DNA from: Brachyhypopomus gauderio
Taxonomy: Eukaryota > Chordata > Actinopteri > Gymnotiformes > Hypopomidae
NCBI RefSeq assembly: GCF_052324685.1
Contig: NC_135223.1
Coordinates: forward strand, 21,054,428 to 21,118,427
Reading direction: 5' to 3'
DNA length: 64,000 nucleotides
The stretch's first letter is position 1. Each line of letters opens with the position of its first letter. Below the pieces are notes generated by a model that was not told the DNA's origin, made no database searches, and saw only the letters and a program-made list of their open reading frames with translations. This document shows positions 1 to 64,000 of the stretch, piece after piece. The position numbers and the translations under genes are program-made.

Positions 1-1939
1 AGAGCATGGGTTTGTCATTTCTTTTAAGATTCTAATATGAAGTTTTGGCTCACTGCTTTACCGGATTACAAGGTTTCTGATAGTGCCTTGGAACCTCGTT
101 TGTAAAGATGAAGCCGTAACACGCCCAAAATGGAAGCAGTGTCCTAATGAGGAAGGCTGAGCTTATGAACTTCACATCCTCTGGACTACTGTCTGCCATC
201 TGGAGCATGATGGGAACACAAGCCAGGCATTTTATTGTAGCAAACCAAAAGGTTTATACACGTAGTAAAAATAATTATCCATGGTGAATACCACCAAATC
301 AGATTCACTCTGCTCAGTTATACAAAATGACCCTACCATGCAGAAGTCAAGGGCAAGGCCTTTTAGACGTTCCTCTGGAAATATGAGACATCGAAGTCAT
401 GTACACACATAAGACAGCATACTGGACGTTTAACAGATTTGTAAAGTTGCCAGAATAGTGAAAAGAATTATTTAAAGCACACACATGTAGGACATCCCGT
501 CATTTTCACATGAGCTCTGCTCACATTCTCCCTCGTAAATCACTTCATCTCAGGCCATTAGAACCATTTGGCGAATAGTTTCTGAATGGCTTCCTGAGTG
601 AGCAGTTCTCATGATGAACAGGGGGAAACAGCCATCGAGCAGGGGCTTCCTTCCTGCAAGGGAAAGAATCACGTGACTTCCCCTTGTCTTCTTGCTGGAC
701 CTGGAGCTGGGCTGCACCTCCACCACCACCACCTCGCTACACCAACCACCACCTACACCCGCATCACTCAGCCCACACTCCAACAGCTGCTCCACCAACA
801 TCTCTCCGCACCGTCCATCATCCGCATGGCCGACGCCTCCTTCGCCCGCTCACAACAGCCCACGTGTGCAAAACGCCCACGAGGACCTGGCCGAGTTCTC
901 GCTTCTCCGCGGGTATAATGTGCACTAATGGAGGAGATGTTTAACTCGGATATCTTGCTCTAACAAAAGCTAAACCCTTTTGCTACAGACCTAATCTGCG
1001 CTGGTGTGTATTCTCACTGATCAGGGCCTTGGGCCAAAGGTTCGCTCCCAGTGTCCTTTGCTCCTCCCCAAACTCAGATGCGTTTCCTGTAGCGTTTGCT
1101 GCCGAGCTTCCTGTTCAACAGAAGTGTGTGTGTTGGACGGCTGCCCCGCTGTCTTCAGTGACAGGCCTGTCTGTCTGTGAGCAGGCCTGTCTGTCTGTGA
1201 GCAGGCATATATAACCCACTGTTGCTGAGCAGGTCTCTCGACCCGGCCCACACGGTGCAAAGACACAGCTCCGATGGTGTTTAATGGTGACATGAGATGA
1301 CTTTCAGATAAGATTACTCACACGTACACGGGCACATGGTTGCACACAGTTGCACACACATAAACACATCCACATTTGAGAACAAACAAACACATACACA
1401 CACAAACACACGTGTTTTAACAATAAAAATACAATTTCTGTCGACAAACATGTTTCTGATGACAGGCCTAAGTTGCTTGCATACTTCACTATATCTCTGG
1501 GGACATCTGGTCTTCACAAGTGTAAACATAAGTATATATATATGCATATAGAAACAAACACAAACACACACATTTCTTCAGGCTGCTGCCTAAAAGATTT
1601 TGAAGGTTTACATTTTAGTTGTCATAGAGACCTAGGAAATAGCATATGGCATCAATAAAATATGACACTGTGATCAGTACAACAGAGAAAAGTTCCAAAA
1701 ATGTGCTTACATTTAAAAAAACGTTATACAGGCGTATGATTTGGAGAAATTACTGGATGCAACTGTTTGCTACCTCAGAGGCACTTTTACAGCCTCACAC
1801 TGGATACTGAGCCCAAATATTGGTGACGTGCTGGTGGGACCCGCAGAGACGTGAGAGGCGGCGGCAGACTGGACCTTCCTGTCCTCCGTCCTCCTGGTAC
1901 TGATGTACGGGGCGGAGAGAGGTGAGGACAGTGAAGGCA
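1..1939. other. Presumed distal part of tgfb2 intron 1; no gene seen
   Basis: No exon, RNA gene or recognisable transposon was found here. Because tgfb2 coding exon 1 lies at 11522-11867 on the minus strand and no second exon was recognised at lower coordinates, this stretch is most simply intron 1 of that gene. That is an inference. Short CA-rich stretches occur near 1360-1420 and 1550-1575. Confidence 0.4.
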
Positions 1940-1997
1940 GGGAGTGCATGGGGAGTGCGTGGGGAGTGCATGAGGTGTGCATGGGGAGTGTGCAGGG

Positions 1998-2268
1998 CAG
2001 GGGTACTCAACTAAATTTGTCGGCGGTCCAATTTTGGCAGATACCTGTGACCTGAGGTCCGGTGCGGCGGGCAGGGGTGGCGAACGTAAGTTGTTGAGCG
2101 GGGTGGCAAACGTAACACTCGTGACGGAGAGTTTTTTCAGTAGCCCTGAAATAAATGCTCCGGTTTTTTTTTTGGTCCGTATCCAGTTAATCAGGAATGA
2201 GATTGGGTCCGGACAGGACTGCGTTCGGGTCCGGATCCGGACCGCGGTCCGCCAGTTGAGTACCCCTG
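1998..2268. mobile_element. hAT-type MITE (non-autonomous DNA transposon)
   Basis: The element starts caggggtactcaact and ends with the exact reverse complement, agttgagtacccctg, giving 15-bp perfect terminal inverted repeats. The flanking 8-mers are gtgcaggg (1990-1997) and gtgtaggg (2269-2276), an 8-bp target duplication with one difference, as expected for the hAT superfamily. It has no coding capacity (271 bp) and sits inside the GTGGGGAGTGC minisatellite. Confidence 0.85.
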
Positions 2269-2428
2269 GTGTAGGGAGTGCGTGGGGAGTGCATGGGGAG
2301 TGCATGGAGAGTGCATGGGGAGTGTGTAGGGAGTGTGTGGGGAGTGCATGGGGAGTGTGTAGGGAGTGCATGGGGAGTGCGTAGGGAGTGTGTGGGGAGT
2401 GTGTGGGGAGTGCATGGGGAGTGCATGT

Positions 2429-3820
2429 TACCCTTACATGTACATGTACATGTTACCCTTAGGCGAAATTATGCATAAGCATGACATCAGTTTCCATTCC
2501 TACGCAGACGACACTCAGCTATATTTATCGGCAAAACCCGATGATTTAGGCGCAAACAGTAAGATTGAGAAATGTGTAGAAGAGATAAAACATTGGATGG
2601 CATGTAACTTTCTAGCACTAAATGCCGATAAAACAGAATTGATAATAGTTGGGTCTAGGGCTGCGAGAGACAAGATACATAATGCAGCATTGAATCTACA
2701 TTCTTTTAATATAACCCCCAGCGCAGAGGTAAAGAACTTGGGCGTCACAATAGACCCAGATCTCTCGTTCGATACACATATTAATAATATAACTAGGGTA
2801 GCGTTCTTTCACTTGCGCAACATTGCCAAAATTAGAAACATAATAAATATTAGTGATGCAGAAAAACTAATCCATGCATTCATATCCTCTCGTTTAGATT
2901 ATTGCAACAGTCTCCTAGCTGGATGTTCTGGTAAATCGATAAACAAACTCCAGCTGGTTCAGAACGCAGCAGCACGAGTTTTAACAAAAACTAAAAAGTT
3001 TGATCACATTAGTCCCGTACTATCGTCATTACACTGGCTGCCAATTAGATTCCGTATTGACTATAAAATACTTTTATTAACATATAAAACGCTGCATGGC
3101 TTAGCTCCAGACTATCTTAGTGAACTTATTGAACAATATAACCCAGCGCGTTCACTTCGCTCGCAGGACGCAGGGTTATTAACTGTTCCTAGGATCAAAA
3201 AGATCACAGCAGGTGGAAGAGCCTTTTCTTTTAAAGCTCCACAATTGTGGAATAATCTTCCTGCCTCTATTCGGGACTCAGACACAGTCTCATTGTTTAA
3301 AACTCGATTAAAGACTCATCTGTTTAGTTTGGCCTTTGATTAATCTGTTACATATTTACTACATCTCGTATCTTTTCTCCGAGGTTCACCTGGAGAGTAA
3401 CATTGCAGTCGGAGCCTACAATACCAGCATCGCTGCTCCGACACGGAATGAAAGCCTGGCGTTCATCAACAGACATTTACAGTGACAATATCATAACCCA
3501 GAACTTTCATTTTTACCTTTACTTAGTCTGATTGTGTGATTTGTGTGTGACTTGTGTATTTGTCTGTATTTTGTGTAATCTGTGTGTTAACGGGCCGCCC
3601 AATGGAGGATGGGTTCCCTTTTGAGTCTTGGTTCTCCCGAGGTTTCTTCCTATTCCCCACTATCTTAGGGAGTTTTTCCTCGCCACTGTCGCCCTTGGCT
3701 TGCTCATTAGGGTTCTGGACCCGTAGTATTGTTAACCTTTTAAATCCTGTAAGGCGCTTTGTGACAACATGTGTTGTGAAAAGCGCTATACAAATAAACT
3801 TTGATTGATTGATTGATTGA
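2429..3820 (+). mobile_element. 5'-truncated L2-type LINE (non-LTR retrotransposon)
   Basis: An open frame to the stop at 3341-3343 encodes the end of a LINE reverse transcriptase. The catalytic YADD box (RT motif C) is at 2501-2512, followed by the thumb and the C-terminal part of the CR1/L2 type, with signatures such as LDYCNSLLAG and LHWLPI. The upstream fingers and palm and the endonuclease are missing, so the copy is dead on arrival. After the stop comes a typical fish L2 3' UTR, ending near aagcgctatacaaataaac and a (TTGA)n tail at 3801-3820. The exact 5' junction is uncertain; the first about 40 bases after the minisatellite could belong to either. The long intact frame suggests a fairly young insertion. 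Confidence 0.88.
2469..3343 (+). pseudogene. LINE reverse transcriptase C-terminal fragment
   Basis: This is the coding remnant of the L2 copy. Roughly 290 residues are intact from just before the YADD catalytic box to the stop codon. The open frame extends further upstream into the minisatellite only because the 11-bp repeat happens to lack stops in that frame. It has no start codon of its own and lacks RT motifs upstream of motif C, so it cannot make an active enzyme. Confidence 0.8.
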
Positions 3821-4840
3821 GTGTGTAGGGAGTGCGTGGGGAGTGTGTAGGGAGCGCGTGGGGAGTGTGTGGGGAGCGTGTGGGGAGTGCATGGGGAGTG
3901 CATGGGGAGTGTGTGGGGAGCGCGTGGGGAGTGCATGGGGAGCGTGTGGAGAGCGCGTGGGGAGTGCGTGGGGAGGGGAGCGCGTGGGGAGCGCGTGGGG
4001 AGGGGAGCGTGTGGAGAGTGCGTGGGGAGGGGAGTGCGTGGGGAGTGCGTGGGGAGGGGAGCGCGTGGGGAGCGTGTGGGGAGCGTGTGGGGAGCGCGTG
4101 GGGAGCGTGTGGGGAGCGCGTGGGGAGCGTGTGGAGAGCGCGTGGGGAGTGCGTGGGGAGTGCGTGGGGAGGGGAGCGCGTGGGGAGCGTGTGGAGAGCG
4201 TGTGGGGAGCGCGTGGGGAGGGGAGCGCGTGGGGAGCGTGTGGGGAGGGGAGTGCATGGGGAGCGTGTGGGGAGGGGAGCGTGTGGGGAGGGGAGCGTGT
4301 GGGGAGTGCGTGGGGAGGGGAGTGCGTGGGGAGCGCGTGGGGAGCGCGTGGGGAGCGCGTGGGGAGTGCGTGGGGAGTGCGTGGGGAGCGCGTGGGGAGC
4401 GCGTGGGGAGTGCGTGGGGAGCACGTGGGTTGGGGAGCGCGTGGGGTGGGAAGTGCGTGGCTCCGGGGAGGCAGGGTGGAGGCGTAGGCTCAGTGGCCCG
4501 CTCCTCCCCTGTAGGGTTATGAGGCAAGAGAGGAGAGCCGGAGGGTGAAGGTCAGGTTGTAGGCGCTGGGAGCGAAGCAAGGCTCGGCCCGAGAGAGTAG
4601 GAACCAGCAGAGGAGCAGGAGCAAGAGGAAAGAGTGAGACAGAGGGAGACAGAATGGGAGAGGGACAAGAGTTGTCCCCGGCGTCCCCACAGACCCCTCT
4701 GTCTAACCACTCACCTGCCAATGGCAAATTGGAAACAACTCCGCACATAATCCCTAGGATCTAAAAATACCCAACGCATTGAAGGGCCATCCACGAAGCC
4801 CTGTCAGTCTGCACATGATTTCTGCCCAGCAACAGTCCAG

Positions 4841-4882
<42 letters not shown>

Positions 4883-5145
4883 CACAAACGGCCAGACACA
4901 ATAGTAATGGGGGAAGGAGCGAAGAGTAAAGTGGAAGAGACTGTTGTTGTACTGGAACTCTGCACAAGGTTCCTGTTGTATGGCAACCAGAAAACAAGCA
5001 ACTGCAATAAACAGCATTCTGTTACCGCTAGTGGACTCTGACAGACATGACTTAAGCATTCGTCAAATTTAAAAATTGATGGTGATCATGGTCTTACTGA
5101 TAATTTGCTATTTGCAATGTGGAAATGATGATAAAGAGACACTTA

Positions 5146-5275
5146 ACTTCATATAGTGCTAACTCACTCTGAACCTCATACTGTATAGTGCTAACTCACT
5201 CTGAACCTCATACTGTATAGTGCTAACTCTGGACTTCATATAGTGCTAAATCACTCTGGACTTCATATAGTGGAG
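5146..5275. repeat. Short tandem repeat of about 31 bp
   Basis: About four diverged copies of a unit containing atagtgctaactcactctga, then a variant ending cttcata. The later copies are shortened. Confidence 0.6.
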
Positions 5276-5709
5276 ACTCTCTCTTGTTTTTATATAGTTC
5301 TAACACTCTTTCTCTTTGTGTCATCAGCCTCACATTGTGCTCTGCTCTTACACACAGCACTATGATCTCAAACTAGAACAGTAATACAGACCAGTCAATA
5401 CAGCCCAGTCAGTACAGCCTTGTCAGTACAGGCTAATTCTCTCAACTGAGCTTCTCACTGCAGCTTCCTGTATGTTCCACTGAAAGCCGGGCCGGGCTGC
5501 ACATGGCGTCCTGGCCCCGAGCATCTCCAGTTCAGCCACACGGCTCCAGCCCTGCCGCCAGAGATGGGCCGGGGAGCTTTTTCCCACACTGGGCTTCACT
5601 CATGTTAGAATATCACATTACGTGGGACCTGCGCTCTCGCTGTAAACAGAATAAACGCGTTGGAGGAAAAGTTGTTATTCTTCTGCACTTTTGCTCTCCC
5701 TCCCTCATG

Positions 5710-5747
5710 CTCTCTCTCCCCCTCTCACTCTCTCTCTCTCACACACA

Positions 5748-5810
<63 letters not shown>

Positions 5811-5812
5811 TT

Positions 5813-5899
<87 letters not shown>

Positions 5900-5905
5900 T
5901 TCTCT
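5710..5905. repeat. (CT)n/(CA)n compound microsatellite
   Basis: Alternating runs of tctctc and acacac over nearly 200 bp. The strand asymmetry (pyrimidine-rich) makes it capable of triplex (H-DNA) structure in principle. Confidence 0.9.
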
Positions 5906-7450
5906 CTCTACCGTTATTCTCTCCCTTCTCTTACGCAACAGAGCTGGGACGCTGGAGAAACTGCAATGTGTCCAGGTCTTGCGTAAGTTTACTGAGCCCC
6001 ACTTTTCAACAACAACCCCACCACAAGCCGCCTCTGAAGCCCAGGAACTGAGTCCTCACCTTTTTCAGAGAGAAAGAGAAACAGAAAGATGCAGTTTTGA
6101 TTAAACAACGCAACACTTAACCGAGGGCTTCTAGAGCAGGATGTTCTTAATAAAGAAGTCAGTAATCCCACATGCAAAAGGGACAAACTAGTACTTGAGC
6201 ATTGTTCAGATTTGGCACAAATGATAGCTCACAACAGCACCACACACACACACGGAGCTGCAGAGCAAAGGTTGTATGACTGAGTCAGAGCGAGCGCATT
6301 TCAGCATGCAACCCAACACTCCCCCCCCCCCCCCCCGAGCTCCGAGTGGCAGATCAGATGCAGTTGTTGGCTGCGTGTCCCCCATTACACTCCCCAGGCC
6401 TGTGTAAATAAAGTGTTATCACATGCACTTTCGCTCTTGGTGGGTTGCTGCAGATCAAACTCCATTTGCTTCCCACTGACGTCCCACAGATGCACACCGA
6501 GCTAGCGTGTCGCAGGCAACCGAGCTAGCGTGTCACGGGGAGGTGGGTTCTGCACTCGGGCTGACGCGGCTGCCCGCAGGCTCGCGACCCTCTCGGGCCC
6601 TCGGGCCGGGCCGTTTCAGGGAAAGCCCCTCTGCACCGCAGTGTTTATTTACACAGCGAGAGGCGAGAGGGGCTCGAGTGTTCTCTCACAGCCACTAAGC
6701 CAAATCTGTCATGCACACGCATCAGGCTTCGCTAAGCTGCACAAACACGGACTCACTTCAAGCCCTCTTCCTCACAGAGGCATGTACACACGTAAACAGC
6801 TTTGAGCTGTTTCTTTATGCTGGCATGTGTGTATAATTATTAATTATAGTACCACAGCAGCATTACTAACCAGTGTGAATTCATTAAAAAAGCATAACGA
6901 AATGCTTTGGCTTATGGCAAAAGATTCAACAACCACAACACATCAAGAGAAAATACTCTGACAAAAAAAATGTCAGGTTGACAAAGCATAATTTTTGCTA
7001 AATTCAGTTGTGAACACATAACACAACAGCCTGCATGCGCTCTTGTGTCCACACCACATACACACTTCGGTTCTCCCATGTGGAGATCTTGAACTAGGTC
7101 CAAATGAAAGCCTATTGCACAACTCAAACCTGTACACAAAGAGATGAGCTCCAGGCTACAGTCCCTCCTCTGAGACAGAGAGAGAGAGAGACAGGGACAC
7201 CCCAGCTGCAGGGACACAGCCCCGGATGGCACGGCACCAGCCGAGGACAGTCTCCTCCTCTAAACGGGCCTCTTGCTGGCCTGCACAGTGTCATGTATGG
7301 CTCTGGCTTCAGACACATACCATAGTGCAGTTCAGATCTGCTCGCACATGGTCTAAGTACTAAAACATCCCTGCGCTATAGTGGCTGCTGTCGGCTTCAC
7401 CACAAAACCTTTTACGTGTTGCCGTTCTCACACGCTCCACCTCACTCACA

Positions 7451-7454
<4 letters not shown>

Positions 7455-7500
<46 letters not shown>
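7455..7500. repeat. (CA)n microsatellite
   Basis: Uninterrupted CA dinucleotide run of about 46 bp. Confidence 0.9.
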
Positions 7501-7503
<3 letters not shown>

Positions 7504-8511
7504 CAGATCAAACGCACCAATCTGCAATGCACATGAATAATGTGTTTATTAATAACACAATAAGCAGTGTCCATGTTGCTAGATCCTACAAGATTATTTT
7601 TGTATTTGCTAATTCTGCATGGTTCTAGCCAAATGTTTGGTGTTCTAGGTGGTCTTCCTGAATAAAATATACAACTACAAGGAAAGCACTGTGACATGAC
7701 ATTATTCAACTAATCTGACATGATAAAATATGTTCATGGCTGTGTTTGTCTTACCATAATGTGTTATAGTACATACGAGGCTCCTCGTTTTGATTTATGG
7801 AGGCTGAACAGAGCCATTTACCAGGAGTCATTCATTTTAAGACTTTATTACTGGTATTTCTTAAGTTTTACAATACAAACAACTAGCGCTATCCATGGTC
7901 TGTAAACACAATTACTACTTTAGTGGCCTATATATGTTCTCTATATAATTTGGAGACTTTTTAGACAGAGTGATAAATGCAATTCAGAATAGAATAATGA
8001 ATCAAACAAATGGCACCTGAATTATTCAAATCTGACCACTCCATATGGTTTCTGTTTACCTGTAAAGAGCTTTAAGTACTTATCACACTAATTGTTAACT
8101 TTATAAAAGATAATGCTTTTGGTAAGGATTCAGGTTTGAGCAATCTGGGTACTATGAAGCATGAGCAAAAATATGCTGATTTGATGACCTTACAAAATAG
8201 TTCAGCGCAACATAGGTTTTCAGACATTTGATCATACATTTAGAAGTTCTCTTTATAGATCAGAGTGTCTTCAAGTGTCTCCTCTGACCTCTTTAGGACA
8301 GTACGCTACAACAGAAATGAGCCTATTCAGTTGTTCACACTATCACAGGCTGATAGTATCATTAAATGGCAACTGACAACCTTTCTGACTTTTCAAACAT
8401 GAGGTACACCTTTCACCAACTTTCCACCAGTGCACAAACTAACAAAACATACATGAATGCACTACCCCCATAAAATGACTGTAACCTAAAACATTTGCGA
8501 GTCCTTCATGT

Positions 8512-8551
<40 letters not shown>
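8512..8551. repeat. (CA)n microsatellite
   Basis: Uninterrupted CA dinucleotide run of about 40 bp. Confidence 0.9.
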
Positions 8552-8553
<2 letters not shown>

Positions 8554-9139
8554 GTGGCCTTGTGTTCATCTGCATGAACACAAGGGAGCTCTATACTTGG
8601 CTGCAAAGACACATGCGTTTACTAACGTGTGGCTGGAGCCATGGCATGAAAGCATTTATGCATGTGTGGACATTTAATAGCTCAGCACATCCACAGCAGA
8701 AACACAGCTGACCGTGTCAATGCCACATTACATTTGCTGACTGCTCCTGCAGAACCCCACTGTCTCAGCGTAAACCTCTAGGGGTTTCGCCTCTAAAATA
8801 TGTGGCATAATAATGTATATTTTACTGTGTGCTGAGAAACGCATGTGTAGAACAGTAGCTAAATGCACTTTATATGCCTATATGGCACCTATTCAAAATG
8901 CCATGAAACAGATAATGCTGAATGTTCATAATAAAAGTTAATGCTGTAAGAAGAGCTGTTTTCACAGTGATTGTCTCCTGATATGGCTAACGGTTCTGTA
9001 TCACACACACAGATAAGAGAGTGTGTGCTAGATAAAAGTGCATGTTCTTGGAGAGGAGGTGGTGTGAGTGCAGTGTGGTGGAGGCAGGGCAGGGGGCAGA
9101 GGGCGTAGAGAGGGAGAAATCAGTGAGGCATCGGGATGC

Positions 9140-9912
9140 AGCTCGGCTACTGTAGCTACCGCTCCACAGCTCTGATTTTGTGGCTACCGCTCTACAGCTC
9201 TGCTACTGAGGCTACCGCTCCACAGCTCTGATACTGTGGGTACCGCTCTACAGCTCTGCTACTGTGGCTACCGCTCCACAGCTCTGGTACTGTGGCTACC
9301 GCTCCACAGCTCTGATTCTGTGGCTACCGCTCCACAGCTCTGCTACTGTGGCTACCGCTCCACAGCTCTGCTACTGTGGCTACCGCTCCACAGCTCTGGT
9401 ACTGTGGCTACCGATCCACAGCTCTGATTCTGTGGCTACCGCTCCACAGCTCTGCTACTGTGGCTACCGCTCCACAGCTCTGCTACTGTGGCTACCGCTC
9501 CACAGCTCTGCTACTGAGGCTACCGCTCCACAGCTCTGCTACTGTGGCTACCGCTCCACAGCTCTGCTACTGTGGCTACCGCTCCACAGCTCTGCTACTG
9601 TGGCTACCGCTCCACAGCTCTGCTACTGTGGCTACCGCTCCACAGCTCTGATTCTGTGGCTACCGCTCCACAGCTCTGCTACTGTGGCTACCGCTCCACA
9701 GCTCTGGTACTGTGGCTACCACTCCACAGCTCTGGTACTGTGGCTACCGCTCTACAGCTCTGCTACTGTGGCTACCGCTTCACAGCTCTGATACTGTGGC
9801 TACCCCTCCACAGCTCTGATACTGTGGCTACCGCTCCACAGCTCTGATACTGTGGCTACCGCTCCACAGCTCTGATACTGTGGCTACCCCTCCACAGCTC
9901 TGATACTGTAGC
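9140..9912. repeat. 28-bp minisatellite, about 27 copies
   Basis: Direct head-to-tail copies of ctgctactgtggctaccg plus ctccacagct, with single-base variants (gctac, gattc, gatac or ggtac at the variable position). Copies are contiguous with no spacers, so it is a minisatellite and not a CRISPR array. It lies within the presumed tgfb2 intron 1. Four of the last five copies carry the gatac variant, a sign of local unit duplication. Confidence 0.95.
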
Positions 9913-10732
9913 TCTCCAGCTGGAATTTTCCATGGAGCATGTGGCCCAATGAGCAAAGAACAGCAGAAATGTGCACGGCTTCTTCTCAGCTCCTGTTGAA
10001 ATGGTGTTACATGGACCTGCCAGCTCTCAAGCTAAGTATCTCTCTCTCTCTCTCTCTCTATACACCCCTGCATTTCTGTATGCCATCCAGTGCCATGCCC
10101 TGCGGTGCTATCCGTGACTGCTGCCTGGCGCCCGACCAAATAAGGCCGATACCCTCTACATTTCCGTGACCCTGTGTGAGTGAGTCAGAGAGCCATTGAG
10201 TAAGCGATCTGGCTAAATTGTAATCTAGACTCAGGAGACTAGACACAGACACTTGCTCATGATTGGAGGGGATGAGTGACAGCTAGGGAAGTGAGCCCAG
10301 TCATCTTGCATGGTCCTCTCTTCTTCCATTCAGCTCACTCAGACATGGGGATTAATAACAATGAATTCTAAAATAATCCTGTTCTTTCCCCCATGTGTTG
10401 ACACAGTATTATTTATAAGCCATAAATACCTTTGAACCAGAGGATGGCACTGAGCCAAATCTATCCATGTTTAGGGTGTTTATTCAATGGGCAGGGCCAA
10501 GGATAATATTTAATGTGAAATATACCTTGGGCATATAAAATATCACTTAGTTATTTTTCCTTCATGCTACATAATCACATTTGATATGTGAGAGGAAAAC
10601 AATTTGGTAATTAATGGCACAATAAGGCCATTGAATGTAGTTCAATTTGCTTACACAGCCATGACTTTAAAAACATGAATGCATTAATGTTCACAGCAGG
10701 TCTGTGTGAGTATACAGTGGCTTATTCTTCCA

Positions 10733-10781
<49 letters not shown>

Positions 10782-10806
10782 GGGTGTTAGGAGGGCATTT
10801 AAATAG

Positions 10807-10873
<67 letters not shown>

Positions 10874-11521
10874 TCTAGAGATATTAGTACAACAATGTTG
10901 GGGGAATATATAAATGGTTACACAACCCAACACGTAAACGTGGTCTCTCATAGCAGCCGGTAGGAAATACACAAATACTCTTTTGGGCTTTTTATCGAAT
11001 GAGAATAACTATGAGCCAACTCTGTGATCTTACAGGAGGCACATGCGTGCCAAGCAGTTCACAACATCTTCAGATAGTCGTCTGTGAAGGCGCAGAAGTT
11101 CACACAATTAATGAAATCTTAGAAACTGCATGTTCTTCTTTGTCCCAATCAGAGCACGTGCTAAGACATTAAATCCGTTCTTTCTTCGCAAAAGATTACT
11201 GAATGAACGGGCACGCATATCCTTAAAATAACATTTAGGAGAGGGTGTCAAATGCAAAAACACGCGCCAGGCTCATTGTACGCAATGGGCCACCATCTAA
11301 CAAACAATAGTTTCTCAAAGCGCTGTGTGCATGTGGGTGAAATGGTTCCACCTCTCAAATGAAGTTCACATCAGGCAAGCTGATAGTAGACTACTCAGAA
11401 AAAAAACTCTTGAGTATCACAAACGTTTTACAATGTTAAAAAACAAGCAAAAATCAAATAAACAAACAAAACAATAACTAATCAAAACATAGTCCCGATT
11501 AAGCTCACACTAAAAACTTAC
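9913..11521. other. Presumed proximal tgfb2 intron 1
   Basis: No exon was recognised. It contains a short (CT)n at about 10040-10060 and a compound GT/G/TA/GT microsatellite. The minus-strand splice donor of tgfb2 exon 1 lies at its upper border. Confidence 0.5.
10737..10872. repeat. Compound (GT)n-(G)n-(TA)n-(GT)n microsatellite
   Basis: A GT run is followed by about 18 consecutive G, a short unique spacer, a (TA)n run at 10808-10842 and a second GT run. The poly-G block could form a G-quadruplex, and the TA block could extrude a cruciform. Confidence 0.9.
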
Positions 11522-11867
11522 TTTCTGCAGGATAGAAGGGGTGCATGTCAATTTTGTGCACCTCCTTTGCGTAATACTCCTCCTCGCTGCGCTGGCGCTC
11601 GCAGGTGGCCGCGCGCTCGTTGGCCTTCTCCTGCAGCAGGTCCCGGGTGCTGTTGTAGATGGCGATGATGTCCCGGGACACCTCCTCGGGCTCCGGGTAG
11701 TCCTCCGGTGGGGTGGTCAGCTTGAGTTTACTGAGGATCTGACCACGAATGGCCTCGATTCGCTTCTTCATGAACTGATCCATGTCCAACGTGCTGCATG
11801 TGGATAAACTGAGAGCCACGGTGACTAAATCCAAGGTCAGAAAAAGACTTAAAATGAAGAAGTTCAT
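11522..11867 (-). CDS. tgfb2: TGF-beta 2, coding exon 1 (partial gene)
   Basis: This exon encodes the first 115 residues of transforming growth factor beta-2, a secreted dimeric cytokine made as a pro-protein. The ATG is at 11867-11865. It is followed by a hydrophobic signal peptide (about residues 1-20), then the start of the latency-associated peptide with the diagnostic stretch [20 protein letters not shown] and later [12 protein letters not shown] (an N-glycosylation site, NST) and [12 protein letters not shown]. Cys in LSTCST corresponds to the residue that bonds LTBP in the family. The exon ends after one base of a codon (phase 1) at a good donor, gtaagt (11521-11516), at the position where the human gene is also split. 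The mature growth-factor domain, the furin site and later exons are not in the window; intron 1 of this gene is very long in mammals. The neighbour rrp15 lies upstream in the same orientation, as in human. Confidence 0.95.
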
Positions 11868-12755
11868 TTTTGTGGTAGGTATAGTGCTACCAGTATTGGT
11901 CTCAACGGTTTTCAAAGAATATCTCTGCGCCCGATATCTGGATTAAATTAAGCGAAATGCACCGATTTCAAAATAATTATACGATAAATGCATTTTGTAT
12001 AGTCAATTGTCTTTTTCGATCGAGAATAAAGTTCGTTCGGGGCTTAAGGACGTTTAAAACATCCCCTATCACTACCTATGTTTGCTTTGTACCTGTAAAT
12101 CCATTCGACGTGACAACTTCGCAAAGTTTTTTTTAATGATGAAAAATCCGTTATGCAGAGAAAGAAAAGCTGGCAGCATAAATCATTCCACGCACTGATT
12201 GTATCTTGAAGAAAAGCTACAGATCTGAGTACAGTGCAGTGATCGGTGTGGCCATCTGATGCCTTGAAGACCTTCTCTAACTATACGGGCGAAACAAACC
12301 GCGAGCAGCTCCGGTCCGGTCCGGTCGTTTGGCGCAGACGTGCAGCCTGCGGGATGGCGCACAGCTCCACCGCATCAGAGCGCCACCAGCCTCTCCAACG
12401 GTGGCGCAAACGGCACAGGCGCGTCTCGTTATTACCACGGATCACCGTGTAGCTTCACACCGACAGGTCTACTCACACGCGTACGGAGAAGCGCACACGA
12501 CACCGTCTGCGGAGTTTCGCACTGGTTTTTTGGCGCACGTTAGGTGTGAGGGAGAAAAGCTACTAAAGCTGTTAACGCGCGTGTCTGCGGGGCTGAAGAA
12601 CCGGCGGAGTGAACTGAAGAGGCGAGAAGTCCAGTTATTTTCCTTCAGGGCGACGAAAGAGCGTTAATGCGCGTCTCCATCCCCGCTTGTGGAAAAAACA
12701 GATGCGGAATGCGCAGTTCCTCTGCGCTGACGCACGCCAAGACGCATCATCTCCG
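11868..12755 (-). other. tgfb2: Predicted tgfb2 5' UTR
   Basis: From the start codon to a transcription start placed about 25-30 bp downstream of the TATA box gives a leader of roughly 0.9 kb. Long leaders are known for TGFB2 mRNAs in mammals. The upper half (12290-12760) is GC- and CpG-rich. I cannot see whether it contains an intron, and the start site is inferred from the TATA position. Confidence 0.5.
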
Positions 12756-12781
12756 AACTGCTGCAGCGAGAGAGAGAGGGG

Positions 12782-12804
12782 TTTATAAAGAGCCTCACCA
12801 CGTG
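12782..12804 (-). promoter_or_regulatory. tgfb2: tgfb2 core promoter: TATA box with upstream E-box
   Basis: Read on the minus strand, an E-box CACGTG (12804-12799) is followed after about 9 bp by TTTATAAA (12789-12782). A CRE half-site, TGACG (12840-12836), lies about 30 bp further upstream. Mammalian TGFB2 promoters are known to have the same CRE/ATF, E-box (near -50) and TATA order, which supports this assignment. Confidence 0.75.
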
Positions 12805-12904
12805 CTCTCCTTCTTTTTCACGCCGTGGTTGTGGTCGTCACGTTTGGACCGGGGGGACTACTCCAGCCCACGGCTGTGGAGCCCGTTATTGTAGATACTC
12901 CTGC

Positions 12905-13855
12905 GTGCCCACCGAGGCACCACCACTGGTTACTACTGGTTACTACTCACCGCGCTGCTACGGGGTCCTAATGCCGCCGAGCCGAACCTCAGAACTACAA
13001 AGGACCTTTGGAGGGTGGAATAGGTTTATAATGCAGCTGTTATTCGGGATATGTATAGCCAAGTGGCCTGTTGAAGAGCTTAGTCCGTGCTAAACGCCTT
13101 TCAGGTGTGTTAGTGGAGCTGAACTCTGAGTCCCGTGTTCGACAGCATCCTGTCTGATTTACACGTATGCTTCAGAAAGCATCGTTTTTTTTCTTTATCT
13201 TATCATTTGCCAAAGCACCAAGCCTACAATAATCCATCAGCCATGACAGGCTGTCAGAAGTGTACCGACCGCCCAGTCACCTGGTGTGAAACAGATGTGG
13301 TCCCTAAATCAGCCTTCATACGGGCAGATGTGTGTAGAGGAGAAAGGCTTTAACAGTGCGTGTTGGGGGTTGGGACGGGGTTGTGCTTCCATATTAAACA
13401 TGCCCAAGTAGGCAGTTGACAAGCGTGGGGCCTCCGTTACGTGCTCCATCTCAAACGAACCCGGCCTGACCCACGGGGCTGAGTCACTCGAACACAGGAG
13501 AGTCTCCATCCCACGACCAAGGAGAACACACTTGGAGACCGAGAGCGCACATTGTGAGGCCGTGTGTCAACATGGGGACGGCTGGGATTCCTACGTGAAA
13601 GGGCGCCCCGGTAACGTGACGGATGGCGAGACGGACCGAGCGAACCCGGGACCGTGCCCTCTCAGGACGATAAGGTCCTGGGCAAATATTGCGGTTCAGT
13701 GTGTGAACAGAGGCACCCTGGATATGAGGAAGGGGACAAGAGAGGGAAAAAGACGCGGTCAGCAAAACTGTCATTCCTGCATGGCTGCTCCCTAAAAGGG
13801 CACGCGGAGATGGAGTTCTTGGCAACCGTCCCACCAAGGCATCCGCGCGCGCGCG

Positions 13856-13906
<51 letters not shown>

Positions 13907-15100
13907 GCTCAACTCACAGAGCACCATATATATCTCTGTCCACAACCCTGAAATGCCACTCAGTGCTGGTGTAATGCCATTAGAGGGTAAGATACATTCC
14001 TGGAGAGCTTCTGATTATTAAATGTGTTTAGATTAACTGAAATGGGGCTTTTCCCACAGGTCATAAAGTTCCAAAGTGACTGAACTATTTAGTCATACAT
14101 ACCCGATTTAAATCAGTGCAATACTTTGGCAACAGCACCACCTTGTGTTCATTCTCATATGCATAAACTAAACACACGGGCTACAACACCATAGCAGTCA
14201 TACAGATGTACTTTGATAAGCCATAAGGCCATAAGGGGCCCCCGCATGGCCCCTGTCTGCCTGCCACGGGCACTCTGAACAGTTTGCATCACCACACACA
14301 GCAGGCAGAGAAGCACTGTGTGTACCGACATCTTTAGATCACAGTCAGCGTCAACGTTCTTAGCAATCCCTGCTATAGCAGCTCTTCTGTGGGATTGGAC
14401 CAGATGGGCCAGCTTCACTCTCCATTCACATGAATGGGCACTGACCACCACATAGAGGGAACACACCAGAACACCAGCCATTTAAGAAAGGCTCCGACAC
14501 AGTTGCACATGCCTAGATCACTCACCGTTTGTATGAGGGCTACTGTACAATTGTGTATGACATCAGATGGGCTATAGTCCCTTATAGTAGAGAGATGCTT
14601 CAAATAAATAAATGTGGATGGTGGACATAGTATAGAATGAAATTCATGTGTGAATTATGTTTAATATATTTAAATTACAAACATGGATATTTTCAACACA
14701 AAAGGTAAAACATACTGCATGCCTGACTTTAATGTCTGGTCATCTAAAACGAGAGAAAGGTACACTACTGAGTCAAATAAATCTAAATAGCACACGGAGA
14801 ACCTCCTCAATCACAGTTCTCTGTACATTAGATATCACAGATATGCACCCTGCCCTGGTCTTTAAAGCAGGGGTATTCAAATCTGGACTTCAAATGCTAT
14901 GCTGGTGTTTGTAACCAAAGGTAGTTAACAGAACAGGAAATGTGACATCAGGTATTTGATCAGCACATCTAACTAATCATAAACAGAAAGTGGAAAGGCA
15001 GCAGTAGTCAAACCTCGAGGGCTGTGATTCTGTGGATCTCATGAAAAGGTCACGCAAACGCTCTACTGAACGGGTGTTATATGTAACATCTAAACAGCAT
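12905..15100. other. Intergenic region between tgfb2 promoter and rrp15 3' end
   Basis: No gene was recognised. It includes the tgfb2 upstream region and a (CG)n(CA)n repeat at 13844-13902. Open frames here overlap the dinucleotide repeat or lack any family signature. Confidence 0.5.
13844..13902. repeat. (CG)n-(CA)n dinucleotide repeat
   Basis: A run of alternating GC of about 18 bp leads directly into a CA run of about 40 bp. Both are alternating purine-pyrimidine tracts, the kind that adopt Z-DNA most readily. It lies about 1.1 kb upstream of the tgfb2 TATA box. Confidence 0.9.
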
Positions 15101-15124
15101 ATACTAAAGAGGTCAGAATTGTAT

Positions 15125-15130
15125 TTTATT
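15125..15130 (-). terminator. rrp15: Candidate rrp15 polyadenylation signal
   Basis: AATAAA on the minus strand, about 660 bp past the rrp15 stop. An ATTAAA variant also exists at about 15374-15379. Which one is used cannot be told from sequence. Confidence 0.35.
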
Positions 15131-15702
15131 TTTTTACAAAAGACCACATGAGAAGAAAAATCATGCAATTAAAGATACACCTGGTTTATCTCTGGAGTGT
15201 AGCACTGATGTCTGACTATGTGAATGACACTGGTACTACTGGGCAGAGCTGCAGGTGAGATGAACCCAATAAAGAAGCCTGAGTTGTTTACACCTCAACA
15301 CGGTCCTATGGATACCATAGTTATCCCTGAGCACTGATAGAACAGATACGACACTGACCAACACCAACAGTCTATGTAATGGATTTAATCATATTGGAAC
15401 GAGGGTGTAATAAAATATAATGAAAAAATGTACTATAAATGTACTATTAAACAGCGCTTAACACACCGATGGGCATCAGTGTTATACACTGTACTGGGAA
15501 AAGCTGATAACTGGTGAAACCGGTCAGAGTCACAGTGTCCAGGGAGAGCTCAACACAATCCAGCCCAGTGCAGTCTGAGCTATGTGGGTCCGACCCAGTG
15601 CCCTCTGACCTTTGCACTCTTGCTTGACAGCAGGGTCACCAGGCCTTGCATACAACGCGCTCATGCAGAGTGCTGCATGGGCATGTAGTGTGGCAGTGTA
15701 GT

Positions 15703-15782
<80 letters not shown>
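15703..15782. repeat. (CA)n microsatellite of 80 bp at the start of the rrp15 3' UTR
   Basis: An uninterrupted CA run ends 8 bp beyond the rrp15 stop codon. In the rrp15 transcript it reads as (UG)n, the preferred binding sequence of TDP-43-type RNA-binding proteins. Confidence 0.9.
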
Positions 15783-15784
<2 letters not shown>

Positions 15785-15789
15785 CGAGC

Positions 15790-15948
15790 TCAGTCCGAGT
15801 CGCTGCTCATGTCTCCTGCGGGCTCCGGAGGCCCCTCCCCTTCTGGGTCGGCGTCACTCTCCTTGTCCCAGTCCTTCATGGACGCTCCCATCATGAAATC
15901 GTCCCTCAGGACGCTCCACGCCGGCTTCTCCTCTTTCGGCTCTCTGGC
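15790..15948 (-). CDS. rrp15: rrp15 coding exon 5 with stop codon
   Basis: Residues 206-257. The acceptor is ctcgacag and the first codon is GCC. It contains the conserved [18 protein letters not shown] tail and ends with an acidic serine-rich SSDSD before TGA. Confidence 0.92.
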   Translation of the reverse strand, partial: AREPKEEKPAWSVLRDDFMMGASMKDWDKESDADPEGEGPPEPAGDMSSDSD

Positions 15949-18942
15949 CTGTCGAGTACAAGCAGAAGTGAGGGACTGAGAGCACGTCTCCGAGAGCTCA
16001 GGGAGACACGCTCTGGTGCCTGTACACCCTTGGAACTGAAGCACACCAAAGGTGGGCTTGTCCTAAACCAGCATCACCATCATATTCACTGTATCTCCAA
16101 CATTTCTCAGCCTGTTCTATTCAGAAAATATATGATCTGTGACATGATTCATAGAATCTCTCATAGAAGAAATGTAGTCATATAATATCCTTTGAAAAAC
16201 AAAAATGCATCATTAATATCATTCGATACAATTTCACACTGACCATCAATTGTTTAGTCTTATCAGCACGTGTGCGGCCTGCTGAAGTCCCACGCAGTAC
16301 ATCAATGAAGTCCTTCTTTGATACGGAGGACAGGAGCTTTGCTTTCTTCCTCTCAGAGCCTCCAACCTCCTTCATCTTCTCATTCATGCTCTTCTGGTGT
16401 GTCCGCACTGCATTAAACAGCTGCACTACGCCTCTGAGAGCATCGTGGAAGAAAGAAACCAAGAACATGAAAATTAATGAAAAAAATACCCAGTTATTCC
16501 AATATAACATCTTTGGAGACGTTTTTAGAGGGCGCATGAGAACCTGGTCTGCATGGCGCCTACAGGCTTAGCCCACCAGTTTGTGACTGTCCTCATAAAT
16601 CCCAACACAAATACTTGGAAGCATAGAGAAAAAAAAAACACTTTCAAAAATGAAATAATATCGGAGACATCAACAAGAACACTACGCATCAGCCACTGTT
16701 ATCACCAGACAAACTGTTGATGGTGGTGGTGTGGGCAGGTGTGTCTAGTCAATACAGAACTGTGCAACATTTTATGACAAGCCCAAACTACTTGAATAAC
16801 ATAATTAATCCAGTCATTGTGCCTCTCAATGAGCAACACAGGCTTAATTTCATCTTCATGGATGACCAAGCTCCAGCTCATAGAGGTCGCATCATTAGGG
16901 AATGACTGTTGGAGGCTGGGGTACCTAAAATGGAGTAACCTGCACTTTCATCAGATTTGAATACCATAGAAACCCTTTGGGATTTTGGGCACATGACAAG
17001 TTACTGACATTTGTTTTGTTGTAGAATACCCACCACATTTGTTTCAATAAATTGTTTGAGATGAGAAAATCACCATTGCATGTCCTACTTTCATATAACA
17101 ACACTGCAGCGTGATCTTTTTACGTTTTCCATACATTTCCCTAAAGCCAAATATCCCTAACCTTTTGTTAATAGTGTGTATATATACACATTCACAAACT
17201 AGTTTAAATAACTAGCCAGCCACTCTCTTGCTGGATTTATTTTAGAACTAATTGGCTACTAATCCTGTACCCAATTACAGAAGCGAATCCCTATACAAAA
17301 TATAGTTATATACTTTAGATATGTAGACGTCAGTGAGTTGGTGTCACCTACCGGGTAGCAGTTCTCTGCAGAGTTCTCTCCTTCTCTTTATCTTGTACTA
17401 CATCCGGCTTTACACGACACATCAACTCCCATGCCCGCTTTTTATCTGCCTGTTGATAAACACAGATACTTGTGACTGATGCAGGTGGCCATTCTGACCA
17501 ACATTTAACACCCTGCTATTTGTTCTGATTTGAGCTGAAATCATACCAAAGGAACATGAGAGCTTCTTGGGGAAATCTACTCAGTAAAGTGGGGTTGGGC
17601 ATTATGACAGGTAATTATGACAGTTGTTTTAAAAGAGTTCTACATCAGTTGGATAGCAAACGATGAGACAATGGAGAACAGCTGAAGTTTACACTACTGT
17701 CTCAAGCCCAACAGCTGAAGTTTACACTACTGTCTCAAGCCCAACAGCTGAAGTTTACACTACTGTCTCAAGCCCAACAGCTGAAGTTTACACTACTGTC
17801 TCAGGCCCAACAGCTGAAGTTTACACTACTGTCTTAGGCCCAACAGCTGAAGTTTACACTACTGTCTTAGGCCCAACAGCTGAAGTTTACACTACTGTCT
17901 TAGGCCCAACAGCTGAAGTTTACACTACTGTCTCAAGCCCAACAGCTGAAGTTTACACTACTGTCTCAAGCCCAACAGCTGAAGTTTACACTACTGTCTT
18001 AGGCCCAACAGCTGAAGTCTACACGAAGTCTAACTGCCTTTTCTGTGGTGAACTGATTGTCTGGTTTTTCATCTCTACCTGTTTCTTTCTCTCAAGCTTC
18101 TCTTTCTTCTCTTTCGCACTGAGCTTTTCAAACCGTTTGTTCTTCAGCAGGATACAGGGCTTATTATCCGGCGTTTTCTTCCCCAAGATTTTCGCCATGG
18201 CTTCCGCCCACCCAGCATTGGGGTTTGCCTCCTCCACGTCTCCATTCTGCTCTTCCTCGTCCTCTGCCTCATCCCCATCATTCTCACTGCGATCCTCCTC
18301 TGGTCCTCCACTCAGGTCATCATCTGATCCCTCTTCTTCATTCACACCGATGTCTTCTTCAGAGGGCAAACCAAACATTTGCATGAATACAAGTATTTAC
18401 ACGCTACATGCACAGGCAGTCTAACATGTTTATTTAATGATTCAGTTAACTAGACAGACAACAATAGGTGTTATAAGACCTACTGTCAACATGATAGCTT
18501 GTTAATCAACTATCTGTTTCTATCTACGCCATCATCCAGCTAGGTTTAGTAGCTAGCTAGTCAAGAGACATAGAAGATGCCATCAAATCTCTAAACCTGG
18601 CCACCTTGAATAAGTATCCAAGCACAGGTAGGAATTTCAGTCCTAGATTAATTTAATTCAGTTTAGAGTCACAAACGAAAACTGGATATCTAGCAAACCG
18701 CCGCTAGTTAATAAGCCAGTTAGCTAACAAACTATTCTGGTATTTGACTGCACTTGCCTTGCAGATGTTAGTAAAACGATAAAGACGGCTTCTGCTGAAA
18801 GGTTTCAGAGTACATAACAGTAAAATTGCACAGTGACTACAAACTAAGTACACAAACCCAGACTGACTATACAAAAAAGTAGCAAAGTATTACCTTTTTC
18901 AATTTCAACAACAACATGTGGCTTTTTCACTAAGGATGCCAT
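15790..18942 (-). CDS. rrp15: RRP15-like ribosomal RNA processing protein (five coding exons)
   Basis: Rrp15 is a nucleolar factor of the pre-60S ribosomal particle, needed for 27S/32S pre-rRNA processing. Coding exons on the minus strand: 18942-18894, 18356-18079, 17449-17352, 16433-16244 and 15948-15790. Their phases (1, 0, 2, 0) join without a break to 774 nt, 257 residues (human protein 282). The order is: a short basic N-terminus; an acidic, low-complexity stretch (about residues 17-60); the conserved [15 protein letters not shown] block; a Lys/Glu-rich helix; then the RRP15 core with [21 protein letters not shown] and [12 protein letters not shown]; and the conserved tail [20 protein letters not shown]. 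The donor after exon 2 (gtagag) and that after exon 4 (gtcagt) are weaker than consensus. Intron 2 holds a 33-bp minisatellite and intron 3 a Tc1 remnant. It is tandem with tgfb2 as in human. Confidence 0.93.
16244..16433 (-). CDS. rrp15: rrp15 coding exon 4
   Basis: Residues 142-205: the most conserved core, [29 protein letters not shown]. It begins after ctctcag and ends at ATG before gtcagt (phase 0). Confidence 0.9.
16690..17180 (+). mobile_element. Tc1/mariner transposase remnant in rrp15 intron 3
   Basis: The translated sequence around 16717-16905 contains [16 protein letters not shown] and [15 protein letters not shown], the middle of a Tc1-like transposase around its second catalytic Asp. 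It continues with a broken version of the SPDLNPIE region at 16915-16985. A stop interrupts the frame and the 5' half is missing. It is on the strand opposite to rrp15. The limits are approximate. Confidence 0.75.
17352..17449 (-). CDS. rrp15: rrp15 coding exon 3
   Basis: Residues 110-141 plus two bases. It runs from the acceptor tttatcaacag to the donor gtaggt and encodes [20 protein letters not shown], which matches the human [16 protein letters not shown] region. Confidence 0.9.
17678..18025. repeat. 33-bp minisatellite in rrp15 intron 2, about 10.5 copies
   Basis: The unit is acagctgaagtttacactac plus tgtctcaagccca, with C/T and A/G variants in the last third. Because 33 is a multiple of three, one plus-strand frame stays open, but there is no sign of coding. 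The array ends about 54 bp from the rrp15 exon 2 donor. Confidence 0.95.
18079..18356 (-). CDS. rrp15: rrp15 coding exon 2
   Basis: Residues about 17-109. The acceptor is ccctctgaag before 18356, and the donor gtagag follows 18079. It carries the acidic region and the conserved [15 protein letters not shown] motif. The stretch of open frame upstream of 18356 is intron. Confidence 0.85.
18894..18942 (-). CDS. rrp15: rrp15 coding exon 1
   Basis: ATG at 18942-18940 starts [16 protein letters not shown]. The exon ends in phase 1 before the donor gtaata at 18893. It is the shortest and least conserved exon; the start is chosen because the phase fits exon 2. Confidence 0.75.
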
Positions 18943-19439
18943 GTTTCAGGATCCTTATGTGTAACTAGATAAAAAGTCCCGAGAAACGTTGTTCGCACAT
19001 ATAGTTCCGGGTGGTATGTGCCTGTTTGGTGCTCGGAAATACTCGGAGTTTGAATGTATCAGTGAACAGTGCAGAGTCTAATGGTCTGTTTTTAGTGTTG
19101 TATTTGAATATTTAAAAAACATGATTTGGTTAATTTCAAAGTTTATGTATTTAAGGTTGTATTATCCGGTCAGCAAAATGATTTGAATATGTTTTATATA
19201 AATTCATACTGTAGCCTTTAAAGGTCCTGTATTAGTTTAGTAGTAGTCTGGTGCAAGGGTATCTTGAATTCTGACCTATCTATGATACTATAGGATGCAT
19301 TTAGCATTTTCCCTGAAACCTTGTGAACTTTACAATGTAGGCTACTTGTGTACATTACAAGTTTTTATGTACGTTTGCATGTATGTATGGTCACTGTGAC
19401 CTACTGAGTACACATCCCAGGAACAACATCAAAGATCTC

Positions 19440-19860
19440 TGTCCAGAAGAGCCCGTCCTAGGAACAGCTCCTGAACTCTGAACACAAGATCAATAGAGGC
19501 TGGATCTACCACACCAGATAGGACCCCAGATGCAGACTGTACAAAGATGCCCCTGAGACAATGCAGCACATGACAGCAGGGTGCAATATGCTATCAGGGA
19601 GAGAATACATGGATTGCCGGACCAAGTGGCTGACATAATATACAGAAACGTTTGTGCAGGGCATGGGGTGGAGGTCAACGTGGGACACTCCCCCAAAGGT
19701 GGTGGAGGAAAACCAAGCTAAGATCACGTGGGACTTCCAGACACAAACTGATAAAATGGTAATGGCTAACCAGCTGGACATCATGGTGATGGACAAACAG
19801 CAGAAATGGGCTGTAGTGATAGATGTGGCAATGCCATGTGATAGCAACATCAGGCACAAA
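19440..19860 (+). mobile_element. 3' fragment of an R2/R4-type non-LTR retrotransposon (restriction-like endonuclease end)
   Basis: The frame at 19660-19857 encodes TPPKVVEENQAKITWDFQTQ, then the endonuclease-like block with LDIMVMDKQQKWAVVIDVA and DSNIR. Just upstream, in another frame, lies a damaged zinc-knuckle (C-x2-Y...H-x4-C) at 19535-19590. This order is typical of elements whose C-terminus is a PD-(D/E)xK endonuclease. At least one stop and one frameshift make it a dead fragment. The family name (R2, R4/Dong or related) is inferred from memory of such proteins. Confidence 0.65.
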
Positions 19861-19926
19861 AATCACCAATTTTATTTTTATTTGTTCAAATTTTCAGAAA
19901 TAATAAAGTTGTGTGCCAATGTCAAT

Positions 19927-19927
<1 letters not shown>

Positions 19928-19961
<34 letters not shown>
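19928..19961. repeat. (GT)n microsatellite
   Basis: Short uninterrupted GT run. Confidence 0.85.
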
Positions 19962-20214
19962 CATGCATTTTGTAACATGTAGCCCTACAAAAAGAGCCAC
20001 AATGTAGATCCCTGAAGATCCTAGTTGTGTTTAAAGTGCAAACACTAGGTGAGAGTAGACAAACAGGTCAGGTGTGTGTACATTCCCGCTCACCTGTCAG
20101 GTAGAGCACACTCACGCGTGTAGGCTGCTGCATCAGCTAGAGTCTCTGAGGGGCACGACGCTTAACACTTAAGTGGAAGGACGTACTGGAAGACACTGCA
20201 CTTCCCAAATCATC

Positions 20215-20233
20215 ATGGCACCACCGCAACCGC
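20215..20233 (+). CDS. Coding exon 1 of the unknown membrane gene
   Basis: Nineteen coding bases ending in phase 1 at gtaagt. The assignment rests on Kozak context, the consensus donor and phase fit with exon 2; it is not proven. Confidence 0.6.
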
Positions 20234-22474
20234 GTAAGTCACAATAACCTGCTTTGTATTTTCCAGGACTATAAAAAGGGCATCTAGAATAACATCTCAA
20301 GTGTTTTAAAGAGAATTCCTGTTGTTATGTGTGTGACTATGGTTGAATCTTCAAGTGTCTGAATTATTTCCAGGAGGGGATCACTTTATCAGCATATTGA
20401 AAAGGTTGCCCCGGGAGACTCTGGTCTAACAACTTGTTCCATAAAATCCAGTTTCAGCCCTGGCTTACTGTTTATTGTGTTTTGCTCTATGCCTTCACCT
20501 TGGTGAAGTTTGCTATATTTAATACATGGTCTGAGATTCACAGCTATTTACATGCTGAATTGGGCCTCATATTGCCAATCAATATTTAATTGAAATGTTA
20601 ATTGGAAAATTTTGCTTTTTAAAAGAAAAGAGACTTTACGCTGAAACCACGTGTCAAGTAACCTTTTAACTGCCTGCATGTGTGCACTGACGCCACATAT
20701 GGTGCACGGTGACAGGTTAAACAGGATGAGTGCTTCCTGCCAAGTGTGTTGAAAACTAAAACTACAAACCTCAAATTACACCTGCACCTGGATGTTTACA
20801 CAAATCATTATTGTTTCATTTGTTTCATTTAATGAAGGGGGAAAAATAAAGAAAAGATAGAGAGAAAGAGAGATAACAGTCACACTAAATTGTACTTTAA
20901 ACATAATTACATTACTGTCAGGACTCCTTTTTATTAGTAGTATTATTTGTATTTTCATGGTAAGACAAGCACATATTGTTCTCTGCTTTTCAGATACCAG
21001 GAGCCCAGTGAGGGAAGGAGTCCTTGGCTTCATTTTGGGAGCAGTGGGGGGGTGTGCACTGGGAGTTACGCACTCACCAGTCAACCAGGCCATGGCTGAG
21101 ATCATTGAAGGGTCCCTACTGAAGCCGATCACAGCTGGCGTGAGGACCGTGGGCCCTCTGGGTCTGGGGACTCTCCTGGGCGCGACGGCAGTAACTGCAG
21201 CAATGACAGCAGCTGTAGCAGGTGTGATTGGAGCCGCCCTGGTCGCGTTGCTGCTCGTTAGGTTAAAGAGCTCTGGGGTGGAGGGTGTGGGCGGGTGTGT
21301 GTGGTTCACTGCTGGACTGGTGGCGGCGCTGAGCACCACGGCCTGCGGAGCGGCAGTCGGGTTCGCCGTGGAGCACCTCACCCACGGGTGGGGAGTGGCG
21401 GCGCTGCTCTGGGCTCTGGTGGTGTTCACAGCACTGAAGATGCTGGTTCACGTGGCCGTGCGGCTGACCTGCAGGGAGAGGGACCGCGGTAATGTCCTGC
21501 AGCTCGGCGCCAGGGCCGACGGGCGTGGGCGGAGCTCACTGGAGGCCATGGAGGCAGAGAAGAGAGAGAGGGTGACTGTGGAGATCGAACACACTATCGC
21601 TACTTTGGAGTCCAGCAATGGGATAGAAAGGCCCAAGCACAGAACCGCCTGGGAAACCCGATGGCAGGAGAGGGAGGAAATGGAGACGTTGAAGAGGGAG
21701 ATGGTCGAGCAGAAGGTGATCCAGCAGCGTCTAACCAAGGTTATGGCCAAATATGTGGAATTTCTGGCTTTTTCTGGAGCTCCAATGACAGTGACTGCAG
21801 TTGTGACCGCCAGCTTCGGGATCTTTGGATATGGAGACTACCGATTTGTTTTTGTGGTCTTGTTAGCTCTGGTGCTCTGTATGGCTTTCGTGCTCATGAG
21901 ATCGATGCATTTGAACTTCTGGATGTTCACCGGCTGCATGGCGATGTTTGCCACGTTTGCCATTGCCGTGTTGACCGTGCACGCGGGACAAGAGGCCGCA
22001 GGAATGGCTGTAAAGATGCAACAGATGGGACAGAAGCTGAATAATGAGGTCATAACGGCCCAGATGGACCACAGATCATCACTAGAGGCCATAGCTGCAA
22101 GCTTCTTCGTGTCAAAAGTGTGTCAAGTTGGCTTAGGGGCAACCGTTGGAGGTCCGCTAAATCCAAAGGTTTTAGTCAAAGTCATAGTGGGAGGATGTGT
22201 GGCAACAGTAGCTATTATTTCAATAGTTGAGGGGTCATCAGTGGTTCTTGGGGTTGGTGGGTTGACAGGGGCATTACTGGGGGCTGTAGGTGCTTCTGGT
22301 GTGTCTCTGGGGGCAGCTGCAGCTGTAGCCGTTCAGTGGTCCTCATGGGTGGGAACAATGAGCACAACAGCTGGAATGTTCCTCGGTGCTTTAGCCGTAG
22401 GGAAGTGGAACATTGTCAACACAGCGATCTATGTTCTTGTTGCCTACATTTTTGCAATGATAAATCCTTATTGA
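20215..22474 (+). CDS. Unrecognised multi-pass membrane protein (two coding exons)
   Basis: I do not recognise this family. Exon 1 (20215-20233) has ATG in a good Kozak context (A at -3, G at +4) and reads MAPPQP plus one base before a consensus donor, gtaagt. Exon 2 (20994-22474) follows the acceptor ctctgcttttcag and completes the codon, giving 499 residues. Without splicing, an ATG at 20957 would give 505 residues but has a poor context. The N-terminal half (about residues 14-163) holds four or more Gly/Ala-rich hydrophobic segments. Residues about 164-262 are charged and helical, rich in Glu, Arg and Lys, probably a cytosolic coiled coil. Residues about 270-495 hold six or more further hydrophobic segments, the last ones very rich in Gly, Ala, Val and Ser. 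There is no signal peptide with a cleavage site, and no nucleotide-binding or catalytic motif that I can see. A continuous frame with strong amino-acid bias argues for a functional gene. Function is unknown. Confidence 0.75.
20994..22474 (+). CDS. Coding exon 2 of the unknown membrane gene
   Basis: A single 1481-bp exon holds nearly the whole protein. The stop TGA is at 22472-22474. Confidence 0.8.
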
Positions 22475-23295
22475 GGAATTATGTATGTTAAGGAATGATG
22501 CCTTTGGGAAATAAACTGTTCCTGGGATACGGCTTAACCCAGAACTGCTGTAGGGTAGTGCATAATGTACCAAGATTTCATTTAGTTAATTTTTACTCAT
22601 GTTTTTTTTTTCTCCTGACTTATGCATTTTCTACAGGTGTCAAATTGTCCAGTCCAAACAGTGAAGGCATGACTTTCCATGATCTTTGTTTAAGCTGATA
22701 CTTTATGCCTATTGAACTATGATATTTGTGTTATTCCAAGACAATAAGTATTACAGTGTTTGCATGTTTAATGTGCAGTTTTTTCCTATGTGTTGTCTGA
22801 ATCTCATTTTTTGGCACCAAGCATTCTGGTAATATAATGGAGAACACATTTCCTATGAGATTGGTGAAGTCAGTCACTGAATCTTCTGAAGTACTCATGC
22901 CATATTACATGACATGATATTCTTGGGAAACTAAACTGACTATTCTTGTCTATAAACAGATTAACCCATGACTGCCCAGCCTTGTGATGGGGTTAACAGT
23001 AGAACTCAGCCGGCTGTGTTCTCTTGAATCCCTGGTTAATTTGATTACTGCAAAAGTTTCATTAACGGCCATGGTTCCTGTTCCATGATTGGATGTTTCT
23101 GATTGGCCACACCCATGTCCTGGTGTCATATTGGTCCGAACTCTTGTGTAAAGCTTTTTTATACCATGTCTTTATTGACACTGATGAAAGTAATGGAAAT
23201 GTTTGCCATGTTTTCTTATTCGCACTTTGCACATAACCATCTTGCTCAGTCAATAAAGAGTCTTCGATCAATAATAAATCTTTAGCCTCTCCATT
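22475..23295 (+). terminator. 3' UTR and polyadenylation signals of the unknown membrane gene
   Basis: No further coding potential follows the stop. Two AATAAA hexamers at 23252-23257 and 23273-23278 sit about 0.8 kb downstream, a plausible 3' end. Confidence 0.5.
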
Positions 23296-24828
23296 TCAAA
23301 ACATTTTATGTAGTTCTTGTGGGCTCTTTGGCATTTTATTCATCTCTGAAGAATATGTGTTCACCAACTTTGATGATCAATTTCAATTAACCTATTATTG
23401 CATTTATTTAGCCATTTACTTGCAATGATATTGTTGACGTCACTGTGATGGGAACTGTATTCCAATATACTATATACGGTCTGGTCTTATATATGGTCTT
23501 ATATACGGTCTTATATACGGTCTTAGACAGTTCTCACCTTCATATGTCACATCAACCTTCTATTTCTACCCTTTCTTCTTTTAATAGTGGATTACTGCTT
23601 ATATAATGAGGTTGTTCCTTTAGTTGCTGCATCTGGCTTTAAAGATTCAATCGCTTTTCCATGTTGTGAATAGGATGCCTTCCCTAGAGCAGTGGACTTT
23701 TCTTATACCCTGCATTAATTTTAATATTTTTACAAAAGCCACCCCATGCACTTTATATAATATCACACAAAATAAATCAATTATGAATTCTTGAGCCCTA
23801 GCTAGGATTCATTATTTGACTTATGTATGTTATCACTATCTCATAGAACCAGTGCATCACATTTCTACATCACAACCCTAAACACACAGCAGCACACTGC
23901 CACAGCCCAATGAGATACATTCAGTGAATACTTAAACATGAACAACTCAAGGACTTTAACACAGTAAATGCAAAATCTACACAATGAGCAAGACCTGCTT
24001 AATGTGCTTTTTAGCAGAACGTGCTCTCAAGGGACTAATAAACTGTCTCTGTCATCAAGAATTGTAATGCTTTTCTTAACAAATGGACACCCGATTTCAT
24101 AGTTTGAATTTCAACCACCTACTCAGGCAGTTTGAGTATTTATCACATTCCTGCTCCGTGCCTCTGCCTACACACAGCGGGACTATTTGTATAGTGCCAT
24201 CTGCTCACCGTGGTCCCATTCAACTGCCAGGTTTTGCTTATCTGCCAACACTATTGTTATTTAATGGAATGTGTACTGGGCTGACAATACCGTCTACACC
24301 ACGTACAGGACAGTCACCACCACTGATGTAGAATTCACCTTTTCCTTACAGCGACCTGCAGCTGTTCACCCACCTGGGAAACTCCTGGCTGACTCACCAA
24401 ATTTGTCATGGAGGACTGTATTCCATCTCCCATGTATGCTTTAGGATAAGCATAACAATTCAAATGAACTTTATTGCAGAGACTCGGTCAGAGAGGAGTA
24501 ATGAGTAACAGAGGAGGCCCGTGTCATGAGCAAACACTGATTAGGTGATGGTGATATGTACCGGTAATCTTAGATAACCTATGGGGTTCTTTAAAGGTTG
24601 GGCATTCATGTCTTCTCTAATTGGGTTGCTGTTATTTCTCTAACTCACTGTATTTTCTAATTGCCTTGCTTTAATCTTGCTTGCTGACTCGAATTAATTT
24701 TATTTGCCATCGTGTTGCTGATGATGTCTGGGCATCTTTAGTCATTGGGCAATTATATTCAAAAGAGTTGAGAAAAAACAGCTGATAAAGTGTCAATTTT
24801 GTCATTTACTGACAAAAAACATACTACA

Positions 24829-24941
24829 TCCTTTATACATACTACATCCTTTAACCATACTACATCCTTTAACCATACTACATCCTTTAACCATACTACA
24901 TCCTTTATACATACTACATTCTTTAACCATACTACATCCTT
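24829..24941. repeat. 18-bp tandem repeat, about six copies
   Basis: The unit is ccatactacatcctttaa with slight variants. The frames it opens on both strands (TTSFNH and its complement) are not genes. Confidence 0.9.
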
Positions 24942-25169
24942 AGTACAGATTACAATAGTTGAATCTAACCAATATAATCTCAACAATACAAATTTATATA
25001 AGCATGCGAGACCCAACTCTAATGAAAAGTTGCTGCTTATCTATTCAGTTGTTTTATTTGTGATCTGACTGGGATTAACTGTGACGTATGACATTTAAAT
25101 ACCAACATTAAAATTTGTTTCACTCCTGTGATACTGTCCATGTAAATATTTGGGAAGCTTCATGCTATA

Positions 25170-25207
25170 GCAGGGCTGTCAGGGCTGTCAGGGCTGTCAG
25201 AGCTGTC
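25170..25207. repeat. 9-bp tandem repeat (cagggctgt), four copies
   Basis: Four direct copies, the last with one change. Confidence 0.85.
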
Positions 25208-26449
25208 ATCTTACAACCATTCTGTCTGCTCTAATGCACGAATACCCTGTGAACTTGAATCATGAGTTTTATGCCAAGAGTGATTGCATATGTAATTGTG
25301 TAGGTTGTATATGTAGATGTACAATATACTATTTTTGTACAAAATTAGCACATGCTCTGGATATGCCTTACGAGCATGTTAAGATATATGATTATAAAAC
25401 TACATAATTTTCCTTGCTTAGTACGAGCGTTATCAGACGGTTCTGTAGGGCAATAGCACCATCTTGTGGGCAGAAATTGCAACTATGAATGCTTTAACAT
25501 ATCTTTCCTTGTCTAAATAATCTTTATACTAGGAAAGAAACAAATACCAGATAAGGCTTCCAGCTTCGTTAACCTGACCTTTTGACTTTTTAATACTTAC
25601 CTTATGCACTCCTTAACCCTTTGGTCCGATGTAGCACCATAGAAGTCCTGTCCCAAACACAGAGCACAAAGGGGGAAACCCACCCGCAGTACAGCAGCAG
25701 GCCTTCACAGGCCAGGGATACTGCACACACAGAAACATTTGTGCACAGTAATTGCTCTATGATTAGCCTAACGGTTTTAATGGGGCAAGACTAAATGATG
25801 GCTGAGGGAGCCTTACATAATGGAATGACAACGATAAAGAATACAGCGCATGTGAATCACCCAAGGGAAACGTTTGGGGAATGATGATTAATGATAATAG
25901 TGCATTTAGGCCTATTTAAAATTATCAAAATTTTATCTTGATAGCATTTTTTTTCTTAAAAAGAGCAAGTAATAATAATAAATCAGTATTCATCTGTAAT
26001 AATTAAGCCTAAACACTGAAAAGCTTTTGCCACTCGCTGTCAATAAAGTCTTTATGTGAGATTTTGTCTCTGGCATCTTAACGTTTTTGAGAGTGAATCT
26101 GCCAGAATCATTCAGATCATTTCACAGAACTGCTCCTGCATCTCTATTACCATCATCAAATGTAGTTGTAGTTGTAGTTGAGGAGCGATACCTCTTTGGC
26201 CAATTTATGGAATTGTTACAGGATTTTCAGCTCTACTCAATTTGTCCCTTCACCAACCTATCATTTCACTATGTATTGTGTATTACCTATTGTATTATTC
26301 TTTTTTTCCCCATACAAAGTGTTTTGTCAGCTGTAATTCTTCATCAGTAACAGTATATTGCTTCAGGTGTAGGCTAACACCTAAAAATAATGCATTTACA
26401 CCAATATTATAATGCATGCTAGAAAAGCTCTACATTTCCAAAGTAGCTC

Positions 26450-27030
26450 AAAATTCTTGGAAATTATGTATTATTGGTATATCTGGATGACATAAAAGGG
26501 GAGATCAACTATCACCACCCCCGTAAGTTGCTGGAAGGTGACTGGTGCATTACAAAGCCTGATTAGCATATGGTACCATTCAAACGGTCCAAACAGGGTG
26601 GTCAATTTTCCTCACTTACCCACATTTGGACAGAGGCAGCTGTCAAATCAACCTCTACCATGGACGTAATTTTGATTTCAAAAGTGGGGGGGACATAGAT
26701 TCGTCGCTATTTAAATATTTGGTTTTAACCGTAAAAACTGGGGGGGACCAAAGCCGGCTTTTGAAAAAGTGGGGGGGACATGTCCCCCCCCCCCCCCCCC
26801 CCAAAATTACGTCCGTGACCTCTACCATTTCCTAATGTGTCGAGTGAGTCTTCCACATGTGGGGGAGGATACGCATCTTTGCATGAGATTAATGTAGAGC
26901 TATCACTGTTCTCAAAAATCTCTCCCTATCAACGACTTACAGGTCTGTTTCAGGATGCCCTGCTGGACAAGGCTTTGCACGTGCCTTTTAAACTCTCAAA
27001 AATGCCTGGAACTCACCTCATGCTTCTCTG
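26450..27030 (-). mobile_element. Ty3/gypsy reverse transcriptase remnant
   Basis: Read on the minus strand, the translation has YPPPHVEDSLDTLGNGR, then a damaged LDLTAAY-like block, then FGPFEWYHMLIRLCNAPVTF, the region before the catalytic loop of a gypsy-type reverse transcriptase. Frames are broken by stops. A hAT MITE (26659-26817) is inserted in the middle, and the two halves of the RT match up across it. No LTRs were found. Sequence up to about 28.4 kb may belong to the same element, but I could not confirm it. Confidence 0.75.
26659..26817. mobile_element. hAT-type MITE, 159 bp
   Basis: The terminal inverted repeats read cayggacgtaattttg (one mismatch). The flanking 8-mers are both acctctac (26651-26658 and 26818-26825), a perfect 8-bp target duplication. 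The interior is G-run and C-run rich and could fold back. It splits the gypsy remnant. Confidence 0.92.
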
Positions 27031-28778
27031 AGGGGGCATCACATATAAGGATCCTATGCTTTTCAAGCAGACCCAGGAGCTCTCCGCACTGATGAGAACC
27101 AGGTGATGAAACAAGGACATCGTAATTCACCTGAACTGGTACAGCTGACCTCCATCACAGCCCTGAAGGTGGCAGTCCACCCGCTTGACTGCCTTTACAT
27201 GCAGGACCCCCATCGCTCTGCTCCGTGATGGCCCCTTCAGGACGTCCAAGACCAGGGATGTGTGAAGTGAGATTCAATTACTGTTGTAACCTCTGACCTG
27301 TGTCTAAAGCATGATTTATATTCACACCAGTCTAACTTCAGTAGTCTCCAAATGCATTTCCTCTGAGAGTACTAGACACCTCTTTTGAAACTGTCTCACC
27401 TGTCCTGTGGAGTCCTCTAAAGGACTGTTATATAGGAGTATTACAGAGGACTATTCTGTTTGCCTGAGGCATTGAGAGCTCCTTTCTATCCCCATGTTTA
27501 GGTGAAACAGCTTGGTTCTTTCTTCCCTCGCCATGTGAGCAGTGATGACTTGTGTACCTTGACTCTCTCCACAAACACACCTCCCTTTGCCGCCTTTCAC
27601 AGACATTTTCCTTAGTCTGCTCTGCTAAAGTTCGCCTTTCTCTTGACCATGAATGACTTGATACAAAAGATAGCTGCCTCTCAGGAAGACATGTATAACC
27701 TGGTAAAGTGTATCAAGGGTCAACGCAGGAGTAGCATTTACAACACGTCTAGAACAGGTGCAGCTTCAGGGGCTGCTTGGTGCAGGTGTCTCCTCTTCCT
27801 CTGACCAGGTGACTGAAGCCTGCATCATGTGCAAGACTCTAATCTTTTTCACCCTCCTCTTCGTTTCATGTCTCTAAAAGTCATCCCCTTAAGCCCAGGA
27901 CCAACTGCTCTTGAAACTCGCTGTCAGCATCAGGAACATGTTTGGAATCCCTTCAGGACCCCATTAGGGTTTACTGCAAATCATATGCATAGGAGCAGAA
28001 TGTCTGATCAGACAATCATCTGTTTTCCATCATAAAACTTTAATCTTGTGCCTACAGGCACCTCATCAACAAAATCTCATCAACACTCTTCTCCTCTCAG
28101 CATGAACCTTAATCATCCCTGTTTCATCCCGTAGTTGCTGTCTGACCAGTTCAATACGATCCTAATCCGTTACTTTCAGCAAAGGATTTCACCGCTGTGT
28201 CCCACTACTTAATTACATCTCCTGGTTTTGCAGCTTGCAACCAGCTTGCATTTTCAGGGGATGTACACAAACGCTGGGTTCTCTGAGCAGCAACATGTTG
28301 ACCAAGAACAGGTTTTGCCAAGGAAATAGCATCATGTTTTTATTCTAGCCTGCTGCGAACCTCCAAACGGCTCTGCCAGTCTGACGCACCTCTGCTAATT
28401 CGCTCTTTAGCTACAAGTCTAAAAACACATTTGCCCTTTGCCAGAACTAAGACAGGTGAGTGTTACCACTAAAGGTGGTTAGATATCCTCCCAATCAAAA
28501 CAAACAACCCCCTGGATTAACCCCCAAACCACCTGGATTAATGGTTAAATTATACTAACACAAACCTCAGTCTTAAATGAAGCAGTAACACAATGGATAG
28601 CAGTGTGAGATAGCTGTACAAATTAGCTTTTGACACAGATACCAATCACAGATAATGATGACTATCAGCAAAAGGAGAGTCCACACAAAAAACATAGGAT
28701 ATAAATCTAGACAGGTTAAACTTCACCTAGCCTCATACTGCATTGCATTGGGAGGGTTAGGGTTAGGGCTGAACACAC

Positions 28779-28783
<5 letters not shown>
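27031..28783. other. Intergenic region without recognised gene
   Basis: No feature is firmly supported. Parts may be old retrotransposon sequence. Two and a half TTAGGG units occur at about 28754-28768, too few to be called telomeric. Confidence 0.4.
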
Positions 28784-28856
<73 letters not shown>

Positions 28857-29246
28857 GGGTGGGACGCGATTAAAAAAATTAATCGAATTAATCGGAAGCT
28901 TTGTAATTAATTAATCGAAATTAATCGCATTTTAATCGCATTTCAGTATTTAACATGAGAAATATTAATTTAAGTTTGAATGATGAATGAATCAATGAAC
29001 ATAATCATAAACTTCAACATCTTGTTTATTTTTCCACTAGTCTACTACGAAGACCAATATATGTGTAGTGTGCAGAAAACAGTTCAGAACATTGGAAATT
29101 CTGACCAAAAATGTTGTTTAATTTAGGGAGTTTTGCTCAGGATATTGGAAGAATTGAAGTAAATCAGAAGATGTTTTTTAATACCATTTTAGATGGTAGA
29201 CTTTCTTTAATTTCCCAGGCCTCTGCCATAGGCATCTTCATAGTGC

Positions 29247-29432
29247 CTAGAAGTGGTCTTCTGCATGCTCAAAGCAAATGACTGGATCTTCATCATCTAT
29301 AGATTCATCATCTATAATATGAGCTGTCACACCAAGATCATTCTTGTTGCTAACAGAGGTCCAGTGATCCCCAGTCAGAGCCACATTTGTGGCACTCTTC
29401 ACAATAACCTGTTTTAATTCTTTCCTCATCAT
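29247..29432 (-). pseudogene. hAT transposase internal fragment
   Basis: Encodes KSATNVALTGDHWTSVSNKN followed by a LGVTAHIIDD-like segment, a well-known block of ZBED-related hAT transposases. It is separated from the BED finger by deletions and a nested MITE. Confidence 0.8.
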
Positions 29433-29466
29433 ACAGCTGCTGGATTTTCTTCGACATTGTCTTTCT

Positions 29467-29575
29467 GGGGTGAGTTTCCCAAAACTTTCTTAGTGTCAAG
29501 TACTTCGTCACCTCGTTCTTACGTACGAGGTTAAGAAGTACTTGGCGCTAAGAACGTTTTGGGAAACTCACCCCT
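29467..29575. mobile_element. Foldback MITE
   Basis: A near-perfect palindrome: ggggtgagtttcccaaaac at the left and gttttgggaaactcacccc at the right, with most of the interior also self-complementary (gaagtact, cgtacg centre). A clear target duplication was not seen, so the superfamily is open. Confidence 0.7.
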
Positions 29576-29869
29576 GGACGGTAGTTCGTAACTTGCATCA
29601 GTTGACACAATTCGCAGCGCTTCTTGTAAGCATTTATCTTCGACCACAGAGAGCGGACAACACAAATAATGTGACGCATCATGTATAAACGCGTGCGGAG
29701 TCGCGCGCTACGGCCATTCGCGAAAGTTTAATCCAGTCTTAATGGTCCAATGAAGGTCATTTAAAAACCAGGACGTTTCCTCACAGGATGTGAATTACGT
29801 ACGTTTGGTCACCCTATCGTACTAGGAATACATTTAGCAGCTAAGTTATCATTACTGACCTGCGCGTTA

Positions 29870-30180
29870 AGCTGGGCGTACACTGTGCGATTTTTGGCCC
29901 ATTTTCAGACGATTTTTCACTCGTTTCGGCTCAATCGCGTGTCGTGCATCGTATAGTTTACACAGGTAAACGAGGAACGATTCACACCTCACGACCAACT
30001 CCCGATCAGAAATCGCAGCGTCGCAAGAACACCAAACATGTTTGAAATTCAAATCGCTCCTCGTGAGAGTATCGCACTGTTGAAGCAGCTCCACGAGCCG
30101 ACTCTCCCTGCGATTTAGTCGTACAGTTTGAGCTGGAGCTGAGTACACGATTTAAAATATCGCACAGTGTACGCCCAGCT
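29870..30180. mobile_element. PIF/Harbinger-type MITE, 311 bp
   Basis: Perfect 22-bp terminal inverted repeats begin agctgggcgtacactg. The flanking trinucleotides are TTA (29867-29869) and TTA (30181-30183), the standard Harbinger target duplication. It is inserted directly after the BED-finger coding sequence of the surrounding hAT element. Confidence 0.88.
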
Positions 30181-30183
30181 TTA

Positions 30184-30422
30184 GCCGCAACATGTTTTGC
30201 GTTGAGGTGGTAACGAAGGGTGGAAGTGCTCCTGTGATAAGCGAACTCCTTCCTACATAAAGTGTAAATAACACTATTTTTGTTTGTATTTCCATCTGAA
30301 AGTTTCTTATATTTAAATTTCCCATCCACCAGCGTAGCCTCTTCAGTCATCTCCATCATGATCATCTTATTGTGTGTCCATAATCTGTATGCCCGGAACT
30401 CGCGCACTGAGAAACATTCCAC
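30184..30422 (-). pseudogene. hAT BED zinc-finger remnant
   Basis: The N-terminal DNA-binding finger of the same transposase. The second Cys and both His are kept (LCRKEF...HLNAKH), but the first Cys is replaced by Tyr. The frame runs on into the Harbinger MITE. Confidence 0.75.
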
Positions 30423-30530
30423 GGTGCAAAAGTGTCTCGTCCGTTAAATGCGTTAAAATGCGTTAATTTTTTTAGTGCGTTAATTTTCCTGTAATTAATT
30501 AATCGAAATTAACGCGTTAAAGTCCCACCA

Positions 30531-30605
<75 letters not shown>

Positions 30606-30956
30606 AATATTATATTATAATTTTTTAAATAAATGGTATTTCTTAGTATATGGTACTATGGCAAATAGACAAACAAACTAAAGAAATGATTATCTGGATA
30701 ACTGCTTTGCCAAACAAATTACTAAAAAACGAAACATTTTGTCCACTATGTTATGCACAGTAGCTACTTTGTATAGGCTACTTGTGTTATACAACGTAGC
30801 CAATAGTTCTGAACCTGACAGCCAGCGTCAGCTTACACTGCGTTTGATCTCCAACAAGTTTTTGACTGTCAGCTACAAACGTGACACCTCAAGGTTCACG
30901 CCCAGAGTCGCTCTTGTCCTAGTCTGAAACTCGTGAAGACGCTGCCAAGACGCCTT

Positions 30957-30957
<1 letters not shown>

Positions 30958-31037
<80 letters not shown>
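30958..31037. repeat. (CA)n microsatellite
   Basis: Uninterrupted 80-bp CA run about 340 bp upstream of the rragc start codon, directly next to the presumed promoter. Confidence 0.95.
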
Positions 31038-31039
<2 letters not shown>

Positions 31040-31045
31040 AGTGCA

Positions 31046-31070
31046 GTCAGGTGACTGTCGAGCACATGAC
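31046..31070. promoter_or_regulatory. rragc: Two TFEB/MITF-like E-boxes upstream of rragc
   Basis: GTCAGGTGAC at 31046-31055 differs by one base from the CLEAR consensus GTCACGTGAC. CACATGA at 31063-31069 is the reverse complement of the M-box TCATGTG. Rag GTPase genes of the C/D type are known MiT/TFE targets in mammals. Use of these sites here is inference. Confidence 0.4.
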
Positions 31071-31378
31071 TCGAACGGATCTCCCCGCGTCCCCCGGGGC
31101 TGCCGCGATGACTGACGGAACGTCGAGCGAACGGGCGTACGAATAGCCCGCAGCCCGTCCAATAAGCGTGCAGGGGGCGGGACTAAAGTAATGGTTTCGT
31201 TTCAGGGGGGGAGACACTCGTGACGGAAAAACGAGTATTGCCGCCCGACTTTACTCACCTCTATTAATAGACGTTTACTGCTTATTCACGCTCGGTTCGA
31301 TGTGTGCTGGATGTATAACCACCGTCCGCCAAAGCAAGTCGGCGTAAAGTAGAGGTGGGCGGGAGGACTCGGCTCAAG

Positions 31379-31558
31379 ATGTCGATTCAGTACGAGGAGC
31401 CGCTGGCCGACAGCTACGGGGTGGCGGACTCGTTTCCCAAAGACTTCGGCTATGGCGAGGAGGAGGCCGACATGGAGGACGGCCAGGCGCCCTCCGACAG
31501 CAAGCCGCGGATACTGCTCATGGGTCTGAGGAGGAGCGGCAAGTCGTCCATTCAGAAG
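31379..31558 (+). CDS. rragc: rragc coding exon 1
   Basis: Residues 1-60, with ATG in good context (A at -3). It carries the divergent acidic N-terminus and the P-loop. The donor is gtacaa after AAG. Confidence 0.95.
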
Positions 31559-31893
31559 GTACAATGAACACCGAGAACATGCGAGAAGACTCAAGCGTTC
31601 AAGCCTCTGAATCCACCACCACCGTCTAGCTGGCTGAGTGGGCTAACTAGCCAAATAAGCCTGTTAGCATAGCATAGAATAACATAGTTAGCCGGCTAGC
31701 GAGTTAGTTTGCTAACAAACCAACTCTCACAACCCTGGACTAGGCCAGATACATCCTGATTAACTGATGAAGCAAACTGCAAAGTAGAGAGAGTCAAAAT
31801 AAATGACTTGCAATTCCTTCATCCCTTTTGAATAGGTGTTTTATTAGACACATGATATATATATGGTGTGATGTAATAATAATATAATAATGG

Positions 31894-31944
<51 letters not shown>

Positions 31945-34900
31945 AATGCAAATTTGGCCTCTTTTTTATTGTAAGTATGCTATTTATTATTATTGAACAT
32001 CGGGGTGGCATTTTTTTAATTAAATAATTACAGGCATTTGTTATTCATTAAAAAAGTATTAGTCGAACATTACCACAAACATTGTATGCCCAAAACATTT
32101 GGCTGGAATGTTTTGCTTGAGTTGGCTAGCCATCAAACACAGTGTATTAGGTACAACATGGACCTGCCCAGAACATATTAAGGAGCGTTTTGAATTGGCA
32201 TAAATTGTTTCTCTCTATTGAAAGTCTTTTAATTCAGAGCTGTATTTCCCCCACCAGGTGGTGTTTCATAAGATGTCCCCCAATGAGACTCTGTTTCTAG
32301 AGAGCACAAATAAAATCTACAAGGATGATATCTCCAGCAGCTCCTTTGTGAACTTCCAGATTTGGGACTTTCCTGGCCAGGTGGACTTCTTTGACCCCAC
32401 CTTTGATTATGAGATGATCTTCAGGGGAACTGGAGCCTTGATATTTGTTATTGATGCACAGGTAAAAAAGAAACCTCTTAAAACTGTTCTCTTTTAAAGA
32501 GATTAAAGATGAGGCACATCTACAGATGGATTTACATCTGGCCAAATAAAAGTATTTTTGTTAGAGAAGGTGATGTATATATGTTTACATACAAGTTTAT
32601 ATCAATGTTTTGACCCAACCAAGTCTTCCTTGGGTTTGTGAAACCAGACTAGCACCTGACTGCACGATTTCAACATTTCATATGTAAATATTACAGTGTT
32701 ACTTTGGACACTTGAAAATAATCCCCACTGGTTAATGAGCAAATGTTGAGGTTGTTGACTCGGGGCCATTGCCTCCTACAACATGGACACATGTTTGTAG
32801 TGCTAGAGCCCGTCTCAGCCATAGTCTCAGTGCCATGGGCTGATTGATGGCTGTCTTTGGCAAGCCATTTGTGATGCTACAAGCCTCCTTGCCCTGTTGA
32901 CTTTAAAAAGCTATTGGCTTTCTGTCTTGTACCTGCAAACCTTAAATGCTAACAAAGCACTGAACAGTTCATTTACACTGATGCTTCAGAATATCGTTAG
33001 CATATTCTCTCTCCAAATGCAAGTATAACGCTCGCTCTGTATCACCCTGAAAAACAGGACGGTGTCCCAACATTTCAGGTGTAGCTTGTTTAACAGCTCA
33101 AGTTTTAGGTGAAAGCCAAACGTAGGAATTTGTGAAGCTGTTTAGTTGATGTTAAAAATGCTATAGTTCCATTTAACCTTTTAAGATGCCAATTTTTTTA
33201 AGTTGCTTCACCATTGTGAGCCAAGATGATGGATCAAGATGGTAGTTGAACCATGGCTCAGACCGATTTTGAGTTAATCTAGAGTTCAGTCTTCTAGTCT
33301 TCAGGAACCGGTTTTTGTCTCTAACAAAGCCTGAGGCACTTCAAGTATGGATAGATAAAGCCGAGACATCTGACGGGGCTCTTGTGGCATTTCTGTTCAT
33401 TTGAGCTGGGGTTTTCATAACAGGTTTTGATTACTCAATCCATCTCGACATATCCATCTTATAAGCCATTAGACATCCCACTCGCATTCTTAAAAAATGA
33501 GAAGTAGCTCGTTCCTTGGCCAAAGTGTATCTCGTGTCTTCTCAGCTTCAGGCAATAACGGTACAATCCAGCATGTGACATTTATGCAATAGGGCAAAGT
33601 AGACAAGTACAGAAAAGAACAAATGATCGTTTAATTAATCTTTTAATGTTATAAAATATAAATATTCATGTGTAGCCATTCAAAAGAGCTGCTTGTTGGA
33701 GTAGTGCATGAAATACTGTGGAAATAGGCTACATTCTTCATGACCGCATGTTTGCCTCTTAAGTTTATAGCTTTCCCTTAGTCACAGGGAATTGCTGCCT
33801 CTTTGTTTGAAAAACACTACCTTCCGTATACTTAAGGTTCACCTCTGCTATGCATGTCATTCTGGGACATCTCCCTTGCACCGTGCTGTCTCTCTTTTTG
33901 TTCCCACATATCCAATAAACTGTGTGATTCAGGGAATATAGTTGCTCACATGGCTCTGTGACCGCTTGGTCTCTCCTAGGACGACTATGTGGAGGCTCTG
34001 GGCAGACTCCATCTCACAGTATCTCGGGCCTACAGAGTGAATCCTGAAATAAACTTTGAAGTGTTCATCCATAAAGTGGACGGCCTATCGGACGACCACA
34101 AGATTGAGACACAGAGGGACATTCACCAGAGGGCCAACGACGACCTAGCTGATGCCAGCTTGGAGAAACTGCATCTTAGGTAAACTTGAGCTTCCTGTCG
34201 TGGGTATACGAGGCGCCGTTTCTTCCAGAATCCCTGAGAGGAGTGACCTTTGTGTCTCATTGTTGAGGGTTTGGTGGTGTATGTTGTGTTCCTGTACATT
34301 CTGACGAAGGCACACTTCTGAAATTTTAAGCCAATCAAAGTTCTTCTCTAACAGCTTACAACCGTTTCATAAGATACGTGCTAATGTATAAATGAATTCA
34401 CCTATACGTATCTGCTGTACTGATTGATTGGACAGTGTTCTTTGTGTCACAAGCTTACTATTGAAGTTCACGGTTCAGAAATTTTTTTGTTTTTTTGATG
34501 TCATTGATGTCTTTTTCTGAGATGCACAGTATTTCACATAGACAGACTGAAAAGATCTGTGTGATTTTTACTTTGAGGGAAATACACAATTGCAATTTCA
34601 GACAATTCAATATTTTAAATAGTGTATGCTATAGCTACCTTTTAGCATCGTGCCTTGCCAAGAAGAGTTCACACAAAGATGGAAATATCTATTCCACACT
34701 AAGCTCACACATGAGTCGAAAAGAGATTGTTGTGGATTTGACATCATTGTGTGAAGGGCTTCAGTAGAATAAATGAGGAGTAAGGCATGTGTTTCCAGGA
34801 TCTGCTGGGAAAGGGAGTGGCAGACCTCCCGTCTTCCGCATAGTCCACTTAGCTCTGCCACATTCCCCGAGGCCCCTCTGGAGAAGCCCTGGCTGGGCAC

Positions 34901-36482
34901 AAACACACATCAGCCTCCTGCCATTCTTTATTTGCCCAGCCAAGTGCTGGGATTGTGTGTTGGGTGTTGCCACCAAACCTCCCAGAGTGCTTTTCCTACG
35001 GTTCCTCAGCCTCCGACATGCCAACTCTGCTGCCTGACCCTCTGGCCTGCTGGCATGTTCCATCATTCCTGCTTCTGCTTGGCACAAGTTTGATCTGGTG
35101 TAAGGGGCAGACTGTTCTACTTAATTGTGTTGTTGCAAGTTCCCTTGTGATGATGTAAGGAAACTTGTGTAGCATTCTGTGCACCTGTGATCTTCACCGT
35201 GATTTTTTAAAATTCTCTGTCTTTTACAGCTTCTATTTGACGAGTATCTACGATCACTCTATATTTGAGGCCTTTAGTAAAGTGGTTCAGAAACTCATCC
35301 CTCAGCTGCCCACCCTGGAGAACCTGCTCAACATCTTCATTTCTGTATGTGCTTTGTCATCTTCTAACATAACTGCCCTCGTTTTTCTCATAAAAATTTA
35401 TATATCAGACTATGTATATGCAAGTGTCCGTGTTATTGTGAGAAGATAATGAAACGAAAAGAGTCTGTGTTTCACTCGCAAAAAAAAAAATGGTGGCTTT
35501 TCCACATTTCTGAATCATGAGCATCTGTTTGTTTTTGTATTCGTATTGTGTTGATTGCTGACGTATCCTGTATTGAAATGGGTGTTGTGCATTATGTTCT
35601 TTTCTGTTCATTCCTGTGTCTCCACATGACAGAATTCAGGGATTGAGAAGGCCTTCCTGTTTGACGTAGTTAGTAAGATCTACATAGCCACAGACAGTTC
35701 ACCGGTGGACATGCAGTCCTATGAGCTGTGCTGTGATATGATCGATGTGGTCATTGACGTGTCCTGTATCTATGGGTAAGTGCGAATTCATGTATTATTC
35801 ACTATTGTGGTTTACCTTGCTTCATGTGTTTGAATGCTAACACTGCTTGGGCCATGTGCATTTTGTGTATAAAAATGTAACCACTCTTACTAACCTACAG
35901 TCTAATATTTCTTTATCCTACAGTGACTGATATTAAGGTGTGTCTGTTGTGTACTTTGGAACGTGGTGTCCATGTCCTGCTTTCTAACTCATTATTTTAA
36001 CTACACAGTTTAAAGGAAGATGGCAGTGGCAGTGCGTACGATAAGGAGTCGATGGCCATCATCAAACTCAATAACACCACTGTCCTCTACCTGAAAGAAG
36101 TCACCAAGTTCCTCGCTCTTGTCTGCATCCTGCGAGAGGAGAGTTTCGAACGCAAAGGTTCAAACTCATCTATACAGCAGTGAACGTTCCCAGTGCATTC
36201 AAGTTGTTTGTTCAATACTTTTAGAACAGTGGTCTAGTTTTTCCGATACGTTTTTCCGATACTTATTAACCTCGTTTTGATTATAAAATTCTGTGCTGTA
36301 TAATGAACCGTCCTCTTTGCCTTTCAGGCTTAATAGACTACAATTTTCACTGTTTCCGGAAAGCGATTCACGAGGTGTTTGAGGTGGGTGTCTCGACGCC
36401 GCGGTCTGGGCTGCCGCTGGCCGGCACGCCCTGCATGATGAAGGCGCTCGCCCTGAACGGGACGCCCAGGAGCACGGTGTAG
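31379..36482 (+). CDS. rragc: Ras-related GTP-binding protein C (RagC), seven coding exons
   Basis: RagC pairs with RagA or RagB on the lysosome, is anchored by Ragulator, and recruits mTORC1 when amino acids are plentiful. Exons: 31379-31558, 32258-32461, 33980-34179, 35230-35344, 35633-35775, 36009-36157 and 36328-36482. Their phases (0, 0, 2, 0, 2, 1) join to 1146 nt, 381 residues (human 399). The N-terminus ([11 protein letters not shown]) is of RagC and not RagD type. GTPase motifs: P-loop GLRRSGKS at residues 49-56, DFPGQ at 97-101, HKVD at 159-162. The second half is the roadblock-like dimerisation domain ([33 protein letters not shown]), ending [15 protein letters not shown] and the tail LNGTPRSTV. 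Only the short acidic N-terminal insert and the C-terminal tail differ much from the human protein. The exon 6 donor (gttcaa) is unusual. Confidence 0.97.
31898..31940. repeat. (AT)n microsatellite in rragc intron 1
   Basis: AT run of about 43 bp. Confidence 0.9.
32258..32461 (+). CDS. rragc: rragc coding exon 2
   Basis: Residues 61-128. It contains the switch I region ([11 protein letters not shown]) and DFPGQ. The acceptor is cccaccag and the donor gtaaaa. Confidence 0.97.
33980..34179 (+). CDS. rragc: rragc coding exon 3
   Basis: Residues 129-194 plus two bases. It contains [20 protein letters not shown] with the base-specificity HKVD motif. The donor is gtaaac. Confidence 0.97.
35230..35344 (+). 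CDS. rragc: rragc coding exon 4
   Basis: Residues 195-233, [20 protein letters not shown] to NIFIS. The acceptor is cttttacag and the donor gtatgt. Confidence 0.97.
35633..35775 (+). CDS. rragc: rragc coding exon 5
   Basis: Residues 234-280 plus two bases, [20 protein letters not shown] onwards. The donor is gtaagt. Confidence 0.97.
36009..36157 (+). CDS. rragc: rragc coding exon 6
   Basis: Residues 281-330 plus one base, [20 protein letters not shown] to ESFERK. The donor gttcaa lacks the usual purine at +3 and G at +5, yet it is the only position that joins in phase to exon 7. Confidence 0.93.
36328..36482 (+). CDS. rragc: rragc coding exon 7 with stop codon
   Basis: Residues 331-381. 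It starts [20 protein letters not shown] and continues with a fish-specific tail that ends in NGTPRSTV before TAG at 36480-36482. Confidence 0.95.
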
Positions 36483-38589
36483 ACGCCACGCGGCCCGGCG
36501 GGGGGGTGCAGAATCACACGGACGCAGGAGGCAGCTCGAACACGGCAAAGACAGTAAGCGGGAGGCACGGCGGCGTGCCGGCCCCTTCTCTCTGCTCCCG
36601 CAAGCCTTAGACCCTGGAGAGACGGGACTCCATCCCACCAAACCCCCCGCGATGGGGCACACGCTGCAGCCTCGGGGGGGGCATCGCTAAGCTACAATAG
36701 GACAGATGGGAAGATGTATGAAGAGAGGCGGGAACCACAGCCCTCTTTGTGCGAGCAAAGGCATTAATGTACTGTCCGGGAAGACTGACCGCAGCGCACG
36801 AAGAGCGCCCTGACTCTCTGTGCAAGCACTCTTCACTCCGAGACTTACCTGGCCAACACGCATTGCGCAAAAATTAAAAAACCACTGTACTGTTTTGCTG
36901 CTAGTCACAAGAGGTGATGGAGTGGGGCCCCTCGTTTAATCCTCAGCAGTTGTAGCAGAGACTGTGGGATGATGCTAGACCCTGTGCACCCGTTTGACTA
37001 GTCTGGCCAAGTATACACACATATGAAGCCTCATGTAGAGCTGACCTGCTTACAAACTCACATAATCCTATTGCCCTTACTGTTGATGCTTTGAGGGTTT
37101 CTAAGGAGGGAATGGACTGAAATGATCGTGTGGCGTGTGTGTGTATGTATGTATTTAGGTGAGTACTGAGTCAGGTGTAGGATTCTCACAGATATTGTGA
37201 CCTTACACAGGGGTGCTCAACAAAAACACAAGTTAATTTAAGTTTTTTGTGTGATTATGGAGTTCTAAATGGAAACGAACAGTTCTTGGTGTCCCAGTAC
37301 ATGCCGTAGGAACCCGTGGAGGGGGCAGCGGTGTGATTTGTCAAAATGTTCACAAAACAATGGGAACATTTGTGATGTCAGTGCACTCAAAACAAATATT
37401 GATTTCATGTGTGTTTGGGATGCAGTGAACATGCCCCTTAATTTTAGTTTCTTAATTTCAAAATGAAGCGTTTATTTCTGTCGACTCTGATCAATTGTGT
37501 AGCCTTAGTCTCACAATGTGAATGTGCTAAGTGTTGCAGAAAGACATAATTGTAGAGTTATGCTGTAGGACACTGTGACTGTGCTCGTGTCTTTTAGTTG
37601 CTTAGACTCCGAGACCTTAGTTACCGCATCCTTCGCACATGGCTGTTTAAGACAGAATGACCTTTAGAAAAATGACATTCCGAAGATTTGGTGCCCGAAT
37701 GTTTGTGTTGACTTTGGTATTCTCTTTCTTCACAGAATTGCCAATATTAATCTTGGCTTGGAAAAGTAACCATGGAGAAAGTACCATTGCACAAATCATA
37801 GGGTTCGGTATTTCATGTTCTCAATTATTTGTCCATTCCAGGCATGTGTGCAGCGTCCTTCCAGGTTGTCATATTCAGCAAAACATTTTGTATGTAATTG
37901 TAGGGGTATATGCGCTAACTCAATATGAATGAAATCGGAGAAGGAAAACCACCACATTTCTGATTTAACCATTAACTGGGATGTCTAGGTTTCCTGTGAT
38001 TCTTGCTTCTCGGACTGCATATAAAGTTACGTCTGTCTTCTGTTCTGCCAAAGATTTTCTGCCATTCACAAGAAATAAAACATACACAACTGAAATATCA
38101 CCGACTTCTTCGCTGTACATACCTTGTGAGAAGTAGTAAGATTGTGCAGTTAATAATCCCATGTTGTGCAACACCATATTCTTAATTAAAATGATGGTAT
38201 GAAGTATATTTTAACCCTTCTAGACAGAACTGGCCATCCTGTTGTAGCAGGATTAAGTTAAGTGGTGTTCATTATTCATTTAAGAGAGAATGGTGATGTA
38301 AATGAAACCCATCAGTGATCTGAGTTGATGTGATGGACTAGTATTCTTCAGCTGGAGGGATGCTTCCTTAGTGAGGAGCATCACCCTTTATTAAGACCTG
38401 CATGCTCTTCTACCAAACCAAAACTGAGTTGACACCTCTGATTGTGGTTAGGCCACTGATGCAGGAAACACACCTAAGCAGAGAGTAAGTTGTTTCATTA
38501 TTTGGTAGTATAATGTTTTTAATTTGAGCTTTTTCTTAAGAAGAAATATTGTACTTTGTTTGGTGTCTTGACAAACCATGTGGACCATA
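36483..38589. other. rragc 3' UTR and flanking sequence
   Basis: No coding exon was recognised. An AATAAA at 38074-38079 could end a 1.6-kb 3' UTR, but the true end cannot be fixed from sequence. Confidence 0.4.
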
Positions 38590-39857
38590 TACAGTGGATA
38601 CAGAAACTATTCAGACCCTTTGCTGTGAACTCGTATTTAACTCACATGCTGACCATTTCTTCAGATCCTCCTTGAGAAGGTTCTACTCCTTCATAAGCGT
38701 CCAGCTGCAATTAATTACACTACTTGTACTTGATTAGGAAAAGCACACACCTAAGACCTCACAGTTCACAGCGTAGATGAAAATCATGAGGTCAAAGCAA
38801 TGGCTCGAGCTCAGAGACAGAATTGTGGCAAAGCATAGATCTGGCCAAGGTTACAAAGGAATTTCTACAGCGTTCAAGGTTCCTAAGAGCACCTCCATAG
38901 TCCTTAAATGGAAGAAGTTTGGGACGACCAGAGCTCTTCCTAGACCTGGCCATCCAACCAAACTGAGGAATCGAGGGAGAAGAGCCTTGGTGAGAGAGGT
39001 AAAGAAGAACCCAAAGATCACTGTGTCTGAGCTCCAGAGATGCAGTAGAGAGATGCGGAAGCTTCTCAGTGCAAGACATAAAACCCTGTTTAGAGTTTGT
39101 CAAAAAACCCAATATATGAGGAATAAGATTATCTGGTCTGATGAAACAAAGATTGAACTTTTTGGTGTTAATTCGGTACATGTGGAGAAACCCAGGCACT
39201 GCTCATCACCTGCCCAATACAATCCCAACAGTGAAACATGGTGATGGCAGCATCATGCTATGGGGATGTTTTTCAGCTGCAGGGACAGGACGACTGGTTG
39301 CAATTGAAGGAAAGATGAATGTGGCCACGTTCAGATATCCTGGAAGAAAACCTCTTCCAGAGTGCTCTGGACCTCAGACTGGGCCAAAGGTTCATCTTCC
39401 AACAAAACAATGACCCTAAGCACACAGCTAAAATAACAAAGCAGTGGCTTTGGAACAACTCTGTGACCATTCTTGACTGACCCAGCCAGAGCCCTGACCT
39501 AAACCCAATTCAGCATTTCTGGAGAGACCTGAAAATGGCAGTCCACCAGCGTTCACCATCCAACCTGATGGAACTGGAGAGGATACACAAAATCAGGTGT
39601 GAAAAACTTGACTCATGGTTGTACTAGATCAAAAGGTGCTTCTAATCAAAACTGAGCAAAGGGTCTGAACGTTTATGACCACATATTTCGTTTCTTTTTT
39701 AATACATTTGCAAAAACTTTTACATTTGTTTTTGTCTAGATGGGTTGCTGAGTGTACTTTTAATGAGAAATAAAATGAACTTTTATGATTTTAGCAAATG
39801 GCTGCAATGAAACTGAAACATTTAAAAAGGATCTGAATACTTTTCGTACCCACTGTA
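38590..39857 (+). mobile_element. Tc1-like transposon, internally deleted
   Basis: The inverted ends tacagtggatacagaaac and the complement of gtacccactgta lie at TA dinucleotides, the Tc1/mariner target. Between them a Tc1 transposase is recognisable: the N-terminal paired-like helices (KHRSGQGYKGISTAFKVPKS), then [11 protein letters not shown] around the second Asp, [19 protein letters not shown], and a broken version of the SPDLNPI region. Frameshifts, stops and a deletion between the DNA-binding part and the catalytic part make it dead. Its length of 1.27 kb, against about 1.6 kb for intact copies, fits the deletion. Confidence 0.92.
38777..39475 (+). pseudogene. Tc1 transposase pseudogene
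   Basis: The coding remnant of the surrounding element runs in at least two frames. The first frame (38777-39244) holds the DNA-binding region and the start of the DDE domain. The second (39141-39413) holds the middle of the DDE domain. Stops follow before the last catalytic acid. Confidence 0.88.
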
Positions 39858-42539
39858 GTCTTATGCTAAATATGAATTATTTTTTCTATTAGGCATATTT
39901 AAGTGATGGAGCAGGTTAACATTTCTCTTAAAATGTCAAAGCCTACCTCTAAAATGTAAAGTTTAATTTTCACTTATCAGGAATTAGTCTGCAGGCATGG
40001 TGTTTCCACTTTCCTTGGTATCGCTTTCTCATACTTTACATACTTGCAAGTATACTAGAACAAAGAACTATGGGCGATCAATTCTGAAAGCATATTTGGA
40101 TTCAGCTTGCAAAAATACTTAAATAGATATGAGACATCTGTTTGCAATTGTAGTAGTAAGGAAGGAAAAGGCCATCAGTGAACATCCTGAATTGTTTGAA
40201 TTGTTCACATCATTTAATGTGGCATTCCGATCATAAGATGACAGGGATGCCAAAATGCCTTCCAGCTGTTGTCATGACTCATTATAACAAGCAGGCAAAG
40301 CAGTTAAATCCCACTTCCACACAATTTAGATGCAATGACACTGACAGAATTTTATCCACTTCATTAAGCTACTAATTTCTGGTAAATATTCAGCAATAGT
40401 CATCTAAATGGCTTCCTGCTGGCCTGAAGTAGCACACTGGTTCAGCACTAATTGTTGAGCCTACAATTGTGTTTTTGGTTTAGAATTACTAGTGTCTTAC
40501 CAAAGCATGTATAGGATCTACTTTAAACCTTTACTGATGTGTTCGGTCAACTAAATTACATTGGAAGCAATGGAAAAACATTTAAGTACATTTGGTCTTC
40601 TATGAAGTTATCCACCGAGCTATTTTAAAATGCTCTGGGTCTTGCATTTGAAAATTTATTATTTATGTAAATGTTTAGTTGTCAGAATCGAAATGTGAGC
40701 TCTGTAAACTTGCATACAAACTATGTTTCATTTTGAAAGAGCTTTCTGATGTATACAGAAATAAGATCTACTTATTTGTGGAGGCCAGATTCATAGATCT
40801 TGGCCTACACAATTAAAATGTACACTTCCTGGGCTTTAAATGGTAGATGTCTTTAGTAAACCCTAATTCTGTAATGTCTACAGTCAATATGGTTCATCAC
40901 GTCTTTCTGTGTTTCTTTGTTGTCTCGGCACATAAATCAAACTGATTTCTCAGTGGAGGTCGAGCACACCACTAATGTTCCAGAGAGCGTTTCTCACCTG
41001 TTTCCACTTGACAGTATAAGGCAGAATAGATGTTCTTGATAAATGTAATTTATGATTTAAAGCCTCAATCAGCAGCCAGCACTGAAGGCCATAATTCAGG
41101 TAATACCAGCAGTCCCGCTAAAACATGCGCTATGTGTTTATCAAGTCTGCTACCTCAGAGCTGTTCTTTGGTTGGCCGCTGTCCTGTTTTAGTTCTTCTT
41201 GATTTGGCCTTTTGAATAACATATTTCAAAGGGTATACATTTAGTGAATTTATTTTGTTTTTTAAATAACAAATTAATATTATTTTATTTATTGCAGTCA
41301 GCATATTTTTAATATAGATACTTAAATATAAGTACCTGTAGTGGGAAATAGCTCAAAGTAAAGAGAAAAACAGGTATATACACTATGGAATGGATAAAGA
41401 GAGGGAAGTGTGGTATTATCAACCAGACTAATGAGAAGCTGTAATGAATTTCAGCTAGTTTAAGTGTGTTTTTGTAGCCACTAGATGGAGTCAGTGCTCC
41501 TGATTTGGCACATTTTGGGCCCCTCTGAAACACGGTTCTTCATTTACCTAGTCTCTGTGGTGGCAGACACGCGAATGAAATGTTAACATCACACAGTTGT
41601 ACAATGGGGGGATCAGCAAGATGTACAACTGTAATTTGGCTGAATAGCAGTCCTTGAAATTGCCTTGCTTTATCAAAACTGCAGACGCAGTCCCCAGTCT
41701 CTCCTCTCTCACAGACATTAATGACCAATGGCTAATAAACAGAAATACACTGCCTGCATCTTAGCTTTGTCTGAGCAGGATTGTTTATTTTTTTAAATAA
41801 CATAATATACATCAATATTTTCAATAGCATTATGAATGAGGTCAGTGAGCTGTTAAGGTAGAGTCTGTGATCACTTTGTGATAAGATTCTGTTTCCTGAA
41901 TTTAAATAGCACAGAGAATAAACACATTAATAATGTAAGTGCCATATTTAGGTATGTTTTTGTGATTGCTGTTGTACTGATTGGGTTTGCGCTATGGCCA
42001 ATGTGAGTTTGCATTTTCTCTTGATATGTATCTCGAAAGGACAATTTGTACGAAATGGCAAAACCAGACAAACTAATCCAAAGCTCAGTTCTAGATATTT
42101 GTGGAGAAATGTGAAAATCTCTCAATTTTACATTTATGTGAAGGGATGTGGTGGTGGGTGGAGTGTATCCTGGCAAGTGTGTGTGTGTGTGTGTGTGTGT
42201 GGGGGGGGGGGGATCATGATCATTCATTCATATCTGTTATTACTTTTTCATATTCTAATGAGCATAATTCTACGAAGAGAAGGAGCTGCTCCTGGTCATC
42301 TCAGGCCCTGACGAGAGTTGGTCAGGGACGGCCTGGCTGTGGGTGTGTAGGCAGTAGCCCTGCCTCAGTCTGGACCCCCGCCTTCATTAGTCCACACGTA
42401 GGTCCACGGGGCCGAGCGTCACACCGCCCTCTATATGAGAGCAAAGTGACAATAAGACAGACGGTAAGAAGAGAGGGATAAACAGAAGGAAAGAAGGAGG
42501 GAGGGAGGGAGAGAGAGAGCAGCAGTCTCCTGCATTTTT

Positions 42540-42850
42540 GCCCGGGCACCATCAGAGCGTGTCAGGTTGGGGCACCCAGCCAGCAGTCAGCCAGTGGGGC
42601 AGCACAGGAGGGACCGGCACTAAAAGAGCAGCGACAGACGTGCGGCCCAGGCCGGGCGGGCCTCGCTGGGACGGTGGGCTGGGCGGGAGCGCCCCTCCCT
42701 CATCCCCTCACCCCTCGGGCACGCTTGTTTAAACTTAATGGAACACGATGGAGAAGGACTGGATAATGGCTAGCGCAAGCATGTCCTGTTCCCCTTGCCT
42801 GAACCCGTCCGCACTCGTGCACCCGGGCCCGGCCCCGCTCAGCCGTCCCT
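42540..42850. other. GC-rich, CpG-containing island
   Basis: Locally much richer in G+C than its surroundings, with many CpG. No open frame of a known family was seen. It may be a distal regulatory element or an unannotated promoter. Confidence 0.3.
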
Positions 42851-45260
42851 CATTGCCTATTCACAGGGATCATGAAAAACATATCGCATGCTCTCCACTC
42901 TCATCAGGCCCGTCTTGGAAATGTGTTGTTCTCGCTTGACTAGGGATGTTCTGGTGGTTGGGGGGACTGCAGATGGACCGCTGGGGTCGTGCGTCGGGGA
43001 GCAGAGGGCTTATGCGGAGTGGGAGTCGTTAGGAAGCGGTTTTTTTCCGGGTGTAACGAATGTGAGCGCGTTCGGCGCGGTGTAGCCATGTGGGACAGTG
43101 ATGTGTAGTTCGGCGGTGGCTGTTGACAGTGGATTGTCACCCTTCAAGTCATTTGCGGGTCTCAAGCCAGACGTGAAGCTCCCTCTGAGACGGGAGGAGG
43201 GGCGGGTGGTGGAGGAGACCGTGCTTTGTGAGTGTGGCGTGCACTTTACACGCAACATAGAAAGGAGTCTCTCATACACTTTGCTGTATTTGCTATAGAC
43301 ACACTTGTCTATCGATATGATACATCCATCTGGTATTTTGTGTGTGTGTGTTTTTTTTTATGAGCTGTTAAAAACGTTGGTATGTCTCGGGTTTGTAGTG
43401 TTTCTGAGGCAGTGCTTGTCAAAGCCACTAACTCATCCTCCTATCAGTGCACTCTAGGGTCATGTGTCCAGAAGGGGCGAGGACTGGTAGTGGTGGCCTG
43501 ATAACCTAAGCACCTTCATCAATTCCAGTTGATGTCCAGTTTTAAAGATTTCTCACAGGTTGTTGCTTTCATTAGTATATATTGAAAGTGTTTTAAAAAA
43601 TCCAGCAGTGGACAGATATTACGCCTTTCAGCCCTTCGGAGGAGTCCAGAGGAAAATTAATAAATGCACTTCATAAAATGTCAAAGTGCATTCATTAATT
43701 TATAAAATCAATGCAGAATACATTTTTTACACCGTTAAGACGATGCATATATAGATGATGCATGTAGATAACTGATGATGGGTAGGACTCCAAAAGCAAT
43801 TCTCTTATTGGCAGAGCAGTCCAACATACTGTATACCTTGGCCTGCCATTGGTTAAACTAATTCCTACAGAGTAGGAATTCTGAGTCACTTTTGCTCTAT
43901 GGGTTGATCTGTATTGAGATGTAGGTTTTATAATCTTCCCTCTGGTTATGAGCCTAAGCACCTACATGAATTTGCATTCAATTTGGAGTTTTCTTATGTG
44001 GACAGAAAATACTGTAACTGCAGTGACCCAGAACATTTTAGTTTGTATCCATCATGACTGCTTCGAGTCTGCAAGTCGACAGGCTTTAACCATACTGGTT
44101 TTCAAGTGTTTTCAAGTAGTGTGTTTTTAATATTACATTGCAGCTTTAGCTTTATATGGCAGTAAACCTTTTAAACTTTGTGGTGTGCTGGCTTTTCTTA
44201 GTCATGAGTCTTTCTGACCACTAGATGCGGCTGCAGGGTGCAGTTTCACGCTGAGTGCCAGAAACACGCTGAAGCTGAACGAGATCTAGAGGAGGTTGGT
44301 GGACTGCTAAATGTTTCTGGAATTTGTCCTGGAGACAGATTGCTTGTATGAATCTGCAATTCCATGTTTTTCAGTCCAGCCAGAAAAGTCAAGGCACACT
44401 ACTAATGAAGGAATGAGGATATAAATTTCGATGAATAACGTTCAAAGATTTTTTATACCATTTCTTTTCTAAAATATGTATAAAATGTCAGTTGAATGTC
44501 AGTAAGCTGAAATCTCTTTTTCACAGAGTTACAGCAAGGTAATGAATATTTAGATATTTGCTAGACTGTGGTACTTCTTGCTAAAGGTTACCTACGTTGT
44601 GTTTGAGAAGAGCTTAAGTAAGTTTCCTCTCACAGTAAATCTTCCACTACTGTTTAAAGACTAATCTCATCATAGGGCTTTTACCCTACATGACTGGAGG
44701 CTTTAGAAACAGATCAAGGGAAGATTAAAGTAATATAGCCAAGTGCACCTGTCTTATCTGATTGGTTGTTCACTCTGGTTATGTCTCCACTGTAAAGGTG
44801 CCTTGGTCACCACAGGTGTGTGTTAGCATCTCTGACCACCTTTGACAACACCAAATCACAGGCTTCTAAAACCAGAAACCCAGGAAGACGAGATCACAAC
44901 TTTGCATATTTAGTTAACTGAACAGTTCTTAAAATATTTTAAGAATGTTTTGATTTTATTAGCTTTGTCCAAAATGAATTATGTGTTTTTTCTGCTTTAA
45001 ACATTTTAATTAATGCATCTTAGACAGAGGCTAAAATTTTAATTAAAATTCTGCAGAACGGGAAACTACTGGAATAAATTTAGGCTTTAAATAACTGCTG
45101 GGCTCTACAATGTGTGTGTGTGTGTGTGTTTGTGGGTGTCTGTGTGTAGGTGTGTGTGTGGGCACCCAGAGCAAGTAGGATGCCACAAGAAAATGACTCG
45201 AGGGAAAAGAAAACAAAGTGAAACTGAGGTACCGAATGATTTGATATGTAAGAAGATTTA

Positions 45261-45475
45261 TTTGGTAATATTGGCTACTTGGCTGATCTACTGTGTTTGA
45301 TAATATTACCTGCTAGGCTGATCTAGCATGTTTGGTAATGTTGCCTGCTAGGCTGATCTAGCATGTTTGGTAATACTGCCCGCTAGGCTGATCTAGTGTG
45401 TTTGGTAATACTGCCTGCTAGGCTGATCTAGTGTGTTTGGTAATACTGCCTGCTAGGCTGATCTAGCGTGTTTGG
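45261..45475. repeat. 35-bp minisatellite, about six copies
   Basis: The unit starts tttggtaatactgcctgcta and ends ggctgatctagcgtg, with small differences between copies. Confidence 0.93.
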
Positions 45476-45712
45476 TGCTTGGGCTATGGGTACTAGCTGC
45501 AGCTGCCACTGTGCACACAGACCTTTCCATCTCTGTGTAGCTGCTATAAGCCCTCAACCCCTGCCTACGGCTCACTCTATGCCTGTCTGTTGCTATGCCT
45601 CTCCCTCATCCTCTCTCTCTTTCTCTCTCTCTTTCTTTCTTTCATACCTTCCAGTTAACTGTTACAGCTCGTCTTGTCATTTCACTTCTCTTCCAGCACA
45701 AATGTTAGGCCT

Positions 45713-45713
<1 letters not shown>

Positions 45714-45782
<69 letters not shown>

Positions 45783-45930
45783 ACACTGGAGAGAATATTC
45801 ACACAAAGCTGTAGGACTCAAGCTGACACTCTCCCAACTTCTCACCTTCTCACATTCTACGTTCGTCATCCCCTGAAGACTTGCAGCCTGGAGGTTGTTG
45901 TAACACACACACACACACACACACACACAT
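45714..45930. repeat. (CT)n and (CA)n microsatellites
   Basis: Two CT runs at 45714-45779 with a short break, and a CA run at 45903-45929. Confidence 0.9.
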
Positions 45931-46439
45931 TTCAGATACAGGACAAAGAGCACACATAAGGCCAGTGTGCTAACCAGATGATGTGACACTCGCATACAAT
46001 TTTTAGCACCTATCTTAATCATTGTACTTGAGTCATGACATTTAAGATCTACAGAGGGATGGCAAGATAAGAGCCCTGATTATAACAGCATCTTACACCC
46101 AACGCTCCAGGGACTAGCCTTACAAACAGGGCACAAACACACCTGAGTCAAGACTATTGTGTTACACAACAGTATTTACACACCTTGTGCACAGTGTAAT
46201 TGAGTGTAACAGGGGCCTATAGTTCTACTGGCCAACTCTGAACCTAAACAAATGTATTCTAGGAAGACAATTTAGTCAGAATTTGGACGGAAAATGTCTT
46301 CGCCAGCCATTACAGCAATGTGCAGTTTTTTTTTTATATATTCCTAAGTGAGTAGCGGTTGATATAAAAAGGTTGCATGAATGAATAACCATCTACAGGA
46401 TGTGCCTGTAACATTTCCACACTTCTACTGTGAGATTAT

Positions 46440-46890
46440 ACTATATAAGTGTACAGCAGCATGGTCAAAATAGTTGATCTGCAGATTCAAGCCACTGGTC
46501 GGCTTTCAGAACACAACAAACATCCTTGAAGAGACTATAGAGTTCTGGAACAAAAGCTTTTGGACACAGAAGACAATGGGAAACCAGTGCCAGAGGGATG
46601 GAAATAGATTCAGTGTTCAGAGAAAAAAAGAACTGCTTGTAATCCAATTCATAGTTCATTCATGGTACATGGTATTCTGGGTGAGTCTCTCACTCACTCA
46701 CCTTTAGTGATGCTTTAATGAAGACTTCACATAAGGTGCGATGGAGATTCTGGAGTTTATCAGAAGTGTGTCACCTTCTCTGCTTGAAGTAAATGCCTTA
46801 AAAATCAATGGATGGATCTTCATCTTGCAGCAAGACATGAAATATACCACAACGTATGGACTTTTCAGGGTCCAAAAATGAAATCTTCCT
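46440..46890 (+). mobile_element. Tc1-like transposase remnant
   Basis: In shifting frames the translation shows ACNPIHSSF followed by a damaged VHGG-like piece, and near 46809-46850 WIFILQQDMKYTT, a decayed form of the WxFQQDNDPKHT block of Tc1-like transposases. Several frameshifts are present and no ends were found. It is older than the copy at 38.6 kb. Confidence 0.6.
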
Positions 46891-48470
46891 GACCTTGTCA
46901 ACTTATGTCTATTATATTTGTTACTGTATAAGTGTCAGAGCCAGCCAGTCATGTTTTTTTTTTTTTTTTTTTTTTACTTTTTTGTGTGACTTATTGTATT
47001 ACTTTTTGTACCAAATGTGTATTTAATTGTAATTTTTTTTTAACTGGTATTTCATGTTGATTTTTTAAGTCAAACTTTAGGCCTTTAGTTGCTTAGATTT
47101 GATTTAGTCCCAGTGCAAGACTATAGAAAAACCCATTCAAACACCTGATTACAACTGCCATTTAAATTTCTCAACATTTCAGAACACAGCTAGTTCTAGA
47201 GAATCTGATTCAGGAGTATCTATCCACACATGTCCCAGCACGGCCACGACCAGGTTAGCGTCTCTGTAGTAACTGCGGTCTCGAAGAGCAAGTATCACTT
47301 TATTATCACCTATTAGCATTTACAGTATAATTACAGTATTGTGAACATTTGGGGAAACAGTCATGCCACCTTCATCGTAGCAAGTAGCACACACACAGTG
47401 TTGAGAATAATTTTGTCTCCTGTAAGCCTTTTTATTGCTATTGTGTGAAACTGTCAGAGGAGTTTTAATTATTATTCTGTTTATTATATATGTAAAACCT
47501 TCAAAGATTTTTCAGCATATTAAAAATATTAAAATGACAATGAAAGAAATACAACCATATTATTTTGCTACTAAACTGAAAAAATGGCATGATGTTCCAA
47601 AGAGATACTTGTATTTGTTAAATCTGTATAAGCCGTATCTTCATGTGAGCTCATTGTTGAGTGAACTCATTGGTTGTTACTCTTATGACTGAGATCTTGC
47701 TTTACCGTCTCCAAACTACTACATATTTGCATTTCTGTTTCTCTCCTACAATTATTCCCATAACTCTTCATAAATTCATAGTTTTAAAATATCACCCACC
47801 CCACCAAAAAAAGAAATAAATAAATAAAAATGAACAAAACAGCTAAAAAACTTTGTGATAAAATGGAAGTTAATAGGACTCTTTAAATGGTGTGAGGAGG
47901 TGGTGTGTGTGCTCCCCCAACACTGACCACTTTCACTCCTCCTCCCTCTTCATCCCCCTGAATTGGCCTGATGCCAATTCACTTGCTTTTGCATCAAAGA
48001 AAATCCTCCAGCGATTGTTTTAAACTGATAAATAAAACAGTGTAGTTGTGTGATGTCAGCCACTCTCCATTGAACATCATCATATAAGCAACTATTTCGC
48101 TGCATTTTTGAAGTTGATCCTAAGTTGCTTGGTTTGCAGGACTGTCCCGCTTGTGCGTTGATGTGCACAAGACCACGGTTGCCAGCTGTCAGGTCCGTGT
48201 GCGTGCGAGTGTGCCCATGCCAGAAATGATCCCATGTTCATTACTCACAAATTCAAAAGAGGCGGCAGGGATGATCCAGGAGGGGTATTTTATTCCTCTG
48301 TAATTCGTGTCTGGTGGAGGGAGAGAGGGAGAGAGTCGTCGCTCATGAATAGAGGGATGAGAACTGTACGCAAGGGAGAAACTGAAAAGTCAAAGGAAAG
48401 GAGGAGAAACACGGGAGGAGGAGAAACAGGTGTGTGGGACCAAAAAGAAAGGGGGAAATTAGGAGAGGGT
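46891..48470. other. Non-coding region, nothing recognised
   Basis: AT-rich sequence with a T-run at 46954-46976. No gene or transposon signature was seen. Confidence 0.4.
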
Positions 48471-48481
48471 CAGGCAGGATG

Positions 48482-48484
48482 GGC

Positions 48485-48517
<33 letters not shown>

Positions 48518-48518
48518 G
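48482..48518. repeat. (CAGA)n tetranucleotide repeat
   Basis: About nine copies of cagacaga-type units. Confidence 0.9.
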
Positions 48519-48782
48519 GCAGTGGAGCAGGGCTGAGTGACGGGGCTGGAGGGTAGTGGAATGATAATGTGTGCAATGCAGAGCCGGATATGGGGTCCGC
48601 GAGGGGCTGGCGAGAGGGTTCTGGAGGGAGTTCTGATGTCCAGCTGGCCTTTGCCTGTGCACATCATTAGGCCCGGGCCAGAGTCGGGCCCTGCACCGAA
48701 TATTAAAGCAAACTTAAGGGAGGAGGGCGTGCAGGCCTGGATTAACTGTGGAACAGCTCTGCTCTTACAGCGGTAGCAGAGG

Positions 48783-48784
<2 letters not shown>

Positions 48785-48821
<37 letters not shown>
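48785..48821. repeat. (GT)n microsatellite
   Basis: Short GT run. Confidence 0.9.
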
Positions 48822-48825
<4 letters not shown>

Positions 48826-49329
48826 ACATTTGGGGGTGGCGGCAAAGGGAGGGGGTGCTCGAACATGGGTGGAAGAGGATAGTTGGTTTTCAAGATGTGT
48901 AACTGGCCAATGAAGTTAAACACAGCAGACTGCGTTCCTTTATTAACACCCATCAGAGGATTCGCTCGCTAATGATCACATGCTGGTGGGAGCTGATCTA
49001 ACGTCACATGCAGCACACTTGAACTCCTCTCGTCTCCACGCAGGTGGGATGGCGGACCAGGGGGCGGGGAGAGTGGGGCGGGGCTAAGGGTTTAGGGCAG
49101 GTGAAGGGTAAAATACAATTAAAACCAGGAGGAAAGTAAAGGACACTGACCTGGGAGAGAGGTGCACGTGCGTGCCACAGACATAATGAAAGGTTGAACT
49201 CTCTCCTGCCGAGGTGGCATACCAAATCAACTCACCCTGGGAGAGACACAGGCACAGAGGCAGAGAGAGGGAGCGAGAGAGAGGGAGGGAGAGAGGGAGG
49301 GTGGATGGGGGCGGGGGGGCGGTTGGAAG

Positions 49330-49510
49330 CCAGAGAGCGTGGTTGCCACGGGGGCTGAGTGACAGAAATTAATAATTAGTGACAATGATTGACAGCGCGC
49401 TCTCCATCTGCGGCCCACCGTTGCCTCCGAGCGCTTGCCTCCGCCGGCGACCGCAGGCACAATGAGCTCCAGCGGGATTCTGGGAGACGGCGGTGATTGA
49501 CAACTGCCTC
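49330..49510. promoter_or_regulatory. Candidate enhancer with PBX/MEIS-type sites
   Basis: TGATTGACAG at 49386-49395 is the consensus bound by PBX-PREP/MEIS dimers. A second near match, TGATTGACAA, is at 49494-49503, and a homeodomain-type AATTAATAATTAG lies just before the first (about 49366-49378). The block between is GC-rich and not low-complexity. Enhancer function is inference only. Confidence 0.4.
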
Positions 49511-49628
49511 CTGGAGAGATGGGGACAGTGAGTGTGGCGGGGTGATGCAGAGAGGGAGAGAGGAGGAGGAGGAAGATGAAGGTTGGAGAGCAGGCCAAGG
49601 GAACAGGGGGTGGAGGGCGGATGTGGGT

Positions 49629-49664
49629 GGGGGGGGGTGGGGGGGGGGGGGGGGGGGGGGGGGC
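49629..49664. repeat. Poly-G tract
   Basis: Nearly pure G for about 36 bp with two T interruptions; able to form G-quadruplexes. Confidence 0.9.
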
Positions 49665-50406
49665 TGGTCAGGGTGGAGGAAACAGCCCAGCCTTAGCGCC
49701 AGCCTGGCCGCGTCTCCCAACACAACACCATTATGCAAACATGCTCTCACCAGGGACAGTAAGAAAAGGGAGGATTTGCCGATTTTCATAGTGGGAAAGT
49801 GAACAGTCTGAGAAAATGTAGGTATAAACCGTCAAATTTTATGATCTTCACTTAACTAGGACTAGCCTGTCTCTTACAGCTGAGTGACTTATATCCATTA
49901 CTGGATATAAACATGGAGACATTTAACCTCTAATGTGCAAACATAATTTCAGTAATTACAATATTGGTAAAAAAGTTTTTTGGAAATTGAAAATAGCAAC
50001 ATCCATTCATTTTGTTGGACAATAACATTTCAAAAATTAATTATTGTAATTATAATCAATGTGGAAACAAAACCAAATAGATAGAACATAACAATAAAAT
50101 TATCTTGTGCAGTTCAGTTCATAGGCCATTCATAGGCAATACATAGGCCCATGTTTAGACAGATTTCTTTCTTTGTTTTATAAAATCCTTTATTTTTAAA
50201 GGATAAATGAAAAAAATTACTTTTTTTAGTGTTTTTCAAACACTTTTGTCAGTTTGTGTTTATTTAACTAGACTGACCACTCTTAATGATAAGAAAATAT
50301 GAATGATCTTATTTTCTTCAAGAATGATCAAAATCATAAATTCTTGTTTTAGAACTTCGGAAGTCAAAAAACAGTGTGTTTTGATAAAACACTTACTGGA
50401 GAAAAG

Positions 50407-50407
<1 letters not shown>

Positions 50408-50476
<69 letters not shown>
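50408..50476. repeat. (AT)n microsatellite
   Basis: AT run of about 68 bp. Confidence 0.95.
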
Positions 50477-50539
50477 CTGTGGTGTTTTATCATAGTGTAT
50501 AATGGTGGGAGATATGGTGGGATATATTTTAGCTAACAG

Positions 50540-50720
50540 TAAGAAATACTGGGAGAACAGACCAGTGGATTATGGCAGTGAACTTTGAGAGAACAGACCA
50601 GTGGATTATGACAGTGAACTCTGGGAGAATGTATTAGTGGATTATGGTAGTGAATATTGTGCGAACAACCCCATGGATTATGCGGTGAATATTGGCCAAA
50701 CAGCCCAGTGGATTTCCTCC
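50540..50720. repeat. Degenerate 35-bp tandem repeat, about five copies
   Basis: The copies share gagaacagaccagtggatta and gacagtgaact-like parts and become more diverged to the right. Confidence 0.75.
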
Positions 50721-51230
50721 CATGATGCATTTCAGCCTGCGTGGACATGGGCTACACTAATACCCTCCAGCAGAGGCCTGGACACGGTCTCAGAGGCTTA
50801 AACACACACACACTTGACCTCAGGGGGAGAAAACAGGGTTACACAGTAGAGAGAGTGCTGCTGGGAGCTGAATCATATCAAAAGACATTATTGATTCCCA
50901 AACAGCCTGTTTCACTACTGTTGTGTCTCTCTGTCTTTTCTTTTTCTTCCATTCTTTTCTATCTCCTTTTTGTTGGGTGGCCCATATACAGAGCACCTGT
51001 CCACAGTCCCATCCTGCCCATTGCAAGGAACTTTCTTCTTCTTTATCTAAATAATATCATGTGAACAGTTCATCGTTTGTCCAACTGTGAAATGATTCAA
51101 CATGCTGATGGTAATATGTGTACATGTGATAATCACTCCATTCGGTCTGCAAGTTATATTGAAGGAAATTGGTATTTGCTGTTATCTTGTAATCTAGCAA
51201 TGGGAGAGAAGGGGCTGTGTGAAGTGTGTT

Positions 51231-52441
51231 CTGTGGGAGGTGAGGTGGTGAAGGTGAGGGTTCTCTCAGGGCTGCTGTGTGTGGGGGGTGAGGTGGTGAA
51301 GGTGAGGGTTCTCTCAGGGCTGCTGTGTGTGGGGGGTGAGGTGGTGAAGGTGAGGGTTCTCTCAGGGCTGCTGTGTGTGGGGGGTGAGGTGGTGAAGGTG
51401 AGGGTTCTCTCAGGGCTGCTGTGTGTGTGGGGTGAGGTGGTGAAGGTGAGGGTTTTCTCAGGGCTGCTGTGAGCAGGAGGTGAGGTGGTGAAGGTGAGGG
51501 TTCTCTCAGAGCTGCTGTGTGGGGGGTGAGGTGGTGAAGGTGAGGGTTCTCTCAGAGCTGCTGTGTGTGGGGGTGAGGTGGTGAAGGTGAGGGTTCTCTC
51601 AGAGCTGCTGTGTGTGGGGTGAGGTGGTGAAGGTGAGGGTTCTCTCAGGGCTGCTGTGAGCAGGAGGTGAGGTGGTGAAGGTGAGGGTTCTCTCAGGGCT
51701 GCTGTGTGTGGGAGGTGAGGTGGTGAAGGTGAGGGTTCTCTCAGGGCTGCTGTGAGTAGGAGGTGAGGTGGTGAAGGTGAGGGTTCTCTCAGGGCTGCTG
51801 TGTGTGGGAGGTGAGGTGGTGAAGGTGAGGGTTCTCCCAGGGCTGCTGTGTGTGGGAGGTGAGGTGGTGAAGGTGAGGGTTCTCTCAAGGCTGCTGTGAG
51901 CAGGAGGTGAGGTGGTGAAGGTGAGAGTTCTCTCAGGGCTGCTGTGTGCGGGAGGTGAGGTGGTGAAGGTGAGGGTTCTCTCAGGGCTGCTGTGAGCAGG
52001 AGGTGAGGTGGTGAAGGTGAGGGTTCTCCCAGGGCTGCTGTGAGCAGGAGGTGAGGTGGTGAAGGTGAGGGTTCTCCCAGGGCTGCTGTGAGCAGGAGGT
52101 GAGGTGGTGAAGGTGAGGGTTCTCCCAGAGCTGCTGTGTGTGGGGGGTGAGGTGGTGAAAGTGAGGGTTCTCTCAGAGCTGCTGTGTGAGCAGGAGGTGA
52201 GGTGGTGAAGGTGAGGGTTCTCCCAGAGCTGCTGTGTGTGGGGGGTGAGGTGGTGAAGGTGAGGGTTCTCCCAGGGCTGCTGTGTGTGGGGTGAGGTGGT
52301 GAAGGTGAGGGCTCTCTCAGGGCTGCTGTGAGCAGGAGGTGAGGTGGTGAAGGTGAGGGTTCTCCCAGGGCTGCTGTGTGCGGGAGGTGAGGTGGTGAAG
52401 GTGAGGGTTCTCCCAGGGCTGCTGTGTGCGGGAGGTGAGGT
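51231..52441. repeat. 48-bp minisatellite, about 25 copies
   Basis: The unit contains gctgctgtgtgtggggggtg and aggtggtgaaggtgagggtt plus ctctcagg. Unit length varies because the gtgtgtgggg part is shortened, lengthened or replaced by gagcagga. The gagcagga variant recurs at irregular spacing. A 499-residue minus-strand frame across it (rich in Ser, Pro and His) comes from the repeat and is not a gene. Confidence 0.95.
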
Positions 52442-52528
52442 GTGTTTACCAGTATATGCTGGAGTTGGGGAGGCCTGATGGACTCCATGCTTAGACTTCC
52501 TGCAACAACACCAGCAAGAGCTTTCAGG

Positions 52529-52529
52529 T

Positions 52530-52607
<78 letters not shown>
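52529..52607. repeat. (CA)n microsatellite
   Basis: Uninterrupted CA run of about 78 bp just beyond the 48-bp minisatellite. Confidence 0.95.
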
Positions 52608-52609
<2 letters not shown>

Positions 52610-52936
52610 CTCCAGACAGCCAAACCCACACCCCGGCATGCAGGAGAGAGCACATGTGAGCTGACAGCTGGCGTCCGCCGGCCCCAGCAGGTGCCGTGTA
52701 GAGGCCAGAGAGACAGAAAGAGCAGCTCTGGGGCCCCTTACCTCCAGTGAATGAACTGATGTCAGTCTGGACACATGAGTTTGACTTTCACGCTTCTCCA
52801 ACAAAGCACAGTCTCCTTTCTCTCATTATACAGCTGCCTTGAGTTCTTTAGTTATTTTAGTTCTCTGAAAACTTCTAAGAGTCTCGATCTATGTATGTCT
52901 CTACCTACGTATATTCCCTCTCACAATCCCCCCCGT

Positions 52937-52938
<2 letters not shown>

Positions 52939-52981
<43 letters not shown>

Positions 52982-53135
52982 CGGAACATGTCCAGTGTTG
53001 GTCAGTGCGGAAGCTGGGTGCTACGTGATGTTGAGAGGCTCTGTGCACACACCTGGCTGCCGGCTGCCTCTTTGGTCTGTGTCACCTTTTGTCAAGCCCA
53101 TGTTAATTAAGCCCCGTCAGCAACACACGCACACG

Positions 53136-53201
<66 letters not shown>
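52939..53201. repeat. Two (CA)n microsatellites
   Basis: CA runs at 52939-52979 and 53125-53201, about 145 bp apart. Confidence 0.95.
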
Positions 53202-53202
<1 letters not shown>

Positions 53203-53204
53203 GG

Positions 53205-54100
53205 GTGCCTTTTAATGAGCCTGCCATTTGAACACCATAGACACCAGCCCTGTGCCCTTGTATAGTTCCTGGACACGCCTGCGTGCGTCTCTGTTCTGAG
53301 GAGGAGGAGGCCACACGGGGCAGTTTGTGGGTCAGCTGATGAGAAAAATTGTTTATTAAAAAAAATGTGGAGTTTGTCGTCCCCTTTCTCTTCTTTTTTC
53401 TCATTTTTTTTTGCGGCGAGTGAGTTGTAGCTCCCCTTTTTCAGGCAGATGAAAGGGACCCGGCACGGGGCCTCCGACAAAAGTGCCAACGATCACAAAC
53501 AAACCTTCAAATGAAGCACATCAAAGGCGCTGCCCCAATTGTTAGCCTCTCGTATCCAGGGAAAATTGGCTCATTAAGGGCAAAAAATGACATTGTTTAC
53601 ATTAGCGGCGGCCTCTGATTAGACGCAGCCATGTTTGTTGTGTTGTGCTGCTTTCGCCACCGCCGCTGCCCAACGGCCCACTTCAGGCCTGCGGCTCACA
53701 ATCGCTCCTTTGAAGGCTTTCTTTCAGTGGAAAAAGAGAAGAATGGGGCAAAAACGAAAGGATAAACACACAATACCAATTACAAGTGCACAGACGGACA
53801 TGATAGTTTCTCTCTCCCTCTCTCTCCCCCCCTCTCTCTCTTTCTCCACACCCCCACATCAGGGTTCTCTCTTTAGAACTAATTAGCTTGCCTGTGGAAA
53901 GAGGCGCGGGTGGAGAGGATAGTTGGGTCCGTGATAAATCTGTTGGCGGGGTAAAAGAGAGACGTGCTGTTGGAGGAGAGAAGAAAGAAAGGAAAGGCCG
54001 GCAGTAAAGCGAGTGGGGGTCTCGCTCGAAGGCCCCTGTTTGCCTCTCACACGAACATGTCTCCCTTGGTGCACCGAGGCCTTTGTTGGATGAAATGCTG
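53205..54100. other. Non-repetitive block, candidate conserved non-coding DNA
   Basis: Between microsatellites lies unique, mixed-composition sequence with several homeodomain cores (attaag, aattag, ttaatgag). It has no sustained open frame of a known family. The character resembles vertebrate conserved non-coding elements, but conservation cannot be tested here. Confidence 0.3.
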
Positions 54101-55177
54101 TCTAATTGCTGTTTCTGACAAGCTTAATCCTGTCACATATCTGAGAAAGATGCAGTCAGCTTCACCTCTTGTTGAGTCTTCCTGCTTTACATGTGGCTTG
54201 TTCAGTAGTCAAATGCTTTAAATACTAAAACGCCTTCTACGCAGCGCCGCAGAAGACGTGCAGAGCCTCAGACGTTTTACACTTTAGTAGAGAATCCGTA
54301 TCACACACTGCATCATATTCATCATCATTTTTTTATCTTGAGGGAAGTTATAAACTTCATAGAAAAAAATGTAATTATTTCCCAACTTATTATCAGTGTG
54401 TTTTCTTTCTTTGGAAGGCCAGCAGTGTATAGTGAGGGGAAAAGAGGCATCATTAAGGACAGTGTTCCCAGTCGTCAGAGCGTTTCCTCACCCTCCTCCC
54501 TGTACGTGGGTCTGCTCCTCACCTCTGTGCTCTCAGGGAGAGTGACCTCCCCGTAAATAATCATGACCACTGTGCTGACACTGAACCTCTCTCACCTCGC
54601 CATTCCCTACCTCTATCCCCCAACACATGACCTGCAGGTCAACTCACCATATTATACACCCCTACCACATACCCCCCCCCCCCCCCACACACACATCCAC
54701 TCTTTGCTCAAATTTCATTTACATAGTTGCCACTTTTTCATTTTTATGTTCTTCCTCTCTCTCTGTCTCTCTGTCTGCAATGTGACTAGCTTTAGACATT
54801 CCAAAAAGCCATAGTAATTACCATTTAAAATACTAAGGGATCTCTCTTAGCTAGGGAGGAGAAGTTTGCCCAGTCAAACACTAGATGCCGGGTACCACTG
54901 CAGTGCTGCTGAGGTGGAGAGGAATTAGAATTGCCTTGACTTTTGACCAGCTCTGTCTCCAGGGGGGAGCCGTCTCAGCAGGGGAGGGCACATCATGACT
55001 TCTTTTTGCAATTTAAGGACTCGTATGGAAAATATAAATTGGTAGCAGCAGGATAAGAATGGCGCATTGGCATTCTGCACACCAGCCGTCGCCATTCATA
55101 AGGCCGCGGTGTGTTTTTGCGCCTCTCTCGATTAGAAGACCTTGAGAACGGAGCGTTAAGAGAGGGACGGAGTTGGC

Positions 55178-55345
55178 GTTGGGGCTGTGCGCTACACACA
55201 CGTTGGGGCTGTGCGCTACACACACGTTGGGGCTGTGCGCTACACACACGTTGGGGCTGTGCGCTACACACACGTTGGGGCTGTGCGCTACACACACGTT
55301 GGGGCTGTGCGCTACACACACGTTGGGGCTGTGCGCTACACACAC
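55178..55345. repeat. 24-bp minisatellite, exactly seven copies
   Basis: Seven identical units of gttggggctgtgcgctacac plus acac occupy 168 bp. The lack of variation points to very recent expansion. Frames opened on both strands are not genes. Confidence 0.97.
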
Positions 55346-56039
55346 GCCAACTGTGTTTCTGCTCCGCTCCTTCAGTGTCTCGCTGTGTCATGGCAACTTC
55401 ATCCAGGCAAAGTCACTAAAACTACACGTAAAGTATGAAAACCGTTTAGTAACATTTGACTTTGTGTGAATTCAGTAATCACACAAATTTGTAATTTGTA
55501 ATAAGAGTGCGGTATCCGGGTGCAGTGATATTCATTTGGTAATACATTAAATATGTTTGGTAATGCTGTAGCGTTTGGTTAGCAGTGGGTCTCTTGTTCT
55601 CTCTTAAAGACCATGTTTCTGTTAACATCTCACACAGTACACAGTATATACAGTATGTGAGTCTGGAGCTTTGTTGCTGCCGTCTCTGTTAAACTGGGTA
55701 GTTCCTTGTCTGTTGAAGAACACCATTAAAAAGTCTTAATCTGTGTGTTTTTCAGGAGTTCGAACATATTTCTGGTGATGAGATCATGTTGGAAGGAGTG
55801 TTGATGGTAGCTGGGAGTTGGTGCTACGGTAAGTGTGATGGAGACTGGAACAGTTTTCTAAAGTTAAATCTGTTTCTGATGGAGACCGATAGAGAGCTAA
55901 ATACAGGGAGCTATAAATGTCTGACTAGTGCAGTGGGCTCCAGAGTGTTCAGTTTGATACAGTTCTGAGAAACCTAAAGATAAAATATAGTGATGGTTGG
56001 TAGACCTCCTGAATCATTGCTTTGACCAAAGCTTAGTGA

Positions 56040-58030
56040 GATAGTCCAAAGGTGCAAGTTTGACTCCCAACAGGACCAGTGATTATGTAGCAGAATGTCG
56101 TGGGATGGGACAGGACCGCAAATATGGCATCAACTCTTTTCTGCAGATGCTGCAGTACTGTAGAATGAACGATGAAAGAATGGCAGTGGCTGCAGGAGAC
56201 TCAGTTAACACTGTAAACGCACTTCAAAAACGTCATTACTGAAAATTGCATTATGAATGGAAGCGGCCAACGCTCAAGATTCACCATGGAAACCTGCATC
56301 AGTGCTGTGACACAACGTACGAAACAAACAGAGGGCACCACACGCAGAGCAACAAACAACACAGCACAGGAATAAAGATTCACAAATCAAGAAGTGTTGT
56401 GGGCAAAAACAGAAAAAAACAAACAAAAGTAGGTGTAGACAGATTAAATGGATTTTAAATGGACAAAATGTGAATTTTGAAGTTGTCACTGGGTGCAGTT
56501 TGACAACTATAAAAAGATTATTATAAAAGAAAAAAATATATTACAAAAGACATGGAAGAAAACAGCCCAGTCTTAAAAACGACAGAAATTAAGACTGAGC
56601 CATACACACGCCGGCCCACATGAGGAATTACTAATGTGAAAGTTACAAACACTATCTGGCATGTAGTGAAGTTTCAATGACCTGACCTACTAGGAAGAAG
56701 ACGGTTAGAGGAAACGATTTGACTGGTGCAAAATAAAGCAGCAAACAAAGTGCATAAGGAAAAAAACAAAAGAAGAGACTCCAGGAAGTTCTGCTGGTTT
56801 TTCTCAAGCCTGCATGAAGAACTATGGTGACTATAAACTCACCATAGACACAGCCGCTTCATTTGAACCTGTGTGCACCTGTGTACCTTCATGTGGACCT
56901 GTGTGTAGCACAGGTCAAAGGTCAGCAAATCTCAAAGCTGGAAACAAGGCACGAGTTTCAGCAGATGCAGGTGGAGTCCAAAACGTTTCCGACCGTGACC
57001 ATCCGCACCTGTAATATCTCAAAGGGAGATGAAAGGGCTTTTGCAGGTGCATCTAAGAGTCTTGTGTTTAGATGGGATCCTGCTTAGCTTAGAAACGTTA
57101 AGGTTGTGAAGAGGTTAGTAGATGGTAGGGTTTCATCTAAAATGGAGTGAGTGTGTGTTCAGGCAAGATGAGGTGGAATATTTAGGCCCCAAAGTTGAAG
57201 CTCAAGAGCTGCGTCCTGTGGAATCAAAGTGAAGGTCCCAGTAGACACTGCAGCACCCTGCAGTATTCTGAGCTAAAAGCCTTTTTACATATGTTGAACT
57301 ATTATAAGAAATTCTCGCCAAACTTGCCAGTCCTCCCAGCTCTACTACATAAGCCCCTGAGAAAAAGATGCTTACTGGGAATGACAAAAAAGAGCGAGAA
57401 AACGCAGAATTCCAAGACACTATTCAGCAGATAAGCTCCTGCTCCCCTTACGGAGTGTGTGCTGTCATATCACAGGAGAGATGGCACTGATAAACCCACT
57501 AGTTTTGTATATCACTCTGGTGGAGAAACGACTCACAGCTGGATAAAGGCGGCTTGGCTGTGATCTTTAGTATACAGAACATGGTCATTAATTTACAATT
57601 TGTATTGACTGTAATTTTAATTTACCTATTTAATGAAAAGGAAGCACCTCCAAAGCTGGATAACAGAGAGTGCGGAGAAGAATGATGCTAATGAGTACAT
57701 ATGCATATATCATAATATAATAGCATAGTGAGATCATTTAGATGTGACAGCAGGGCTTGGACCAAGGAGTGATGGGAGTCGCCCGAGAAACCCTAGTCAA
57801 AAATTCACTCTGACTACGCCGCGCCCTTCCTGTGCAAAGATGTTCTTTAATCACTATTGACGCTCTTTCAAAATGGATTGACATTAATCCCACAATCACA
57901 GCACAGTAGAGATATTGACATAAGATATGTTAGTGTTGATCACACAGCCATCTAGTGTGTGATGCTGTTAGCCATCTAGAAAAGGGCTAAAAAACAAGTT
58001 AAACCCCCACAAGAACAGGCAGGATCTGGC
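56040..58030 (+). mobile_element. Ty3/gypsy retrotransposon pol remnant
   Basis: In broken plus-strand frames, the order of a gypsy pol can be read: a protease-like YKLTIDTAAS (about 56832-56861); reverse transcriptase end LKAFLHMLNYYKKFSPNLP (about 57271-57330); RNase H-like PYGVCAVISQ (about 57448-57477) and LDKGGLAVIF (about 57541-57570); and integrase core KIHSDYAAPFL (about 57805-57840). Stops and frameshifts are many, and LTRs were not found. Sequence from about 56.0 to 56.8 kb may be the gag part, but that is weak. Confidence 0.75.
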
Positions 58031-58619
58031 TGTCCAACAGGATAACACTTAATCATGGGTAATTTAATTTATTATGTAATTAACAGCTATAGTGTCATTT
58101 TGGGTGAAATCCCAGTTTAATTATAGGATGTAAATAGAGGCTAAGTTAGCGAGGATTGTATTTCAAGGTATGACGCTGACGTTTCTAGCACCTGACTGGG
58201 GTTGTCTATCATTCAAAAAGAACTTGAGGTAACAAATATGTTATTGTGTCAAGATAATGACATACATAACGATATCTATCAAGTTCAATGAGAGTAAACA
58301 GAAGGAACAAACTGAAGGTACAAACAGAACAAAAAGACAGATTGGGTTTGGGGGATTCTTAGATGTAAGATGTGTTTAAGGTTGTTTCACAATCATTATA
58401 ATTGACACACACTGCTCTTTATTTAGGTGAGAGACCATTCTGTCATCTTATTGGTCGATGTCGAGAAAACATCATAGGACTTGTCAGACTAGGCAAGAAA
58501 ATGCAGGAAATATATTTGTTGTTGTGGACACCACATCGTTGTTCTTTGATTGTGTCACACCGAGACATGTACCTGTCGATCGAGCATGACGCTGAGCATT
58601 TAAATGGACTATTACACTT

Positions 58620-58796
58620 ACACACACACACACACACATACACACACACACACACACAAATGCATGTATGTACAATATGTATGTGTGTGTATGTATGTAT
58701 GTATGTATGTATGCATGTACAGTATGTATGTATGTACAGTATGTATGTATGTATGTACAGTATGTATATATGTACAGTATGTATGTATGTATGTTT
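58620..58796. repeat. (CA)n and (TATG)n compound microsatellite
   Basis: A CA run is followed by TATG units interrupted at intervals by tacag. Confidence 0.93.
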
Positions 58797-59790
58797 GGCA
58801 TAGCCAGATACCCACATTTCCGTTACTTCTTCAGCTCTAATACCAGTCTCATACATTAATGGGCAGGCAGTAAATAAATAAATTATGAAAGTTTTCTTCA
58901 GATCTATGTATGTGCTGTTATATTGTAGGCTAAATCATATTTACACAAGGCATGTGAGTTAATATGATTGTCTTATAATCAGGTGATGATGGTTTTCCTC
59001 TTAGAGTGTTAACCGGTGTTACCAGTGTTCTTTCAAACCTCGACAAAACTTTAACTGTTAACTGTGAGTGTTTAAGAGAGAGTCACTGTGAGAGTCACTT
59101 TAACAGAATATATAGACAACTCCTTACTAATCTCTCTTTATATGTGATTTAGGAATACAACTATGAAGTATAAAGTATTTCAAATAACTGAAGAGCATTT
59201 TACAGAGCTTATACTTTGGTTAACATAGCTATCATTAGCTGGCAAATCTCAAATATGTAGTAAGTACACTACCCTAAATATTGAACTGCAGATACATAGT
59301 GAGCTTCATTCTACTGTCTTCACGGCTGCAGCTGAGGGACAATCCCAATATGTGTAGTGAATATCAGTGAATCGCCACTTTAAACTACAATTTCTACATT
59401 TACTTGATTGTTGTAAAGCACCATACATCATTTTACAGTTACAAAATGACATAGAAATAATTTTCTATTCATTATTTATTTGATTTTAATGAAAATGCTC
59501 CTGTAGCTATTTAAAGAGCCCATTAGCAAGATAAATTTGTCACTGATGTGACACAGACAGACAATTGCGGGCAAACAAACCAGAGAGAAGTTTTTTTTTC
59601 TTTTTTTCTTTATCATGTAGCATCAAGCATGATCAGTAATTCTTCACTGAAGAAATGGAGAGAAAAAAAGAGAATTATGAAGAAATACAGAAACAGTATT
59701 GGGAGTGTGCTTAAAGAACAGGGAGGGTACTAAGAGTAAGTGAATATATTATTAGCACTCACTTTTCTTACTTAGAAAAGCACATCATAT

Positions 59791-59792
59791 TT

Positions 59793-59828
<36 letters not shown>

Positions 59829-59832
59829 TCAG
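59791..59832. repeat. (TTTC)n microsatellite
   Basis: About ten copies of ttct. Confidence 0.95.
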
Positions 59833-61157
59833 TTATTTAGTCTGTTGATCTATTCTATTTAGCCTACTCCTGTGGTCTCATAATGGAGCCCATTATAATA
59901 CTGTAAATTTGTAAGTGGCTTGCCCAGTTTGTGGACCAGGGAGAACAATGATGAAATTGTGAAGGATAGCAGAGATGAGACGGATTGAATGGGGAAGAAT
60001 TTGGTGAAGAAAACAGAATGGATAAGTAAGTCTTTGATTGAATCAGGGGTCCTGTGGAGGCAGGAAACTTACTTAAGGATATTCCCCTGCAAAGCCAGTC
60101 TGTCCTTGGTGATGTCTTCCTCAATATGAGCTCAGAGCAGGAGGGGAACAGGGGAGAGTGTCCATAAAATAAAGAGCAAACCTAAAATCAAGATGGATCC
60201 ACCCTAGAGTCCAGTCCCCTGAGGGTTTCTCTATCACATTTAGATAGATGAAAAAGAAGCCATTGAATGTGGCTTTTTGTAAAATATGATATCATCACCT
60301 CAGAGGAAAGATTTGTTTCCATTCATCTTTTAAAAGTGCTTTATTTATTCCTGCCTCAAGAATGGCTAACTGAAAAATGATAAAGTTTACTGCAATACTT
60401 ATATAAGTTGTAGTGAACCAAGCTTGTTTGGACCCTGCAAGCCATGCTAATGAAGGCTTCCTTTTTAAAGAGTACACTTCATTAAAGTTTGTGCTTACTT
60501 GAAATACTCTTTGAGCAGCACTTATGAATTCATTTCTTTCAGTAAGGTCTGGAAGTGACCAAAGTAAAATTATGGATAGACTCTACATGGCAGCAATATT
60601 GTTCTGTCAAAGTTCTCACTGATTACCCCATGGGTTTCCCTCAGGGTTTGCTAAATGGTGTCTGGGTATCACCATTAAATGGGTTAACAATTATTTTTTC
60701 TCTGAAATGAAGGGCAGTGACCCTAATATGAGGCCACTTAGTGTCTGTAATAAGATGATAATTGGGTGATGATTATGACCCCCCCCGCACCAAAACTTCT
60801 CACCCGTATTCATACTGACTGTCAGTTAGTCATAATGGATTATAGCCACATTACTTACATTTATCACTTCTTGCATAAAAAGATGGTGTGTGTGTGTGTG
60901 TGTGTGTGTGCGTGCGCAGCCATGCATGCACTTATTGTAAATGTATGTATGTGGATAGGGTGTGTGGGCTGGATGCGGTGATGATATTCCACATCATCTG
61001 ATCTCTTCCTTCATCATCGCCACTTTTTCCATTCGTTGCTCCTCTCTTCTCGTTCTCTTCACTGATGACTGTTGTAATTGCGTGTGCACATTTCCCCTAA
61101 GGGCTTCCAAATTAAAAGAAAGTACTCCATCCATCCAGGCAGTCCCCCACTTAACAC

Positions 61158-61178
61158 ACATACACACACACACACGCA

Positions 61179-61243
<65 letters not shown>
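61158..61243. repeat. (CA)n microsatellite
   Basis: CA run of about 85 bp with a few CG interruptions at its start. Confidence 0.95.
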
Positions 61244-61246
<3 letters not shown>

Positions 61247-63057
61247 GCCCTGCTCTGGGGACTGTGAGCTTATTTGAATGGAACCTCCCGTCTCCGTCTC
61301 ATGCATCGTGTCACTAATGAATAAATAAAACACACACGCGGAGGCTCGACTTTCACACATGGGTGCCCGTGCTGTGATGAGATGCTCGTCTTAAGGGCAG
61401 GATGAGAAGGACAGTCATTACCATGGCAGGGAAGATCTTAGCAAGAGCTTGACAGTACAAAGGCATCTTTGCATATGGTGTCCTTATACTTTATTAATCC
61501 CTAATAAAAATATTTTATCAAAATTTCCTGACAAATGGATGCTTTTTGATTTGTTTATTATTAGGATGTTTAATTGAGAAAAATAACAAATCGATTGACT
61601 ATAAAAATACTATTGACTATGAAAATATAGATATAAGACCTTCCCAGGTATTTATGAGATTTATGAAGCACATACAAGAATGTAACATCATCCTCTCTGA
61701 AACTCTCCAGTGAGGTTGGTAAGCAGCAGGAAGTGGTTCAGCTCCACAAAGTGCTCAGAAATGTTCAACTTTCAATGTTCAACTTTGGCATAGCTTGCAA
61801 AAATGCAGCAATCTTTCCCTTTCAGTTGATATAAGCAGATAATTTAAAAATACATTTTTTAAAATTTTTTGTATCATCACGATTATCTGATATTTTTAGT
61901 ACCGTTTAGTTGTTTGCATACTTATTCAACACTAATATTAAAGTCCTCAGCATGCTTTGAAGGTGAAATTCTGACTGCAAGCTTTCAAAAAAGGTATTCC
62001 AGCACACTTCCTGCAGGAACATCTAACACCAGATCATTCTCAGCTCTTCTCTTAAAACATGATATTATTTGTATGGTGTATTTCTCCTTTGTTAGTGAAT
62101 ACTGTATACTTATGTTAATAGTACATGCTTTGCAAACCTCCCTAATGAAATACCAAATGAACCGAATTTCTTTCTTAGAATGTGTCAAGAGAATGAAAAC
62201 ACTGGAAATATTTTTTTACCCTCCTTCCTGCAGAGTAGACATACTGGAGATATCTCCATGGTGCTTACCACACTTTAAATGTTCCTAGCCATTTTGTATA
62301 GGAGATTGTCTCCACCTACAATATATTTCTACTTTGACCCTTCTGATCATGGCCTCTTTGTGGCCTCAATATGATCACGGCCCAAGTAATATTTTTCTAG
62401 AGAATCAAATAACCCGAGACATGTGATGAGGTGAGATTTACTGCCATGCGCAAACCTATTTCTGCTGCAAATGGTGTCTGCCGCCAAACCGATCGTCTCC
62501 CCTTACTTCTGCCAGCTTTCTACAGTGAAATTGTACTGGAACCAGATGTCATTGTGAAACTCATTAATGACCTTCTTACAATCCGTGTTTATGACTGGGC
62601 TACCACACTCCTACCCACCAGGTGCCTGGTAATGAGCCCAGTCGTGGGCATTTTCTGCCATTACATCATTCACATGGGTCTGCACATCGTGGGTAGTTGA
62701 GGTGATCCCATGTTATGTAAAGTGGTTTAGATGTCCAGGAAAGCACTTTAACCTCATGAGACACCGTAGCCTCACACAAAGAGGCTCTACAATCTGGCGC
62801 CAACGTGCCCGGGTATTAGCGGGTCACACCGCATGTGCCATTCTTCATTCCTAAACTTCCAGGTTTTTCTCTTTTTTGTGGTATGCCTTCATATAGTGAT
62901 GAAACTCATGGAGTACAGGTGTGTCATCCTCCACAGCTGATGAACAGTATCAGGGCAACCAAATATGGTCATTTTTCCATATGGAGTATTTTAATACAAT
63001 ATTTGGAGAATTTATATATTATACTTTGTATGTTTATGGTTTAAGAAAAAACAACAG
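61244..63057. other. Non-coding region, no gene recognised
   Basis: Unique sequence with no known coding signature. The open frame at 62431-62700 (89 residues) matches no family I know and has no splice context. Confidence 0.4.
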
Positions 63058-63512
63058 CTAAGACTGCTCCTATCATTGAGGTTAAGACTGCTCCTCTCTG
63101 TGAGGCTAAGACTGCTCCTCTCTGTGAGGCTAAGACTGCTCCTCTCTGCGAGGCTAAGACTGTGTGAGGCTAAGACTGCTTCTCCCTGTGAGATTAAGAC
63201 TGCTACTCTCTGTGAGGCTAAGACTGCTCCTCTCTGCGAGGCTAAGACTGTGTGAGGCTAAGACTGATCCTATATGTGAGGCTAAGACTGCTCCTCTCTG
63301 TGAGGCTAAGATTGCTCCTCTCTGTGAGGCTAAGACTGCTCCTATATGTGAGGTTAAGACTGCTCCTCTCTGTGAGGTTAGGACTGTGTGAGGCTAAGGC
63401 CTCTGTGAGGCTAAGACTGCTCCTCTCTGTGAGGTTAAGAGTGTCTGAGGCTAAGATTGCTCCTCTCTGTGAGGCTAAGACTGCTCCTCTCTGTGAGGCT
63501 AAGACTGCTCCT
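63058..63512. repeat. 24-bp minisatellite with deletion variants, about 20 copies
   Basis: The basic unit is ctaagactgctcctctctgtgagg. Shorter forms of about 14 bp (ctaagactgtgtgagg type) recur and shift the frame. Frames rich in Leu and Arg, or in Glu-Ala-Lys, are artefacts of the repeat. Confidence 0.93.
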
Positions 63513-64000
63513 ATCAGGGCAGCTGCACATTTGCTGTGCAGCAGCTACGTGGGGATGTAACTCTCTGCAAATGTGCTTCTAATTAGTCAGTAATGGCATC
63601 ATAAATTTGCAGATCAGGGTTTCAGAGGTGGACGTTTTAATGAAGTGGTGAAATGGGTTGCCCCTCAGGGCCTGCGGTGTCCACGGGGCTGTTGGCTCAC
63701 CCCTCACACATCAGCACACAGGAGCCCCATTCACCTCGTATAACACCCACAAAGGCTCCCCAGAGTTCCCGCCTGTGGAGTGGCTTCGTGAGCACGGCTC
63801 TCCTGACCCACCAACAAGATGTTTAACGCGAGCATTGACGTTTTCTTTTAACCTTGATAAAAAGGGCGTATGCTGGAAAAAGCGGTTAAGCACAATCATT
63901 ATATGACTTTATTGATTTATATATATTAGTTCGTTCCCATGCAGCACTCGATAGGCTATTGTGGATTCTGCCAAATGGACCCAGGGAAAATCATTAGCAC
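63513..64000. other. Unique non-coding sequence at the window edge
   Basis: No gene, RNA or transposon signature was recognised up to the last base. Confidence 0.4.

Follow-up and report, generated by a model that had tools for sequence, protein, structure and literature searches.

Genes of narrow phylogenetic spread offer one comparison for the locus described here. A zebrafish survey gives 66 orphan genes with a mean of 131 residues and 2.3 exons, and 135 conserved teleost-specific genes with a mean of 168 residues and 3.7 exons; its conserved genes average 498 residues and 8.9 exons (PMC3599513). The present gene resembles the orphan and teleost-specific classes of that survey in having few exons and no family found, but its 499-residue product is far longer than their means (PMC3599513). 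Taken together, an orphan-like exon count and a conserved-gene length may point to an older gene of narrow spread. The Ifi-6-16/ISG12 proteins (PF06140) provide a second comparison, since Gly/Ala-rich hydrophobic helices occur in both. However, the PF06140 model has 84 positions, matches a separate cluster at another site in the genome and is unlisted for the 499-residue protein. Mrp antiporter subunits and transhydrogenase appeared as structural rows only and had no sequence match in the Pfam or PDB searches.

Gene structure and coding evidence

The window, i.e. the whole stretch of 64,000 nucleotides analysed, covers positions 21054428-21118427 of contig C13 in an assembly of 796.5 Mb and 840 contigs (features in Table 1). 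Spliced together, 20215-20233 and 20994-22474 make up 1500 bases, that is 499 codons and a stop. The coordinates and length reported in the first-pass annotation were exact, and its short first exon and long second exon were re-derived. The start ATG at 20215 lies in a ATCATCATGG context (A at -3, G at +4) and is preceded in the same frame by a stop at 20170, 15 codons before it. The coding part of exon 1 is tiny (19 bases only) and ends at the donor CGC/GTAAGT, whilst the acceptor, TTCTCTGCTTTTCAG (TTTTCAG/AT), has a pyrimidine fraction of 0.79 over 19 bases. These splice signals had been called strong. On a rough matrix the donor scores 1.81 and is the top of 12 listed ATG-open, in-phase donors (runner-up 0.42), but it falls short of the best GTs in the region, the top six of 157 scoring 2.45-5.44. 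Exon 1 as predicted from sequence is plausible rather than proven. Nearly the whole protein is carried by exon 2, independent of exon 1.

Period-3 power in exon 2 was 16.2, roughly 23 times the mean of 300 dinucleotide shuffles (mean 0.72, sd 0.42, maximum 2.7), and ranged from 0.27 to 1.0 in 8 other 1476-base stretches of the window. Values of 3.3-4.5 were found in each of the five 246-base blocks of exon 2 printed, of six. Of 2000 first-order Markov sequences generated with the dinucleotide composition of 20861-22474, none contained a frame of at least 480 codons, and the longest frame reached 278. Third-position GC was 0.60, compared with a total GC of 0.36-0.41 in the intron and flanks, and synonymous codons often ended in G or C (GAC 4/GAT 0, CAC 8/CAT 1, AAG 12/AAA 3), with the exceptions that TCA is the commonest Ser codon and Ile is even. 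By these calculations the frame is coding: the open frame and its periodicity, previously described as a clean 1.5-kb frame, lie beyond chance in the Markov and shuffle tests, and the gene itself is very probably real.

Table 1. Positions of the gene, its predicted protein regions and neighbouring features (window coordinates unless prefixed by a locus).
Feature	Position	Strand	Basis and remarks
tgfb2 exon	11505-11942	-	PDB TGFB2 E 7.3e-48 vs TGFB3 2.4e-25; TGFb_propeptide (Pfam)
Rrp15p Pfam match	16178-16567		E 1.7e-15, 57.9 bits, over cut-off; RRP15 match in PDB too
Rrp15p Pfam match	18019-18396		E 2.6e-5, 24.9 bits, just under 27-bit cut-off
rrp15 exon 1, coding part	18894..18942	-	Read by eye; start codon at 18942
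Exon 1, coding part	20215..20233	+	Predicted; MAPPQP and first base of codon 7
Single intron	20234..20993	+	760 bases, GT-AG
Exon 2	20994..22474	+	Open frame; from within codon 7 through residue 499; stop TGA ends at 22474
N-terminal hydrophobic region, residues 15-157	21017..21445	+	Hydropathy, insertion-scale scan, loop charges; probably 4 spans, Gly/Ala-rich
Charged soluble stretch, residues 167-262 (96)	21473..21760	+	Sequence; broken at SSNGIERP
Three hydrophobic segments, residues 269-335	21779..21979	+	Hydropathy, insertion-scale scan
C-terminal Gly/Ala-rich hydrophobic region, residues 400-498	22172..22468	+	About 4 segments, by scan
AATAAA, first possible polyadenylation signal	22510..22515	+	Consensus match only
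Further AATAAA, possible polyadenylation signals	23252 and 23273		Consensus match only
POU-homeodomain gene, single frame, 395 aa	L017:5673-6857	+	Pou E 3e-38, homeodomain 5.4e-19

A predicted multi-pass membrane protein

The product is dominated by small and hydrophobic residues (A 70, V 66, G 55 and L 50 of 499). Among the 17 top-scoring segments listed in a scan with an insertion scale, 9 scored below 2.5 (residues 15-33, 77-95, 105-123, 139-157, 290-308, 317-335, 400-418, 422-440 and 480-498) and 12 below 3, the additional ones being 58-76, 269-287 and 458-476. This calculated layout agrees with the ten or so hydrophobic segments noted earlier, which are rich in Ala, Val and Gly and flank a charged stretch, and gives strong signs of a multi-pass membrane protein. 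The long hydrophobic runs at 58-95 and 422-456 could form hairpins. Outside residues 167-263, Asp and Glu occur at positions 14, 42, 45, 103, 133, 288, 340, 358, 365, 371 and 419, and are thus absent from all 12 predicted spans scoring below 3. Three basic residues lie within scored spans, namely K155, R290 (at an edge) and K402.

The loops around the four N-terminal spans have K+R/D+E counts of 2/1, 2/2, 2/1 and 0/1, after which the charged stretch begins. By the positive-inside rule, these counts weakly suggest that the N-terminus is inside and that four spans lead to a charged arm that is also inside; the fit is weak because the first outer loop has two basic and two acidic residues. No N-glycosylation sequon occurs in the 499 residues, which is compatible with a cytosolic arm. 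For the C-terminal part, two readings of the topology are possible. Neither GxxxG nor small-xxx-small motifs were significantly enriched, the observed counts being reached by 137 and 173 of 2000 shuffles, respectively. A single-sequence AlphaFold model (pLDDT 48.3, pTM 0.30) is unreliable; its low-confidence chain draws helices in the charged stretch.

The charged stretch is probably helical and cytosolic. It had been described as a 100-residue charged helix forming a coiled coil between two membrane halves. A charged stretch of 96 residues does lie between two hydrophobic parts, but it is interrupted by SSNGIERP and a coiled coil is not supported: when heptad hydrophobic periodicity was compared with shuffles, the moment was equalled in 684/1000 for residues 186-214 and in 279/1000 for residues 222-262, neither of which is significant. 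Nor is a resemblance between the two halves supported: 38 of 300 local shuffles scored at least as high as their best alignment, and the hydrophobic parts are not detectable as repeats of one another.

Family searches and copy number

No Pfam-A family passed its cut-off when the whole protein and four fragments were searched at E up to 10, a listing in which HMMER filters drop most matches above approximately E 0.1, and no transporter or channel family reached its gathering score with either. WTF (PF03303) was the sole family listed for the whole protein (8.3 bits, E 2.5) and scored 10.3 bits on a fragment; with a cut-off of 25 bits, the protein is not assigned to it. The fragments gave five rows, all below cut-off, the best being COXG (E 0.064). 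There were no matches in NCBIfam (E up to 10) or PHROGs (E up to 1) and nothing significant among PDB sequences, where two NADH dehydrogenase 4L rows appeared at E 0.34. No close relative was found in phages, plasmids, prokaryote genomes or viral contigs. The earlier statement that the protein belongs to no recognised family therefore holds for these libraries, although this does not equal being undescribed.

Ifi-6-16 was also considered and set aside, since neither the whole protein nor the four fragments listed PF06140 in the searches to E 10. Elsewhere in the genome, five PF06140 matches over cut-off lie on contig C25 in an Ifi-6-16 (ISG12-type) exon cluster, four of which are given as loci (L003-L006).

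The exon-2 protein has a single match in the genome at E of 0.001 or below, which is its own locus. Extending the search to E of 10 added one match (E 8.5 on C2), which lies in an Ala/Ser-rich antisense frame and is taken for chance. Within the window, tblastn returned the locus itself and one 17-residue match (E 8.5). No paralogue is recognisable in the 796.5-Mb genome, and by this calculation the gene is single-copy in its own genome.

Proposed role and alternatives

Our main reading, to which we give a probability of about 0.3, is a functional two-exon gene, present once in the genome, whose product is a polytopic membrane protein of an undetected family with scaffold-like packing, rather than an ion-coupled carrier. 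Everything past a multi-pass membrane protein is what we infer, and the mechanism (helix packing and a docking arm) is tentative to doubtful. The N-terminus would lie inside, with four spans leading to a cytosolic charged arm of approximately 96 residues; beyond the arm would come three more hydrophobic segments and then a terminal bundle of roughly four. Helices rich in small residues might pack closely within an internal (endo)membrane, where the protein would be a scaffold, a partner in assembly or a pore-like bundle, and the arm may serve as a docking part that binds cytosolic partners. Ion-coupled secondary carriers typically, though not universally, have an acidic residue inside a membrane span. 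Since the 12 scored spans, which are predictions only, contain no Asp or Glu and the helices are rich in small residues, a packed scaffold or pore-like bundle is favoured over a proton- or sodium-coupled carrier. The packing idea is, however, weakened by the lack of enrichment of small-residue motifs over what composition alone would give.

It is also possible that the protein belongs to a known family of carriers or channels but has diverged so far that profile HMMs do not reveal this from a single sequence. It is somewhat doubtful that this is an ordinary gene, conserved in vertebrates or fish and serving a housekeeping or tissue function, that is annotated elsewhere as uncharacterised and seems novel only for want of study. 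Its clean codon periodicity suits such a gene, but widespread proteins usually have a Pfam family and here none exceeds its cut-off. Similarly, 499 residues match the zebrafish conserved mean of 498 and far exceed the orphan (131) and teleost-specific (168) means, yet two coding exons contrast with the conserved-gene mean of 8.9 in that survey (PMC3599513). A dying or never-functional frame is very improbable, since the tiny first exon that would suit it is followed by 1.48 kb without a stop or frameshift and by periodicity maintained in the five blocks printed.

A membrane effector of innate immunity in fish, in the general style of the interferon-induced ISG12/6-16 proteins, is improbable. 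Gly/Ala-rich hydrophobic helices would fit, as would the enrichment for immunity proteins reported among conserved teleost-specific genes of zebrafish (PMC3599513). However, PF06140 is unlisted for the protein or its fragments even though it is matched five times on C25, there is no copy expansion in the genome, and a 1.64-kb region that takes in the start and the sequence before it contains 0 GAAANNGAAA sites and 1 TTTCNNTTTC site. On balance, and with low confidence, we regard the protein as most likely uncharacterised and possibly lineage-restricted, acting through helix packing rather than as an ion-coupled carrier. It is unlikely to represent a vertebrate family missing from curated libraries, in which a new arrangement of two Gly/Ala-rich bundles connected by a charged cytosolic arm would have an undescribed fold and function. 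Should orthologues share the architecture, this would be a vertebrate membrane-protein family without a Pfam match, located beside tgfb2 and rrp15 and readily examined by simple knockouts in model fish; without such orthologues, it would be one further uncharacterised fish gene.

Genomic neighbourhood

The left neighbours, tgfb2 and rrp15, were both confirmed. RRP15 is kept in the TGFB2 region of coelacanth, human and mouse (PMC8931421), and one cluster of vertebrate non-coding elements lists ESRRG, RRP15, SPATA17, TGFB2 and USH2A (PMC3436827). When the window was scanned for the IQ-motif pattern of spata17, no such gene was found. The start codons of rrp15 and the gene lie approximately 1.27 kb apart, head-to-head as first annotated. 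In 500-base blocks between 18500 and 20499, CpG observed/expected was 0.16-0.51, which gives no indication of a CpG-rich bidirectional promoter. Between the two starts are a (GT)16 run and a piece at 19440-19880 that we take to resemble a non-LTR retroelement; its frame at 19639-20007 had no Pfam match. In the 150 kb to the right of the window, a POU-homeodomain gene, presumably POU3F1-like, tops the 40 listed frames by periodicity and lies approximately 147 kb past the stop of the gene.

Mobile-element traces elsewhere in the window include a frame with an RVT_1 match at 2363-3343 (+; E 4.2e-7), probably a LINE remnant, an HTH_SB match at 38777-39244 (+; E 1.2e-16), the N-terminal domain of a Tc1/Sleeping Beauty-type transposase, and a BED zinc-finger frame at 30006-30443 (-; E 1.9e-4) that is possibly transposon-derived. 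Lastly, minisatellite-like long frames with repeated peptide units occur at 3523-4760, 9210-9847, 17657-18020, 51057-52740 and 54993-55469, several of them open on both strands.
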